Positions 1 to 55,747 of a DNA stretch of 55,747 bases are shown here, one piece after another; within the stretch, counting starts at the first letter, position 1; the number at the start of each line of letters is the position of its first letter. Under the pieces are notes generated by a model. It saw only the letters and a list, made by a program, of their open reading frames with translations, ran no database searches and was not told the DNA's origin. Source of the DNA: Pelotomaculum isophthalicicum JI (lineage in GTDB: Bacteria > Bacillota > Desulfotomaculia > Desulfotomaculales > Pelotomaculaceae). The stretch spans positions 1 to 55,747 of the forward strand of contig NZ_JAKOAV010000024.1 in the NCBI RefSeq assembly GCF_029478095.1. Reading direction: 5' to 3'. A program made the position numbers and the translations under genes.

Positions 1-141
1 AACATACCGTTCCGTGGCATAAATCGTCTTATGTCCAAGATATGTGGACAGGATGGGAAGTGCCACGTACATGTCTAGCCCAGCATCAACCATCTGTTTG
101 AAGGAGCCCACCGAAAAAGTGTGACGCTTATGTAACGCGTT
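1..141 (-). pseudogene. tyrosine recombinase C-terminal fragment (runs off left edge)
   Basis: Read on the minus strand, the segment encodes RHTFSVGSFKQM followed by VDAGLDMYVALPILSTYLGH and KTIYATERYV. This matches the box II (R-H-x-x-Y type) region of phage-type integrases: the catalytic Arg of RHT, then the LGHK motif, then the region leading to the catalytic Tyr (ERYV). It continues past the left edge. On its 5' side the reading frame enters a perfect palindrome and then meets an unrelated integrase remnant on the opposite strand, so the N-terminal half is missing here. It is therefore a broken copy rather than an intact gene. Family call is strong; whether it is dead cannot be proved without the missing flank. 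Confidence 0.7.
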
Positions 142-150
142 ACATAAGCG
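125..150. repeat. 26-bp perfect palindrome at integrase junction
   Basis: The 26 bases form a perfect inverted repeat with no spacer: 13-base arms, CGCTTATGTAACG and its complement. It lies exactly where two integrase fragments meet head to head. Each strand reads the same residues (N-A-L-H-K-R-H) into its own fragment, so the palindrome is made of the conserved H-x-x-R-H coding sequence of both. Confidence 0.85.
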
Positions 151-316
151 GCATAGCTGCGCCAGTTTGTTGTACGCCAACGGAGTCAGCCTGAAAGAGA
201 TCCAGGAGTGGTTGGGGCACAGTGATATTTCCACCACCTCGAACATTTACACCCACCTGGATTTTAGCTCCAAGGTCGCTTCGGCCAACGCCATCATCGG
301 CGTATATCCCTCCTGA
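134..316 (+). pseudogene. tyrosine recombinase C-terminal remnant
   Basis: The plus strand encodes NALHKRHSCASLLYANGV, then SLKEIQEWLGHSDISTTSN, then IYTHLD, ending at the TGA at 314-316. This is the C-terminal catalytic part of a phage/conjugative-element integrase (H-x-x-R-H, LGH and the Tyr in IYTHLD). No N-terminal part exists upstream: the sequence instead runs into the palindrome at 125-150 and an oppositely oriented integrase fragment. It lies about 170 bp from a tRNA-Leu gene, a common integration target, so it is probably the residue of an integrated element. The frame has no start codon of its own. Confidence 0.75.
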
Positions 317-487
317 CATCCCTCCAAAGCGGGCGGAATGCCAGGTAAATAGGGAGATGAGAGCACTGCAAATATGCGCTAAAATGTATCAGGTGACGGT
401 ATGCCGGGCGGCAAACAGAAAAGTGCCGCAAGAAAAGAAAAAGCCCTCAAATCCGCTTATATCACGGCTTTAAGAGCATTGATTTTC

Positions 488-573
488 TGGTGCCGATGGC
501 CGGAGTCGAACCGGCATGGAAGTTATCCAACGGTTTTTGAGACCGCCGCGTCTGCCAATTCCGCCACATCGGC
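488..573 (-). tRNA. tRNA-Leu (CAA)
   Basis: On the minus strand the sequence folds as a class II tRNA. The acceptor stem is GCCGATG paired with CATCGGC, followed by discriminator A and an encoded CCA. The D-arm contains GGCGGAATTGGCAGACGC. The anticodon loop CTCAAAA has anticodon CAA (Leu, codon TTG). A variable arm is present, and the T-arm has GGTTCGA. Length is 86 nt including CCA. Its 3' end faces the integrase remnants, consistent with use as an integration target in the past; no duplicated 3' end was found. Confidence 0.95.
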
Positions 574-836
574 AAATTATTTTTTAGCAAGGTTTATTCT
601 AGCAGAAAAAAGATATGCCGTCAATATGCTGAAGGCAGTATAGTGATGTTCTTGTGGCATATATTACCGGATAGGCTGTTTCGAAATACTTAACTTGTTA
701 AAGGATTTAGTAGGTGTAATGTCGAAATGCATATTGATAAATTATCGGGTACGGGGATAGTAACCCCATCGAGCATTTTTTATGAATGTTCTGTTACCTT
801 TTATATAGGTGGCCCTTTCGCAAAGGAGGGGTGAAG

Positions 837-1439
837 ATGCAACCGGCTGATAACATTCTCGTTGAGAGAAGTAAAAACGGGGATATGGAAGCCTTTGAGC
901 AACTTGTCCGCCGTTATGAGAATAAAGTTTACACGGTGGCTTACCGTTTTCTAGGCAACCATGCTGACGCGTCCGACCTTGCTCAAGATGCTTTTTTAAG
1001 GCTCTACCATGCCTTGCCAAGTTTTCGAGGTGAATCCAGTTTCATGACCTGGCTTTACCGTATCACCGCTAATGCGTGTCGCGATGAAATACGCCGTAGG
1101 CAAAGATATCATTTTATGTCTCTGGACAATGAAATTGAAAATAACGGTGACCATATTATGTCACGGGTATCCGGTCTGACTCCCTCGCCTGAGGAAGAAT
1201 TTGAGCAAAAAGAGTTTAATGATATGATCCAGCAATGTATTAATAGTCTTACGCCGGAGCATCGTTTAATTTTAGTCATGAGAGAAATACAGGGCTTGTC
1301 ATATGATGAGATGGCTGATGTATTAAAATGCTCCCTAGGCACGGTTAAGTCCCGATTAAGCCGTGCCAGGCAAGCGTTTAAAGAAATTTTTAATGATCGG
1401 AGGGAACTTTGGAGCAAGGACTCACGTCTAGCTAAATGA
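837..1439 (+). CDS. ECF RNA polymerase sigma factor (SigW-like)
   Basis: A 200-aa sigma-70 family extracytoplasmic-function sigma factor. Region 2 spans roughly residues 20-90 (YENKVYTVAYRFLGNHADA, SDLAQDAFLRLY, then FMTWLYRITANACRDEIRRR) and region 4 roughly 130-185 (LTPEHRLILVMREIQGLSYD, MADVLKCSLGTVKSRLSRAR). The ATG at 837 is preceded directly by AAAGGAGGGG, so it is preferred over an in-frame start 51 bases upstream. It directs RNA polymerase to a small regulon, usually for envelope stress. The gene just downstream (13-bp gap) encodes a zinc-finger anti-sigma factor, giving the standard sigma/anti-sigma operon. The inducing signal cannot be read from sequence. Confidence 0.93.
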   Translation: MQPADNILVERSKNGDMEAFEQLVRRYENKVYTVAYRFLGNHADASDLAQDAFLRLYHALPSFRGESSFMTWLYRITANACRDEIRRRQRYHFMSLDNEIENNGDHIMSRVSGLTPSPEEEFEQKEFNDMIQQCINSLTPEHRLILVMREIQGLSYDEMADVLKCSLGTVKSRLSRARQAFKEIFNDRRELWSKDSRLAK

Positions 1440-1452
1440 GGGGGGATGAGAG

Positions 1453-2541
1453 GTGCAGTGCCTGGAAATTGAGGAACTGCTTTCACCTTATCTAGACGAA
1501 GTACTTGACCCATCGGAAAGTGAAGTTGTTGCCTCTCACCTGGCTGTATGCGCAAGTTGCCGGGAAAAGTATGATATTCTCAATGAAACTGTCAATTTCA
1601 TTAAAAACTTGCCGGAGATGGCGTCACCCCCTGAGTTCGGCACCCAGGTAATAAATGAGGTCTTAACATATCCAGCACGTGAAAAGACCGGTTTGGGCAG
1701 TGTTTTTAAGACCTTCAAAAAGAGTGGCTGGTTGCGTGCGTGCTCTTTTGCCGCCATGTTCGTGGTTATATTTAGTATAACCACGTTGATTTATGGGATG
1801 CCGCCGGGGCAATGGTACCAAAAAATATCTTCGTTGCTGGTTTACGAACAACGGAACGAGCCAAAACCAGACGCTGAAATAAAAAGTAATGAACGTGTAG
1901 ATATAAACGAAACTGACCCAAAAGAGGATGGCCCGGGGTATGAGGATAAACTTGATAATATTCCTGGCTTACCAGCCAACGATGGCAGTTCGCCAGCCGG
2001 AATACCCGTTGTCCCGCAAAAAATGGCTGAAAAAGAAGGGGCTATTATCACAGAAGTTGCTTATGGTTATATTCCGGCTTCCAATAAGGAACCGCATAAT
2101 TTGTTGCTTGATGCTACTCTTGCCCTGTCAACAGAGAATCCGTCTGTTGTGCCGGAAAAAATCGCCGACCTGGCTGATAAAAATGGGGGTTACTTGGCGC
2201 CGGGAAGTTCTGAAGAAGGAACGCTCACTGTAAAGGTGCCTGCAGACCGGTTTGATAATGTGTTAAGCAGCATCAGGGAGATGGGTAACACAGATACGAG
2301 ACGAATTGCTGGTGAAGATGTCAGTGAAAAAATATCAGGTTATGAGAATAATATAAGGTATTTAGCAAACGAAAAGCAAATGTCTCTAAAAGCGATTGAA
2401 AATGCCGGTTCATCTGCCGAAACGCAGGCGGCGCAAGCGCAGCTTGACAAGGTGCAAACAGATATGGAACAGCAGAAGAAGTTGTATAGTAAACTGTTAA
2501 ACGATACACATGTTGCGACTATAAAAGTAAACCTGCAGTGA
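1453..2541 (+). CDS. zinc-finger anti-sigma factor with DUF4349 domain
   Basis: A 362-aa, GTG-started membrane protein. The N-terminus is a zf-HC2 anti-sigma domain: a conserved Cys, then the H-x3-C-x2-C motif in HLAVCASCREKY (about residues 30-40). One transmembrane helix follows at about residues 95-117 (CSFAAMFVVIFSITTLIYGM), then an acidic, low-complexity linker to about 180. The extracytoplasmic part resembles DUF4349: LLLDATLALSTENPSVVPEK, KVPADRFDNVLSSIREMG, and a coiled-coil stretch rich in Gln/Ala near residues 305-345. Unlike many DUF4349 proteins it ends without a second membrane helix. It presumably holds the upstream ECF sigma factor inactive until an envelope signal acts on the outer domain. 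Domain calls are firm for the zinc finger and good for DUF4349. Confidence 0.85.
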   Translation: MQCLEIEELLSPYLDEVLDPSESEVVASHLAVCASCREKYDILNETVNFIKNLPEMASPPEFGTQVINEVLTYPAREKTGLGSVFKTFKKSGWLRACSFAAMFVVIFSITTLIYGMPPGQWYQKISSLLVYEQRNEPKPDAEIKSNERVDINETDPKEDGPGYEDKLDNIPGLPANDGSSPAGIPVVPQKMAEKEGAIITEVAYGYIPASNKEPHNLLLDATLALSTENPSVVPEKIADLADKNGGYLAPGSSEEGTLTVKVPADRFDNVLSSIREMGNTDTRRIAGEDVSEKISGYENNIRYLANEKQMSLKAIENAGSSAETQAAQAQLDKVQTDMEQQKKLYSKLLNDTHVATIKVNLQ

Positions 2542-2546
2542 ATTTT

Positions 2547-2579
2547 ACTGCCGCATTATTTAAAGGGCAGTATTTTTTC
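2547..2579 (+). terminator. Rho-independent terminator of sigma/anti-sigma operon
   Basis: ACTGCC (2547-2552) pairs with GGCAGT (2566-2571) across a 13-base loop and is followed by a T-rich run. It begins just after the stop codon at 2541. Confidence 0.6.
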
Positions 2580-2668
2580 TTGTCATTAACGGATATAATA
2601 GATAAAATAAATAGATGAGAAACATAGTTGTCCATAAATAAAATTTATACAAGAAGGGAGGTCGTGAA

Positions 2669-2890
2669 GTGAAGGAAAAAGTTCAGGAAGTAATCAATAA
2701 AGTACGGCCTTTTCTCCAAAGAGACGGGGGAGATGTTGAGCTTGTGGGAGTCGATCCCGACGGGTTGGTTAAAGTGCGGTTGAAGGGTGCTTGCGGCGGT
2801 TGACCGGGCGCCACAATAACCCTCAAGCAGGGTATTGAGCGGATGCTCAAGCAGGAGATTCCGGAAGTAAAAGAAGTTATATCTGTTTAA
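2669..2890 (+). CDS. NifU-like Fe-S scaffold protein, candidate selenoprotein (TGA at codon 45)
   Basis: The reading frame encodes 73 residues typical of the short NifU C-terminal-domain family: [59 protein letters not shown], then [14 protein letters not shown]. The family's CxxC cluster-binding motif appears as C42-G-G-TGA45-P: the in-frame TGA (2801-2803) sits exactly where the second Cys is expected, and homology resumes at once after it. The GTG at 2669 follows AAGAAGGGAGG. A bacterial SECIS-like hairpin lies downstream: CCCTCAA (2820-2826) pairs with TTGAG..GG (2835-2842, one bulge), with an 8-base loop starting with G about 23 nt after the TGA. Alternatively the TGA is a point nonsense mutation or a sequencing error; the intact downstream frame argues against long-standing decay. 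Confidence 0.75.
2820..2842 (+). promoter_or_regulatory. candidate bacterial SECIS hairpin in NifU-like gene
   Basis: CCCTCAA (2820-2826) pairs with TTGAG and GG (2835-2842, one bulged C). The loop is GCAGGGTA, whose first base is the G that bacterial SECIS loops usually carry. The distance from the TGA to the loop is about 23 nt, within the usual range. A competing hairpin, ACCCT/AGGGT (2819-2833), overlaps it. No fold energy was computed. Confidence 0.45.
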
Positions 2891-2895
2891 AAAGT

Positions 2896-2920
2896 ACCCT
2901 CTGCGAAGAGGGTCTTTAAT
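2896..2920 (+). terminator. terminator downstream of NifU-like gene
   Basis: A perfect 7-bp stem ACCCTCT/AGAGGGT (2896-2902 / 2907-2913) with a GCGA tetraloop is followed by CTTTAATT. It lies 5 bases past the TAA and is evidence that the gene on both sides of the TGA is one transcription unit. Confidence 0.7.
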
Positions 2921-2974
2921 TAACATGAAAGTTTCTTTTCCACGGCAAATGAATTAACGGATATGATGGTTTTG

Positions 2975-3535
2975 TTATAGAGGGAATCCTTGAACGTAAA
3001 TTCCATACCTTGCGTTGTTTTCTTTAAATTTATCGTAATCCATGAAGATGACCTCAAAAGTACCTGTTTCACCTGGGGCTAACTCTGTCGGTTCAAGGTT
3101 TGTGCTATATGTTCGTGTGAGTTCCTGGTTATCAGTGTTCAGCAGTTTGCCGTATACCGTCAATGTTGTTAACCTGCGATTGCCCGTATTAATCACTTCT
3201 CCTGATACGGTTAGTATCGTTATACCTTCTGTTATTTTATTAACCTTAATCGCGTAGTCGTCTGTTAGGTCAATACCCGTTTTTGGGTCTGGAACAGGCA
3301 GTGTTACTGAAGCGGTTTCGCTTTCAGGCGCCCATTCAAATGTGCCGCCCATGCTCCTGGCCAGCGTCTCAATTGGAACCATTACCTGACCGTCTACCAT
3401 AACTCCCGCGCCTTCAAGTTTTTGTCCGTTAATAATTAGGTTTATACCTTTTGTGTCGGCAAATACACCCGCTGTGCAAGCTAAACTTAATATAACACCA
3501 ATCAACAGCAATTTTATTAAGCGTTCTCCCATCAT
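2975..3535 (-). CDS. secreted stalk-domain (copper amine oxidase N-like) protein
   Basis: A 186-aa exported protein of unknown function. The signal peptide is at residues 1-26 (LIKLLLIGVILSLACTAGVF ending FADT). It is followed by a copper-amine-oxidase-N-like stalk domain (INLIINGQKLEGAGVMVDGQ, VMVPIETLARSMGGTFEW, residues ~30-85), which in Firmicutes is a cell-wall-associated module without oxidase activity. The second half looks like an FxLYD-type immunoglobulin fold (ITILTVSGEVINTGNR, TVYGKLLNTDNQEL, LAPGETGTFEVIF). The start is taken at the ATG pair following GGGGGATC; an in-frame ATG 12 bases upstream lacks a site. It is a single gene between convergent and divergent neighbours. Confidence 0.75.
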   Translation of the reverse strand: MMGERLIKLLLIGVILSLACTAGVFADTKGINLIINGQKLEGAGVMVDGQVMVPIETLARSMGGTFEWAPESETASVTLPVPDPKTGIDLTDDYAIKVNKITEGITILTVSGEVINTGNRRLTTLTVYGKLLNTDNQELTRTYSTNLEPTELAPGETGTFEVIFMDYDKFKENNARYGIYVQGFPL

Positions 3536-3638
3536 GATCCCCCGCATTTGGTATTATTCCCTCAAGAGTTGCAAATACAATATTTATAATATAAAAGACG
3601 AAAAAATACCTGTTAATGTTCCGTGTGTGCAACAATGA

Positions 3639-3668
3639 AAAGCGGACTCAATTCTTCGAGCCCGCTTT
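3639..3668 (-). terminator. terminator of acs
   Basis: AAAGCGGACTC (3639-3649) pairs with GAGCCCGCTTT (3658-3668), with one A/C mismatch and an 8-base loop; on the minus strand it is followed by TTTT. It lies 30 bases beyond the acs stop codon. Confidence 0.6.
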
Positions 3669-3699
3669 CAGAAGTCTTTAGTTTATCACTATTTAATGC

Positions 3700-5661
3700 T
3701 TACTGCCTGTTTGCCACCAGGTTGTCTACCACGGTGGAATCGGCCAGTGTCGAGGTGTCGCCGAGTTCGTCAACAGCGCCGGCGGCGATTTTCCTCAGGA
3801 TCCTTCTCATAATCTTACCGCTTCTGGTCTTAGGCATGCCAGGAGTGAATTGAATCTTGTCAGGCGAGGCAATCGGTCCAATTTCCTTACGCACGTGCGC
3901 TACAAGCTCTTTCTTAAGCTCGTCTGTGCCTTCCACGCCTTCTTTCAGCGTCACATAAGCGTAAATGCCTTCACCTTTAATGTCGTGCGGGAAACCAACA
4001 ACCGCAGCTTCCGCTACTGTCGCGTGCGCTACTAAAGCGCTTTCAACTTCCGCGGTGCCCATCCGGTGTCCGGAAACGTTGATAACATCGTCCACGCGGC
4101 CTAATAACCAGTAGTAACCGTCTTCATCTTTGCGCGCGCCGTCGCCGCTGAAATAATGGCCGGGCTGTTGTACGAAGTAAGTTTCTTTAAACCTGTTCGG
4201 ATCGCCATAAACGCCGCGCATAATGCCGGGCCAAGGCTTCTTCATGCAAAGGTGGCCGCCCTCGTTCACGCCGGCTTCTTTGCCTTCCGCCGTAAGCAGT
4301 ACGGGAACCACGCCAAAGAACGGATTTACGGCCGAACCGGGCTTCATCGGGTGGGCGCCCGGCATTGGGGCGATTAAGTGCCCGCCGGTCTCAGTCTGCC
4401 ACCATGTGTCAACAATCGGGCATTTTTCCTTGCCGATGACTGTATAGTACCACATCCAGGCTTCCGGGTTAATCGGCTCGCCGACCGAAGCCAGCAGGCG
4501 CAGGGAGCTGAGGTCTCTGCCTTTAGGCCACTGATCGCCGTCCTTCATCATGGCGCGGATGGCGGTGGGAGCTGTATATAAAATGTTTACTCCATATTTC
4601 TCTACAATTTGCCAGAACCGGTCCGGCGCGGGATAGTTCGGCACGCCTTCAAATATCAGGGAGGTCGCGCCTAATCCCAGCGGGCCGTATACACAATAGC
4701 TGTGCCCGGTTACCCAGCCGATATCAGCTGTGCAGAAATAAACGTCTTCATCGCGAATATCGAAGAAATACTTGACGGTCATCATGGCATAGAGGTGGTA
4801 TCCGGCAGTGGTATGCATGGCTCCTTTGGGTTTGCCGGTGCTGCCGCTTGTATATAGAATGAAAAGGGGATCTTCCGAATCCATTGCTTCCGGTTCGCAC
4901 TTGTTCGAAGCTGTCGCCATCAAATCGTCCCAGTATACGTCGCGTCCTTCCACCATGTTGCATTCCTTGTCCACTCTCTTGACCACGATGCATTTCTTGA
5001 TGTCAGGACATTGGGCCATGGCGGCGTCGGCCACGTCTTTGGAACCCAGGAATTTGCCGGAACGGTATCCAAAGTTATTGGTGATCAGTATTTCCGCTTT
5101 AGCGTCCAGCATCCTGTCGCGAATCGCTTCGGCGCTAAAACCGCCGAATACGATGCAGTGGATGGCACCGATCCTGGTGCAGGCCAGCATGGCGATAACC
5201 AGTTCAGGGATCATCGGCAGGTATATGCCAACCCGGTCTCCTCTTTTAACTCCCTGGCTCTTCAGGACGTTGGCGAATTTGCAAACTTCATTATGAAGCT
5301 GTTGGTAAGTGTAAGTCTTGCTATCCTCTAAGGGCTCGCCCTGCCAGATAATCGCGGCTTTGTTCTTCCGCGGGCCGTCCAGGTGGCGGTCCAGGCAGTT
5401 GTATGATACATTCAGCTTGCCGCCCGCGAAATAGCGAATGTAAATATCATCGGTAAAGCTGTATTCTTCAACTGTTTCCCACTTCTTGAACCAGGTCAGG
5501 TTTTCTTCGGCCATCTGTGCCCAAAACTCGTTCGGGTTTTCGACAGACCTTTTGTACATCTCCTTGTACTGTTCCAAACTGTTAACCCTGGCTTTTGCGA
5601 CAAACTCCGGGGATGGATTGAAAACCCTGTTTTCAACCATCATCGATTTCATTTCCGCCAT
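3700..5661 (-). CDS. acs: acetyl-CoA synthetase (AMP-forming)
   Basis: A 653-aa cytoplasmic enzyme that converts acetate, ATP and CoA to acetyl-CoA, AMP and PPi through acetyl-adenylate. The full family length is present. Visible motifs are the P-loop-like A3 motif YTSGSTGKPKGAMHTTAGY (about residue 268 on), the TWWQTETGG block, the YWLLGRVDDVINVSGHR hinge region, and the C-terminal PKTRSGKIMRRILRK, whose Lys (about 616) is the catalytic, acetylation-regulated lysine. ATG is preceded by GGAGGGG. It is monocistronic, with its own downstream terminator. In an anaerobe of this kind it probably serves acetate assimilation or, in reverse, energy metabolism; that role is inference. Confidence 0.96.
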   Translation of the reverse strand: MAEMKSMMVENRVFNPSPEFVAKARVNSLEQYKEMYKRSVENPNEFWAQMAEENLTWFKKWETVEEYSFTDDIYIRYFAGGKLNVSYNCLDRHLDGPRKNKAAIIWQGEPLEDSKTYTYQQLHNEVCKFANVLKSQGVKRGDRVGIYLPMIPELVIAMLACTRIGAIHCIVFGGFSAEAIRDRMLDAKAEILITNNFGYRSGKFLGSKDVADAAMAQCPDIKKCIVVKRVDKECNMVEGRDVYWDDLMATASNKCEPEAMDSEDPLFILYTSGSTGKPKGAMHTTAGYHLYAMMTVKYFFDIRDEDVYFCTADIGWVTGHSYCVYGPLGLGATSLIFEGVPNYPAPDRFWQIVEKYGVNILYTAPTAIRAMMKDGDQWPKGRDLSSLRLLASVGEPINPEAWMWYYTVIGKEKCPIVDTWWQTETGGHLIAPMPGAHPMKPGSAVNPFFGVVPVLLTAEGKEAGVNEGGHLCMKKPWPGIMRGVYGDPNRFKETYFVQQPGHYFSGDGARKDEDGYYWLLGRVDDVINVSGHRMGTAEVESALVAHATVAEAAVVGFPHDIKGEGIYAYVTLKEGVEGTDELKKELVAHVRKEIGPIASPDKIQFTPGMPKTRSGKIMRRILRKIAAGAVDELGDTSTLADSTVVDNLVANRQ

Positions 5662-5884
5662 GTTTTCCCCTCCATGATATTATTGGATATTAGATTCCAT
5701 CGGCTCTTATGCAGATTTCGACCGTTAATATAGTACATCATTATAATTAAATAATTAAGAAATTTGCTTTTAGTTAACAGAATAGGCCCCCTAAATGCAT
5801 TATGGGCGGTCGAATGGTTAAGAGCATTATGTGAAATGAAAATAAACCGGGGGTGAATGGTTGTTACAGGAGTGTGAAAGTAAT

Positions 5885-5910
5885 AATTACCCCCTGGACA
5901 GGGGGTAATT
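5885..5910 (-). terminator. terminator of coat protein operon
   Basis: A perfect 10-bp stem AATTACCCCC/GGGGGTAATT with a 6-base loop lies just beyond the stop of the minus-strand coat protein gene ending at 5918; on that strand it is followed by an AT-rich tail with TTT. Confidence 0.7.
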
Positions 5911-5917
5911 AAGAGGT

Positions 5918-6286
5918 TTAGGTTAACGGATTTTGTGGCGCGCCGGTTCCGGATTGAAACCCGTATTTGGGGAAAACCGCCTGGTAATTGCCGGGCTGCG
6001 CACCGGTTCGTTGGTAGGCGGTAGTTTGCACACGCTGCAACTCCTGGCCCCACTTGTTAAGATTTTGGTTGATATCATTAATGTTCGCCGTTTTGGCCTG
6101 ATACCAGCCACGGTTGTTCATTTCGTTGAATATTTCGTGTTGAATTAGATATTCATCTCTTAAAACATTGATAAAAGCTTCTTTGAGTTGTGGGTTTGAC
6201 GCCTCTATGGCGGCGGTATTATAGCCGTCGGCGATGTATTTTTCCATAACCAGGGAATCAGTTAAACGGTCTTTTTCTTCCAGCAT
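5918..6286 (-). CDS. spore coat protein, CotF family
   Basis: A 122-aa protein of the CotF/ferritin-like helical coat family: MLEEKDRLTDSLVMEKYIAD, GYNTAAIEASNPQLKEAFIN and VLRDEYLIQHEIFNEMNNRG form the typical helical pair. The C-terminus (about 85-122) is Gln/Gly/Pro-rich. The ATG at 6286 lies 8 bases after AAGGAGG; an in-frame GTG three codons upstream overlaps that site and is not preferred. The gene directly upstream encodes a shorter relative, so the two form a small coat operon, presumably expressed in the mother cell during sporulation. Family assignment is from pattern recognition of the CotF domain. Confidence 0.75.
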   Translation of the reverse strand: MLEEKDRLTDSLVMEKYIADGYNTAAIEASNPQLKEAFINVLRDEYLIQHEIFNEMNNRGWYQAKTANINDINQNLNKWGQELQRVQTTAYQRTGAQPGNYQAVFPKYGFQSGTGAPQNPLT

Positions 6287-6299
6287 TGTTTTCACCTCC

Positions 6300-6509
6300 T
6301 TAGAATTGTCTTTGGCCGGCCAAGTTTTGCACGCTTCTTAAAATTGTTTCATAGTGGCCCCGGTGCCTGTCCGCGGCGGCAGAATAAATCTGCTGAAGTT
6401 TCGGGTCGGTGGACTGCTGGGCGCACGTCGCGTACTTGGCGATGGCCAGCGCTTCCGACCTGAGTTGTTCCCCTATTTGGAGAAGCTCCATTTCAGTAAT
6501 TTGTGTCAA
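6300..6509 (-). CDS. small CotF-like / ferritin-like coat-associated protein
   Basis: A 69-aa helical protein, MTQITEMELLQIGEQLRSEA, LAIAKYATCAQQSTDPKLQQ, then IYSAAADRHRGHYETILRSV. It resembles the short partner commonly found upstream of CotF-type coat proteins. The start is TTG at 6509, with AAGGAGGTGG upstream at good spacing. The gene ends 13 bases before the start of the larger CotF-like gene, so the two are co-transcribed. It may pair with that protein in the spore coat. Confidence 0.65.
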   Translation of the reverse strand: MTQITEMELLQIGEQLRSEALAIAKYATCAQQSTDPKLQQIYSAAADRHRGHYETILRSVQNLAGQRQF

Positions 6510-6640
6510 CGATATCCACCTCCTTATTCGGTTTAAAATAGTTTGGCCCGGATCTATGAAAAAAATGCAAAATTACTAGACTCCTGGAAGCAAATTCTTC
6601 TTTTGCCGCCTGTATTTCGGCGCCATCGCATAAAACAAAA

Positions 6641-6659
6641 AAGCACCTTTAAGGTGCTT
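6641..6659 (-). terminator. terminator of membrane protein gene
   Basis: The 19-base near-perfect inverted repeat AAGCACCTT-T-AAGGTGCTT is followed on the minus strand by TTTTTTG. It lies just beyond the stop of the minus-strand gene ending at 6684. Confidence 0.75.
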
Positions 6660-6683
6660 GAAGGCATAATTTAATAAAAACTA

Positions 6684-7094
6684 CTATCTTCTTACCGGTT
6701 TCAAGGAAAAATAGGCGGTTAAGATTAGCAATAAGCCGATCAGGATTCCGGCGGAACCGGCCAGCATATTTATCAAGCCGCCGCCAAACGCCGATCCAAA
6801 AGCTTGGCTTGCGCTGCACGCGCTTTGCTTTGCGGCTTGCACTGCCTGTTGGCCGCAGAAGAAAGGCAGAAACAATGATGCCAGAGGGATGGCCAGGCAT
6901 TCTACCCCGGCGGTAAAACATGCTCTGGACCAAATTTTTCCGCTCGATTCCGCCTTGCGGTAAAGCAGCAGGCTGAATGCAACCCAGGCGATCAAAAACG
7001 CCATGAATGCGGCTTTAGGGCTTGCCAGAAAGACGAGCAGGCAAAACAGGAGTCCCGTAACTAAACCGGCGATAACAGCAGAGAGAATTCGCAC
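6684..7094 (-). CDS. hypothetical membrane protein
   Basis: A 136-aa protein of unknown function with about four hydrophobic helices: residues 3-26 (ILSAVIAGLVTGLLFCLLVF), 29-47 (AFMAFLIAWVAFSLLLYR), 63-80 (CLAIPLASLFLPFFCG) and 107-130 (MLAGSAGILIGLLLILTAYF). A Gln/Ala/Ser-rich segment with Cys lies between helices three and four. GTG start preceded by AAAGGAGGG. It is monocistronic, followed by its own terminator. No family was recognised. Confidence 0.6.
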   Translation of the reverse strand: MRILSAVIAGLVTGLLFCLLVFLASPKAAFMAFLIAWVAFSLLLYRKAESSGKIWSRACFTAGVECLAIPLASLFLPFFCGQQAVQAAKQSACSASQAFGSAFGGGLINMLAGSAGILIGLLLILTAYFSLKPVRR

Positions 7095-7167
7095 TAATGA
7101 ACCCTCCTTTCTTTTTAATGTAAGTTTATGCTTGTTTATCTCCAGATATTTCTCATTACAATAAAGT

Positions 7168-7263
7168 AGTCAGGAGTCAGGAGTCAGAATTCAGAATATT
7201 AAAGACGATCAACCATTCTTTCATTCTTTTATTCTGACTCCTGACTCCTGAATTCTGAATTCT
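7168..7263. repeat. intergenic inverted repeat element A (GTCAGGAGTCAG family)
   Basis: The left arm at 7168-7197 (two AGTCAGG units then AGTCAGAATTCAGAAT) and the right arm at 7231-7263 (ATTCTGACTCCTGACTCCTG and two GAATTCT units) are inverted copies sharing about 20 bases. Related elements lie at 20378-20550 and 25198-25320, always between genes. Confidence 0.8.
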
Positions 7264-7273
7264 AATCAAAAAA

Positions 7274-7290
7274 GAGCCCCTTGTGGGCTC
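7274..7290 (-). terminator. terminator of 33-aa membrane protein gene
   Basis: Stem GAGCCC/GGGCTC (7274-7279 / 7285-7290) with a 5-base loop; on the minus strand TTTTTT follows. On the plus strand ATTTTTG also follows, so it may work both ways. Confidence 0.7.
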
Positions 7291-7304
7291 ATTTTTGTCT
7301 TTTA

Positions 7305-7406
7305 TCATGGTTTTCTGCCGCGCGGCGGCTTGTTTTGAAAGTAGATCACAGTGGTCACACCAATAAGAAAACCTAAAATTAAAATTGACCCCAGAATCAA
7401 GGGCAA
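7305..7406 (-). CDS. small single-pass membrane protein (33 aa)
   Basis: The minus strand encodes MPLILGSILILGFLIGVTTV then IYFQNKPPRGRKP, a single hydrophobic helix with a short basic tail. TTG is the only sensible start because a TGA stop lies a few codons upstream; AAAGGA is about 10 bases before it. A clear terminator follows 14 bases after the stop. The combination of site, helix with positive-inside tail, and terminator supports a real small gene. Its function is unknown. An overlapping 82-codon frame on the same strand has no such logic and runs into the repeat element. Confidence 0.5.
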   Translation of the reverse strand: MPLILGSILILGFLIGVTTVIYFQNKPPRGRKP

Positions 7407-7525
7407 TTTGGTTCAATCCTTTCATTATTCATAGTGCCCTTCCGGTAAGCGCCAATATTATAAAATAGCTTTGCTGTCATATGAAAAATTATATCCCTTA
7501 ATGATAAAAAACTACAAAGAAAAAC

Positions 7526-7554
7526 TTGACAATCCGTTGGGTATGGATTATACT
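7526..7554 (+). promoter_or_regulatory. sigma-A promoter of heat-shock operon
   Basis: TTGACA (7526-7531), a 17-base spacer and TATACT (7549-7554) make a near-consensus vegetative promoter about 100 bases upstream of the hsp20 start. Confidence 0.85.
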
Positions 7555-7556
7555 AA

Positions 7557-7579
7557 GGTCAAAGATGGTCAAGGTCAAA
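7557..7579 (+). promoter_or_regulatory. CtsR operator (three heptamer units)
   Basis: GGTCAAA (7557-7563), GAT, GGTCAA (7567-7572) and GGTCAAA (7573-7579) fit the CtsR direct-repeat operator (GGTCAAA, 3 bases, GTCAAA), with an extra third unit. It covers the transcription start region immediately downstream of the -10, so a bound repressor would block transcription of hsp20-dnaJ-clpB. The ctsR gene itself is not in the window. Confidence 0.8.
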
Positions 7580-7655
7580 TAATTGGACACTCGACCGCCG
7601 GGAGCGTTTGCCAATAAAAGAATGAAATTGATAAATCAATCAGGAGGTGTTTTTC

Positions 7656-8105
7656 ATGGCATTGGTAAAATGGGATCCTTTTCGTGATTTGTCAGGTTTA
7701 CAGTCGTCGATTAACAGACTTTTTGACGATAACTTTCGTTTCTGGAGGGAGCCTGAAGCTGCCCTAACCCAGGAAGGAGCATTTCCCGTAGACATTAAAG
7801 ACACTCCTGGGGCGATCCAGATTAAGGCGGAACTACCGGGTTTCAACAAAGAAAACATCAAAGTTGGTTTAGTGGATAATTTGCTGACTATCCGGGCAGA
7901 ACGCCGGAGGGAAGAAAAAGAAGAAAGCGCCAACTACCTCAGAGTCGAACGCAGCTACGGTTCTTTCAGCCGCTCGTTTACCTTGAATATGCCGGTGAAA
8001 CACGAAAAATTAAAGGCACGCTATCAGGACGGCGTCCTGGAAATCTCTCTTCCTAAGGAAGAGGACATTAAAAATAAAGAAATCAATATTGATATTGAAG
8101 GATAA
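7656..8105 (+). CDS. small heat-shock protein, Hsp20 / alpha-crystallin family
   Basis: A 149-aa ATP-independent holdase chaperone that binds unfolding proteins in the cytoplasm. The N-terminus is MALVKWDPFRDLSGLQSSIN, the usual Hsp20 opening. The alpha-crystallin domain occupies about residues 40-149, with VDIKDTPGAIQIKAELPGFN, the GSFSRSFTLNMP-like segment, and the conserved YQDGVLEISLPKEE C-terminal strand. The ATG at 7656 follows AGGAGGTG; a GTG three codons earlier overlaps that site. It is the first gene after the promoter and CtsR operator, followed by a hairpin terminator at 8144 that may be partly read through into dnaJ-clpB. Confidence 0.93.
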   Translation: MALVKWDPFRDLSGLQSSINRLFDDNFRFWREPEAALTQEGAFPVDIKDTPGAIQIKAELPGFNKENIKVGLVDNLLTIRAERRREEKEESANYLRVERSYGSFSRSFTLNMPVKHEKLKARYQDGVLEISLPKEEDIKNKEINIDIEG

Positions 8106-8143
8106 AACATTTGTCTCCCGGTTGGTTGATATATATTTACGGA

Positions 8144-8169
8144 CGAGGGATTTTTACCCTCGCCTTTTT
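8144..8169 (+). terminator. terminator or attenuator after hsp20
   Basis: CGAGGG (8144-8149) pairs with CCCTCG (8157-8162) and is followed by CCTTTTTG. Because no strong promoter is seen before the next gene, it may act as a partial terminator that sets a higher level of Hsp20 than of ClpB. Confidence 0.65.
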
Positions 8170-8223
8170 GTAATAATAATTAACGTAAATAACCGGAATT
8201 CTGTGGTAAGGGGGTGAACCGGT

Positions 8224-9204
8224 GTGCATTACAAGGATTATTATAGCATACTTGGAGTGGAAAAGACAGCCGGCGCTAAGGAGATAAAAAAGGCATACCG
8301 GGAACTGGCCCGGCGCTATCATCCGGATGCCAATCCGGGTGATAAAAAAGCTGAGGAACGTTTTAAAGAAATCAGCGAAGCTTATGAAGTCTTAAGTGAT
8401 CCGGAAAAGCGGAAGAAGTACGACGAAATTGGCGCGGATGTCGGCACCGACTGGCAAAATTTTGACTGGAGCAAATATCAGAAAGGCCGGGGGCAATGGC
8501 GGGAAGCCGGGCCCGGCGGCGTCCGTTTCCACTATGAGAGCCCGGGATACGGGGGTTTCAGCGACTTTTTCAGAACTTTTTTCGGCGACATGGACCCGTT
8601 TACCGACACAGACCTCTTTTGGGAGAGACGTGGCCGGGGCGGAGGCGGCGCGGATACGGAGGCGCTGCTGGAACTCAGCCTGGAAGAAGCTTTCGTCGGA
8701 GCGGAAAAGGAATTTCTGGTCAATAATCGTCATTTGAAAGTTAAAGTCCCGCCCGGCATGCGGGAGGGCCATAAACTGCGAGTGCCGCAGCAGGGACAAA
8801 GCGGGCAAAAAGGCGGTCCGGCCGGTGACCTGTACTTGTCCATCAGTATACGGCAACACCCGCTCTTCAAGATTCAGGATAAGGACCTGGAGTGTGAAGT
8901 GCCGGTTACTGTGACTGAGGCGGTTCTGGGCGGGGAAGTGGACATTCCGACTTTAAAGGGTACGGTTTCCTTGAAAATACCCCCGCGAACCCAAACAGGC
9001 AGGGTTTTTCGCCTGCGCGGCATGGGAATGCCGGACCCCGGCGGGAGCAACCCCGGAAACCTGCTGGTAAAAGTCAAAGTGGTGATCCCCGAGACTGTGA
9101 CCCGGCGTGAAGAAGAACTGTATAAGACCCTGGCGGAGTTGAATAAAGAAAATCCACGCGCCCGCCTGGTTAATATGTTGAAAAAACCCGGAAGGAGGGG
9201 TTGA
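8224..9204 (+). CDS. DnaJ-like co-chaperone, CbpA type
   Basis: A 326-aa J-domain protein. The J domain is residues 4-70, with the Hsp70-activating HPD at 33-35 ([13 protein letters not shown]). A Gly/Arg/Phe-rich linker spans about 75-140. Two C-terminal substrate-binding domains follow ([55 protein letters not shown]). The Cys-rich zinc-finger domain of true DnaJ is absent, placing it in the CbpA/DnaJ-II group. GTG start at 8224 with GGGGGTG upstream. It precedes clpB by 3 bases, so the two are translated together and probably cooperate in disaggregation with DnaK. Confidence 0.9.
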
Positions 9205-9207
9205 ACG

Positions 9208-11793
9208 ATGCGTATGGATAAACTTACTTTGAAGACCCAGGAAGCCTTTGAAGCGGCCCGGAGTATGATGGCCAAACACAGCCACCAGCAAATGGAGGAA
9301 GTACATGTTTTGCTGGGCCTGCTTGAACAGGAAGAAGGGGTTGTCTGTCAAATATTGCGGAAGATGGAGATAGAGCCGGCGAAATTGAAGAGTCAGGTCG
9401 AAACTGCTGTCGAACGGCTGCCTAAAGTGCAGGGCGGCGGCGGGATGTATGTTTCCAGGGGGCTTTCCGAAGCGATTGACCTGGCTTGGAAGGAGGCCGA
9501 ACGTTTAAAGGACGAATACCTCAGCACCGAGCACATCCTGCTGGGAATGATCGCCCGGCGGGACGGCGAAGCCGGGCGGATTCTGCGGCAGGCCGGGGTG
9601 ACGGCGGACCGGGTGTATAAAATCCTGGTGGAGATCCGCGGCACTCAGCGGGTTACCGACCAGAACCCGGAGGATAAATATCAGTCGCTTGCCCGTTTTA
9701 CTCGTGACCTTACCGAAATGGCCCGCAAGGGGAAACTGGACCCGGTAATCGGCAGAGACGAAGAAATCCGCAGGGTGGTCCAAGTGCTCTCCCGGCGTAC
9801 CAAAAACAACCCGGTTTTGATCGGGGAGCCGGGGGTCGGCAAAACCGCCATCGTGGAAGGGCTGGCCCAGCGCATTCTCAGCGGTGACGTGCCGGAAGGC
9901 CTGAAAAACAAGCGGCTGCTTGCCCTGGACATCGGGGCGATGGTGGCCGGGTCGAAATACCGGGGCGAATTTGAAGACCGGTTGAAAGCGGTGCTGAAAG
10001 AAATCAACGAGGCCAACGGTGAGATCGTCCTGTTTATCGATGAATTGCACACCCTGGTAGGGGCCGGCGCCGCCGAAGGAGCAGTCGACGCGGCCAACAT
10101 GCTGAAGCCGGCGCTGGCCAGGGGCGAGTTGCGCTGTGTGGGCGCCACCACCCTGGACGAGTACCGCAAGCATATTGAAAAAGACGCCGCCCTGGAGCGG
10201 CGGTTCCAGCAGGTTTATGTCGGTGAGCCCGGCGTGGAGGACACCATCGCCATATTGCGCGGCTTAAAAGAAAAGTACGAGGTGCACCACGGGGTGAGGG
10301 TAAAGGACGCCGCCCTGGTTGCCGCCGCGACGTTGTCCCACCGTTACATCACCGAGCGTTTTCTGCCGGACAAGGCCATCGACCTGATCGATGAGGCGGC
10401 TTCCCGGCTGCGCATTGAAATAGACAGCATGCCCACTGAGATTGACGAGATCGACCGGCGGATCAGACAGCTGGAAGTAGAGAAGCAAGCCCTCTCCAAA
10501 GAGCAGGACAAGGGTAGCCTGGAGCGGCTGGCCAGAATGGAGGATGAACTGCGCGGTCTGAAGGGCAAGATGGAAGAATTGAAAGATCACTGGCGCAAGG
10601 AAAAAGAGCTGATCCAGGACATCCGGGAAATCAAAGGGCAGATCGAAGAAACCAGACTGGCTGAGCAGGCCGCCGAGCGGGACGGCAATCTGGGCAAGGT
10701 GGCTGAATTGCGCTACGGGGTAATACCTGAATTGAACAAGCGCCTGCAGCAGAAAAATGAGAAGCTGGAAGATTTGCAGAAAGCCCACAAGATGCTGAAA
10801 GAAGAAGTGGATGAGGAAGATATCGCAGAGGTAGTAGCCAAGTGGACGGGCATCCCGGTTTCCCGCATGCTCGAAGGTGAAGTGCAAAAGCTGTTGCAGA
10901 TGGAGGAATTCATCCGTAAGCGGGTGGTCGGCCAGGACCGCGCGGTACAGGCGGTGGCTGACGCCATTCGCCGGGCGAGGGCGGGAGTCTCCGATCCGGA
11001 CCGGCCGATGGGCTCGTTTATCTTTCTTGGCCCGACGGGAGTGGGCAAGACCGAACTGGCCAGGTCGCTGGCCAACCTGTTGTTTAACGACGAGCGGGCG
11101 ATGCTGCGTTATGATATGAGCGAATACATGGAGAAACACACCGTGTCGCGCTTGATTGGGGCGCCCCCCGGCTACGTCGGTTACGACGAAGGCGGCCAGT
11201 TGACGGAAGCCGTGCGCCGCCGTCCTTACGCGGTAATTCTTTTCGACGAAATTGAAAAAGCGCACCCGGACGTGTTTAACATCCTGCTCCAGCTGCTGGA
11301 CGACGGCAGGCTGACCGACGGGCACGGGCGGACGGTTGACTTCCGGAACACCGTGGTGATCATGACCTCCAACCTGGGCGGCCACTGGTTCAGGGAATTA
11401 AACGGGGGCGACCGGGCTGAGTTGGAAGCGCGTGTGATGGAAGAACTGAAGGCCAGTTTCCGTCCCGAGTTTTTGAACCGTGTCGACGAAGTGGTTATTT
11501 TCAATAACCTCGGCATGGAGGAGATTGCTAAAATCGTTGATATCCAGTTGGACTTGTTAAAGCAGCGGCTTGCTAAACTGGGCATATCCCTGGAGGTTGC
11601 GCCGGAAGCCGGGGCGATCCTGGCTAAGGAAGGGTTTGACCCGGTATACGGGGCGCGGCCGCTTAAACGCGCGATCCAGAAACGGCTGGAAAACCCGCTT
11701 TCAGTGCACATTCTGGAAGGTAAAGGGGCCGCGGGCGATAAAATCCTGGTGAGTGCCGACCCGGCTGGCGGGCTGGTTTTTGAAAAGCGCTGA
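9208..11793 (+). CDS. clpB: ATP-dependent protein disaggregase ClpB
   Basis: An 861-aa Hsp100 hexameric AAA+ unfoldase that rescues aggregated proteins with DnaK/DnaJ. The Clp N domain is at 1-145, the first AAA+ module has Walker [10 protein letters not shown] near residue 206 and Walker [15 protein letters not shown], the coiled-coil M domain spans about 405-525 (rich in Glu/Lys/Leu), and the second AAA+ module has Walker [10 protein letters not shown] near 608 and Walker [14 protein letters not shown]. The C-terminal domain ends at EKR. The length is that of a complete ClpB, and the long M domain distinguishes it from ClpC/ClpA. ATG 9208 follows GGAGGGG. A CtsR operator upstream of the operon explains heat control. 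Confidence 0.97.
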
Positions 11794-11831
11794 CCTAAAT
11801 TGTTGTAGAGCAAACGTGGTTAACGGTAATT

Positions 11832-11887
11832 GGGGTCAGGCTTTACTTTGTGCGTTTCTAGAAACGCACAAAGTAAAGCCTGACCCC
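11832..11887. repeat. 56-bp perfect palindrome (REP/MITE-like)
   Basis: Two 28-base arms form a perfect inverted repeat with no spacer. The left arm begins GGGGTCAGGCTTTACTTTG and the right arm ends AGCCTGACCCC. It lies 39 bases after the clpB stop and could also help end that transcript. Similar GGGGTCAGG-ended palindromes are known as short elements mobilised in trans by REP-associated tyrosine transposases; the link here is inference. Confidence 0.85.
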
Positions 11888-11969
11888 TCCTCTGATTTAC
11901 GGACAGGAACACCAACTGCCCGGGTTTGATTTTTTTAGGAAAACAGTATAAAGAAAATTATTCAAGTGG

Positions 11970-12040
11970 TAAGCCGTGGACTTTTCCAAGACCGGCTTAG
12001 TCCTCGTATTGCGAGCCCCGCTCTACGGAGTGGGGCTTTT
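11970..12040 (+). ncRNA. candidate structured leader or small RNA with terminator
   Basis: A hairpin TAAGCCG-TGGA / TCCA-CGGCTTA (11970-11999, small internal loop) is followed by a short CTCG/CGAG stem (12003-12015) and a strong terminator hairpin (12015-12036). The short stem shares two bases with the terminator, so the two may exclude each other as in an attenuator. It matches no riboswitch class I recognise, and the downstream gene is a pseudogene. The fold was judged by eye. Confidence 0.35.
12015..12040 (+). terminator. Rho-independent terminator
   Basis: GCCCCGCTC pairs with GAGTGGGGC (one G-T pair) around a TACG loop, followed by TTTT. No gene lies directly upstream apart from the palindrome region after clpB. 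Confidence 0.75.
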
Positions 12041-12247
12041 GTGTTTAAAGCAATATTAGTGTTTTTCCTCTTGTTACATATATATGGTATCAATGATATG
12101 AATTAGCTTTCTTACTTTGGCAAAATTAGTTGTCATTTTGTGTTGTAAAATGATGGAAAATAATTATTTTTAAATTAACTGGTATTACAAAATTTATAAA
12201 ATTATGTTTTGTCTTTTTTCAAATGATGTATATATTCAGAAATAGAA

Positions 12248-13047
12248 ATGATGGAAAATTTAAATCCAGTTCCTTCTGCACCAACTGGTCTTTCAGCTAC
12301 AGCAGGGAACGCCCAATTGAGTCTTACATGGACTGCTGTCACGGGTGCCACGAGCTATAATGTAAAGAGAGCTAATACAGCAGGTGGATCGTATACCACT
12401 TTGGCAACCATTGTAACTGAGACAAACTATTCTGACACTATTATAACCAATGGAACAACATATTACTATGTGGTAACTGCAGTCAATGCCAATGGTGAAA
12501 GTGGGAATTCCAACGAGGTTTCCGTGACCCCCCAAGAGCCGCAGCCCGGCTCCCCAACAGTTTATCGGCTACAGCAGACAATGCTCAAGTGAGTCTAGCC
12601 TGGAATGCAGTTACTGGAGCTACAGGCTATAGCGTTAAAAGGGCGACGACTTCCGGTGGACCATACACCACTATTGCGAGTAGTGTAAATTCGGCAACCT
12701 AAACAGATACATCCGTGACCAACGGCACAATATATTACTATGAGGTTACCGCCCTTAACGCCGGTGGTGAAAGCAGCAATTCGAATGAGGCATCTGCCAC
12801 CCCGCAGGCTCCCAGTAGTGAAGGCAGGGCAGTTCTTTGGGTAACAATGGCCAACGGCTCGGATATTGATTACGATCTATCCATGACGGAAATTCAGAAC
12901 TTTATTAACTGGTACAAGAGTAAGGCCTCTGGTGGTGTGGGAGATCCATTCTATACCTTTAGCAAGACCCCTATATCTCCGTACACCAGTAGAACAGATT
13001 ACCTCATTTTTGATAAGATTGTCTGCTTTAAGGTAAATCATTATTAG
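12248..13047 (+). pseudogene. fibronectin type III repeat protein, broken
   Basis: Two fibronectin-III domains are readable but not in one frame. The first (about 12270-12535) reads PSAPTGLSATAGNAQLSLTW, then TYYYVVTAVNANGESGNSNE. The second (about 12570-12810) reads LSATADNAQVSLAWNAVTG, then IYYYEVTALNAGGESSNSNE. A frameshift, apparently a lost base near 12565, separates them, and a TAA at 12700-12702 interrupts the second. The C-terminal part (12810-13047) reads EGRAVLWVTMANGSDIDYDL, a conserved-looking tail of unknown function. No signal peptide is seen, so the 5' end is also missing. It was probably a cell-surface protein. A good terminator follows at 13073. Confidence 0.8.
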
Positions 13048-13072
13048 ATTAGTTATTTAGTTAACTACAGTC

Positions 13073-13096
13073 CCTGCTCTTGGGAGCAGGTTTTTT
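13073..13096 (+). terminator. Rho-independent terminator after FN3 pseudogene
   Basis: A perfect 7-bp stem CCTGCTC/GAGCAGG with a 4-base loop is followed by TTTTTT. Confidence 0.85.
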
Positions 13097-13207
13097 ATAC
13101 AATATTATTGTCTTTTGCAGGATTCTATAGTATTTACTGCGAACATATATTCTATATTGGTTGATGTGGTATTATGTCCCGTGTCGAAATAACTTCAACC
13201 CACAGTA

Positions 13208-13235
13208 TTTGTATAGGATTGAGAAATGATATAAT
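13208..13235 (+). promoter_or_regulatory. putative promoter of ImmA/PIN operon
   Basis: A perfect -10 TATAAT (13230-13235) is preceded at 16 bases by a weak -35 TTTGTA (13208-13213). It ends about 33 bases before the first start codon. Confidence 0.45.
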
Positions 13236-13267
13236 AAATTACGGTAGGTTTGGTTGGGGTGGTTAAA

Positions 13268-14431
13268 ATGGTTAAGGCGCCTGTAAATCCACAGGTTTTG
13301 AAATGGGCAAGGAAATCCGCGAATCTGACCATAGATGATGTAGCATATAAGTTTAAGAAAAGTGTAGATGTTATTGAAGCATGGGAAAGCGGAACTGACG
13401 CCCCATATTATGTTCAGCTTGAAAAACTTGCATATGAAATCTATAAAAGACCTATTGCTTTGTTCTTTTTTCCTGAACCTCCTCAGGAAGATGACACTAA
13501 ACGGTCCTTCAGAACACTTCCGGAATCGGAATTCAACAGTTTACCTGCTTTGCTTATTAGACAAATAAGAAAGGCCATTGTAAAGCAGGAGAATCTTTAT
13601 GAACTGTGTAATGGACAAAATCCTTCACCAAAACAGCTATTCAGCAACTTTAAGACTTGGCAGAACTATGGCATTAAAAAGTTATCACTTGCTATCAGGG
13701 ATTATCTGAAAACACCCCTTCAGGAACAGAAAAGCTGGGATAGCGAAGAAACCGCTTTGGAAAACTGGAGAACTGCCTTTGAAAACTCGGGTATCTTTGT
13801 GTTCAAAGATGCTTTTAGACATGATGGATATTCAGGTTTTTGTATTTTTGATAAGGTTTTTCCCCTAATTATTATTAATAACTCTATGCCTAAAACAAGA
13901 CAGATATTTACAATGTTTCATGAACTAGGACATTTAATCTTTGAAACTAGTGGAATTGATAAGCTTCAGGACGATTTTATTGATTTGTTGCCTGAACAGG
14001 ACAGGCATGTTGAGGTGCTATGCAATCAGATTGCTGCAGAGCTTCTTGTGCCGGAAGATGACTTTAATACTCATATTAAAGGTGTTAAGGTTAATGAAGA
14101 TACAATATCTAGCCTTGCTAATACCTACAAGGTAAGTAGGGAGGTAATACTTCGGAAGTTTCTTGACAGGGGTTTAGTGAGCAAATCGACATACAAAAAA
14201 CTAACCGCTAAATGGATTGATGAAGCTAAAAAGAAACGGCAAGAGAAAAAAGGCGGAGGTGATTATTACAATACTCAAAGTACCTACCTGGGAAACAAAT
14301 ACGTGGAAATTGCTTTTAATCAGTATTACAGGAGGGTAATAAGCGAAGCTCAATTGGCTGATTACCTCAATGTAAAAATGGATAGCCTGCTTCCTTTTGA
14401 AATGGCACTTCATAAGAGGTGGGCAAGATGA
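13268..14431 (+). CDS. XRE-family regulator with ImmA/IrrE metallopeptidase domain
   Basis: A 387-aa two-domain protein. The N-terminal 65 residues form an XRE-like helix-turn-helix (LKWARKSANLTIDDVAYKFK, then SVDVIEAWESGTDAP). Residues ~165-310 form an ImmA/IrrE (DUF955/COG2856) zinc peptidase with the HExxH motif FHELGHLIF near 218-222 and downstream CNQIAAELLVPEDDF. The ATG at 13268 is chosen over in-frame TTG and GTG codons upstream. Its stop overlaps the next gene's ATG (ATGA), so the PIN-domain gene is translationally coupled. Such proteins typically act as the DNA-binding, antitoxin-like partner or as a peptidase that cleaves a repressor. Which applies here is not shown. Confidence 0.87.
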   Translation: MVKAPVNPQVLKWARKSANLTIDDVAYKFKKSVDVIEAWESGTDAPYYVQLEKLAYEIYKRPIALFFFPEPPQEDDTKRSFRTLPESEFNSLPALLIRQIRKAIVKQENLYELCNGQNPSPKQLFSNFKTWQNYGIKKLSLAIRDYLKTPLQEQKSWDSEETALENWRTAFENSGIFVFKDAFRHDGYSGFCIFDKVFPLIIINNSMPKTRQIFTMFHELGHLIFETSGIDKLQDDFIDLLPEQDRHVEVLCNQIAAELLVPEDDFNTHIKGVKVNEDTISSLANTYKVSREVILRKFLDRGLVSKSTYKKLTAKWIDEAKKKRQEKKGGGDYYNTQSTYLGNKYVEIAFNQYYRRVISEAQLADYLNVKMDSLLPFEMALHKRWAR

Positions 14432-14907
14432 ATATATATGTATTTGATGCGAATGTATTTATGGACCTATTTGGTTACTACTATGAATCAAGGTTTCCTA
14501 CCCTTTGGGAGCGGTTTTATCATGGTGTTGACATCGGACAGATTACGTCCGTTCGTGAAGTAAAACATGAGATTGACGGTCATTATAAAAAAGATCGAAG
14601 AATCAATCAATGGGCAAGGAAGAATTCTAAAATATTTTCAATACCAAGTGAAGAAGAAATGTTATTTGTTCAGGAAATATTTAAGATTGAACATTTTCAG
14701 GCTATTATATCTAATAAAAACCGTTTAGAAGGAAAGCCGGTAGCAGACCCGTTTATTATTGCTAAAGCCAAAATTATTAATGGTACGGTAGTAACAAATG
14801 AGGCTAACCGCCCCAATGGCGTAAAAATTCCCAATATATGTGAGTACTTTAAGGTAAAGTGCATAGATCTTGAAAAATTTATGGAAGTTGAAAATTGGAG
14901 TTTTTAA
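14428..14907 (+). CDS. DUF4411 PIN-domain protein (putative toxin nuclease)
   Basis: A 159-aa PIN-like protein of the DUF4411 family. The first acidic residues of the active site are in IYVFDANVFMDLFGYYYES; others are in the SVREVKHEID segment and the KPVADPFIIAKAKIINGTVV segment (Asp in ADP), followed by VVTNEA. PIN domains are Mg-dependent ribonucleases that commonly cleave tRNA or mRNA. The ATG overlaps the stop of the XRE/ImmA gene by 4 bases with GAGGTGGG upstream, the arrangement of a coupled toxin-antitoxin pair. Toxic activity is inference from family and linkage. Confidence 0.82.
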   Translation: MNIYVFDANVFMDLFGYYYESRFPTLWERFYHGVDIGQITSVREVKHEIDGHYKKDRRINQWARKNSKIFSIPSEEEMLFVQEIFKIEHFQAIISNKNRLEGKPVADPFIIAKAKIINGTVVTNEANRPNGVKIPNICEYFKVKCIDLEKFMEVENWSF

Positions 14908-14976
14908 CACAACTTTTCTGCTGCTTCTTATCTCCCGCTTGCTCCCCCCCGCTTACCCATAGGAGTTGATTTAAGC

Positions 14977-15345
14977 ATGGAGAAAGATCTTAATTATTAT
15001 TTAAACCTTGATTACCCTTTTAATGTGCGGCCGGACACCGATGACGGTGGATATATTGTCGAGTTTCCTGAGCTGCGCTACTGCGTTGGGACTGGAGACA
15101 CCATAGAAGAGGCCATCAAAGATGCCATGCTTGCCAAAAGTGAATGGATTAAAGCTTCATTTGAAGCCGGTATTGCCATACCCGAGCTTGTCGGTAGTGA
15201 GGAATATAATGGCTGCATTTCTTTGCGGATTCCTAAAAGTTTACATAAACTGGTCGCTGAAACAGCAAAAAAAGAAGGGGTCAGTGCGAATCAGTTTTTA
15301 TCTCATCTGTTTATAAGTATTAACATAGGAAGGAAGACAGTTTAG
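14977..15345 (+). CDS. HicB-family antitoxin (orphan)
   Basis: A 122-aa protein with an N-terminal HicB-like fold (FNVRPDTDDGGYIVEFPELR, then GTGDTIEEAIKDAMLAKSEW) and a C-terminal ribbon-helix-helix (ISLRIPKSLHKLVAETAKKE, then GVSANQFLSHLF). It normally binds and neutralises the small dsRBD-fold RNase HicA and represses their operon. No HicA-like frame (about 60-80 codons) is seen on either side. The upstream gene is a PIN protein ending 69 bases earlier, and the downstream gene is metabolic. ATG has AGGAG upstream. It may be a solitary survivor or may serve another toxin. Confidence 0.83.
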   Translation: MEKDLNYYLNLDYPFNVRPDTDDGGYIVEFPELRYCVGTGDTIEEAIKDAMLAKSEWIKASFEAGIAIPELVGSEEYNGCISLRIPKSLHKLVAETAKKEGVSANQFLSHLFISINIGRKTV

Positions 15346-15437
15346 TTTTTTAATGAATTGTTTTATTTACAGGCAGGAATAACAAATGAAACAATAGAAA
15401 TCATAAAGTAAATTTATGTTATGCGGGGGATTATGCG

Positions 15438-16541
15438 GTGAACGCGAAAGTATATTTTACAGACATGCGGGCGGGACATAATCAAAGCATGCTTGACAAG
15501 GTGGAAAAATTATTTGTGCGGGCCGGCTTGCGGGAAATTATCGCGCCTGGGGATCTGGTCGCCGTTAAACTGCATTTTGGCGAACGCGGCAACACCGGTT
15601 ATGTCCGCCCCCAGTTTGTGCGCCGGATTGTAGACAAGGTGAAAGAGCTGGGCGGTAAGCCGTTTCTAACGGACGGTAACACCCTCTATAAAGGCAGCCG
15701 TACAGACGCCGTCGACCATTTACAGACAGCGGTCGAGAACGGTTTCGCCTATGCGGTGGTGGGCGCCCCGCTGGTCATCGCCGACGGGTTGACTGGAAAA
15801 GAATACGTGAATGTGCAGATCAACCGGAAGCATTTTAATGAAGTGAAAATATGCTCGTCCGCCTGCCACGCCGACGCCATGATCGCGGTTACTCATTTTA
15901 AAGGCCATGAACTTGTCGGGTTTGGTGGTGTTATTAAGAATCTGGGGATGGGGCTGGGCTCCAGAAGCGGCAAATTAATGATGCACTCTGACGTTCACCC
16001 CGTGGTGAGCGCCGACAAGTGCAAGGGTTGTGAAAGATGCGGCCAGTGGTGCCCGGCTGGAGCAATCTCAATGGAGCATAAAGTATCTTTTATCGATCCC
16101 GGTAAGTGTATCGGCTGCGGTGAATGTACCGTAACCTGCCCGGCCGGCGCTATTCAGATTGACTGGCAGTCCGATCCCGATCTGATGCAGGAGAAAATAG
16201 TTGAATATGCTGAAGGCGCTATTAAAAATAAGAACGGCAAATGCGGTTTTATCACATTTGTCACCCAGGTAACCCCTGATTGTGATTGTTGTGGTTTTAG
16301 TGACGCCCCCTTGGTGAGGGATATCGGCATACTGGCTTCACGCGACCCGGTTGCCCTTGATCAGGCTTGCATCGATTTGGTTAACCGGGAAAAGGTCTTG
16401 CCGGGCAGCCGTTTGGCCGGCAAAGGGGACGTGCAGGATAAGTTTCTCGCATTGTATCCCGGCATTGACTGGCGGCGCCAGCTGGATTACGCCGAAGAAA
16501 TCGGGCTGGGCACCAAGAAATATGAATTAATAGGTTGCTGA
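15438..16541 (+). CDS. DUF362 protein with two 4Fe-4S ferredoxin motifs
   Basis: A 367-aa cytoplasmic iron-sulfur protein. The DUF362 domain is split around the ferredoxin insert: VKLHFGERGNTGYVRPQFVR and FKGHELVGFGGVIKNLGMGL in the N-terminal part, and LASRDPVALDQACIDLVN in the C-terminal part. Two clusters are bound by CKGCERCGQWCP and CIGCGECTVTCP (about residues 195-235). A further Cys-rich CDCC motif lies near 280. GTG start with GCGGGGG upstream. This family is common in anaerobes, but the reaction is not established. It stands immediately upstream of ptb-buk without clear co-transcription signals. Confidence 0.88.
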   Translation: MNAKVYFTDMRAGHNQSMLDKVEKLFVRAGLREIIAPGDLVAVKLHFGERGNTGYVRPQFVRRIVDKVKELGGKPFLTDGNTLYKGSRTDAVDHLQTAVENGFAYAVVGAPLVIADGLTGKEYVNVQINRKHFNEVKICSSACHADAMIAVTHFKGHELVGFGGVIKNLGMGLGSRSGKLMMHSDVHPVVSADKCKGCERCGQWCPAGAISMEHKVSFIDPGKCIGCGECTVTCPAGAIQIDWQSDPDLMQEKIVEYAEGAIKNKNGKCGFITFVTQVTPDCDCCGFSDAPLVRDIGILASRDPVALDQACIDLVNREKVLPGSRLAGKGDVQDKFLALYPGIDWRRQLDYAEEIGLGTKKYELIGC

Positions 16542-16602
16542 ATCAACAAATATGTATATATACAAGTTTAATTTTTATCTTAAATAGAGAGGTGATTGCT
16601 AA

Positions 16603-17523
16603 ATGAAAAGTTTTGCGGACATAGTGGGGGAAGCTAAAAAATGCCCTCCGAAAAAGGTTGCCATAGCTGTAGCCCAAGACGGGGAGGTAATCGAGGCCGC
16701 CAGAGAATGTCAGGAAAACGGCATCGCTAATGCCGTACTGGTTGGTGATGCCGACGAAATTGCCCGAATATCAAGCGAAAGGGGCATTGATATCAGTGAT
16801 TTTGAAGTAATCGACGAACCGGATATCGATGACGCGGCCAGAAAAGCGGTTCAAATGGTCCACAGCGGGGAAGCCGATATGGTGATGAAAGGCGCGGTTA
16901 ACTCACCAACTGTGTTAAAGGCTGTTCTGGATAAGAATATCGGGCTCCGCACCGGGAAAGTCTTAAGTCACGTGGCTGTGTTCGAATCACCCGGTTACAA
17001 TCGATTGATGCTGATGACGGATGCGGGGATGAACATCAAACCCACCTTTGTCCAAAAGGTTGATATGGTTAAAAACGCCGTGTTTGTCGCCAAGTCACTG
17101 AGAATTGAAACTCCCAAAGTAGCAATCATCTCTCATATGGAACTGGTAAATCCTGACATGACCAGTTCTGTGGACGCGGGTATGCTATGCAAGATGGCTG
17201 AAAGAGGCCAAATCAAGGACTGCATCATTGACGGGCCGCTGGCCCTGGATCTGGCCTTATCCAAAGAATCAGCCCGGGCTAAAGGCGTGAAAAGTCCTGT
17301 CGCCGGCCAGGCCGACATCCTTGTACTGGATAATATCGACGCGGCCAACGTTCTTTATAAAGCGTTGGTATTCCTGGGCGGGGCTAAAATAACCGGCTTG
17401 ATTGTGGGCGCCAGCGTCCCGGTAATCCTGACGTCGCGTGCCGATTCTTCCGAAGCGAAACTGGTTTCAGTCGCTGTCGGGGTGCTCATGGCAAACATGG
17501 CAAATGTTAAGAAGAAGAAATAA
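16603..17523 (+). CDS. ptb: phosphate butyryltransferase
   Basis: A 306-aa enzyme of the phosphate acetyl/butaryl transferase family, which interconverts butyryl-CoA + Pi and butyryl-phosphate + CoA. Visible features are the N-terminal KKVAIAVAQDGEVIEAAREC, the GEADMVMKGAVNSPTVLKAV block, the LSHVAVFESPGYNRLMLMTD segment with conserved TDAG, and the C-terminal GLIVGASVPVILTSRADSSE, where SRADS is the phosphate-binding signature. ATG has GAGAGGTG upstream. The gene is 45 bases upstream of butyrate kinase, the standard pairing, so butyrate (or a branched-chain acid) is the likely substrate; the pair makes ATP in the forward direction. Confidence 0.93.
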   Translation: MKSFADIVGEAKKCPPKKVAIAVAQDGEVIEAARECQENGIANAVLVGDADEIARISSERGIDISDFEVIDEPDIDDAARKAVQMVHSGEADMVMKGAVNSPTVLKAVLDKNIGLRTGKVLSHVAVFESPGYNRLMLMTDAGMNIKPTFVQKVDMVKNAVFVAKSLRIETPKVAIISHMELVNPDMTSSVDAGMLCKMAERGQIKDCIIDGPLALDLALSKESARAKGVKSPVAGQADILVLDNIDAANVLYKALVFLGGAKITGLIVGASVPVILTSRADSSEAKLVSVAVGVLMANMANVKKKK

Positions 17524-17568
17524 GTATGATTGATTTTTGACCAAGTTTCAGTATCCAAAGGGGGTTGC

Positions 17569-18645
17569 ATGGATATGAAAAATTTTTTGCAGCTGATCAT
17601 CAACCCTGGCTCAACTTCGACCAAGCTTGCGGTTTTTCGGGGCAACGAGCCCGTATATTCCGAGACTTTGAGACACAGCAGTGAAGAACTGAGAAAATTT
17701 CAAGGAATCACCGGCCAATTTAACTACAGGCGGCGGCTTGTTATGGATGCCATGGTGAAATCAGGTGTTCAGCCCGGGGAGCTTGACGCTGTGGTCGGCA
17801 GGGGTGGCTTGCTTAAGCCCGTTCCGGGGGGCACCTATCTGGTAAATAAAAAAATGATAGAAGATTTGGAAGCGGAAAGACGCGGGGCGCACGCTTCGAA
17901 TCTGGGCGGTTTGATTGCGCGCTCCATCGCGGGTGAGCTAGGTATACCGGCGTATATCGTGGACCCGGTATGCATTGATGAAAAAGAACCTGTGTCGCGC
18001 ATTTCGGGAATGCCGGAAAATCCCAGAGAAAGCCTGTTTCACGCGCTGAACCAAAAGGCCGTGGCCAGGCGGGCGGCGGAAGATATGGGTAAAGATTATT
18101 CTGAAATAAACCTCGTCGTCGCTCACCTGGGTGGCGGGATATCGGTAGGCGCTCATTTGCGGGGCCGGGTTATCGATGTGAATGACGCGCTGGCGGGTGA
18201 CGGCCCGTTCACGCCCGAGCGGAGCGGGGGGGTGCCCGTGGGGAAACTGGTGGAAATGTGTTACAGCGGCCGTTATACCAGGGAAGAGATGATGAAAAAA
18301 GTAGTCGGAGGAGGCGGACTTGCCGCTTACCTGGGGACGGCGGACGCGCTGGAGATAGAAAAGAGGATTGAGCAAGGCGACAAGCAGGCAAAATTAATCT
18401 ATGAGGCAATGGCTTACCAGGTGGCAAAGGAAATAGGCGCTTGCGGCGCAATCCTAAAAGGCGATGTCGACGCTGTCGTCATAACTGGCGGCATTGCCCA
18501 TAGCCGTATGCTCGTGGGATGGATTGAGGAAAGGGTTAGTTTTATCGCCCCGGTCCGTGTCTATCCGGGTGAAAATGAGATGGAGGCCCTGGCGGCTGGT
18601 GGATATAGAGTGCTGGCCGGACTGGAGGCAGTGAAGGTTTATTAA
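17569..18645 (+). CDS. buk: butyrate kinase
   Basis: A 358-aa ASKHA-fold acetokinase-family enzyme that phosphorylates ADP from butyryl-phosphate. N-terminal phosphate-1 motif IINPGSTSTKLAVFRG; central VVAHLGGGISVGAHLRGRV and GPFTPERSGGVP, and the adenosine motif VVITGGIAHSRMLVGWI. The start is placed at the ATG at 17569 (AAAGGGGG upstream), which gives the usual family length; an in-frame ATG 39 bases upstream would add an odd tail. It is followed by a hairpin terminator, ending the ptb-buk unit. Confidence 0.94.
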   Translation: MDMKNFLQLIINPGSTSTKLAVFRGNEPVYSETLRHSSEELRKFQGITGQFNYRRRLVMDAMVKSGVQPGELDAVVGRGGLLKPVPGGTYLVNKKMIEDLEAERRGAHASNLGGLIARSIAGELGIPAYIVDPVCIDEKEPVSRISGMPENPRESLFHALNQKAVARRAAEDMGKDYSEINLVVAHLGGGISVGAHLRGRVIDVNDALAGDGPFTPERSGGVPVGKLVEMCYSGRYTREEMMKKVVGGGGLAAYLGTADALEIEKRIEQGDKQAKLIYEAMAYQVAKEIGACGAILKGDVDAVVITGGIAHSRMLVGWIEERVSFIAPVRVYPGENEMEALAAGGYRVLAGLEAVKVY

Positions 18646-18676
18646 TAATTGATCTGAATAATGATTTAAATAACAG

Positions 18677-18712
18677 TCCCGTACCACTTTGACAGTGATA
18701 CGGGATATTTTT
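18677..18712 (+). terminator. terminator of ptb-buk
   Basis: TCCCGTA (18677-18683) pairs with TACGGGA (18699-18705), with an inner CAC/GTG extension, followed by a T-rich run. Confidence 0.8.
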
Positions 18713-18825
18713 TGTTTGTTCTCTTTTATTTTTAAAAAGAAAATTAATCCAGTAATGGAGGAATAAAAAGGGATATGTCGAAATTAAGTTATTAGCAACT
18801 TACTTGCGGGGAGAGATGCTTTAGC

Positions 18826-19608
18826 GTGGAGATTACTACAGTTGCCGGTATCTTAATAGGTGTATTGTCTCTTGTGTTAGCTTTTGTTTTGGACGGAGGA
18901 AATATCTTAGCACTGCTTAAGCCCACAGCGGCTATGATTGTTTTTGGCGGGACAATTGGCGCGACGATTATTTCTTTTTCGTTGAATGAAGTAATGATTG
19001 TTCCAAAATTATTTAAAATTATCCTTTTTCAGAAACTTCCCGATGAAATAGCTCTGATTGAGCAGTTGGTATCCCTGGCCGATAAAGTGCGCCGGGAAGG
19101 ACTCTTGTACCTTGAGAATGAATTGCCCAACGTGGATGACAGCTTCATGCGCAAAGGAATTCAGTTGGTTGTGGATGGTACAGACCCGGAGTTGGTCCGC
19201 CAGATTATGGAGACCGAAATGTACGCCGTGCAGGAGCGTCACCATGTCGGCGCGAGTATATTTGAGGCTGCCGGGGGGTTTGCGCCTACCATGGGTATTA
19301 TCGGTACGGTGATGGGGCTGGTGCACGTGCTCAGCAACTTGGAATCGCCGGAGGAGTTGGGGCCCTCTATCGCCCTCGCGTTTATCGCTACATTGTACGG
19401 TGTCGGCTCGGCCAACATTTTATGGATCCCGATATCCGGCAAGTTGAAAAATCTCAGCAAAAAAGAAGCCATGCTGCGTGAAATGATGTTGGAAGGAATC
19501 ATGTCCATCCAGGCAGGCTACAACCCTGTATTGATCCGGGAAAGGCTGACTGCCTTTTTGAAGCCGAAGGGCGGCGCGGCGGCGCAAGAAGTTGGAGAGG
19601 AAGAGTAG
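18826..19608 (+). CDS. motA: flagellar motor stator protein MotA
   Basis: A 260-aa inner-membrane protein with four helices, at about residues 3-20 (ILIGVLSLVLAFVLDGG), 30-55, 145-170 (FAPTMGIIGTVMGLVHVL) and 180-205 (IALAFIATLYGVGSANILWI). With MotB it forms the ion channel that drives flagellar rotation. The large cytoplasmic loop (residues 60-140) carries charged residues that contact the rotor. The GTG start has GGGGAGAG upstream. The motB gene begins 6 bases after its stop. No sigma-D site was recognised upstream. Confidence 0.94.
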   Translation: MEITTVAGILIGVLSLVLAFVLDGGNILALLKPTAAMIVFGGTIGATIISFSLNEVMIVPKLFKIILFQKLPDEIALIEQLVSLADKVRREGLLYLENELPNVDDSFMRKGIQLVVDGTDPELVRQIMETEMYAVQERHHVGASIFEAAGGFAPTMGIIGTVMGLVHVLSNLESPEELGPSIALAFIATLYGVGSANILWIPISGKLKNLSKKEAMLREMMLEGIMSIQAGYNPVLIRERLTAFLKPKGGAAAQEVGEEE

Positions 19609-19614
19609 TTGTAG

Positions 19615-20373
19615 ATGAGGAAGAAAGAGCCTGAACCTGAAGGTAAAGCAGGCATGGAGAGGTGGCTGCTGACCTACTCCGATTTAATTACCCTGTTGAT
19701 GATCTTTTTTGTGGTCATGTACGCTCTTAGCAGCATTAATTCAAAAAAGTTTGAGGCGATGGCTGTTTCGCTCTCAAGAGCTATGGGGGGCGGCCAGTCG
19801 GTGATGTCCAATCCCGGCGCTTCGCTGGCGCCCGGGGTTTCCGGTGAGGCGGAGATAGCTGAGGAGCAAGAACTGGAGCGAATTAAGAACGAATTACAAA
19901 CGTATATTGATCAAAACGGGTTGAACGGCAGGGTATGGGTTAACATGGAGGAGCGGGGTATCGTGTTAAGCTTTCAGGATGTGGCCCTTTTCCCCTTGGG
20001 TTCCGCCCAGCTCACACCCAGCGCCAGGGATTTGATAGTCAAAGTCGGGCTAATCTTGATCAAGACGACGCAATTTATCAGGGTTGAAGGGCATACCGAC
20101 AACCTGCCGATTAATACTAAAGAATTTCCTTCAAACTGGGAATTGTCAGTGGCCAGATCCACCAGCGTAGTGCAGGAATTAATTCGGGAACTGAACTTTC
20201 CGCCACGCAGGCTTTCCGCGACAGGCTACGGTGAATTCCGCCCGCGTGAACCGAACGACTCGGCGGAGAATCGCCAGAAAAACCGCCGGGTTGACATAGT
20301 GGTTTTGAAAAGCAAATACGAAACGGCTGAACCTATGTCGGTCAAACCTCCTTACAATGAACAGATTCAATAA
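19615..20373 (+). CDS. motB: flagellar motor stator protein MotB
   Basis: A 252-aa protein with one N-terminal helix. The plug/TM region RWLLTYSDLITLLMIFFVV contains the ion-carrying Asp at residue 23. The periplasmic-side OmpA-like peptidoglycan-binding domain occupies about residues 110-240, with FIRVEGHTDNLPINTKEFPS, NWELSVARSTSVVQEL and SATGYGEFRPREPN. It anchors MotA to the cell wall. The motif around Asp23 (TYSDLITLL) is like proton-type MotB; ion choice is inference. It is followed directly by an intergenic repeat element that separates motAB from cheW. Confidence 0.94.
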   Translation: MRKKEPEPEGKAGMERWLLTYSDLITLLMIFFVVMYALSSINSKKFEAMAVSLSRAMGGGQSVMSNPGASLAPGVSGEAEIAEEQELERIKNELQTYIDQNGLNGRVWVNMEERGIVLSFQDVALFPLGSAQLTPSARDLIVKVGLILIKTTQFIRVEGHTDNLPINTKEFPSNWELSVARSTSVVQELIRELNFPPRRLSATGYGEFRPREPNDSAENRQKNRRVDIVVLKSKYETAEPMSVKPPYNEQIQ

Positions 20374-20377
20374 AAAG

Positions 20378-20550
20378 ACAGGAGTCAGGAGTCAGAATTC
20401 AGGAGTCAGAATGGGGAACAGTTTGATGAAGCGAAGCTTCATGGGTGTCTGACTCCTAAATACTTAGGAGTCGTCAGGAGAAGTATGAAAGTACGGTTAT
20501 CGTCTTTAAACATTCTGAGTACTGACTCCTGACTACTGAATACTTGAATT
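20378..20550. repeat. intergenic inverted repeat element B (GTCAGGAGTCAG family)
   Basis: It starts with AGGAGTCAGGAGTCAGAATTC repeats near 20380-20412 and ends with inverted copies (CTGACTCCTGACTACTGAAT, 20522-20541). In between are further TGACTCCTAA / TTAGGAGTC inverted copies and a GAAGCGAAGCTTC palindrome. It lies wholly between motB and cheW. Confidence 0.75.
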
Positions 20551-20569
20551 TAGAAAGGAGTATGTACGA

Positions 20570-21061
20570 ATGGCTAAAGGTGAAAAGCAGATTGACAGCA
20601 AGGAAGACCAAATGGTAGTTTTTCAGCTGACGGAGCAGACTTACGGTATTGATATTGACGCTGTTTTTGAAATAATCAGGATGGAGGCAATTACCAGGGT
20701 GCCGCGCACTCCTCATTTTGTTGAAGGTGTGATCAACCTGCGCGGTAAAATCATCCCGGTGATTGATCTGTGCAAGCGGTTTAACCTGCCTTTGACGGAG
20801 AGAACCAGTTCCAGCAGGATTATTATTGTGGACGTGGGCGGCAACACCATCGGTATGATTGTCGACGGTGTTTCGGAAGTGCTTCGTGTACCTTTAGACA
20901 GTATTGAACCGCCTCCGCCGATGATTCACGGAATTGACGCGGCTTATTTGAGGGGCATAGCCATCCTGGACAGCAGGCTGGTGATCCTGCTCAACCTGGA
21001 GAAAATACTATACGAACACGAGCAGAGTGAACTTCAGAGGTTTGGAATAGAAACAGCATAG
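20570..21061 (+). CDS. cheW: chemotaxis coupling protein CheW
   Basis: A 163-aa adaptor that joins chemoreceptors to CheA. The CheW fold is seen in MVVFQLTEQTYGIDIDAVFE, then EAITRVPRTPHFVEGVINLR, GKIIPVIDLCKRF, and the SSRIIIVDVGGNTIGMIVDG strand with VSEVLRV. ATG has AAAGGAG upstream. Unusually, the RBS sits only 17 bases after repeat element B. cheA starts 11 bases after its stop, so cheW-cheA-cheB form an operon. Confidence 0.95.
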   Translation: MAKGEKQIDSKEDQMVVFQLTEQTYGIDIDAVFEIIRMEAITRVPRTPHFVEGVINLRGKIIPVIDLCKRFNLPLTERTSSSRIIIVDVGGNTIGMIVDGVSEVLRVPLDSIEPPPPMIHGIDAAYLRGIAILDSRLVILLNLEKILYEHEQSELQRFGIETA

Positions 21062-21072
21062 GGGTGGAGAAT

Positions 21073-23136
21073 ATGTTTTCAGACGAAGAAATCAGCGTTT
21101 TCCTAGATGAACTGGAAGAAAAAATTCAGGTGCTTAATGAAAATATATTAGTGCTGGAACGTGAAGGGGGAAGCCAGGAAGCGCTCCAGGAGATTTTCCG
21201 GGCCGCCCATACCATTAAAGGATCGTCAGCTGTCATGGGCTATGATAAAATGGCCTCCCTCACTCATGAAATAGAAAATCTTTTCGACCAGATGCGCAAG
21301 GGGCTTCTTCCCGTATCCGGCCCGCTGGTGGATACGCTTTTTATGGCCTTGGACACCCTGCAAATACTGCGGGACGAAATTATCGGCAAAGATGTTTCAG
21401 TGGACATCGAACAAGTGGTGACCAGTTTGAGACAATTTCAGGGGGCCGGTTCCGCTCCTGCGCCGGGTGGCAAACCGGAAAGCGGCAAAGGAGTGTTAAA
21501 ACAGCCGGCTGCCATTGTTGAAGGCGGCTTGGAGGCAGTCGACGAGGATGTGATCAGGGAAGCCGAGATGAAAGGTTTCCAGGCTTTCTGGATAAATGTT
21601 GAGCTGGAATCCAGTTGCCAGATGAAATCCGTCCGCGCTTTTCTGGTTTTTGAAACCCTTCAGCAGATGGGTGAGGTTATTAAAAGCCAGCCGTCCGCCG
21701 ATGATATTCAGGAAGGTAATTTTGACGCCGGCTTCCGGGTTGTTTTACTTACCGGCGAAGACCCGGACCGGATTAGAAACCTGTTGATGACTGTTTCGGA
21801 AGTGGCAAAGGTCGAGGTAAGCCAAATTAAACTAGCCGCCGGTCAGGAAGTGCGGGAGCAGGTTGCGGCGGGAGCGCGGGCGGAAAAGACGGAGCAAGCG
21901 GCAAAGGCCGATCATGAAGTGAAAACTGTCCAGACTGTCCGGGTGGATGTCCAAAAGCTGGATACGCTGATGAATCTCGTGGGAGAACTGGTGATAGATC
22001 GCACCAGATTGAACCGTTTCGCGGAGATTTTTGAAGGGCGTTTCGGCTCAGGGTCCGGGGATATGGTCGAAACGATGAATGAGATTTCCAGCCACCTGGG
22101 TCAAGTTGCCGGCGACCTGCAGGAACAGATCATGAAGGCCAGGATGCTGCCGGTGGCGCAAGTGTTTAACCGTTTCCCCAGAATGGTCCGCGACCTGGCC
22201 CAAAAGCTGAACAAGGAAGTAAACTTTATTGTTGAAGGCCACGAGACCGAGCTCGACCGCAATGTCATCGAGGTGATCGGCGACCCTCTCATTCACTTGA
22301 TCAGGAACTCTCTCGATCACGGGATTGAAGGACCGGAAGAGAGGGTTAAGCTGGGTAAGCCAAGGAACGGCACTTTGAAACTTAAGGCTTCATACATGGA
22401 AAACCACATTATCATAACCGTGCAGGACGACGGAAAAGGGATGGACCCGGCCCGGCTCCGCGCCAAGGCTGTGGAAAAAGGCCTTATTGACAGTGAGGTG
22501 GCGCAGAGAATGTCTGACCCGGAAGCACTGAACCTGATCTTCATGCCTGGTTTCTCCACTGTCACCAAAGTCAGCGACCTTTCCGGCCGCGGCGTGGGCA
22601 TGGATATAGTTCGCAACCACATTGATCAAATAAACGGGATTATTGATCTTGTCAGCGCGCCTGGGGTCGGCACTACTATTACCATCAAACTGCCCCTCAC
22701 GCTGGCTATTATCCGGGCTTTAATGGTGGAATTGGGCAACGAACAATTTGCCTTCCCGCTTACCAATGTCGTGGAGACAATCAGTGTCAAGGCTGAGGAA
22801 ATCAAGAAAGTGAAGCATAACGAGGTTATTCTGGTACGGGGAAGAGTGTTGCCTTTGGTCAGGCTCTCCGATATTTTTGAGCGGGAAAGTTGCGCGGAAA
22901 TGGATCGCCTGTTTGTAGTGGTTCTTGGTATCGGGGAAAAGAAAGTCGGAGTAATAGTAGATAAATTATTGGGTGAGCTTGAAATCGTGATAAAATCATT
23001 GGGCGATTACCTTGGTAAAGTGCCTTGCCTTTCCGGCGCCACCATTCTTGGTGACGGCCAGGTGGCTTTGATTGTTGATGTCAGGAGCCTGGTGAAGGAG
23101 ATCGGGGTCGAGGAGGCAGTATATGCCGCCAGCTAA
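21073..23136 (+). CDS. cheA: chemotaxis histidine kinase CheA
   Basis: A 687-aa soluble kinase that phosphorylates CheY and CheB. Domains in order: Hpt with phospho-acceptor His46 in FRAAHTIKGSSAVMGYDKM; a linker and P2-like region; the dimerisation helix (VDVQKLDTLMNLVGELVIDR, about 290); the ATP-binding domain with HLIRNSLDHGIEGPEERVK, QDDGKGMDPARL and SGRGVGMDIVRNHIDQ; and a C-terminal CheW-like domain from about 545. The ATG at 21073 sits behind GGGGTGGAG; an in-frame GTG at 21064 overlaps that site. It overlaps cheB by 14 bases. Confidence 0.96.
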   Translation: MFSDEEISVFLDELEEKIQVLNENILVLEREGGSQEALQEIFRAAHTIKGSSAVMGYDKMASLTHEIENLFDQMRKGLLPVSGPLVDTLFMALDTLQILRDEIIGKDVSVDIEQVVTSLRQFQGAGSAPAPGGKPESGKGVLKQPAAIVEGGLEAVDEDVIREAEMKGFQAFWINVELESSCQMKSVRAFLVFETLQQMGEVIKSQPSADDIQEGNFDAGFRVVLLTGEDPDRIRNLLMTVSEVAKVEVSQIKLAAGQEVREQVAAGARAEKTEQAAKADHEVKTVQTVRVDVQKLDTLMNLVGELVIDRTRLNRFAEIFEGRFGSGSGDMVETMNEISSHLGQVAGDLQEQIMKARMLPVAQVFNRFPRMVRDLAQKLNKEVNFIVEGHETELDRNVIEVIGDPLIHLIRNSLDHGIEGPEERVKLGKPRNGTLKLKASYMENHIIITVQDDGKGMDPARLRAKAVEKGLIDSEVAQRMSDPEALNLIFMPGFSTVTKVSDLSGRGVGMDIVRNHIDQINGIIDLVSAPGVGTTITIKLPLTLAIIRALMVELGNEQFAFPLTNVVETISVKAEEIKKVKHNEVILVRGRVLPLVRLSDIFERESCAEMDRLFVVVLGIGEKKVGVIVDKLLGELEIVIKSLGDYLGKVPCLSGATILGDGQVALIVDVRSLVKEIGVEEAVYAAS

Positions 23137-24250
23137 GGTTTTGGTCGTTGACGATTCCGCCCTGATGCGCCAACTGATCAGTAAGATGCTAGGCAATTAC
23201 AAGGACATTCAGGTGATTGGAACGGCTGTAAACGGCCAGGACGCGCTGGACAAGGTAAAGGTGCTCAAACCAGATGTTGTGACTCTTGATGTCGAAATGC
23301 CTGTGCTCGACGGGCTTGCAGCGTTGCGCCGGATTATGCGTGAGTGCCCTCTGCCGGTAATTATGTGCAGCACGCTCACCGCTTTAGGTACCAGGGCGAC
23401 CATTGAATCGCTAGCTGCCGGTGCGCTGGATTTTATCACCAAACCCACCGGTCCTTCCCGGCTCAATCCAATGGTGGAAGAGTTGGCCGGTAAAATTAGG
23501 GTGGCTGCCGCAGTGCCGCTTTCCCGTTTTGCCCGGCGGCCTTTTAGTGTAATGCATACATCAAAGCCTGTCGGCGCTGGCGGAACTACCATGGCTTCCG
23601 GACGCCAGGCGGGCGGCGCTGTCCCGGCGGCGGAACGCAGGACAGCGGTTTCTTCTGTAGCGCGCTTTACCGGCCGTACCCGTGTTGTGGTGATTGGCTG
23701 CTCAACCGGCGGTCCTGCCGCGCTGCAGCAGGTGGTGCCCGCCTTGCCACGCGATTTTCCCGTCCCGGTGGTTATTGTGCAACACATCCCGGTAGGCTTT
23801 TCCAAGCCTCTGGCCGAGCACCTCGACAGGAAAAGCCACCTGGAAGTGCGCCACGCCGAAGACGGCGATTTGATTAGAACAGGCCGCGTGCTGGTGGCTC
23901 CGGCCGGGTTCGACTTGACATTTCGTGACAGGGGCGGCAGTGTTTCCGTGATTCTGGACAGGGGGAGCGCGCCGGTACCCCCGGGAGGGTTCCGGCCATC
24001 GGTGGACGGTGTAATGACTTCAGCCGCGCGTGTGTTCGGAGATTCCGCCATAGGAGTGCTGATGACCGGCATGGGCCGGGACGGCGCCATGGGGATGAAA
24101 GAGATAAAAAATTGTAAAGGCCGCACTATCGCCGAAGCGGAAAGCAGTTGTGTGGTTTACGGCATGCCCCGGGCGGCAGTGGATGCGGGAGCTGCCGACC
24201 GTGTCACCCCACTTCCGCAGATTGCCCAGGAAATTATTAATATGCTGTAA
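23123..24250 (+). CDS. cheB: chemotaxis response regulator / glutamate methylesterase CheB
   Basis: A 375-aa protein. The receiver domain (1-125) has the acidic pair D10/D11 and phospho-acceptor D56 (VVTLDVEMPVLDG), with CSTL and KPTG motifs. A Gly/Ala/Arg-rich linker spans about 135-185. The methylesterase domain (185-375) has the catalytic Ser in VVIGCSTGGPAAL, His in VIVQHIPVGFSK and Asp in MTGMGRDGAMGM. It demethylates chemoreceptors for adaptation. The start overlaps the end of cheA by 14 bases. Its TAA stop forms part of the putative sigma-D -35 box upstream of flgM. Confidence 0.96.
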   Translation: MPPAKVLVVDDSALMRQLISKMLGNYKDIQVIGTAVNGQDALDKVKVLKPDVVTLDVEMPVLDGLAALRRIMRECPLPVIMCSTLTALGTRATIESLAAGALDFITKPTGPSRLNPMVEELAGKIRVAAAVPLSRFARRPFSVMHTSKPVGAGGTTMASGRQAGGAVPAAERRTAVSSVARFTGRTRVVVIGCSTGGPAALQQVVPALPRDFPVPVVIVQHIPVGFSKPLAEHLDRKSHLEVRHAEDGDLIRTGRVLVAPAGFDLTFRDRGGSVSVILDRGSAPVPPGGFRPSVDGVMTSAARVFGDSAIGVLMTGMGRDGAMGMKEIKNCKGRTIAEAESSCVVYGMPRAAVDAGAADRVTPLPQIAQEIINML

Positions 24251-24275
24251 AGTTTCTGTAGCCGGCTGCCGATAA
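24248..24275 (+). promoter_or_regulatory. sigma-D (sigma-28) promoter of flgM operon
   Basis: TAAA (24248-24251), a 16-base spacer and GCCGATAA (24268-24275) match the sigma-28 consensus. The -35 box overlaps the cheB stop codon. It lies about 45 bases upstream of flgM, the anti-sigma-28 gene, consistent with feedback control. Confidence 0.7.
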
Positions 24276-24317
24276 TTATTATAGGATATAAGAGTAGCCG
24301 GAAAGAAGGTGAAGCCG

Positions 24318-24629
24318 GTGATCATTAAAGGGACTAACGGCTTTGACGCTACGAAGGCGTATACCGCCCAATTGCAAAAGCAAGAAAAAATTAAAGCCGA
24401 TAAGAATTGCGGCGCTAATAAAACAGAGCGTGCCGATATACTGGACATCTCATCTGAGGCGCGTCAGGCCCAGATTTACAGGGCGGCACTTAAGGAACTT
24501 CCCGATGTCCGGGAGGATTTGGTTGCTTCAATTAAGAAGCGTATACAGGAAGGCGCCTATAAGCCGGACGCCGGAAAGATTGCCGGCGGTATCCTGGAAG
24601 ATAAGCTGAGCATAGACATCAGGCGGTGA
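24318..24629 (+). CDS. flgM: negative regulator of flagellin synthesis (anti-sigma-28) FlgM
   Basis: A 103-aa mostly disordered protein that binds sigma-28 and is exported through the completed hook-basal body. The N-terminus is MIIKGTNGFDATKAYTAQ; the C-terminal binding part is ERADILDISSEARQAQIYRA, then ELPDVREDLVASIKKRIQEG and YKPDAGKIAGGILEDKL, the conserved FlgM pattern. Start taken at the GTG at 24318 after AGAAGGTG; an in-frame GTG 9 bases upstream is possible. A sigma-28-type promoter precedes it. Its TGA overlaps the GTG of flgN. Confidence 0.88.
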   Translation: MIIKGTNGFDATKAYTAQLQKQEKIKADKNCGANKTERADILDISSEARQAQIYRAALKELPDVREDLVASIKKRIQEGAYKPDAGKIAGGILEDKLSIDIRR

Positions 24630-25141
24630 TAATATTGAATAACCGTCCGGGTGGTAAAACCTTGGACCTCCTGGTTGATTGTCTTACCCGCGAGGACGGC
24701 CTCATGGCCGGCCTCTATTCAGTATGTGAGGAACAAATGGCAGCCCTCCGGGACAACGATGTGGGTGCCATTGAAGAGGCCGTCAAGCGGGTTAACAGTC
24801 TGATTGCCGACATGACCGCTGCGGAGGAAGAACGCCAGCGTATTCAGGCGGCGCTGGATACTGAACTAGGGCTTTCACCCGGCAGCAGACTTGCCGATGT
24901 TCTCCCCTACGCAAGCGGTGAAATTAGGGAAAAACTGGACATCCTTTTAAAGGGAATGCGCTCAAAGGCTGATCTGCTGCGTGAAGTGAATAAGATTAAC
25001 GCAATTATGACCAGGCGGGCGCTAACGTTAAACAGAATAATGTTGAACGCTATTAATCAGGGCGAAGGACTTACATACGGGGTGGACGGTGGTGTCGGCC
25101 AGGGAAGTTTTAAAAAGCTGTTGGTAAATAAGACAGTTTGA
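24626..25141 (+). CDS. flgN: flagellar export chaperone FlgN
   Basis: A 171-aa helical chaperone, expected to escort the hook-associated proteins FlgK and FlgL to the export gate. Long amphipathic helices dominate: LLVDCLTREDGLMAGLYSVC, EEQMAALRDNDVGAIEEAVK, AAEEERQRIQAALDTELGL. The C-terminal segment is VNKINAIMTRRALTLNRIML. The GTG at 24626 overlaps the flgM stop. flgK follows after repeat element C. The family call rests on the helical pattern and on its position between flgM and flgK. Confidence 0.85.
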   Translation: MIILNNRPGGKTLDLLVDCLTREDGLMAGLYSVCEEQMAALRDNDVGAIEEAVKRVNSLIADMTAAEEERQRIQAALDTELGLSPGSRLADVLPYASGEIREKLDILLKGMRSKADLLREVNKINAIMTRRALTLNRIMLNAINQGEGLTYGVDGGVGQGSFKKLLVNKTV

Positions 25142-25197
25142 TTACATATTTATTTATAAATAACACCGGTTAATATTCACTTGTTTAGAATTTAAAT

Positions 25198-25320
25198 AGT
25201 CAGTATTCAGAATCCAGTAGGGATTTCTTACATTCCTTTAGGCGTTTTAAACACTTGAGCTGTACCCTAAAATTATTCTGACTACTGACTACTGACTACT
25301 GACTACTGACTACTGAGTAG
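25198..25320. repeat. intergenic repeat element C with GACTACT tandem array
   Basis: The left end (AGTCAGTATTCAGAATCCAG, about 25198-25217) is inverted relative to the right end. The right end has about five tandem 7-base GACTACT units (25279-25316). It resembles elements A and B, with the CTCCTGA units replaced by CTACTGA. It separates flgN from flgK. Confidence 0.75.
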
Positions 25321-25352
25321 TTACTAACACCTATTGAAAGGTGGTTTTTAAT

Positions 25353-26690
25353 ATGTCCGGACCAGGTACTTTTTTCGGCCTTGAAATTGGTCGGCGCGGC
25401 TTGACATCCGAGCGCAGGGCTTTGGATGTGGTGGGCCATAACCTGTCTAATGCCAATACGGATGGGTACAGCAGGCAGGAAGCAGTGCATGTGGCCACCG
25501 ATCCTTACTGCAACCCGGTTTTAAACCAGGAGCTCATTCCTGGCCAGATTGGCACCGGGGTGGAGATTAGTTACATACGCCGCTACCGTGATCTATATAT
25601 GGACAACCAGTGGCGGGATGTGGCCAGTTCGGAAGGTTACTGGGAAGGCTTGAACGAGTCGCTGAAAAAGGTTGAGGCTGCTTTCCCCGAGCCGGATGAG
25701 ACGAACGGGCTTCAGACCCTGATCGGCAAGTTTTTCAACGCCTGGGAGGACCTGAATAACAATCCCCAGGATATTGGGTCTAAAGCAGCTGTGCGTGAGG
25801 CGGGCGCTGAACTGACCACTACTTTCCGGCAAACCTACACACAGCTTTCCGACGTGCGCCAGAATGTGGACAGTTTGATAAACGACAAGGTTGATCGGAT
25901 CAACAGCCTCACTCAGCAGATTACAGAGGTCAGCACGGCCATAGCGCGTATAATCGACCTGCATGAGCAACCCAATGACTTATTGGACAAAAGAGATTTG
26001 CTGCTGGATGAACTCAGTAAACTGGGCCCGGTTACAGTGGAAAATTCTTCAGACGGTTATGTGTCAGTGTCCCTGTATGGCCAGGAGTTGGTTGCCATGG
26101 ATAACAGCAAGGTAGATATAACGCGTGCTGATGCCGAAGGCTGGGCGGCCTCAAATACGGAGACAGGCATGTTGGTCGGCTATATTAATGCCCTCGACAA
26201 AGTTGACAATTACATGGCAATGATGGATGAGCTAGCCTTAGGTTTGACAGATACGGTCAACGCATTGCACGCGACCACGACATCGTCCGGCACTTATCCG
26301 GATTTTTTCACCGCCACCGGCGCGGCGGACATTGACTTGTCGGCGGAAGTGAAGTCGGCGATTACCAATGTCAACGGCGACAAGGCGCTTGACATTGGAG
26401 GTTTGCGCACGGATTTAACCATGCTGGGCAATACCGCCACATTTGAGAGCTACTACCGCGGCCTGACCACTATGGTCGGCGCCGACACCCAGGGGTCGGC
26501 GGACCGGCTCGGCACGCAGAACGCGGTGATGGATCAGGTTAATAACCTGCGGGAGTCATTGATTGGTGTTTCCAGCGACGAGGAACTGACTAAAATGATC
26601 CAGTACCAGTACGCCTACCAGTCATCGGCCAGGACAGTCACAGTGATGGACAGCCTGCTCGACACCCTGATTAACCGCATGGCGGTATAA
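25353..26690 (+). CDS. flgK: flagellar hook-associated protein 1 FlgK
   Basis: A 445-aa junction protein between hook and filament. N-terminal signature FGLEIGRRGLTSERRALDVV, then GHNLSNANTDGYSRQEA; C-terminal QYQYAYQSSARTVTVMDSLL, then DTLINRMAV, both heptad-rich segments that pack in the filament core. Length is normal for the family. ATG at 25353 with AAAGGTGG upstream. flgL follows 23 bases later, so they are co-transcribed. Confidence 0.95.
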   Translation: MSGPGTFFGLEIGRRGLTSERRALDVVGHNLSNANTDGYSRQEAVHVATDPYCNPVLNQELIPGQIGTGVEISYIRRYRDLYMDNQWRDVASSEGYWEGLNESLKKVEAAFPEPDETNGLQTLIGKFFNAWEDLNNNPQDIGSKAAVREAGAELTTTFRQTYTQLSDVRQNVDSLINDKVDRINSLTQQITEVSTAIARIIDLHEQPNDLLDKRDLLLDELSKLGPVTVENSSDGYVSVSLYGQELVAMDNSKVDITRADAEGWAASNTETGMLVGYINALDKVDNYMAMMDELALGLTDTVNALHATTTSSGTYPDFFTATGAADIDLSAEVKSAITNVNGDKALDIGGLRTDLTMLGNTATFESYYRGLTTMVGADTQGSADRLGTQNAVMDQVNNLRESLIGVSSDEELTKMIQYQYAYQSSARTVTVMDSLLDTLINRMAV

Positions 26691-26713
26691 GTTTTTATGA
26701 GAGGTGATCAAGA

Positions 26714-28894
26714 ATGCGCGTCACCCAAAAGATGATTTCAAACAGCATGCAATACGCATTTCAGAAAAATTTGAACGGGATCTCCAAAACGCAGGAGCAG
26801 ATTTCGCTGGGCACCAAGATTAACCGGCCGAGTGACGATCCTGCCGGTTTCAGCCAGACTATGGCCTTGCAGAGCAACCTGAACTTAAACAAGCAGTACC
26901 AGCGCAATATCACCGACGGCCTGGGATGGCTTGAGCAGACAGACGTAGGTTTGAGTAATGCCACGACTATTATGCAATCAGCGCGTGAATATGCGGTTCA
27001 GGGCGCGAACGACACTCTGACTGTGGACGACAGGGATGCCATCGCCAGGCAGATTGACGCTATGACAGACCAGATGGTTGAAGTGTCAAACACTTCCCTG
27101 GGCGGCAAATATATCTTCGCTGGTTTAAAAAATACCGCCACGCCGTTTCACCGGAGCGGCGACGACTTCACTTTCACCGGCGACGACAGTGATGTGCTGC
27201 GTGAAATTGCTCCAGATGGAAGATATGCGGTAAATATCAACGGCAAAAAGTTTTTCTTCGACAGGCTGGTGGATGTGGCCAAGGGAGCCGGGTCAACGGT
27301 CGATACTGTCGATATCACTGCTGGACAGGATGTTATCAAATCTTTTGGCGGAATCACGGACGCGATTTTGACAGCAACACCCCTTAGCGGGAAACTGGTG
27401 CTGAATATCGACGGCAATGATTATAATATCGACTTTTCCGGCGAGTCTACCGTAGCCACGATGCTTGCCAAGATAAATAGCGTGCTTGGGGTTAACGGGA
27501 GTGCGGCTATGGACGCTGATTCCAATTTGGTATTGAGCTCAAGCAACACTAATCCAGGGACATATATCAAGGTCAAGTCGATTGATGATAACCTGTCAGA
27601 ATTAAAGCTGCTGGCGGGGTTTAACAGCCTGCAGTTCGGCAAGTACAAGGTGAGTACGGTAGACGGAGCCAGTCCGGGCGATTCTACAGCCGTGGTTACC
27701 GATTATTACTCCCAGGCTGAAAATACTATTGTCGGCAATGTGGGGGTTGTGAGCGCGTCCAATACCTTTAATAGTTCTATTTTGATGGAAGTGACTAAAG
27801 TTAACTATACCCAGGACAATGCCGAGATTATTTCTTCGGCGGCCCTTGCCATACCGCCGTCAGTTTTACCCGACGGCAGCAAGTTAGGGCTAAAAATTGA
27901 CGGTGTTGACTATTTAGTGACCTTTTCCGGAGTAACCAGCAACAACGACGTTGTTAACCAAATTAACAGCGTGCTGGGAACGGCAGGAGAAGCTTACCTT
28001 GATGGAAGCAATAATCTGGTGCTTCGCTCGAAATCCACGGGGCAGGATTCAAAAATAGAAGTTACCCAGGTTGATAATCCCGCTGTGCTGAATCTGGCTT
28101 TAAATCAGAGTGGTGGTGTTGGTGTTGAAGATGTGACTGTGAGGTTTACTTATCATACCTATGATAAGGACGGCAACCGGTACGACGGCTGTGTTGACCA
28201 AGTTTTTACTGACACTGATCCCAAGGATGGCAATCCGGATTCACCGGCACATCTTATTATTGGTGACGGTTCCGGTACTCATGATATTGATTTGAACATA
28301 AACCTCACCAGGTTTGTCAAGGCGGGCGATAAAGCGGTTATTTCCGTTGCCGCTCAGACAGTTGCCGGGGATGACAGCATAGGTGTCAACTACGACGGGA
28401 AAGAAAGAAATTGGGTCTTTAATAATGGCGCGGCCGACTCAGGCGCCAATCTTAAATTTTTTACACTGGATGAGGGTAACGGTGAGTTCTATGATGGTAG
28501 TATTGACCTTACATTCAACGGTTCTTTGAGCGATTCTACGGACGCGGCGACTTTTACCGCGGGGAATATCTTCGACTGCTTGGTATATCTGCGAAAGAAA
28601 CTCGAGAATAACCAGACGGCCAAGATCAACCAGTGCCTGGATTATCTTGATGAAAAAACCGGTTGGCTATTGCAGGAGCGGGTGAGAGTCGGCGCCAGAA
28701 CCAACCACCTGGAGTCGGTCGATGAACACTATACCAGCCTTGAGGTAAACATAAACGATATGATGGACGGGTACTACAGTACCGATGTGGCCAAAGCGAC
28801 GGTGGAACTTAGTGAGAAACAGCTGACTTACCAGGCCTCGCTGGCGGCCGGCGCCAAGATCATGCAGACCAATTTACTGGACTACTTAAGGTAA
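26714..28894 (+). CDS. flgL: flagellar hook-associated protein 3 FlgL, enlarged
   Basis: A 726-aa FlgL, more than twice the usual 300 or so. N-terminus MRVTQKMISNSMQYAFQKNL, then ISLGTKINRPSDDPAGFSQT, and C-terminus DVAKATVELSEKQLTYQASL end AAGAKIMQTNLLDYLR are canonical flagellin-like core helices. Between about residues 150 and 610 there is a long inserted surface region. It contains two copies of a hook-IN-like module: one at ~220-300 (GKLVLNIDGNDYNIDFSG, TMLAKINSVLG) and one at ~380-465 (LGLKIDGVDYLVTFSGV, VVNQINSVLGTAGEAYLDG). Very similar modules occur in FliD of this same locus. ATG has GAGAGGTG upstream. The call is secure; the insertion is the unusual part. Confidence 0.92.
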   Translation: MRVTQKMISNSMQYAFQKNLNGISKTQEQISLGTKINRPSDDPAGFSQTMALQSNLNLNKQYQRNITDGLGWLEQTDVGLSNATTIMQSAREYAVQGANDTLTVDDRDAIARQIDAMTDQMVEVSNTSLGGKYIFAGLKNTATPFHRSGDDFTFTGDDSDVLREIAPDGRYAVNINGKKFFFDRLVDVAKGAGSTVDTVDITAGQDVIKSFGGITDAILTATPLSGKLVLNIDGNDYNIDFSGESTVATMLAKINSVLGVNGSAAMDADSNLVLSSSNTNPGTYIKVKSIDDNLSELKLLAGFNSLQFGKYKVSTVDGASPGDSTAVVTDYYSQAENTIVGNVGVVSASNTFNSSILMEVTKVNYTQDNAEIISSAALAIPPSVLPDGSKLGLKIDGVDYLVTFSGVTSNNDVVNQINSVLGTAGEAYLDGSNNLVLRSKSTGQDSKIEVTQVDNPAVLNLALNQSGGVGVEDVTVRFTYHTYDKDGNRYDGCVDQVFTDTDPKDGNPDSPAHLIIGDGSGTHDIDLNINLTRFVKAGDKAVISVAAQTVAGDDSIGVNYDGKERNWVFNNGAADSGANLKFFTLDEGNGEFYDGSIDLTFNGSLSDSTDAATFTAGNIFDCLVYLRKKLENNQTAKINQCLDYLDEKTGWLLQERVRVGARTNHLESVDEHYTSLEVNINDMMDGYYSTDVAKATVELSEKQLTYQASLAAGAKIMQTNLLDYLR

Positions 28895-28930
28895 ATGTGG
28901 GATTGAGCTTTTAAGTGGGAAGTGGTAATA

Positions 28931-29287
28931 ATGAAGATTGGCGCGGGCGGCCTTCAGTCGCTGATAGTTTATGACGCAATGCCTCAGCGCAGCCCAGCCG
29001 AGGCGCAGGCCAAGGTTAACCAGACAATGAACATGGAAATGGGGCTGGCGGGGGCGGCAGTTAACCGCAAGGAATTAATCAAAGCTTTGGAAAAGCTGAA
29101 AAACTCCTCTAAGATGTATAATCTTACATATGAGTTTTTGTTGGCGGAAGAAAGTGAAGAGGTTTACATCGCGGTGGTTGATAAGAAAAGCGGTAAAGTG
29201 ATGCGCAGGCTGTCTCCGGATAAGTTTTTGGCTGACTATGAAAGCACAGGCGGTTTTTCGGGCGTGATGCTGGATAGTCAGAGGTAA
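28931..29287 (+). CDS. FlaG-like flagellar protein
   Basis: A 118-aa protein with a FlaG-type C-terminal domain: LTYEFLLAEESEEVYIAVVD, KKSGKVMRRLSPDKFLADYE, which parallels the FlaG consensus (an L-x-F strand, then VVD-x-x-G-x-V-x-R-x-x-P-x-x-F/L). The N-terminus, ending MNMEMGLAGAAVNRKELIKA, is predicted helical and lacks similarity. A second and more typical FlaG gene lies at 32765-33160. FlaG influences filament length or cap function in other bacteria. ATG at 28931 follows GGGAAGTGG. It is the last gene of the + strand flagellar operon, ending convergent to the fliT-like gene. Confidence 0.7.
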   Translation: MKIGAGGLQSLIVYDAMPQRSPAEAQAKVNQTMNMEMGLAGAAVNRKELIKALEKLKNSSKMYNLTYEFLLAEESEEVYIAVVDKKSGKVMRRLSPDKFLADYESTGGFSGVMLDSQR

Positions 29288-29312
29288 GAGGGTGTCTTTG
29301 TCTTTTATTACC

Positions 29313-29774
29313 TTACCTGGATTTGTCCACAATCATGCTCTTGCGGGCAAGTATATTTGTACTGTATACTGTTAAGCTTTTTTTGCGGCGTGATAAGTCG
29401 CCTAGTTGGTTCTTCAAGACTATCATTTCATTGAAAATAGTTGTATATGTTTTTTTGTCAAGATTCTGGATTTGCTCCAGGATTGTTTTCATTCTTGGGA
29501 TCAATTCTTCTTCATACTCTTGAAATGGAATAATGTTTTTATCATTAACTAGCTTATCAATAGCGTCAATCTGATCTATACATTGTTGCCGTTTGTCTAG
29601 CAGCCGGTCGAAATCGGCAGACTTCTCCGGTTCGGCAAGACTGCCTGCCAACAATGCTTGCTCCGCTGCCATTGAGGCAATCTGCCCCAGCAAAGCCAGC
29701 TTTTCATCGATCGCTTTTCTTATGTTGGCAGGCAAATGTCCACCGCTATCCGTATTATGCAAACAAATCACCAC
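29313..29774 (-). CDS. FliT-like flagellar export chaperone (putative)
   Basis: A 153-aa helical protein: IRKAIDEKLALLGQIASMAA, EQALLAGSLAEPEKSADFDR, LLDKRQQCIDQIDAIDKLV, then helices to the C-terminus. The size, helicity and position directly after fliS and fliD fit FliT (the chaperone of FliD) or a FlgN-type chaperone. No diagnostic motif was seen, so the name is inferred from context. GTG start (two consecutive GTG codons) after AAAGGAAAG. It is co-transcribed with fliS, 12 bases away. Confidence 0.65.
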   Translation of the reverse strand: MVICLHNTDSGGHLPANIRKAIDEKLALLGQIASMAAEQALLAGSLAEPEKSADFDRLLDKRQQCIDQIDAIDKLVNDKNIIPFQEYEEELIPRMKTILEQIQNLDKKTYTTIFNEMIVLKNQLGDLSRRKKSLTVYSTNILARKSMIVDKSR

Positions 29775-29786
29775 ACCTTTCCTTTC

Positions 29787-30197
29787 TTAAACAAGCTTAT
29801 CAGCATTATCCGCGTGTTCGGACTCTTCAGCCACTATTTGTCTGGCTTCATGCCAGGTGTCACGCAGGCTCTCAGCCAGTCCGAGTACCTCTTTCAATAT
29901 TTCGGCGTCTTTGGCAATATTGGCGTCCACAAGACGGCGGTAAGAGTAATCATAAAGGTGAGCTAAATTAAACGCGATATCAGCCTTCTCGTTCAGAGTT
30001 TCGGCCAAGTATTCAAATATTTCCTGCGCCCGTATAATAGCGTTGTGCGCTTCCTGTTTGTTGTCGTTTTTAACGTGACTTATAGCCTGCCTGATGAATT
30101 TTACAGCCCCGGTGTAAAGCATTTCCGCCAACTGCGGCTGATTGGCCGTGATGACGGCGTTTTTGCGGTACTTGTTGTAAGGATTATCTGAGTTCAA
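29787..30197 (-). CDS. fliS: flagellar secretion chaperone FliS
   Basis: A 136-aa four-helix chaperone that binds the C-terminus of flagellin and prevents its premature polymerisation. N-terminus PYNKYRKNAVITANQPQLAE with LYTGAVKFIRQAISHVKNDN, then NAIIRAQEIFEYLAETLNEK and LYDYSYRRLVDANIAKDAEI are the family pattern. Start is TTG at 30197 with GGAGGG upstream. It lies between fliD and a fliT-like gene, the usual fliD-fliS-fliT order. Confidence 0.94.
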   Translation of the reverse strand: MNSDNPYNKYRKNAVITANQPQLAEMLYTGAVKFIRQAISHVKNDNKQEAHNAIIRAQEIFEYLAETLNEKADIAFNLAHLYDYSYRRLVDANIAKDAEILKEVLGLAESLRDTWHEARQIVAEESEHADNADKLV

Positions 30198-30262
30198 TGT
30201 ATGTATCCCTCCGTCTGTCTTGTTCTGGTGGTCCTTTTACCGTGTTTTGAATCAATATCGTT

Positions 30263-32695
30263 CTAACTGGAACTGCTGCTACTGGAACTGCTTGTGAGCA
30301 ATCCGAGGTAAGAACTAAGAGTCTGGCTCTGAGCCTGCAGTTTTTGAAGCTTTGTCTCCATATCGGAAAACATCTGCCATAGCCGGTCTTCTTTTTCCTT
30401 GATGCGCGCATTAAGAGCATCCATCTGATCTTGAATGTCATTCATTTGATCAGTTAATGACTGCTGTTTTCTCGAAAGAATGCCGCCGGACGCGACATAT
30501 GAAGCATAGTAGTTGTCAAGAGTTATAGCCAGTCCTGTGACGCCTTTCGCCCCGGCGCCGTATTCTCCCACGGCCAGGTTTAGCCCGGTCAGTCCGGCAT
30601 CAATCCTGGTTACCTGGACGCTTGAGCTTGTACCTGATTTAAGCGATCGTATTACAAGACAATTATTTGAATCAAGATAAGCCTGCCCGGCTGAGCCAAT
30701 CACGTTGTTAATCTTGCTGACCGCGTCGCTGCTGTTGTATGCGCCGGTAAAAGCAACATAGTAATCAGTACCGTCAATTCGCAAGCCCAGTGTGCCGCTG
30801 CTTGTGACAGGTGTACTCCCCAGAGCTGAAAATGAGGTTATTGTGCCTTGAGTTTCTGAGACTTGAGCGGTGAAAAGCGCAGCAAGATCCTTGCCCCGTC
30901 CTGAGTCACCCTGCGTGAGCCCTAGTTTTGCCAGGTCGCCGGCGTGATCCTCCATGATCTGTTTAATTCTGATTACTGAATTCACCCCGGTGGAGCGGTT
31001 CGTGATTACCAGGCGGTTGTCGGAATTAATCGACGCCGTGGCTACGGAGCCGATTACGGTGTTGATATCGTCAACAACCTGCTGGCTGGTTTTTGGCCCG
31101 CTGAACTGTATATTGTAGTCTTTGCCGTCTATTTCAACTATCAGCCTGCCTGACTGGCCGGACTGGATGGCATTGTCCGCGCTGGATACTGCAGTATCTA
31201 CTGCAAACCCCAGGTCTGTAAAAGCCGTGCCGCCGCCGGTGTCGGTCAGGACTACCTGGCCTGGCGTACCCATGGTATTGCTTGTTACCTGCAGCTTGTT
31301 GTCTACTATTGAAGCGGTTACTCCTGCACTACCGGCGTTAATTTTATTCATGATGCTGGTCAAGCTATCAGTTGCCAGCACAGTTACTGATGCTGTAGTA
31401 GAACTGTCACTTGATTTTACAGTAAAACTGCCAGTCAAGTTTAAGACGGTGGTGGCTGTGGCTGAAGTATTCCCGGTAATGCCCGCGGCTGTTTTTGAAA
31501 TAAAGCTGTTGTATTTCACCGGTGTTTCGCCGCGCCCGGTTACAGAAGCGGAACCCGGCGCGTCAGCCAGGGCTTGCTGCAGTTTTGCATCGTTAATGAC
31601 CAGAGTAGCCAGTTGTTTTTCTCCGTCACCAGAGTAGTAGCTGGTTGTAACACCTATAGCGCTTAGCGCGCTCAGTACGGGATTTAAGCCCGCTACATTT
31701 TTGCTGACCATTGTGCGGATTTGCGACACCAGGCTGATGATTGTCGGGTCGCCCTGCAACTCGCCGCGTTTGCGATTGGCATCATACGGAGTGAGATCGG
31801 TTGAATCCCGGGTGGACAAGGTGTCCTGTGGGTCGACAGCCGTTTTTTCAGCGATAAAATCCATCAGTGAATTATACTGTTCGACAAAAGCCTTAATCGC
31901 GTCTGAAGCCTTGGTAGTGTCAGTGGCCACAGTCAGCGAAACATTTGTGGTGCTTACTCCCACTAAGTTCAGTGTTACGCCGCTGATTACGTCGCTGATG
32001 CTGTTGGTGCCTCTTGTTATGGTCATTCCTTCATATACGATTTCGGCATCCTGCGCAGCCGTCGTCTGCGTTAATCCAAGGTCGGTGAAAGCCGTTCCGC
32101 CGCCGGCGTCGGTTAAAGTAATTTGACCTTTCGCACCCATGGTGTTGCTTTTTATAACAAGGCTGTTTTCGACTATAGATGCTGTAACACCGGCATTAGC
32201 ATTATTTATCTTTTGCTGAATGGAGCTCAGAGTGTCAGTTGATGTTACTGTAATTGAGCCGGTACTGGTGCTGTCTGCTGACTTAAAAGTAAAGCCGCCG
32301 GTCAAGCCAAGCGCGGTAGATGACGTCGCGCTGGAATTGCCGGTGATTGTCGCCGCGCTGCTGGAGGCGTAACGGTTGTACTCGGCCAGTTTATTTACCT
32401 TAATCTGGTATGACCCGGCAGCCGCCGAAGTGCTTGCAGACGCTGTAAACACCTTTTCGTCTCCAGATGTTGCCGTTTTGCTGTTGAACGTGGCGCTCAT
32501 TTTAAGCTGGGTTACCGTGCTGCGCAAGTTGGTCAGCCGCGTGTTGACATCTTTCCAGGCTGACTGCGTTGCCGCCAAGCGGTCCTTTTTATCCTGCATT
32601 AACGTCAACGGTTTTTTGTCGTTCTCTGTCAGTGCTGTTATTAGGGATTGCGTATCAAAACCTGATACAATGCCTCCAATTTGAATACCCGCCAT
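30263..32695 (-). CDS. fliD: flagellar hook-associated protein 2 (filament cap) FliD, enlarged
   Basis: An 810-aa FliD, larger than the usual 450-550. N-terminus MAGIQIGGIVSGFDTQSLIT and C-terminus YASYVASGGILSRKQQSLTD, with NDIQDQMDALNARIKEKEDR, are typical cap-protein leg domains. It has an internal duplication: about residues 117-212 (ITGNSSATSSTALGLTG to AFTDLGLT) and about 407-498 (ITGNTSATATTVLNLTG to AFTDLGFA). Two further hook-IN modules lie near 520-590 and 635-700 (VEIDGKDYNIQFSGP; LRIDGTDYYVAFTGA), like those in FlgL. It ends in a run of Ser. The protein caps the filament and directs flagellin folding; expansions occur in outward-facing domains. Confidence 0.93.
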   Translation of the reverse strand: MAGIQIGGIVSGFDTQSLITALTENDKKPLTLMQDKKDRLAATQSAWKDVNTRLTNLRSTVTQLKMSATFNSKTATSGDEKVFTASASTSAAAGSYQIKVNKLAEYNRYASSSAATITGNSSATSSTALGLTGGFTFKSADSTSTGSITVTSTDTLSSIQQKINNANAGVTASIVENSLVIKSNTMGAKGQITLTDAGGGTAFTDLGLTQTTAAQDAEIVYEGMTITRGTNSISDVISGVTLNLVGVSTTNVSLTVATDTTKASDAIKAFVEQYNSLMDFIAEKTAVDPQDTLSTRDSTDLTPYDANRKRGELQGDPTIISLVSQIRTMVSKNVAGLNPVLSALSAIGVTTSYYSGDGEKQLATLVINDAKLQQALADAPGSASVTGRGETPVKYNSFISKTAAGITGNTSATATTVLNLTGSFTVKSSDSSTTASVTVLATDSLTSIMNKINAGSAGVTASIVDNKLQVTSNTMGTPGQVVLTDTGGGTAFTDLGFAVDTAVSSADNAIQSGQSGRLIVEIDGKDYNIQFSGPKTSQQVVDDINTVIGSVATASINSDNRLVITNRSTGVNSVIRIKQIMEDHAGDLAKLGLTQGDSGRGKDLAALFTAQVSETQGTITSFSALGSTPVTSSGTLGLRIDGTDYYVAFTGAYNSSDAVSKINNVIGSAGQAYLDSNNCLVIRSLKSGTSSSVQVTRIDAGLTGLNLAVGEYGAGAKGVTGLAITLDNYYASYVASGGILSRKQQSLTDQMNDIQDQMDALNARIKEKEDRLWQMFSDMETKLQKLQAQSQTLSSYLGLLTSSSSSSSSS

Positions 32696-32764
32696 TTTCT
32701 ATCACCTCGCTAAAATAACTATATCATAAATCTAAACAAAATGGATTCTTATTCCACTGGCTTG

Positions 32765-33160
32765 TTAAACATATTTGTCCAAAATCAAGCCTGCCATTTC
32801 TTCTATCTTGCCAATCATATCCAGTATTTTTTCAGAAGGAATCTCTCTCAATACCTCGCCCGTATCCGGGTTGACAACCTTGCAAAAAATACGACCCGTT
32901 TCTTTGTGTACGCGGAACTGCAACCGGAAGTTGAAAAGCTCCGACATCTTGTTCAGTTTGTCTATGGCTTGTTCCAGGTCTTTTTTATTAAGATCCTTAC
33001 GTTGACTCTCATCTGTAACGGATTTGCTTTTCTCTTGATCCTTTTCCGGCGAGATGATTCCCAAAGTATCCTTAACTTTATTGCTACCGGTGACATTTGG
33101 TAAATCGTCTGGTTTGATCTTGGGCGTTGCTGACATAGTATTGCTCGGGATGATTTCCAT
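32765..33160 (-). CDS. flaG: flagellar protein FlaG
   Basis: A 131-aa protein with a disordered, charged N-terminal half and the FlaG domain at about 70-131 (LFNFRLQFRVHKETGRIFCK, VVNPDTGEVLREIPSEKILD). It is upstream of fliD on the same strand (69-bp gap), the common flaG-fliD-fliS arrangement. GGGGG upstream of the ATG at 33160. A second FlaG-like gene occurs at 28931. Confidence 0.9.
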   Translation of the reverse strand: MEIIPSNTMSATPKIKPDDLPNVTGSNKVKDTLGIISPEKDQEKSKSVTDESQRKDLNKKDLEQAIDKLNKMSELFNFRLQFRVHKETGRIFCKVVNPDTGEVLREIPSEKILDMIGKIEEMAGLILDKYV

Positions 33161-33326
33161 CTTTTTAACCCCCAGTTTGAAAATAGACCTTAATGTACTA
33201 AATAACCGGTTTTATGCATATTTGTCATTTTAATAAATGCTCGATTAAATTAATTTTATGTACTTGCTGGCTCAGGTTAAGTATAATCAAAATATGTAAC
33301 TTTAAATATGTGATGTTTAATTATAT

Positions 33327-33357
33327 GAGGACGGCCGGCCAGGTGCCGACCGTCCTC
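33327..33357 (-). terminator. hairpin terminator downstream of flagellin gene
   Basis: A 13-bp stem with one mismatch: GAGGACGG then CGGC pair with GCCG then CCGTCCTC, around a 5-base loop. It lies 53 bases beyond the flagellin stop. The T-run is weak on both strands, so it may act by structure or stabilise the mRNA end. Confidence 0.55.
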
Positions 33358-33409
33358 TTTCAAGGAAGCTGTATAGCTTATTATTTTTATTTACTGAACT
33401 GAATAACTA

Positions 33410-35776
33410 TTAGCCTAGCAGTTTTAAGACGTTTTGCGGCAACGCGTTGGCCTGCGCCAGCATCGCTGTGCCGGCCTGACCAAGGATTTGCAGTCTGGTC
33501 AGGTTCATCATTTCCTGAGCCATGTCGACATCGCGGATGCGGGACTCGGCTGCGGTCAGGTTTTCCGAGGCCACTCCCAAGTTGGAGATGGTGTGCTCAA
33601 GCCTGTTTTGCAGAGCACCCATTTTTGCCCGCTCGCTGGAAACCCTGTTGATGGCAGCGTCGATCTTGGCTATGGAGTTGGTAGCCGAGCTGCGGTCGGT
33701 TACCAGGATGTTGTCCACTCCTAGCGCGCTGGCTCCCATGTTGCCGATGGAGGCGTTGACGTCCTGGTTCGGGTTGGCGCCAATCTGGAAGACCATGGTG
33801 TTATCCGCCAGGTGAACTGTAGTCGTGTGGTACTTTGTCTGGTCTGTTTCAGCGACCATTTGGAAGAAGCCGGTGCCCGAATTGGTAGCTGTGATTGTCC
33901 TGATACTGGCGTTGGAGTCAAACAACACGTCCACGTTCTTGTGAATCACACCCACCAGCAGGTTGCCCGAGATGGTTGCGTTCGGGTTGATATCATACGG
34001 GTCGGTGCTGTGAGCGTCCTTGTACCAGACGTTGAACGTGTTCTCTCTCGAAGATTGGATGTTGGCCAGGCTGAGCGCGTTGATCAGATTGTCGTCGCCC
34101 GAGAAGCGGATCTCGCCGCTCTTTCCGGCGATAGCGCTCTGAATTACGAATGTGCCGTCAACGGAGTATCCAGTCTTATTCTTAAACTCAGCGCTGTCAT
34201 TTTTATTGTACACATACTCGACGAAGTTTCTCTGCAGGGTAGTATCTACGTAATCGCCCTGCTCCAGACCGTCACGTATGGCGTTGTTAAGCTTTTGCTG
34301 GACTGTGAAGATGGTGTCGTTGCTGTCCAAGGTAATACTGGTCTGTTTTCCGTCACCTTGGATCATTTTGAGTTGCTGTGGGCTGGTCAGCATGAAGTTA
34401 CCGCTGGCATCCCAGAACTTGTCGATGTCATATAGTTTGGTGTCCAGAGAAGCCGCTCGTCCAAAGGCAGGTGACACATCAAATGTGGTTGTGCTCTGTG
34501 TTGTAGCGTAATCGTAGTCAAAACCGACGGTGAATGTGCCGTTAAAGGCTGTTCCTGTGGCTGTGTTTAGAGAGTACAGGTTGAAAGTGCGCTGAGTCTT
34601 ATCGAGGTAGCCGTTCTGGTAGCTCTGACTGACTAATTGTGTTGAACTTGAGCTGAATGTATAATTGTGGGTTGTCACCAAAGCTGAAGCAGCTGCTTTC
34701 AGGTTGATTACAGCCTTGTCGCCCACCTTCAACGTGTTGGTTTGTCCTGCTGAAATAGTAAAAGTAAACGATGTTCCGATACTAGCACCCGCACTAAGAG
34801 CCACTGAAGTAGTTCCTGAGGTAATGTTTTTTGTCTGAGTTGTCTGGTTAAATGTATAAGTTCCGTCCACGTCGTACTTGTGGGTGGAAATTCGGTACGT
34901 AATGTCGCCACTGGCTGTGACGTTAGTTATTTCAATCAGTATGCTTTCGTTTGCCGATATGGTACCGGCCGCAGATATAGTAATTGCTGCTGTGCTTGAG
35001 CCGAAAATGGAGCCGGCGCCGCCTGATGTGAATTGCTGCGTTAAATGGGCTGAATAACCTGTTCCAGCACCTCCGACAGTTGTTGTCAAGGTATAGCTAC
35101 CTGAAACATAGTTGTGTGCGCCTACCATTGTTACATGGGCTGTTGAATTAAGTTGCAAGTTATCAATGCCGTTATAAACGTGTTTGACTTTGAAGATGTC
35201 GGTCTTTTGTACTTCGGTCTGGCCCAGTTCTTTTACATTGATCTTTAATTCATAGTTTCCGCTGTTGGTCTTCTTTTGGCCGAATTGGTCGATGGTGCGC
35301 AGGCCGTCGCGGACAAAAATTTTGGTAGACAGTTTGTCACTGGAGGTAAGGGCGGCTGCTGAGCCGTCTAGTAACTTCTTGGTGTTGAACTCAGTGGTGT
35401 TGGCGATCCGGTTCAGTTCCGCAGTGAGTTGATCGATCTCTTTTTGGATCTCGGCCCGGTCATTTGAAGTGAGGGTGTCGTTGGCAGCCTGGACCGAAAG
35501 CTCACGCATCCTCTGCAGGATCGAGTGAGACTCGTTCAAAGCGCCTTCAGCGGTCTGGATTAACGAGATGCCGTCCTGGGAGTTCCGAACGGCCTGATTG
35601 AGGCCTCGGATCTGGCCGCGCATTTTTTCCGAGATAGCCAACCCGGCGGCGTCGTCGGCAGCCCGGTTGATGCGCAATCCGGAAGATAACTTTTCCAGCG
35701 ATTTGGCCATGGATGAATTGTTGACGCTTAGATTGCGCCAAGAGTTCAGGGCTGGAATGTTGTGGTAAATAATCAC
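33410..35776 (-). CDS. hag: flagellin, enlarged
   Basis: A 788-aa flagellin. The conserved N-terminal D0/D1 helices ([40 protein letters not shown]) and C-terminal D1/D0 helices ([51 protein letters not shown]) are intact. Between about residues 140 and 690 lies a Ser/Thr/Gly/Asn-rich, beta-type surface domain, much longer than in a minimal flagellin, which offers many hydroxyl residues for O-glycosylation. GTG start with AAAGGAG upstream; a sigma-28 promoter with perfect spacing lies 70 bases upstream. It is directly followed on the same side by the Maf glycosyltransferase locus upstream of the promoter. Confidence 0.95.
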
Positions 35777-35845
35777 CTTTTTTTCACTCCTTTACATTTG
35801 TGAAAATATTGTTAATCGGCGATATTATAAACCCGCCTATATTAC

Positions 35846-35872
35846 TTATCGGCGGATTTTGTGAATACTTTA
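35846..35872 (-). promoter_or_regulatory. sigma-D (sigma-28) promoter of flagellin gene
   Basis: Read on the minus strand: TAAA (35872-35869), a 15-base spacer, and GCCGATAA (35853-35846). This is a full match to the sigma-28 consensus, about 70 bases upstream of the flagellin start. It implies late-class expression, controlled by FlgM (24318). Confidence 0.88.
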
Positions 35873-35899
35873 TAGGTTTGATAATTATTTTGGCGAATA

Positions 35900-37918
35900 T
35901 TAGGTTACGTTTTCTACGCCGGGGAACTCAAAGGATAGTATATTCCTGTACTTCAAGAGAGTTGCGTGGCAGGTGTTTGCCAGCCTTCCGATGGTGGAAA
36001 AGAGTTCTGTTTGTCTTAAAATATTTTCCGCCAGTTCAACGGCCTCATCTTCATACAGGTCACCCAGTGCTTGTATTTCCATCTCGAATTTAAGTGTGAA
36101 GGACTGGATAACGTGCATGAAGAACAACTGGAAAGTTTCATAATCAGTAATGCAGTTTTTCTTTTGTTCCATGATTGTCTTCACAAATTCACGGACTCTT
36201 TCAATTTGAGGAAGCTTTCCTTCCTTCGGTTTCAGGAAGTATTCAGCTTCTCGGATCATTCTTTCCGTTTCGCTGCAAACACCGGATATCCTCGCCAGTT
36301 CGGCGGTTGTACGGTCTATCCTGTCAAACATCTGTGCGACAATTTCTTTAATTTCGCCATCGTCTGGTGGTATCAACAGGCGGCGTATGATTTCTATTGG
36401 GGCTAGATCGTTTTGCAGGAAGCGGTCGATTACTTCTGCAAAATGCATTACCTGGGTTCCCTGGATAAATGCGCCTCCCTCAGTGGCGTTGATACAGGTT
36501 CCTTTATATTCAGCAATATCTTCCTCATAGCCTTTTAAAAAACCATAAAATGTCGTATTAGTCTTAATTGGCATCCCATCATTTCCTGGTACTTCCAGGA
36601 CATCACTATGATATGCTTTCTGGTTTTCTCCTAATGCATGGCCCCGAGCGTGGGTTTCTCCATCCCTACTTAAAGCCAGGTCTTGCCCCAAAAGAATGAT
36701 CGGGTTGCAACCAAGTGCGGCGGCTATTTTAAAAGCCATGTTTCCTGAGGATGCTTTAATATTCAACATGCCGCGGTCTACGCCGAGCCACTTAAAATGG
36801 TCAAAGCTACGGTAAACGATGATCTTCGGGCCGGTATAGATATCGTAGACTTCTTTGCGAATTACCGGGCAGGCTGCCAGGTAAACTTCTTCCAATTCCC
36901 CCGTCGGAATATCCTTGAAAAAACGTTGCACATCTATAACCCGCTCCAGTGCGGTGACCATGTGCGGCTTTACCCCCATATCCAGGAGGATTTTCAGAGA
37001 AGCGTCAACGGAGATGATTAAGGCGCGATTCTCCAGACCTTTTAAAAGGTGTTTGTTCTTGTTTAAAGAAGGCCCGGTTGCTACCACGATGGCTGGCTTG
37101 TCCTTAAATGCGCCGAATAACCGGTTTATACCAGGGTTTCGAATGATGACTGAAAGATTGGCTAGCATGTTTTCTATGCCGATCAAGGAATCTTCCGGGG
37201 AATTACCGAATCCTAGAACTGTTTGCGAAGAGACTTCCCGGATGGTCTTTAATACGGTAATATAATAAAGTTTATTTAAATGGAGTGATGAAGGGTGGTA
37301 AACTGATTTTAAAGCCCGAAGGTAAATAAAACCACCTTTTGCCAAGTTCTTTTTAAGAGGAATAAACAGATCATTCTCGCTAGCGCCGATCAAAAGAAAT
37401 ACCCTTGGATTAGCTATAATTGAAGCCAAGTCTGTATAACAGCAGGCAAGTTTAAATATTTCAAGGTCTTTTTCAATTATAATTATTTCTTTGGTGTTAA
37501 CACTATCAGCAATATCTGTAGAAAAATAAAGTACTTCATAGCCCAACCCAATTCCAAGGCACACGGCTAGTTTAGCGTTTTTCAATTTTAGGGTCTTTAG
37601 CTGTAGTTTAGCATCTTTCAGGGGGTCAGTATTATCGTAATAAAGTAAGTCCTTTTCCGTGCAGTAGAGGTTTGGCGTGCCGTCCGGCCTCAGGGAGGGC
37701 ACTACCCGGTAACGGGGTGTGAAAGCACATTGCTCCACCCTTCGGGCCAGTTCGGGGTAGTGTTCTTTGAGCGCCCGCATGTTGTCTCGATAAAAATGAG
37801 TCGTTGTATGGAAGCTGTCGCTGAAAAGGATAATTTTTTGTTTATCTAAGACGGCTGGAGCACCCCGACCTGGCTGGAAGGGGACGCCGGATTTTTTCTT
37901 AGTTTTCTTTTTGGCCAT
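35900..37918 (-). CDS. motility-associated factor (Maf) flagellin glycosyltransferase, DUF115
   Basis: A 672-aa DUF115/MptE-like protein of the Maf family, which transfers nonulosonic acids (pseudaminic or legionaminic acid) from CMP to Ser/Thr of flagellin. Seen: an N-terminal region with LKLKNAKLAVCLGIGLGYEV, the central KPAIVVATGPSLNKNKHLL motif, ISVDASLKILLDMGVKPHMV, KASSGNMAFKIAAALGCNPI, and ILLGQDLALSRDGETHARGH. The N-terminus is Lys-rich. ATG with AAAGGTGG upstream. Its position directly behind the flagellin promoter and next to the sugar genes strongly supports this role. The substrate sugar is inferred from neighbours. Confidence 0.88.
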   Translation of the reverse strand: MAKKKTKKKSGVPFQPGRGAPAVLDKQKIILFSDSFHTTTHFYRDNMRALKEHYPELARRVEQCAFTPRYRVVPSLRPDGTPNLYCTEKDLLYYDNTDPLKDAKLQLKTLKLKNAKLAVCLGIGLGYEVLYFSTDIADSVNTKEIIIIEKDLEIFKLACCYTDLASIIANPRVFLLIGASENDLFIPLKKNLAKGGFIYLRALKSVYHPSSLHLNKLYYITVLKTIREVSSQTVLGFGNSPEDSLIGIENMLANLSVIIRNPGINRLFGAFKDKPAIVVATGPSLNKNKHLLKGLENRALIISVDASLKILLDMGVKPHMVTALERVIDVQRFFKDIPTGELEEVYLAACPVIRKEVYDIYTGPKIIVYRSFDHFKWLGVDRGMLNIKASSGNMAFKIAAALGCNPIILLGQDLALSRDGETHARGHALGENQKAYHSDVLEVPGNDGMPIKTNTTFYGFLKGYEEDIAEYKGTCINATEGGAFIQGTQVMHFAEVIDRFLQNDLAPIEIIRRLLIPPDDGEIKEIVAQMFDRIDRTTAELARISGVCSETERMIREAEYFLKPKEGKLPQIERVREFVKTIMEQKKNCITDYETFQLFFMHVIQSFTLKFEMEIQALGDLYEDEAVELAENILRQTELFSTIGRLANTCHATLLKYRNILSFEFPGVENVT

Positions 37919-37949
37919 GTCCGACCACCTTTCAGGGTGAACTGTTGTA

Positions 37950-38702
37950 TTACTTCGTCAATAACAGTATGGAATCGGTATACCTTTCATTCTTCTCGAT
38001 CAGAATATCCTCAATTGTACCGATTTTTTTCGGAAATATATGTTCTTCATTAATGGAAAATAGTAAAAAATTGTAAGGTAAAAAATGAAGCACGTTGACC
38101 AATTTAAATTCTTCGAAATATTGAAGGATTTCTTCTTTTCGGAAGGTGCGCATTACACCGGACATTTTAATATCGTCGTGTGAGGAGATTTCGTTTGTAA
38201 ATGAAACAAATGCAATACCGCCGGGCTTCAGGATCCTGTTAATTTCACCAGCAAGTGTTCTGATTACCCCGTCGACCGGGATGTTAGAAAGGTAATTGAA
38301 ACAAATAATTACGTCAAAAGTGTCCTCTTCAAAACAGAGCCTATCAAGATCAATTTTGACGAACTCCAGGTGGTTGCTAAACATGTCCTTTGTTCTTTCC
38401 AGTGCCTTCGCACTTACATCGGCTAGCGTAATATTCTGGGACTCGGACCCAAGTTTCATAAAAAATGAAGCTAGTTCATGGCTTAATCCAACGATTAGGA
38501 CTGATTTACTTGATAGTGAGCCAATATTAAATTCAGTCATAACCGTAAACAAAATTCTCTCAACGAATCTCTCTCTGAGGAACCTGTTTTTGTAATAAGT
38601 AATGTCATGTTTCTCCTGGTTAAAAAAACCAGTATTTTTGTAATAGTTTAGAAAAATGTTTTCTAGTTTTTTGTTTAACTCTTGTTTTTCATTGAGATTC
38701 AT
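37950..38702 (-). CDS. SAM-dependent methyltransferase (class I)
   Basis: A 250-aa Rossmann-fold methyltransferase. Motif I is atypical: KSVLIVGLSHELASFFMKLG in place of the usual VLDxGxGxG. The second strand acid is in ITLADVSAKALERTKDMF, and the FDVIICFNYLSNIPVDGVIR and EINRILKPGGIAFVSFTNE segments are typical of class I enzymes. It is upstream of maf, 31 bases away on the same strand, so the two are probably co-transcribed. It may methylate the flagellar glycan or its precursor; the target is unknown. It begins the AT-rich section. Confidence 0.75.
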   Translation of the reverse strand: MNLNEKQELNKKLENIFLNYYKNTGFFNQEKHDITYYKNRFLRERFVERILFTVMTEFNIGSLSSKSVLIVGLSHELASFFMKLGSESQNITLADVSAKALERTKDMFSNHLEFVKIDLDRLCFEEDTFDVIICFNYLSNIPVDGVIRTLAGEINRILKPGGIAFVSFTNEISSHDDIKMSGVMRTFRKEEILQYFEEFKLVNVLHFLPYNFLLFSINEEHIFPKKIGTIEDILIEKNERYTDSILLLTK

Positions 38703-39822
38703 GTTAAATTTAACCCTTTCATGATTTTTATTTTTATTTTCTTGTTTTTTAACTGAACGGTAAAGTCGACTTACATTGATACATATACAAAGCTAAACAT
38801 CATGTGTAGTTGTATATACAATAATAAATTTGATTAATTTTTAAAAATAATTTACTAAAAATATTTATTGTAGTTTTTTGAAAATCATTCAAATCTCAAT
38901 TCTATACTATAATAATTATATCGTAATTTTATAAATAAAATAAAGAGAGTAGTAAATTATATTTTTTATAAGGATTTCATTATAATAAGTCATAATAATT
39001 TAATATAAATTTTGAGAAAGAATCGTTGAAATAAAAAGCTAGTTGCAAAACTCCAAGCCTTTGATTGATCTGACCCTTAAGGCATCAAAAAATTTTACAG
39101 AAAAAATGTAGAATAACTATAGTAGTAAAATAATTAAGTCATATTCCTTATTATGGAAAGTTAATTATTTACCACCAATGACATTAACCAGTCTTGTTTT
39201 GACAGTGGAAGAGATATATTTGGTTGGTTGTATGTTTATATCCTCTGATCATAATGATGTATATTTCGACATCTTATTCCATTTATCCTGCTATCAGTTA
39301 ATATTTAGGCAGATGCTAGATCAATGCTTTTTCCTTAAGGTTTATGAATATTTAAATAAAAACGATAGAAATTGTAATTTTTTGTAAAATTGGACTGTTA
39401 TTCGATTGAAACAGCTTTAGGTGTAAAGGCTGTAAAGGTTCCCAAATATTAGCAAATCTCAGGGCTTTAATATGTTTAATGTTTGCCTTTATTCCATCAA
39501 ATAAGATTTTTTTGTTTAATGCTATGCAATATAACTCCATCGATTTAGCTTCATGTAAAAATTATTTGATCTAATTATCTTGTAAAATATTAAAGATATA
39601 TAGGATTTTCGTCGACAATTATTAAAAGAATGACATTCCGGTGGTAAGGGTTTGGTAATGATTAACAATATTCAATAACTCTGATGTGCCTAACCAGCAT
39701 CTTATAACTCCCGTAAAAAAGCAGGAAATTGCTAGTAATTGTAGAATAATGTTATTAATCAAATAATTGCATGAAGCCTTGTAAATTGTATTATTTACTT
39801 TTTATTTTTGGGGAGGAAAAGT
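38703..39822. other. AT-rich intergenic region between divergent operons, no gene recognised
   Basis: About 1.1 kb of very AT-rich sequence separates the divergent maf and neuB-type operons. The frames of 60-70 codons found here have no ribosome binding site or recognisable family, and none was accepted. It presumably holds promoters for both operons, for example a TATAAT near 38905, but no convincing -35 partner was found. A few short phrases (around 39030-39090) have less AT, suggesting older inserted DNA, but no transposase could be read. Confidence 0.5.
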
Positions 39823-40860
39823 ATGTCGGATTCACTATTTGCTAAAATAACAGAATCTAATAAAAACTACAAGGTTATGGTTATTGCCGAGATCGGTTCT
39901 AACCATGACGGTAGTCTCGAACGAGCAAAGAAATTAATGAAGTGCGCCGCCGATTGCGGTGTTGATGCCGTTAAGTTTCAATCATTTACTGCGGAAGGAT
40001 TGCTCAATCCTATACAAATTAAAGGCGGTCAACGTTTTGAAAATTCTAGTTATAAAATATTGCAACAATTAGCCACACCAACCAGCTGGTACCCGGAATT
40101 GATTGACTATGCTGGAAGGCTTGGCTTGATTTTACTTTCCACTCCCTTTGATAATGAGCAGGCGAAACTGCTTGATACGTTTAATGTGCCAGTTTTTAAA
40201 GTCGCTTCCAGTGATATTACAAATTATCCATTTTTATCATACCTTGCTAGATTTAGTAAAACTATATTACTTTCAACAGGTCTAGCTTATATGTCAGAGG
40301 TGGCACGTGCTGTAGAGGTTATTAAAAATGCAGGTAATAATAATCTGGTTTTGTTGCACTGTGTATCTTTATATCCCCCTGATTTCAGTGAAGTTAACTT
40401 GAAAGCCATGATTACGTTACAGCAGGTCTATCAACTGCCAGTTGGCCTTTCTGACCATACACCAGGGGATGCAGTTCCTTTGGCTGCAGTGGCAATGGGC
40501 GCTTGTGTGGTGGAAAAACACTTTACAGACGATAGGAACAGACAAGGACCAGACCATGCTTTTGCAATGGAAATAAATGATTTTGCAAGCATGGTCGTAA
40601 AAATCAGGCAACTTGAGCGGGCCATGGGAGACGGCATAAAAAGACCTTGCGAAGCCGAGAAAGGAGAGAGGTATTCTGCTTTTCGCAGCATGCATGCCAG
40701 GATAAAAATTAACAAAGGACAAAAAATTAAAGAAGATATGGTTAAAATCGTGCGACCGGTAGATGGAATTGAGGCGGAATTTGCTAGTATGGTTTATGGC
40801 AAGAATGCCAAGGAAGACATAGAGCAAAATGAGCCAATTACATGGGACAAGCTTATCTAG
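39823..40860 (+). CDS. NeuB-family sialic acid / pseudaminic acid synthase
   Basis: A 345-aa enzyme that condenses phosphoenolpyruvate with a 6-carbon (2,4-diacetamido-trideoxyhexose type) sugar to give a nonulosonic acid. TIM-barrel signatures: VIAEIGSNHDGSLERAKKLM, AADCGVDAVKFQSFTAEGLL, LDTFNVPVFKVASSDITNYP, PVGLSDHTPGDAVPLAAVAM, GACVVEKHFTDDRNRQGPDH. A SAF antifreeze-like domain ends the protein (residues ~280-345). It is the first gene of the plus-strand glycan operon. The ATG at 39823 has GGGGAGG upstream. Pseudaminic rather than sialic or legionaminic specificity is inferred from pseB/pseC in the same locus. Confidence 0.92.
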   Translation: MSDSLFAKITESNKNYKVMVIAEIGSNHDGSLERAKKLMKCAADCGVDAVKFQSFTAEGLLNPIQIKGGQRFENSSYKILQQLATPTSWYPELIDYAGRLGLILLSTPFDNEQAKLLDTFNVPVFKVASSDITNYPFLSYLARFSKTILLSTGLAYMSEVARAVEVIKNAGNNNLVLLHCVSLYPPDFSEVNLKAMITLQQVYQLPVGLSDHTPGDAVPLAAVAMGACVVEKHFTDDRNRQGPDHAFAMEINDFASMVVKIRQLERAMGDGIKRPCEAEKGERYSAFRSMHARIKINKGQKIKEDMVKIVRPVDGIEAEFASMVYGKNAKEDIEQNEPITWDKLI

Positions 40861-40896
40861 TTTATACAAATATATAGATAGTAAAGGTGTGTATAC

Positions 40897-42699
40897 ATGG
40901 AAAATACATTTAAGGATGTAAGACTCAAGCCCAAGGTAGTTGCTGTAATTTTAGCCCGCTTAACATCCACTAGACTTCCACGAAAAGGCTTGAAGGATAT
41001 TTGTGGCCGTCCATTATTAGGTCATATAGTTGAAAGGCTGAAAAGGGTAAAAAGTATCGACCAGATAGTCATGGCGACAACTAGTCGAAGCGAGGATATA
41101 CCTTTAAAGGATTTTTCTGAAAAGGAAGGAATAGGTTTTTTTGCTTATGAAGGTGACCCTGAAGATGTTGTGGACAGGACGAGAGCCGCGGCCGAATTAT
41201 TCGGGGCAGATATTTTGGTTCAAATTAGTGGAGACTGTCCTTTAGTTCATCCACCGATAACAGAAAAATTGATTTTAGCCTTACTGGAAAGTGGGGCGTC
41301 ACGTGCTGTTATTTCCCGATTAAATGGGAAAGAAGCAATTCATGAAGGGATTGCGGTCTTTTCCATGGAAGGGTGGGTAAAGGTTGATAAAAATTCTACC
41401 AAACCCCACCAAAGAGAAAACCTGGTGGCATGTTTAATGGAGTATCCTGAACTTCTTGAAAAAGTAGAAGTAATGGATGATCCTGTTTTTTATACATATA
41501 AGCATCGTATTTCTGTAGACACCCAAGCGGATCTAGAATTTATGCGAGAAATTTACCGTAGATTATATAAAAATGGAGAAGTTGTAGATTTGGCGAAAGT
41601 TATTGGACTTTTGAAGAAGGAGCCTAGAATAGCAGAAATAAATTCTTTGGTGCACCAAAAAGGCCTGCTTGATAAGAGTAAACGAGTTCTTTTTCGGGTT
41701 GATGCTGGTAATGAGATTGGCATGGGACATATTGTAAGGTGTTTAGCTCTTGCATCTTGTTTAACCGAAGAACATTTTTGTGGTATTGCCTTTATTATTA
41801 AAGGAAACCATTGTGAAGCAGAAGAGCTAATTATTGAAAAGGGATTTAAGATGAAAACAATACCAGCAGACGTATCACTAGAAGATGAATTAATGTCAAT
41901 CATTGAATTTACTAAGGAATATCAAGCAAATGCTATAATTCTTGACTTGAAAGAAAAATTAAATAAAGAATATGTTGTTAAGCTAAAAGAATCAAAGGTT
42001 CCTGTAATTTCCATTGATAATTACGGTGAAGGATCCTTTGTTGCAGATGTGGTGATAATACCTGGTATGCATTGGCAACCGGAAGAAGGGAAATATTATC
42101 CCGGGGTAGTTTACCATGGATGGGAATATGTAATGCTCAGAAAAGAATTTAATTACGCTTATCCTACACCAGAAAATAAAATACCTAATGTTTTAATTGC
42201 CATGGGTGGTGGGGATTCGCAAAATTTGACCGCGATGTCACTAATTAGTTTATTGCCTCTATTGCCTGAAATAAGGATTAATATTATTGTAGGTAGGTTT
42301 TATTCTTTCGTTGAAGAGTTAAAAACATTGATTAATAATAACCCTCAAGTAATACTCCATGTTAATATAAAAAATCCTGCTCCAATAATGGCAAGCGCTG
42401 ATATTGCTCTAACTTCTTTCGGAGTCACTATGTATGAATTAGCTTCTCTTGGTGTACCTGTAATTACTCTCAACCCAACTTTAGAGCATGATTTGTTGGC
42501 TGAAAAAATGAAAAAGTATGGGTTTTTAGTTAATCTAGGTTTTTTTAAGGCAGTTGATAAAAAAGACGTTTTTGAAATGGTTTCAAGGCTTATTAATGAC
42601 AGAAGTGTTCTACCGAAAATGGCTCAAAAAGGAAGAGATTTACTTAGTGGAAATGGTATAAGAAGAATAGCTGGGATCTTAATGAAAAAAATAAATTAA
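40897..42699 (+). CDS. fusion: cytidylyltransferase (SpsF-like) + PseG-type UDP-sugar hydrolase
   Basis: A 600-aa two-domain protein. Residues 1-250: CTP_transf_3/SpsF nucleotidyltransferase with VVAVILARLTSTRLPRKGLK, MATTSRSEDIPLKDFSEKEG, FGADILVQISGDCPLVHP. It likely activates the sugar acid to CMP-sugar. Residues ~265-600: a GT-B fold matching PseG (UDP-2,4-diacetamido-2,4,6-trideoxy-beta-L-altropyranose hydrolase), with VLFRVDAGNEIGMGHIVRC (the GxGHxxRC motif) and NVLIAMGGGDSQNLTAMSLI, then ADIALTSFGVTMYELASLGV. In most species these are separate proteins (PseF, PseG); here a single chain could link UDP removal and CMP activation around the synthase. ATG with AAAGGTG upstream. Confidence 0.85.
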   Translation: MENTFKDVRLKPKVVAVILARLTSTRLPRKGLKDICGRPLLGHIVERLKRVKSIDQIVMATTSRSEDIPLKDFSEKEGIGFFAYEGDPEDVVDRTRAAAELFGADILVQISGDCPLVHPPITEKLILALLESGASRAVISRLNGKEAIHEGIAVFSMEGWVKVDKNSTKPHQRENLVACLMEYPELLEKVEVMDDPVFYTYKHRISVDTQADLEFMREIYRRLYKNGEVVDLAKVIGLLKKEPRIAEINSLVHQKGLLDKSKRVLFRVDAGNEIGMGHIVRCLALASCLTEEHFCGIAFIIKGNHCEAEELIIEKGFKMKTIPADVSLEDELMSIIEFTKEYQANAIILDLKEKLNKEYVVKLKESKVPVISIDNYGEGSFVADVVIIPGMHWQPEEGKYYPGVVYHGWEYVMLRKEFNYAYPTPENKIPNVLIAMGGGDSQNLTAMSLISLLPLLPEIRINIIVGRFYSFVEELKTLINNNPQVILHVNIKNPAPIMASADIALTSFGVTMYELASLGVPVITLNPTLEHDLLAEKMKKYGFLVNLGFFKAVDKKDVFEMVSRLINDRSVLPKMAQKGRDLLSGNGIRRIAGILMKKIN

Positions 42700-42717
42700 T
42701 AAAAGGGTGATATTAAA

Positions 42718-43911
42718 ATGAAAATCATAGGAATAATACAAGCACATGCAAAAACTTTTGCAGGAGGACCTGCAATGGTTTTGCAAAAGGTTGAAGAGGA
42801 AACGATTATTGAAATGGTGATCAATAGATTAAAAAAAATCAAAAGATTAAATGAAATTGTTATAGCTGTACCTGATGTTAAGGAAAACTTAGTTTTTCAG
42901 GAAATTGCTAATAAAAAAAATGTAAAATGCTTTATGGGCAACAAGGATGATGTCTGTATTAGGTTAACTGACTGTGCTGAAAAATATGAAGCTGATGTCA
43001 TTGTGCATGTAATAGGAAATGAAATTCTGCTTAATCCTGATGTGCTTGAAAATATGATAAAAATATTAGGAACAGTAAATCTAGAGGCAGTTCTTTTATC
43101 GCAAAGCCCCTTTCTTGGGGGAGGTTCCGTTATTACTTATAAAGCATTAAAAAAAGCTTGTGATTTAATACATCAACCCGGAGTGGATAATTCCTATATA
43201 ATTAGGCCGATGGCTTATATTAGGCTTAACACAGATAAGTTTAATTTAAAAATTATAGATCCAGTGCTTCCATCGGAATATGAGATAGAAAAGGCTAAGG
43301 AGATTTTACTGAATGTATTGGAAGAAGCTACTGATGTGGATTTAAAGAATGCTGATAAGCGTGATCTTTCAATTTCTAAATATGAATTTGCGATAAAATA
43401 TCTGTTACCGACTGATACTGTTTTGGATGTGGCTTGCGCATCAGGAGGAGGTACTTATCTCCTTTCAGCTTATTGCGAGAAAGCAATTGGGGTGGACATT
43501 TCCGTTAAAGATGTTGAAAAGGCTAATAATAGATATAATAATGATAATTTGCGATTTTACGTTGGGGATGCTACGAACCTTAATTTTTTACAAGATAAAA
43601 CAATTGATAAAATTACTAGTTTTGATACTATTGAACATATTAAAAATGATTTAGGATATGCTCAAGAATTGGGTAGGGTTTTAAAGGACGGAGGGCTATT
43701 GATTATAAGCACTCCTAGAAAGATAGGAGATTATATCATTAACCCTTACCACGTACGTGAATATACAAAAAAAGAATTGTCAGATGTATTGGATAAAGGT
43801 GGTTTTACTGTGTATGAATATAATTCTTTATTACAATATACCATCAGTAAAGGTGAAAATAATGAAAGTGAGGGCTTCCTGTGGGTCTGCGGAAAGAAAA
43901 CAGCGAGATAA
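42718..43911 (+). CDS. fusion: degenerate SpsF-like nucleotidyltransferase + methyltransferase
   Basis: A 397-aa fused protein. Residues 1-200 have an SpsF/cytidylyltransferase fold: MKIIGIIQAHAKTFAGGPAM, IVIAVPDVKENLVFQEIANK, YEADVIVHVIGNEILLNPDV. The nucleotide-binding motif S-T-R-L-P-G-K of the family is replaced by A-K-T-F-A-G-G, so catalysis is doubtful. Residues ~215-397 are a class I methyltransferase: TVLDVACASGGGTYLLSAY, EKAIGVDISVKDVEKANN, KITSFDTIEHIKNDLGYAQE, LGRVLKDGGLLIISTP. The next gene overlaps it by 31 bases. The first domain may act as a carrier-recognition module for the methylation of a nucleotide sugar; that is speculation. Confidence 0.78.
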   Translation: MKIIGIIQAHAKTFAGGPAMVLQKVEEETIIEMVINRLKKIKRLNEIVIAVPDVKENLVFQEIANKKNVKCFMGNKDDVCIRLTDCAEKYEADVIVHVIGNEILLNPDVLENMIKILGTVNLEAVLLSQSPFLGGGSVITYKALKKACDLIHQPGVDNSYIIRPMAYIRLNTDKFNLKIIDPVLPSEYEIEKAKEILLNVLEEATDVDLKNADKRDLSISKYEFAIKYLLPTDTVLDVACASGGGTYLLSAYCEKAIGVDISVKDVEKANNRYNNDNLRFYVGDATNLNFLQDKTIDKITSFDTIEHIKNDLGYAQELGRVLKDGGLLIISTPRKIGDYIINPYHVREYTKKELSDVLDKGGFTVYEYNSLLQYTISKGENNESEGFLWVCGKKTAR

Positions 43912-45074
43912 TTAATGATTATGAATTTGTCAAATGTAATCTATGTGATGCTGATAATTATGAGGTTATTTGGGAAGGTAATGGTTTTAGAAAGTGTTTA
44001 TGTGGAGAATGTGGTTTGGCGTATCTAAACCCGAGAATGACTGTGGAAAAAGCAAAAAGTTATTATGGTGATTATATACAACCATTTCCTAGTGGTTATC
44101 TAACTAGGGAAGATAATAATTTTATTAGAGCTGCAAGAGATCAGTATCACTTTATTCATAGTGCTTTAAATTTACCTGACACAGGAACCATCTTGGAATT
44201 AGGTTCGGGGTATGGTTTTTTTTTAAATATGTTTAGAGGTTGGGATGTTATTGGGGTTGAGGCATCATCGCATGCCGCAGACTATGCGATAAATGAATTT
44301 GGCCTAAATATTCAAAAGAAAACAATTGAAGAAGCTGAACTACCTAAAAACTACTTTGATGTTGTTGCTATCTTTCATGTTTTGGAACACCTCGGGAACC
44401 CAATCCAGACACTCTCTAATATTTATAACTTGCTAAAAAAGGACGGAGTATTGTTTTTGGAAGTACCTAATGTTTATAACCCTGTGTTTTCTTTAACTGA
44501 ATTTATTTTTCACGTTTATCAGCATATGTATGATTTTTCTCCCGTTACCTTAAATTCTATGCTGAGTAAAGTTGGTTTTGAGAAAATATATATGGCAGAT
44601 CATCCCTTATTAATGTATCATCCTAGTAATCTAAGAGTAATTGCCAGAAAGATCAATCATGAGGTTAAGAAACAGGATAATGACCGTGAGAATGTTAAGG
44701 TCGCTCTATTAAAGTTTTATAACTGGGTTGAATCTATAAAATCTTATATTAATAATTTAATTGATAACTGGATAAGTATGGGTAAGAAAGTTTTGATTTA
44801 CGGTGCAGGGATCCATACTCAGGCTCTTATTGAATTGATTGACTTTAAAAATTGCAATATGTTAGGTATTGTCGATGATAACGTGTCAAAAGTCGGAAGC
44901 AAAGTCGGTAAATGGAAAGTGTATGCTATTGATGATATTAATAAATTGAATCCTGATATTATATTAATATCTTCTTATGCATTTGAAAATGAGATATATG
45001 ATAAGTTAAATAAACTAAAAAGAAAAGATGTGGATATAGTAAAAATATATGGAGGATTGGAAAATGACAGCTGA
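43881..45074 (+). CDS. sugar methyltransferase with zinc-binding N-terminus
   Basis: A 397-aa protein. An N-terminal four-Cys zinc ribbon (VKCNLCDADNYEVIWEGNGF, then CLCGECGLAYLNPRM) is followed by a class I methyltransferase domain at ~80-230 (TILELGSGYGFFLNMFRGWD, VIGVEASSHAADYAINEFGL, FDVVAIFHVLEHLGNPIQTL). A C-terminal Rossmann-like domain comes after ~300 (KVLIYGAGIHTQALIELIDF, GIVDDNVSKVGSKVG). The plan is that of sugar C-methyltransferases such as those of branched nucleotide sugars. GTG start overlaps the previous gene by 31 bases; it overlaps the next by 11 bases. Confidence 0.8.
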   Translation: MGLRKENSEIINDYEFVKCNLCDADNYEVIWEGNGFRKCLCGECGLAYLNPRMTVEKAKSYYGDYIQPFPSGYLTREDNNFIRAARDQYHFIHSALNLPDTGTILELGSGYGFFLNMFRGWDVIGVEASSHAADYAINEFGLNIQKKTIEEAELPKNYFDVVAIFHVLEHLGNPIQTLSNIYNLLKKDGVLFLEVPNVYNPVFSLTEFIFHVYQHMYDFSPVTLNSMLSKVGFEKIYMADHPLLMYHPSNLRVIARKINHEVKKQDNDRENVKVALLKFYNWVESIKSYINNLIDNWISMGKKVLIYGAGIHTQALIELIDFKNCNMLGIVDDNVSKVGSKVGKWKVYAIDDINKLNPDIILISSYAFENEIYDKLNKLKRKDVDIVKIYGGLENDS

Positions 45075-46290
45075 TAATAAGAAAACCATAATTGTGATAG
45101 GAGCAGGGTTGTTATCCATTAAGAATATTGAGACTGCCAAAAAGATGGGATATAAAGTTATCGTAACTGATATGAATCCAAATGCTATTGGCTTTAAATA
45201 TGCTGATATACCTATTTTATTAAGTACAAGAGATATTGACGGTCATGTAAGGGAGGCAAAAGAATTAAGTAATAATCATAATATTGTTGGTGTTTTCACG
45301 GCCGGTGCAGATGTTGAGGTTACAGTGGCTCATACTGCAAGAGCTTTGGGACTTATTGGTGTATCCCCTGAAGTTGCTAATAAGTGCAATGATAAATTAT
45401 TAATGAGGCAAGAATTAGCTAAAGCAAATGTACCTGGACCAAAATTTGCTAAAGTGAATGATAAAAAGGATGCTCTTAGATTTATTAAGGAAGTGGGTTA
45501 CCCTGTAATTATTAAGCCACTTGATAATTGCGGTTCAAGAGGCGTGAGGGTTATTAGTAACGATACCGAATTGGATTCTTCTATTGAGTTTTCAAAAGAG
45601 CTTGGTGTCTGTGAAAAAGAAAGTCTACTTATTGAAGAGTTTCTGGAAGGGCCAACGCAAACGGTTGAAATGCTTGTTTGTGATGGGAAGTACCATTTAT
45701 GTAGCATAATAGATACCTTTCATGATTATTTTCCTTATAGAGTTGAAGTGGCTCATGTGAATCCCACTATATTATCTAAAGATCTTCAGAATGAATTATT
45801 TATGTTGGCAAGAAGAGCTTCCGAAGTGATCGGAATAGATGTTGGTGCAGCAAAGGTTGATACAATTATTTCCGGCAAGGAAGGACCTGTAGTCATGGAG
45901 ATGACCTCACGGTTAAGTGGTGGTTTTCATTGCCAATATACTACACCTTTGGCGCATGGTACTAATAATATTAAAGCAGCTATTGATATTGCCGTTGGAA
46001 ATCCAATTAAATATGCTGATATCGTTCCCAGCAAAAACAGGCATGCTCGTTGTCAAGCACTTTTCCCTCAGCCAGGAAAAGTGGTGTCAATTAACGGGGT
46101 AGAGAAAGCGAAAATGGTACCAGGGGTAGAAGAGATATTTGTTTTAGTAAATGAAGGTGATTTAGTGCCGGAATATAGGAGTTCAGCCGATAGAGTATGT
46201 TTTGTTATCACAAGCGGAGCTTCATATGAGGAAGCGTTAAGAGTTGCCAAACAAGCAAAGAGCCTGATTAATATTGAAACCATCCGTTAA
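45064..46290 (+). CDS. ATP-grasp carboxylate-amine ligase
   Basis: A 408-aa ATP-grasp enzyme related to carbamoyl-phosphate synthase and biotin-carboxylase-type ligases. A pre-ATP-grasp Rossmann region has TIIVIGAGLLSIKNIETAKK and ITxDMNPxA-like VTDMNPNAIGFKYADI. ATP-binding is by VGYPVIIKPLDNCGSRGVRV, ESLLIEEFLEGPTQTVEMLV, and the metal ligands of PVVMEMTSRLSGGFHCQYTT. It likely couples a carboxylic acid to an amine via an acyl phosphate. In this locus the amine could be that of the amino sugar made by PseC. ATG at 45064 after GGAGGATTGG overlaps the previous gene's end. Confidence 0.82.
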   Translation: MTADNKKTIIVIGAGLLSIKNIETAKKMGYKVIVTDMNPNAIGFKYADIPILLSTRDIDGHVREAKELSNNHNIVGVFTAGADVEVTVAHTARALGLIGVSPEVANKCNDKLLMRQELAKANVPGPKFAKVNDKKDALRFIKEVGYPVIIKPLDNCGSRGVRVISNDTELDSSIEFSKELGVCEKESLLIEEFLEGPTQTVEMLVCDGKYHLCSIIDTFHDYFPYRVEVAHVNPTILSKDLQNELFMLARRASEVIGIDVGAAKVDTIISGKEGPVVMEMTSRLSGGFHCQYTTPLAHGTNNIKAAIDIAVGNPIKYADIVPSKNRHARCQALFPQPGKVVSINGVEKAKMVPGVEEIFVLVNEGDLVPEYRSSADRVCFVITSGASYEEALRVAKQAKSLINIETIR

Positions 46291-46348
46291 GCAATTTGGG
46301 TTTCGAATATTACTGGTAAAACAGCTTAACTTAGAGAGCGGTGGATAT

Positions 46349-47293
46349 ATGAATATTATTGTCACTGGTAGTGCCGGTTTTATAGGATCACAGTTGACAG
46401 AAAAATTTTTAGTTGATGGCCACAAAGTAACAGGTATCGATGCTTTTCGCGATTATTATCCGAAGAAAATTAAATTAAAAAATTTACGTAAGTCTACGAC
46501 CTATCCTTTGTTTACCTTTATAGAAAAAGATTTGACAATGATTCCAAATCCAGAATTAATAGATTTATTAACCTCGGCGGATGTAGTTGTTCATCTGGCT
46601 GCCCAAGCTGGTGTTCGGGCTAGTTGGGGAGCGAATTTTGATATCTATCTGCGGGATAACATTTTAGCTACACAAAAGCTATTGGAGGCGGCTAAGGGCT
46701 GTAATTTGAAGAAGTTTATTTATGCATCTTCTTCCTCAATATATGGAAATATTAATACTTTTCCTGTTTCTGAGGATACACTTCCCAACCCATTTTCCCC
46801 ATATGGTGTGACTAAGCTGGCAGGAGAAAAGATGTGCCTGTTGTATTGGCTGAATTATGGGGTTCCTGTGGTTTGCCTTCGTTATTTTACCGTCTATGGA
46901 CCCCGACAGCGCCCTGATATGGGTATTTATAAATTTATCAAATCGCTATTGAATGATAATCAGATTATAGTTTATGGTGACGGTAATCAAACTAGGGACT
47001 TCACCTACGTAGACGATATTTTACAGGCTAATTATTTGGCTATACAAGGTTTATCTGGGAATATTTATAATATAGGCGGTTCTCAGCAAGTAACTGTTAA
47101 TGAGCTAATTTTCCTTCTTGAGAGATTTATTGGAAAGAGAGCAAAAATAAAATATACTGAGAAGCAGAAAGGTGACGTTAATAGCACATCAGCGGATATT
47201 ACAAAAGCAAGGCAGGAATTGGGTTATAAACCCTTAACCGATATTGAAAAGGGCCTTAACGCTCAAATAAGGTGGATGCAAGAGGGTGTTTAA
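46349..47293 (+). CDS. NAD-dependent sugar epimerase (UDP-glucuronate 4-epimerase-like)
   Basis: A 314-aa extended short-chain dehydrogenase. NAD-binding: MNIIVTGSAGFIGSQLTEKF. Active site: Ser in FIYASSSSIYGNINTFPV and YxxxK in SPYGVTKLAGEKMCLLYWL. The segment IDAFRDYYPKKIKLKNL is like UDP-glucuronate epimerases, and ARYFTVYGPRQRPDMG-like LRYFTVYGPRQRPDMGIYKF is typical of that group. The UDP-sugar dehydrogenase at 49693 could supply its substrate. The ATG at 46349 (GAGCGGTGG upstream) is preferred over in-frame codons 75 bases upstream. Confidence 0.85.
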   Translation: MNIIVTGSAGFIGSQLTEKFLVDGHKVTGIDAFRDYYPKKIKLKNLRKSTTYPLFTFIEKDLTMIPNPELIDLLTSADVVVHLAAQAGVRASWGANFDIYLRDNILATQKLLEAAKGCNLKKFIYASSSSIYGNINTFPVSEDTLPNPFSPYGVTKLAGEKMCLLYWLNYGVPVVCLRYFTVYGPRQRPDMGIYKFIKSLLNDNQIIVYGDGNQTRDFTYVDDILQANYLAIQGLSGNIYNIGGSQQVTVNELIFLLERFIGKRAKIKYTEKQKGDVNSTSADITKARQELGYKPLTDIEKGLNAQIRWMQEGV

Positions 47294-47296
47294 AGA

Positions 47297-49690
47297 TTGC
47301 TTTATATGTATGGTATTTTCCATGGTAATCTCCAGTTTTCCAGCATTCCGGAGGATCAATATCCGGTTCTCTTAGATAAATGTTACTGGCCCCTACTGGA
47401 CTTGGCAAGAGAGTTTGGTTGGCCATTGGGCTTTGAATTTCCTGCATGGTCATTGGAAGTATTAAATAAAATTGACGCTTCTTTTGTTAAAGAATTGTCG
47501 CAGGGATGGAAGGACGGCCTATGGGAAATAATTGGCTCGGGTTATTCGCAAGTTATTATGCCTTTAACACCTGCGCGCTTGAATTTAGAAAATCTGGAAT
47601 GGGGACAAAGAATATATGAGAGTTTACTGGGTAAGCACCCTAAAGTTGCTTATGTAAATGAACAGGTTATTTCACGTGGTCTAACTGAGCTTTACGGGCA
47701 AGCAGGTTACCGCTACTTGTTTTTAGATTGGGATAACACTGTTGCTGCTGCTCAATTATCTAATGATTTGAGGTATAAGCCACAGTGGTTGAAAGGCGCG
47801 AAAATTAAACGAGTTGGTATCATATGGAACAGTTTTATCTCTTTTCAACGTTTTCAGCGATATATTCACGGTGAGATTAATCTTAAAGGATATATTGATT
47901 TCTTGTTATCTCATTATCATCCTGCCAATGACCGGGCTATATCTTTTTACGGTTCGGACTGGGAAATATTTGATTATCGCCCCGGTAGTATTGATGCTTA
48001 TTTGCCTGTTACGTCCAATCAGAAAGAGGTTTCACGTCTTAAGGAACTCTTACATGTTTTAAATGATGATCATCGTTTTGCTTTAATTTCTCCCTCAAAT
48101 GTAGCGGAAGTTTTGACCCCGGAAGGAGAAGTTGACGTATGTTCTTCTAGCTATCCCATACCCTGCAAAAAACAGGCAAAATATAATGTGGTTCGTTGGG
48201 CAGTTTGTGGGCGGGAAAATTCCAAAAAAAATACTCTTATGTACAGGACTTTTAAATTGCTTCAGGACGTTGAATCCATGCAGAAAGCAATTTTACCTTC
48301 TACGGACAAGGCGGTATATGATGTTTCTTCAGGCTGGAAAGAGCTTTCTTATTTTTGGGGAAGTGATTTCAGAACTTTTACGACCGAAGAAAAAAATAAT
48401 ATTTTCAATTTGGGTTTGGGACATTTGTATGGCGAATTGACAGAAGCAAGAAGTAAGCTTATTTCTTCTTTGAATATAAATAAAGAAATATTAAACAATG
48501 AGGAAGATGGTTTTAAAAAGAGTGTTATTAATTCAAATAATAGACAAGCAGATAAATATACTGTAATGATTTACAACCCACATTCATTTGAATGGGCTGG
48601 TTATCCGTTTGAATTTGATGTTTCTTTCGCGCCAGGGCAATTTTGGGGTCCGTTAACACTGGAAACTGGCGAAGGATGCATAAATACTCAAAATGAAGCC
48701 TTGGCATTTTATAGAGATGGTAGTTTGCGAAAAGTTCGGCTTGTAATAACTCCTTATTTACACCCGGGACAACTAATCAGGCCCCAAATAGTACCTAAGC
48801 AAAATAATTCGGATAAGATTAGGCCGTCGAACTGGTTGCCTTGCTATAAATTAAAAACCAGTGAAGTAGATATTTCGTTTTTGCCCCGGAGAGGGGGAGC
48901 AATAGGTAGCCTATATTTCCCTGGAATAGCTCAAAATAGGTTGGCGGGCACGATATCACATGATTTTTACAACCACATGGAACTATCCACTGACCAGTAT
49001 ACCGGTCACTGTATTATCTTTGACAAAAAGTATGGTAAAATAACTGATTTAGGTCTTGTAGAACCCGTGATGCCAGATAATCCCGAAGATTATCCAATCC
49101 GTGTACCAGTTATGATACGGTTAAGTATGCCTCTTGGTGAGTTGTGGAAGCAGTATTTCGTTTATAGGAATATTCCCCGTGTTGATTTGCGATATCATTT
49201 CAGGTTTAACAACATAAATCCTGAATTAATCCGGTTAGGGATAATTACATTTGATCCTTGCTCTTATAACAGGCGAAAGCTTTATCTAGCATCTGTAAAT
49301 GGTGGTCAGGAAATAGAAGTGTTTCCTTTGTCTGGGGCAAACCTCTCTCAGTCAAATTCCGTTGATCCCAGGGTTTCTGCTGGGCACTGCCTTGGTGCTA
49401 CAGAAGGGTGGTTGGCGGTAGGTGATGATGAGAAAGGGGTGGCAGTAATTACAAATAAATCTGTTCTATATTCTGTCCCTTTAGTGGATTACCGGGAAAT
49501 TAATGATCTATTTTACCTTAGAGTTTATAATTCGATTTGTGAAACCGATGAAACCAGTGGTCACTTCTGGCGGGGGCATAATATTTACGATATTTCCTAT
49601 ATAGGATATGAAAATGATCTTGAACAGATAAGAAGATTTAGTAATGCAATTAATAATGGATTAATCTGTTGTCAACAGGAGGAAGTCTAA
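47297..49690 (+). CDS. GH57-like glycoside hydrolase / alpha-glycan processing protein
   Basis: A 797-aa protein resembling family 57 glycosidases: an N-terminal barrel start YGIFHGNLQFSSIPEDQYP, then GFEFPAWSLEVLNKIDASFV, the catalytic Glu candidate in KVAYVNEQVISRGLTELYG, and the acid/base Asp candidate in ISFYGSDWEIFDYRPGSIDA. The C-terminal half (about 430-797) is beta-rich, as in GH38/57 enzymes (HSFEWAGYPFEFDVSFAPGQ; GAIGSLYFPGIAQ). It has no signal peptide, so it is cytosolic. Start is TTG at 47297 (GAGGGTG upstream) or the ATG three codons later. Its place in a sugar nucleotide locus is odd and suggests work on a glycan intermediate, but the substrate is unknown. Confidence 0.65.
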   Translation: MLYMYGIFHGNLQFSSIPEDQYPVLLDKCYWPLLDLAREFGWPLGFEFPAWSLEVLNKIDASFVKELSQGWKDGLWEIIGSGYSQVIMPLTPARLNLENLEWGQRIYESLLGKHPKVAYVNEQVISRGLTELYGQAGYRYLFLDWDNTVAAAQLSNDLRYKPQWLKGAKIKRVGIIWNSFISFQRFQRYIHGEINLKGYIDFLLSHYHPANDRAISFYGSDWEIFDYRPGSIDAYLPVTSNQKEVSRLKELLHVLNDDHRFALISPSNVAEVLTPEGEVDVCSSSYPIPCKKQAKYNVVRWAVCGRENSKKNTLMYRTFKLLQDVESMQKAILPSTDKAVYDVSSGWKELSYFWGSDFRTFTTEEKNNIFNLGLGHLYGELTEARSKLISSLNINKEILNNEEDGFKKSVINSNNRQADKYTVMIYNPHSFEWAGYPFEFDVSFAPGQFWGPLTLETGEGCINTQNEALAFYRDGSLRKVRLVITPYLHPGQLIRPQIVPKQNNSDKIRPSNWLPCYKLKTSEVDISFLPRRGGAIGSLYFPGIAQNRLAGTISHDFYNHMELSTDQYTGHCIIFDKKYGKITDLGLVEPVMPDNPEDYPIRVPVMIRLSMPLGELWKQYFVYRNIPRVDLRYHFRFNNINPELIRLGIITFDPCSYNRRKLYLASVNGGQEIEVFPLSGANLSQSNSVDPRVSAGHCLGATEGWLAVGDDEKGVAVITNKSVLYSVPLVDYREINDLFYLRVYNSICETDETSGHFWRGHNIYDISYIGYENDLEQIRRFSNAINNGLICCQQEEV

Positions 49691-49692
49691 TT

Positions 49693-50988
49693 ATGGATAG
49701 TATTGCAATATTGGGTGGTATGGGTTATGTAGGATTGGTTACTGCAGTTGGATTAGCTGACCTTGGGTATAAGGTTATATCTGCTGATATAAGTGAAGAA
49801 AAAGTCTTTTTAGCAAAACAGGGGAAATTTCTAATTTATGAGGATGGTTTGGAGGAACTATTTCAAAAAAACAAGGAACGCATTGACTTTACCACAGATA
49901 TTGGTCTGGCTGTGCTCGACAGTAGTATTATATTTATCGCCGTTGGTACACCCCCTAGAAATGATGGCGAGGCAGACTTGGGGCAAATTATAGAAGTAGC
50001 AGAGATAATCGCCCAAAAATTAAACGAGTATAAAATAATTGTAGTAAAAAGTACTGTTCCTATTGGTACTTTTGAACTGGTGCAAGATATTTTAAAAGGG
50101 TACGGGAAAGTAGAAGGCAAGGATTATGACCTGGTTTTTAATCCAGAGTTCCTGCGCGAAGGGGCGGCTGTCCATGATTTTCTTCACCCTCAACGCACGG
50201 TTATTGGAAGCAGCAACCAGTTAGCTGCCCGCAGGATTGGCGAGCTTTTTAATACTTTTCAGTCACCGTTAATTTATACAACAATAATAAATGCACAAAT
50301 GATTAAATATGGGGCGAACGCTTTTTTAGCATCCCGTGTGTCTTTTGTTAACGAACTAGCTTCCATTTGTGAGCGTGTAGGAGCTGACATTACTGTTGTT
50401 GCTGATGTTATGGGGATGGACGAGAGGATTGGAAGAGGTTACCTGCAGGCAGGAATTGGTTTTGGTGGACCTTGTTTGGGTAAAGATCTACAGGCACTCG
50501 TTAAAATGGCTGAGTTGTTTGATTATGATTCACGTTTATTGAAGGGCGTATTGGAAAAAAATATTCAACAGAGGAAAAGTATTGTTAGAAAGATAAAGAG
50601 AGCATTGAATAACACCCTTTTCCACAAAAAGGTCGGCGTTCTTGGACTTGCTTTTAAACCAGATACAGGTGACGTTAGAATGTCTCCTGCAATAGATATA
50701 GTCAAAGAGTTAATTAATTCGGGAGCAGATGTTATAGCCTATGATCCTCAGGGGAATAAAGAGGCTGGTGAATTGATTAAGGAACTGAAGTTAAGCGAAG
50801 ACCCCTATGAAATTGCAAGAGGAGCAGATGCGCTAGCTATACTTACCGGATGGAGAGATTTTGAAAACTTGGACTGGTTAAAGATTATTAACAATATGAG
50901 TGGTAATGTTTTGGTTGACGCCGTAAATTTATTGAGTCCTGAAATAATCAATGAAGTTGGTTTTAATTATATTGGGGTGGGAAGGTAA
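49693..50988 (+). CDS. UDP-glucose/GDP-mannose dehydrogenase family protein
   Basis: A 431-aa enzyme that oxidises a UDP-sugar (typically glucose) at C6 twice to the uronic acid. N-terminal NAD domain SIAILGGMGYVGLVTAVGLA; middle KSTVPIGTFELVQDIL and NPEFLREGAAVHDFLHPQRT; catalytic Cys in GIGFGGPCLGKDLQAL; C-terminal domain VGVLGLAFKPDTGDVRMSPA. ATG has AGGAGGAAG upstream. It is the last gene of the plus-strand operon, ending 4 bases from the convergent beta-propeller gene. Substrate is by family only. Confidence 0.92.
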   Translation: MDSIAILGGMGYVGLVTAVGLADLGYKVISADISEEKVFLAKQGKFLIYEDGLEELFQKNKERIDFTTDIGLAVLDSSIIFIAVGTPPRNDGEADLGQIIEVAEIIAQKLNEYKIIVVKSTVPIGTFELVQDILKGYGKVEGKDYDLVFNPEFLREGAAVHDFLHPQRTVIGSSNQLAARRIGELFNTFQSPLIYTTIINAQMIKYGANAFLASRVSFVNELASICERVGADITVVADVMGMDERIGRGYLQAGIGFGGPCLGKDLQALVKMAELFDYDSRLLKGVLEKNIQQRKSIVRKIKRALNNTLFHKKVGVLGLAFKPDTGDVRMSPAIDIVKELINSGADVIAYDPQGNKEAGELIKELKLSEDPYEIARGADALAILTGWRDFENLDWLKIINNMSGNVLVDAVNLLSPEIINEVGFNYIGVGR

Positions 50989-50992
50989 ATTG

Positions 50993-52417
50993 CTATCTTT
51001 GTATTTTAAGTTCACCGGTTCTCAATGCATAAATATCTGCATCCTTAAGGAAAAACCTGAACCTAACAATCTGACCATTTAGGGATGCGATGTTGCTACC
51101 CGTTTGCCATTCAACTGGTGAATCCAACTCGTTTCCATAAAGGGGAAGCATGTCATCAAGTGTATAACCTGGAAGCGGTTTTCCTTTTTGGTCCTGAATT
51201 TCAACCTTAACAAATCCTACTGCGGATGTGGAGTAGTTAAGAATAAGATGTTTGCCATTAAACGTAAGGGGGCGAGTGGTAAATTCGCCGCCGTTATAAT
51301 CAGCATGCATTGAAGAGAAGCCGTGGCGTCGTATCGTCATCCTGCGCAAGCGGTTAGTAGGCCAACAATAGTTCTCACTGATATAAAATGAGAATTCATT
51401 TGGGTCAACCTGAATAATACCCCAGGCTGGCATATTGCTTCGATGTGTCCAATCCTTTTTATCCAGGTCGGGGCGAATCCATCCTTCTGCGAAGCGGTTC
51501 CATAAAGCTCCGTCGCGGCTGCTCATGAAAACCGCATCAGATACTCCATTTTCGCTGCATTCAATAACTTTTTTTCTTTCTGGAACGAATCTCTTTGGAA
51601 ATGAGAGATAAATGTGTTCTGCTCCTGGACAGGGGATTGTTGCATTTGTATATAAGTGTTCTATGGGATAACCGGGAGGATAGCGATTCGGTTGCGGGTC
51701 GCTCCAATTAATAAAATCCTTGGAAGTACTCCATTGAATGATCCGATAGCCTTCCACGTCAAAATTACGGGAATACAGACGGTAACATTGTTCAGAACTA
51801 TCATAGAAAGCAACATTAAGTGAGTCAAAAGCACCTTTTGTCCTAATGGGATTTTCTCGTATTCTTGTCCAATTAATCCCGTCTGGTGATTTAAAGGCAT
51901 GCAACTGGCATTCAAATTGCCCATTTATTTTCGGCCAACGTGCGCCTATCGCTTTATAACGTTCGTTCTCTTTGGTGTTTGGATTGATGTCCAAGAAAGG
52001 TGCAAAATTGTGGGACTCATATCCCATGAAGATGATGTTGTTGTTCTTTGAACCTTTGAACTCGTATAATCCTATGTTAGGACGATTGAAATGGATACCA
52101 TCTGTACTTTCCGCATAGCATGTAACCTGATTCTCGCTTGTATCCGAAATGGCAAATCCTCTATAGTAAAGCCGAATTATTGAACCGTCCTTGAAAACAG
52201 TATAATAAGCACTAGCCGGTCCTTCCCATGGTTTATTGGTTTCCAACACAATTTCACGCTTTATGGGTGAGTGCAGCCTGATATTAACCCCTCTGCTGCT
52301 ATTTTCAATTAAATAGTCATCTAAAAACATCTCAAGTCGTGAACCAATATTAACAATTGTTTTCGAATGAATATTATGCGTGTATAGCTTAATATTTTCT
52401 GAACCTTGATTACTCAT
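50993..52417 (-). CDS. GH43/GH32-like five-bladed beta-propeller protein
   Basis: A 474-aa protein with repeated blade features of the furanosidase superfamily: MFLDDYLIENSSRGVNIRLH, YAESTDGIHFNRPNIGLYEF, HAFKSPDGINWTRIRENPIR, QWSTSKDFINWSDPQPNRYP and MSSRDGALWNRFAEGW, with the Ser-x-Asp-(G)-x-x-W box in several blades. No signal peptide is evident. ATG start at 52417 after GAGGTG. It is convergent with the dehydrogenase gene and 60 bases from the small helical gene upstream. Its function in a flagellin-sugar locus is unknown; glycosidase or sugar-binding roles are both possible. Confidence 0.7.
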   Translation of the reverse strand: MSNQGSENIKLYTHNIHSKTIVNIGSRLEMFLDDYLIENSSRGVNIRLHSPIKREIVLETNKPWEGPASAYYTVFKDGSIIRLYYRGFAISDTSENQVTCYAESTDGIHFNRPNIGLYEFKGSKNNNIIFMGYESHNFAPFLDINPNTKENERYKAIGARWPKINGQFECQLHAFKSPDGINWTRIRENPIRTKGAFDSLNVAFYDSSEQCYRLYSRNFDVEGYRIIQWSTSKDFINWSDPQPNRYPPGYPIEHLYTNATIPCPGAEHIYLSFPKRFVPERKKVIECSENGVSDAVFMSSRDGALWNRFAEGWIRPDLDKKDWTHRSNMPAWGIIQVDPNEFSFYISENYCWPTNRLRRMTIRRHGFSSMHADYNGGEFTTRPLTFNGKHLILNYSTSAVGFVKVEIQDQKGKPLPGYTLDDMLPLYGNELDSPVEWQTGSNIASLNGQIVRFRFFLKDADIYALRTGELKIQR

Positions 52418-52477
52418 GGTTAACACCTCTTTAATTTGCTATTTCCTGCGAGGATCATTTCTTATCACTTCTCTAAC

Positions 52478-52873
52478 TTATTGTAAATATTCAGTCCTCT
52501 GCTTTAAATTAGATATTTTTTCATAGAATATTTTGATAAATGGAATTATTTCATCTTCCAGGGTTTTACTTAAAGCGCTAGCATCTCTTTTTTCAATTAA
52601 TGGAAGCATGCTGTTAAGTGCGTTTATATAACGCTGCCAATTTGTTGTTATGTTGTTTGTGTCTTCTTCCTGCGGAAGTAATACAGGTAATCCCTGTACC
52701 ACTTCATTGAACCACATCAATCCTTCATTGGCATCGTGCAGTATCGCGTAGCCTTCCAAACACTCGTTGTTCTTGAAATGGACTGATGCTCTATATAAAC
52801 CGTCCAATAGACGCGGCAAATACTCCATGGCCGATTCAAATATCTCCGTTGAAAGTTCTTTTATGTTTTTCAT
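52478..52873 (-). CDS. small helical protein, DUF8042-like, function unknown
   Basis: A 131-aa all-helical protein: MKNIKELSTEIFESAMEYLP, RLLDGLYRASVHFKNNECLE, GYAILHDANEGLMWFNEVVQ, then IKIFYEKISNLKQRTEYLQ. The pattern Gly-Tyr-x-x-x-x-Asp-x-x-Glu-Gly-Leu-x-W resembles a family found near flagellin glycosylation genes in Clostridia, recalled from general knowledge and not confirmed here. ATG at 52873 follows AAAGGTGG; a GTG four codons upstream overlaps that site. It may be an adaptor to the Maf system. Confidence 0.55.
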   Translation of the reverse strand: MKNIKELSTEIFESAMEYLPRLLDGLYRASVHFKNNECLEGYAILHDANEGLMWFNEVVQGLPVLLPQEEDTNNITTNWQRYINALNSMLPLIEKRDASALSKTLEDEIIPFIKIFYEKISNLKQRTEYLQ

Positions 52874-52915
52874 TCCAAATTCCACCTTTAATTTAATTTT
52901 TATTTGTCAGATTTG

Positions 52916-54106
52916 TTATGATGAATGGTGAATATTTTCTACGTCTGAGCTTAATAAACGTTCATACAGTGAGTTAACTTCCTCCATTACAACCTTGATT
53001 ACCCGCTTCACGTCAGTATTGCCCATTGCCGGGTATAGTGGGATACTGATAGCTCGTCGGTAGTAGTCTTCTACGTTCGGGCAAAGACCTGCTGGATAAC
53101 CTAAGTCGCGGTAGTACGGATGGCGGTAGACCGGGAGGTAATGTACCTGGGTGCCGATACTATTCTTATAAAGCCTATCGATTAACTCCCCGCGCGGTGG
53201 GTTGTCACCGGCCAAGCGAAGTACGTATAAGTGCCAGGCCGGTTCTACACCGGGTACTACCGGTGGGGTGAGCAGATGCGGGCAGTTTTCAAAGGCTTCA
53301 TTGTAACGAGCTGCGATCTCGCGCCGACGTGCGAGGAAGCGTGTCAGCTTTTTTAGCTGGCTTAACCCTAACGCGCACTGGATGTCCGTGATCCGGTAAT
53401 TATAACCTAATTGCTGCATCTCATAATACCATGGGCCGTGGTTTTCCATTAGGAGGGAGGGCTCACGAACCATGCCATGCGAGCGGAATGCCAGAAGCTT
53501 ATCGTAGTATCTCCGGTTGTTGGTAGTTACTGCTCCGCCTTCGCCGCAAGTAATGTGCTTTACCGGATGGAAGGAGAAGACAGTCATGTCTGCCCGGGAT
53601 CCAACTGGCTTACCATTGAAGTTGGCTCCCAATGCGTGAGCAGCATCTTCCACTACGATTATGCCATAGCCGCGGGCGATCTCCATAATCTCCTCAACCG
53701 GTGCCGGCAAGCCGGTCATATCCACCGGTGCGATTACCTTTGTTCGACTTGTAATGGCTTCTTCTATCAAAGCTTGATTGATGTTAAAAGAACCGGGCGC
53801 TATATCGATAAAAACCGGTCGCGCGCCTAAATAGAGGGCGGCGTTGGCCGTGGCGGCAAAAGTTAGAGGTGTAGTAATTACTTCATCACCGTGCTTAACA
53901 CCGGCGGCAAAATAAGCGGCATGAAGCGCCGCTGTCCCGGAGGAAAACACTACAGCATACTTTGCGCGTGTTGTGTCGGCAAGCGCCTGCTCGAAGCTGG
54001 CAACCTGCGGGCCTGTGGTTAGCCAGTCAGATCGCAAAACTGCTGTTACAGCGGCTATATCATCTTCGTCAACCTGTTGTTTAGCGTAAGGTATAAAGTT
54101 GGCCAT
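52916..54106 (-). CDS. pseC: PseC: UDP-4-amino-4,6-dideoxy-AltNAc transaminase
   Basis: A 396-aa PLP aminotransferase of the DegT/DnrJ family, second step of pseudaminic acid synthesis. Seen: the opening MANFIPYAKQQVDEDDIAAV with LRSDWLTTGPQVASFEQAL; AVVFSSGTAALHAAYFAAG; PLP-binding VVEDAAHALGANFNGKPVG; and the Schiff-base Lys in VFSFHPVKHITCGEGGAVTT. Start taken at the ATG at 54106 (gap of 28 bases to pseB); an in-frame start 111 bases upstream would overlap pseB and add a tail not seen in the family. GC-rich compared with the genes at 40-52 kb. Confidence 0.92.
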   Translation of the reverse strand: MANFIPYAKQQVDEDDIAAVTAVLRSDWLTTGPQVASFEQALADTTRAKYAVVFSSGTAALHAAYFAAGVKHGDEVITTPLTFAATANAALYLGARPVFIDIAPGSFNINQALIEEAITSRTKVIAPVDMTGLPAPVEEIMEIARGYGIIVVEDAAHALGANFNGKPVGSRADMTVFSFHPVKHITCGEGGAVTTNNRRYYDKLLAFRSHGMVREPSLLMENHGPWYYEMQQLGYNYRITDIQCALGLSQLKKLTRFLARRREIAARYNEAFENCPHLLTPPVVPGVEPAWHLYVLRLAGDNPPRGELIDRLYKNSIGTQVHYLPVYRHPYYRDLGYPAGLCPNVEDYYRRAISIPLYPAMGNTDVKRVIKVVMEEVNSLYERLLSSDVENIHHSS

Positions 54107-54134
54107 TAACGGGTGAATCCCCTGTTTGACAATT

Positions 54135-55139
<1,005 letters not shown>

Positions 55140-55351
55140 TCATATTAAAAATATTCAACACAAAATGACAATTTCCTTGCGAATTATGTCCACGAATGGA
55201 TATTTTTTCATATGACTTATTGCTCAGTATAAAACGCTTTACTAACAATAGTTCGGTTTGAATATCTATGACCTTAATTGACAATTTGGGATAAGTCCTA
55301 AGAAAAATAGTACCTTGGTCCTATTTGCTACAAAATAGATGAGGGATAAAA

Positions 55352-55369
55352 TTAGGTAAATTTACCTAA
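55352..55369. promoter_or_regulatory. 18-bp perfect palindrome upstream of small membrane peptide
   Basis: TTAGGTAAATTTACCTAA is a perfect palindrome about 30 bases before a possible small gene, and could be a dimer-binding operator. No regulator is known for it. Confidence 0.45.
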
Positions 55370-55398
55370 AAGAAGCGAACAATGTTGAAAAAGGAAAT

Positions 55399-55491
55399 AT
55401 GTTGGGGTTATTAACAGGTAGCATGTGCCTGGTCTTAGTAATGGCATATTTTGTCGCAGGGATAGCGGGAAAAAGAAGGCTAGGTGTTTAG
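55399..55491 (+). CDS. possible small hydrophobic peptide (30 aa)
   Basis: ATG at 55399 to TAG at 55491 encodes MLGLLTGSMCLVLVMAYFVA then GIAGKRRLGV: one hydrophobic helix and a basic tail. AAAGGA lies upstream but at short spacing (about 3-4 bases), so translation is uncertain. The palindrome at 55352 is upstream. It could be a membrane small protein such as those beside pse loci, or chance. Confidence 0.3.
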   Translation: MLGLLTGSMCLVLVMAYFVAGIAGKRRLGV

Positions 55492-55614
55492 GTCTTTTAT
55501 TGTTTGATTATTAAATTTTTATTCATGTATAATTTTTAGCATTAAGTGGTTTTTTATAGAATTTTGTGTAAAAAAATTTAAAATAATTGGTATTATTTTG
55601 TCCTTTTTAGAAGG

Positions 55615-55721
55615 ATAAACTGCGTATTCCGGTTTATCCGGACAGCGAATCCGGGAACATCCGGACACCGTTCCGGAAACATCCGGACAGTGATTCCGGA
55701 GGCATCCGGACACCGCTTGTC
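55615..55721. repeat. ATCCGGACA tandem repeats at window edge (possible IS21-type terminal repeats)
   Basis: About four imperfect units of 22-23 bases, each beginning ATCCGGACA and containing a TTCCGG or TCCGGG core, in a GC-rich island within AT-rich DNA. Repeated TGTCCGGAT units on the complementary strand resemble the multiple repeats inside the ends of IS21-family insertion sequences. The rest of such an element is not in the window. The 64-codon frame over this region is an artefact of the repeats. Confidence 0.5.
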
Positions 55722-55747
55722 GGTTGTTTGATTTTACAGTAATGCAT

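Follow-up and report, generated by a model that had tools for sequence, protein, structure and literature searches.

An in-frame TGA in a short NifU-like (Nfu) gene of Pelotomaculum isophthalicicum JI almost certainly encodes selenocysteine (Sec): UGA codon 45 would be translated by the organism's own SelA, SelB, SelD and tRNA-Sec under the direction of a hairpin at 2835-2850 of the window, the window being the whole analysed stretch of 55,747 nucleotides. This Sec-Nfu is a real selenoprotein, of a family apparently unreported, and its Sec form is common in one order, that of the Desulfotomaculum-like bacteria. An earlier note, made from the sequence of the window, had considered the gene a likely selenoprotein gene; codon exchange among relatives, a hairpin invariant in 69 of 69 TGA genes, selection on the codons and the presence of the selenocysteine machinery all support this view. 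It is very likely that the product combines selenoprotein identity with an Nfu-type function, an assessment that applies to these two together and not to Fe-Se bonding alone.

Identity of the gene and its product

The features of the locus are as follows.

786-1439, plus strand: ECF sigma factor gene, upstream neighbour.
1453-2541, plus strand: gene of an anti-sigma-like protein, upstream neighbour.
2656..2661, plus strand: Shine-Dalgarno-like GGGAGG, 7 nt 5' of the GTG; putative ribosome site.
2669..2890, plus strand: Sec-containing Nfu gene with a GTG start, 73 residues and a TAA stop (2888-2890), from translation.
2792..2794, plus strand: TGC, first Cys of the CxxC/CxxU motif, from alignment.
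2801..2803, plus strand: in-frame TGA, residue 45, read as selenocysteine (TGA/TGC/TGT = 69/34/18 among 121 genes).
2820..2832, plus strand: short CCC...GGG pairing immediately 5' of the hairpin; candidate accessory part of the SECIS.
2835..2850, plus strand: bSECIS hairpin, stem 2835-2840/2845-2850, loop GGAT at 2841-2844; perfect in 69/69 TGA genes.
2896..2913, plus strand: terminator-like hairpin directly 3' of the distal stop, from a consensus scan; candidate.

The translated protein begins with VKEKVQ and ends with VISV. When the TGA is translated as a residue, the protein covers the Pfam PF01106 (NifU-like domain) profile over its full length (1-67 of 67; E 4.2e-30, 104.1 bits against a curated cut-off of 27); the earlier note had called the frame family-like on both sides of the TGA. 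Alignment with three structurally characterised Nfu proteins (2z51, 1xhj and 2jnv) confirmed the note's placement of the TGA at the second Cys of CxxC. The protein has no intact CxxC; it has a CxxU motif in which the first Cys is kept and the second is TGA/Sec, and because of this replacement it was filed as a Sec variant of the PF01106 family, not as a plain member. A scan of NCBIfam release 20.0 returned three NifU/NfuA models and one weak unrelated model, none of them above cut-off, and no selenoprotein model of that release matched the protein, TIGR01911 included. The finding would add a selenoprotein family whose genes would be expected to end at codon 44 in standard gene calling.

The ECF sigma and anti-sigma-like neighbourhood is common to TGA and Cys copies in relatives, and a nitrilase-like gene, recognised by the look of its sequence, is often located downstream of both. 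The surroundings of TGA and Cys copies are thus shared, and no firm functional lead was obtained from the gene neighbourhood. The consensus scan of positions 2500-3000 on both strands found four terminator-like sites, against 0.5 expected.

Distribution of the TGA codon

The search set comprised 100 genomes, the organism's own and 99 relatives, most of them from the same order. Nfu matches (122 in all) were present in 96 of these genomes, and 121 Nfu genes were re-extracted from them, one weak match (G017 C83, E 1.5e-7) being left out. Codon 45 is TGA in 69 genes, TGC in 34 and TGT in 18, while TGA occurs at no other codon in any of the 121, a pattern beyond chance; a check for TGA/TGC pairs in homologues, which the earlier note had recommended, thus found the exchange at exactly this codon. 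The 69 TGA genes are distributed over 67 genomes; 45 genomes have only the TGA type, 22 have both kinds and 29 only the Cys type, and 16 genomes have a TGA and a Cys copy on one strand less than 1 kb apart. None of the TGA genes contains an internal TAA or TAG, and their terminal stops are TAA (52), TAG (15) and TGA (2). The residue preceding the site is Gly in 69/69 U genes vs 32/52 Cys genes, and the residue following it is Ala in 18/69 vs 1/52. Two TGA Nfu genes adjoin each other in each of two genomes (L060 in G041 and L094 in G051).

A pattern search of contigs for TGA at codon 45 yielded 87 stretches, 80 of which were translated; 58 were Nfu genes (three of them judged by eye to be truncated Nfu) and 22 were unrelated. 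According to the record titles from this search, TGA Nfu genes occur in Desulforamulus, Desulfofundulus, Desulfoscipio, Desulfallas, Pelotomaculum, Desulforadius, Sporotomaculum and Syntrophaceticus, as well as in Syntrophomonadaceae, and among the named isolates that carry the gene are Desulforamulus putei, Desulforamulus aeronauticus and Desulfofundulus australicus. In the wider phylum the TGA form was found in at least 22 of 201 genomes with an Nfu match, namely the organism's own, 13 others of the order and 8 of a further family (f46).

The SECIS hairpin

Fig. 2 of a 2026 review gives the rules for bacterial SECIS elements as a loop of 3-9 nt with G in its first two positions, a stem of 4-16 bp, a distance of 16-37 nt from the UGA and an MFE <= -7.5 (PMC13188914). 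The hairpin of the window, TTGAGC-GGAT-GCTCAA, fits the rules as given in that figure, with a 4-nt loop starting with GG, a 6-bp stem and a spacing of 37 nt, the upper limit of the range, and it appears in some but not all predicted folds. The earlier note was right about a hairpin with a G-starting loop but not about its distance from the TGA, put there at about 23 nt; the stem begins 31 nt and the loop 37 nt after the TGA. The MFE of the 24-nt element is -7.5 in the window and -7.1 to -9.9 across the 69 genes, and that of offsets 3-54 is <= -7.5 in all 69.

The same element, TTGAGC-GGNN-GCTCAA, with its loop 37 nt after the TGA, occupies this fixed place in 69/69 TGA genes, the loop being GGTC in 37, GGGT in 23, GGAT in 5 and GGTT in 4. 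Another 17 TGA sequences from Bacillota, some of which are incomplete and were retrieved because of their TGA, have this hairpin too, giving a total of 86. Six Watson-Crick pairs at this place were found in only 3/52 Cys genes (G001, G046 and G081), and GG at the loop start in 14/52. Synonymous entropy at codons +6 and +11 to +15 is zero in TGA genes vs 0.87-2.22 bits in Cys genes, and when the 69 genes were recoded synonymously at random, 69 of 13800 draws contained the hairpin. A consensus fold computed for 62 distinct TGA stretches shows the hairpin and a two-pair helix, whereas that of the 52 Cys stretches is empty.

Taken alone, the hairpin of the window gene would be weak evidence, since 255 of 20000 random synonymous recodings of this gene contain it, the 61-nt fold of the window does not surpass those of shuffled sequences (z -1.25; 25 of 200 shuffles as good), and the hairpin appears in only some of the folds. 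When folding started at the TGA, it was predicted in 26 to 42 of the 69 TGA genes and in 2 to 6 of the 52 Cys genes, depending on the stretch; for the window gene, two of the five stretches tried gave it. Refolding without the first 12 nt, as if these were covered by the ribosome (a length of our own choosing), gave the hairpin in 69/69 TGA vs 5/52 Cys genes when the stretch extended to offset 54 and in 63/69 vs 3/52 when it extended to offset 60, the window being included both times. The bSECIS rule by itself is not specific, for hairpins of at least six pairs that fit it at any place, with G-U allowed, are also present in 10/52 Cys genes. No covariation was demonstrable among the TGA genes; the stem is invariant and only two loop bases vary, which makes this criterion unusable here. 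Single-sequence folding is a poor guide, though an improved one without those first 12 nt, and the case for the SECIS therefore rests on invariance across 69 genes, not on folding energy. The CCC...GGG element just upstream, a candidate accessory part, may form three G-C pairs in 67/69 TGA vs 12/52 Cys genes, and its ACC codon is present in 86/86 Bacillota TGA sequences.

Selenocysteine machinery

The genome encodes selA, selB, selC and selD, the four genes for which the earlier note had advised a search. The tRNA-Sec scored 66.7 bits, and ARAGORN concurs; SelA (602.8 bits) is encoded directly before SelB, SelD scored 405.2 bits and contains one TGA, and a second full-length SelB is located on contig C54. 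In-frame TGA codons were also observed in the organism's formate dehydrogenase-like gene (L224, on contig C3), which has a hairpin with a GGTCT loop, and in its selD (L217, on contig C51), where the hairpin is less clear.

Counted by eye, SelB is above cut-off in 66 of the 67 genomes with a TGA gene (the exception is G084), and a tRNA-Sec of at least 60 bits is present in 65 of them (exceptions G009 and G084). G009 has SelB and a weak tRNA-Sec match. G084, which is 84% complete, has the TGA gene but no SelB above cut-off and no strong tRNA-Sec; its Nfu sequence groups with that of another family, and the gene is possibly misbinned. SelB is nearly uniform in the search set (above cut-off in 97/100 genomes), so that the wider phylum, with SelB in 263/398 genomes, is the better test. 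There, SelB is above cut-off in 21 of the 22 listed TGA-form genomes, and the remaining one (G362, 84% complete) has a tRNA-Sec of 72.7 bits.

Selection and other readings of the TGA

Estimates of dN/dS, taken from gene pairs under a difference limit, were 0.064 for the 14 codons that precede the TGA and 0.150 for the 26 that follow it; without the hairpin codons the latter value was 0.096 vs 0.091 in Cys genes. The stretch 3' of the TGA is under purifying selection, like Cys genes, and the low dN/dS indicates that it is translated. Random disruption of the gene in close relatives, which the earlier note had regarded as an argument against a selenoprotein, was not seen.

These data bear on three other readings of the codon. 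UGA might terminate translation or act as a selenium-dependent switch, the functional product being a fragment of 44 residues. Readthrough of Sec UGA codons in bacteria is often incomplete, which counts for this reading; it is nevertheless very improbable given the selection on the downstream codons, the lack of TAA and TAG within the 69 genes and the position of the terminator-like site, which follows the distal stop. A pseudogene or a sequencing error, for which nothing speaks except the TGA itself, was rejected: the identical TGA recurs in 69 genes from 67 genomes and also in sequence records of named isolates, the frames are intact and dN/dS is near 0.1, which together refute this explanation for the family and leave it a negligible probability. 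Equally negligible is the decoding of UGA as Trp, Cys or Gly by a suppressor tRNA or under an altered genetic code. This reading was likewise rejected, as nothing in its favour was found, TGA is confined to codon 45 and always accompanied by the hairpin, and it also serves as the terminal stop in 2 of the 69 genes.

Possible function of the selenocysteine

Cys NFU proteins, as described in the available part of one paper, use CxxC to hold a cluster, [2Fe-2S] or [4Fe-4S], where the two monomers of the homodimer meet, and then transfer it (PMC7939391). Homology to these proteins is the basis for proposing selenium as a cluster ligand. Decoding of UGA as Sec would give a single-domain Nfu protein, and its homodimer would probably hold an Fe-S cluster between two CxxU motifs, with two Cys and two Sec as ligands, and hand it on. 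The selenolate would be expected to tune the stability, release or repair of the cluster. If so, Sec in a general Fe-S carrier would make selenium part of the route by which Fe-S clusters are supplied, and Fe-Se and Fe-S ligation could be compared directly in a protein of 73 residues that has natural Cys counterparts.

The main rival to cluster ligation is a redox role of the CxxU motif: the protein would still be a selenoprotein, but its Cys/Sec pair would form a redox couple or bind a metal, a metalloid or selenium. Plant NFU proteins are reportedly reduced by thioredoxin in vitro, to judge from the title of a paper (PMC6210436), and the residues around the site differ between U and Cys genes (the preceding Gly and the following Ala), both of which were counted for such a role. 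Moreover, the available text of the 2026 review considers most uncharacterised selenoproteins, many of them with UxxC or CxxU, as likely redox proteins, and stresses redox roles for selenocysteine (PMC13188914). Against this stand the retention of the whole Nfu domain, including the first Cys, and the 45 of 96 genomes in which only the Sec form was detected, a count that may be affected by incomplete assemblies or distant Nfu genes. Where it is the sole Nfu detected, the Sec form may have to take on the usual tasks of Nfu. On balance a redox or binding role of the Cys/Sec pair appears rather unlikely.

Relation to known proteins

Nfu and NifU C-terminal domain proteins (PF01106; e.g. chloroplast NifU-like protein 2, 2z51, and 1xhj) share the full-length domain and the CxxC place with the protein of the window, which differs from them by Sec in place of the second cluster Cys and by a SECIS located within its coding sequence. 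Discussions of selenocysteine mostly concern its role as a catalytic residue. The HesB-like family is likewise related to Fe-S assembly, through A-type carriers. A HesB-like selenoprotein (TIGR01911), with a Sec form according to the available part of the 2026 review (PMC13188914), belongs to a different family, its motif being UxGP and not CxxU. The same part of the review also lists HdrA (CxxU), an Fe-S oxidoreductase-like protein (UGH) and a 2Fe-2S CopZ-like protein with Sec at probable Fe-S or metal sites (PMC13188914); these are electron-transfer or ferredoxin-like proteins, in contrast to the Nfu cluster carrier described here.

Table 1 of this 2026 inventory, which comprises 119 prokaryotic selenoprotein families, contains no NifU, Nfu or PF01106 entry (PMC13188914), and a term search of the available text of PMC9312934, PMC1794560, PMC12013277 (including its Table 3) and PMC7435645 found no NifU. 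A literature search by titles and the beginnings of abstracts, with subscription papers, supplements and RefSeq annotation outside its scope, found no previous description of a NifU/Nfu with Sec, and earlier notice of Sec-Nfu is possible. No report of a selenolate-ligated cluster was found in the literature search.

Exchange of selenocysteine and cysteine

A gene tree was built from 149 rows and 72 columns, the shorter fragments and the genes of G517 and G492 being left out. This tree is poorly resolved; as drawn it contains 20 Sec/Cys changes, and strongly supported branches require 3 of them. Only one further genome of the genus, G001, was in the search; its syntenic Cys gene is flanked on either side by the same neighbour clusters and retains the hairpin of the window exactly. 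Among the four Cys genes fetched from family f46, L239 has six pairs of the hairpin and L238 has five. A Cys Nfu gene from family f51, outside the order (L241, in G208), has the complete TTGAGCGGGTGCTCAA hairpin where the SECIS would be. In these four Cys genes (G001, L239, L238 and L241) the hairpins look like remnants, or, for single genes, may be due to chance.

In Planctomycetota, 215 of 294 genomes have an Nfu match, and among the matches listed three have TGA at the second Cys (G484 = L193, G517 and G492). In total, the TGA form is present in at least four genomes (G483 = L166, G484, G517 and G492) with three sequence types. The metagenome-assembled L166 and L193 have the TGA at the same codon with other downstream sequence, and the two closest Cys relatives of L193 among the matches listed are 80% identical to it. 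In single-sequence folds, made without a shuffle control, the hairpin of G517 (8-bp stem, loop AGGAC) follows the TGA at 21 nt and that of G492 (10-bp stem, loop GGGCTTTA) at 23 nt; L166 and L193 have just a weak stem of 4-5 bp with the loop AGTT. SelB is above cut-off in G484 and G517, but not in G483 and G492, and tRNA-Sec is above cut-off in both genomes tested, G483 and G484. Since SelB was also above cut-off in 7 of 10 tested Cys relatives from Planctomycetota, it is by itself no marker of the TGA form. The unlike hairpins of the planctomycetal TGA forms point to independent origins, suggesting that the Sec form may have arisen repeatedly.

A joint reading of these observations would be that the Sec-Nfu protein is a cluster carrier with two Cys and two Sec ligands, that it evolved repeatedly and that Sec and Cys copies serve as a selenium/sulfur switch; in this combination it is plausible but still tentative. 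The Sec form would have originated in an ancestor within Bacillota, where many Sec/Cys exchanges followed, and in Planctomycetota it would have arisen independently, on up to three occasions and each time with a SECIS of its own. Adjoining Sec and Cys copies might then let the cell switch between the selenium and the sulfur form of the carrier.

A different arrangement was observed for a Cys Nfu paralogue of the organism itself (L041, contig C54, 1737-1958), which is located directly upstream of the second selB (2140-4059). The pair of Cys Nfu and selB is also present once in G015 and twice in G019, and in three of these four places it is adjoined by a VhuD/HdrA-like gene (CNWCCYGGAD) or a fragment of one, so that the arrangement is possibly a selenium-linked cassette.
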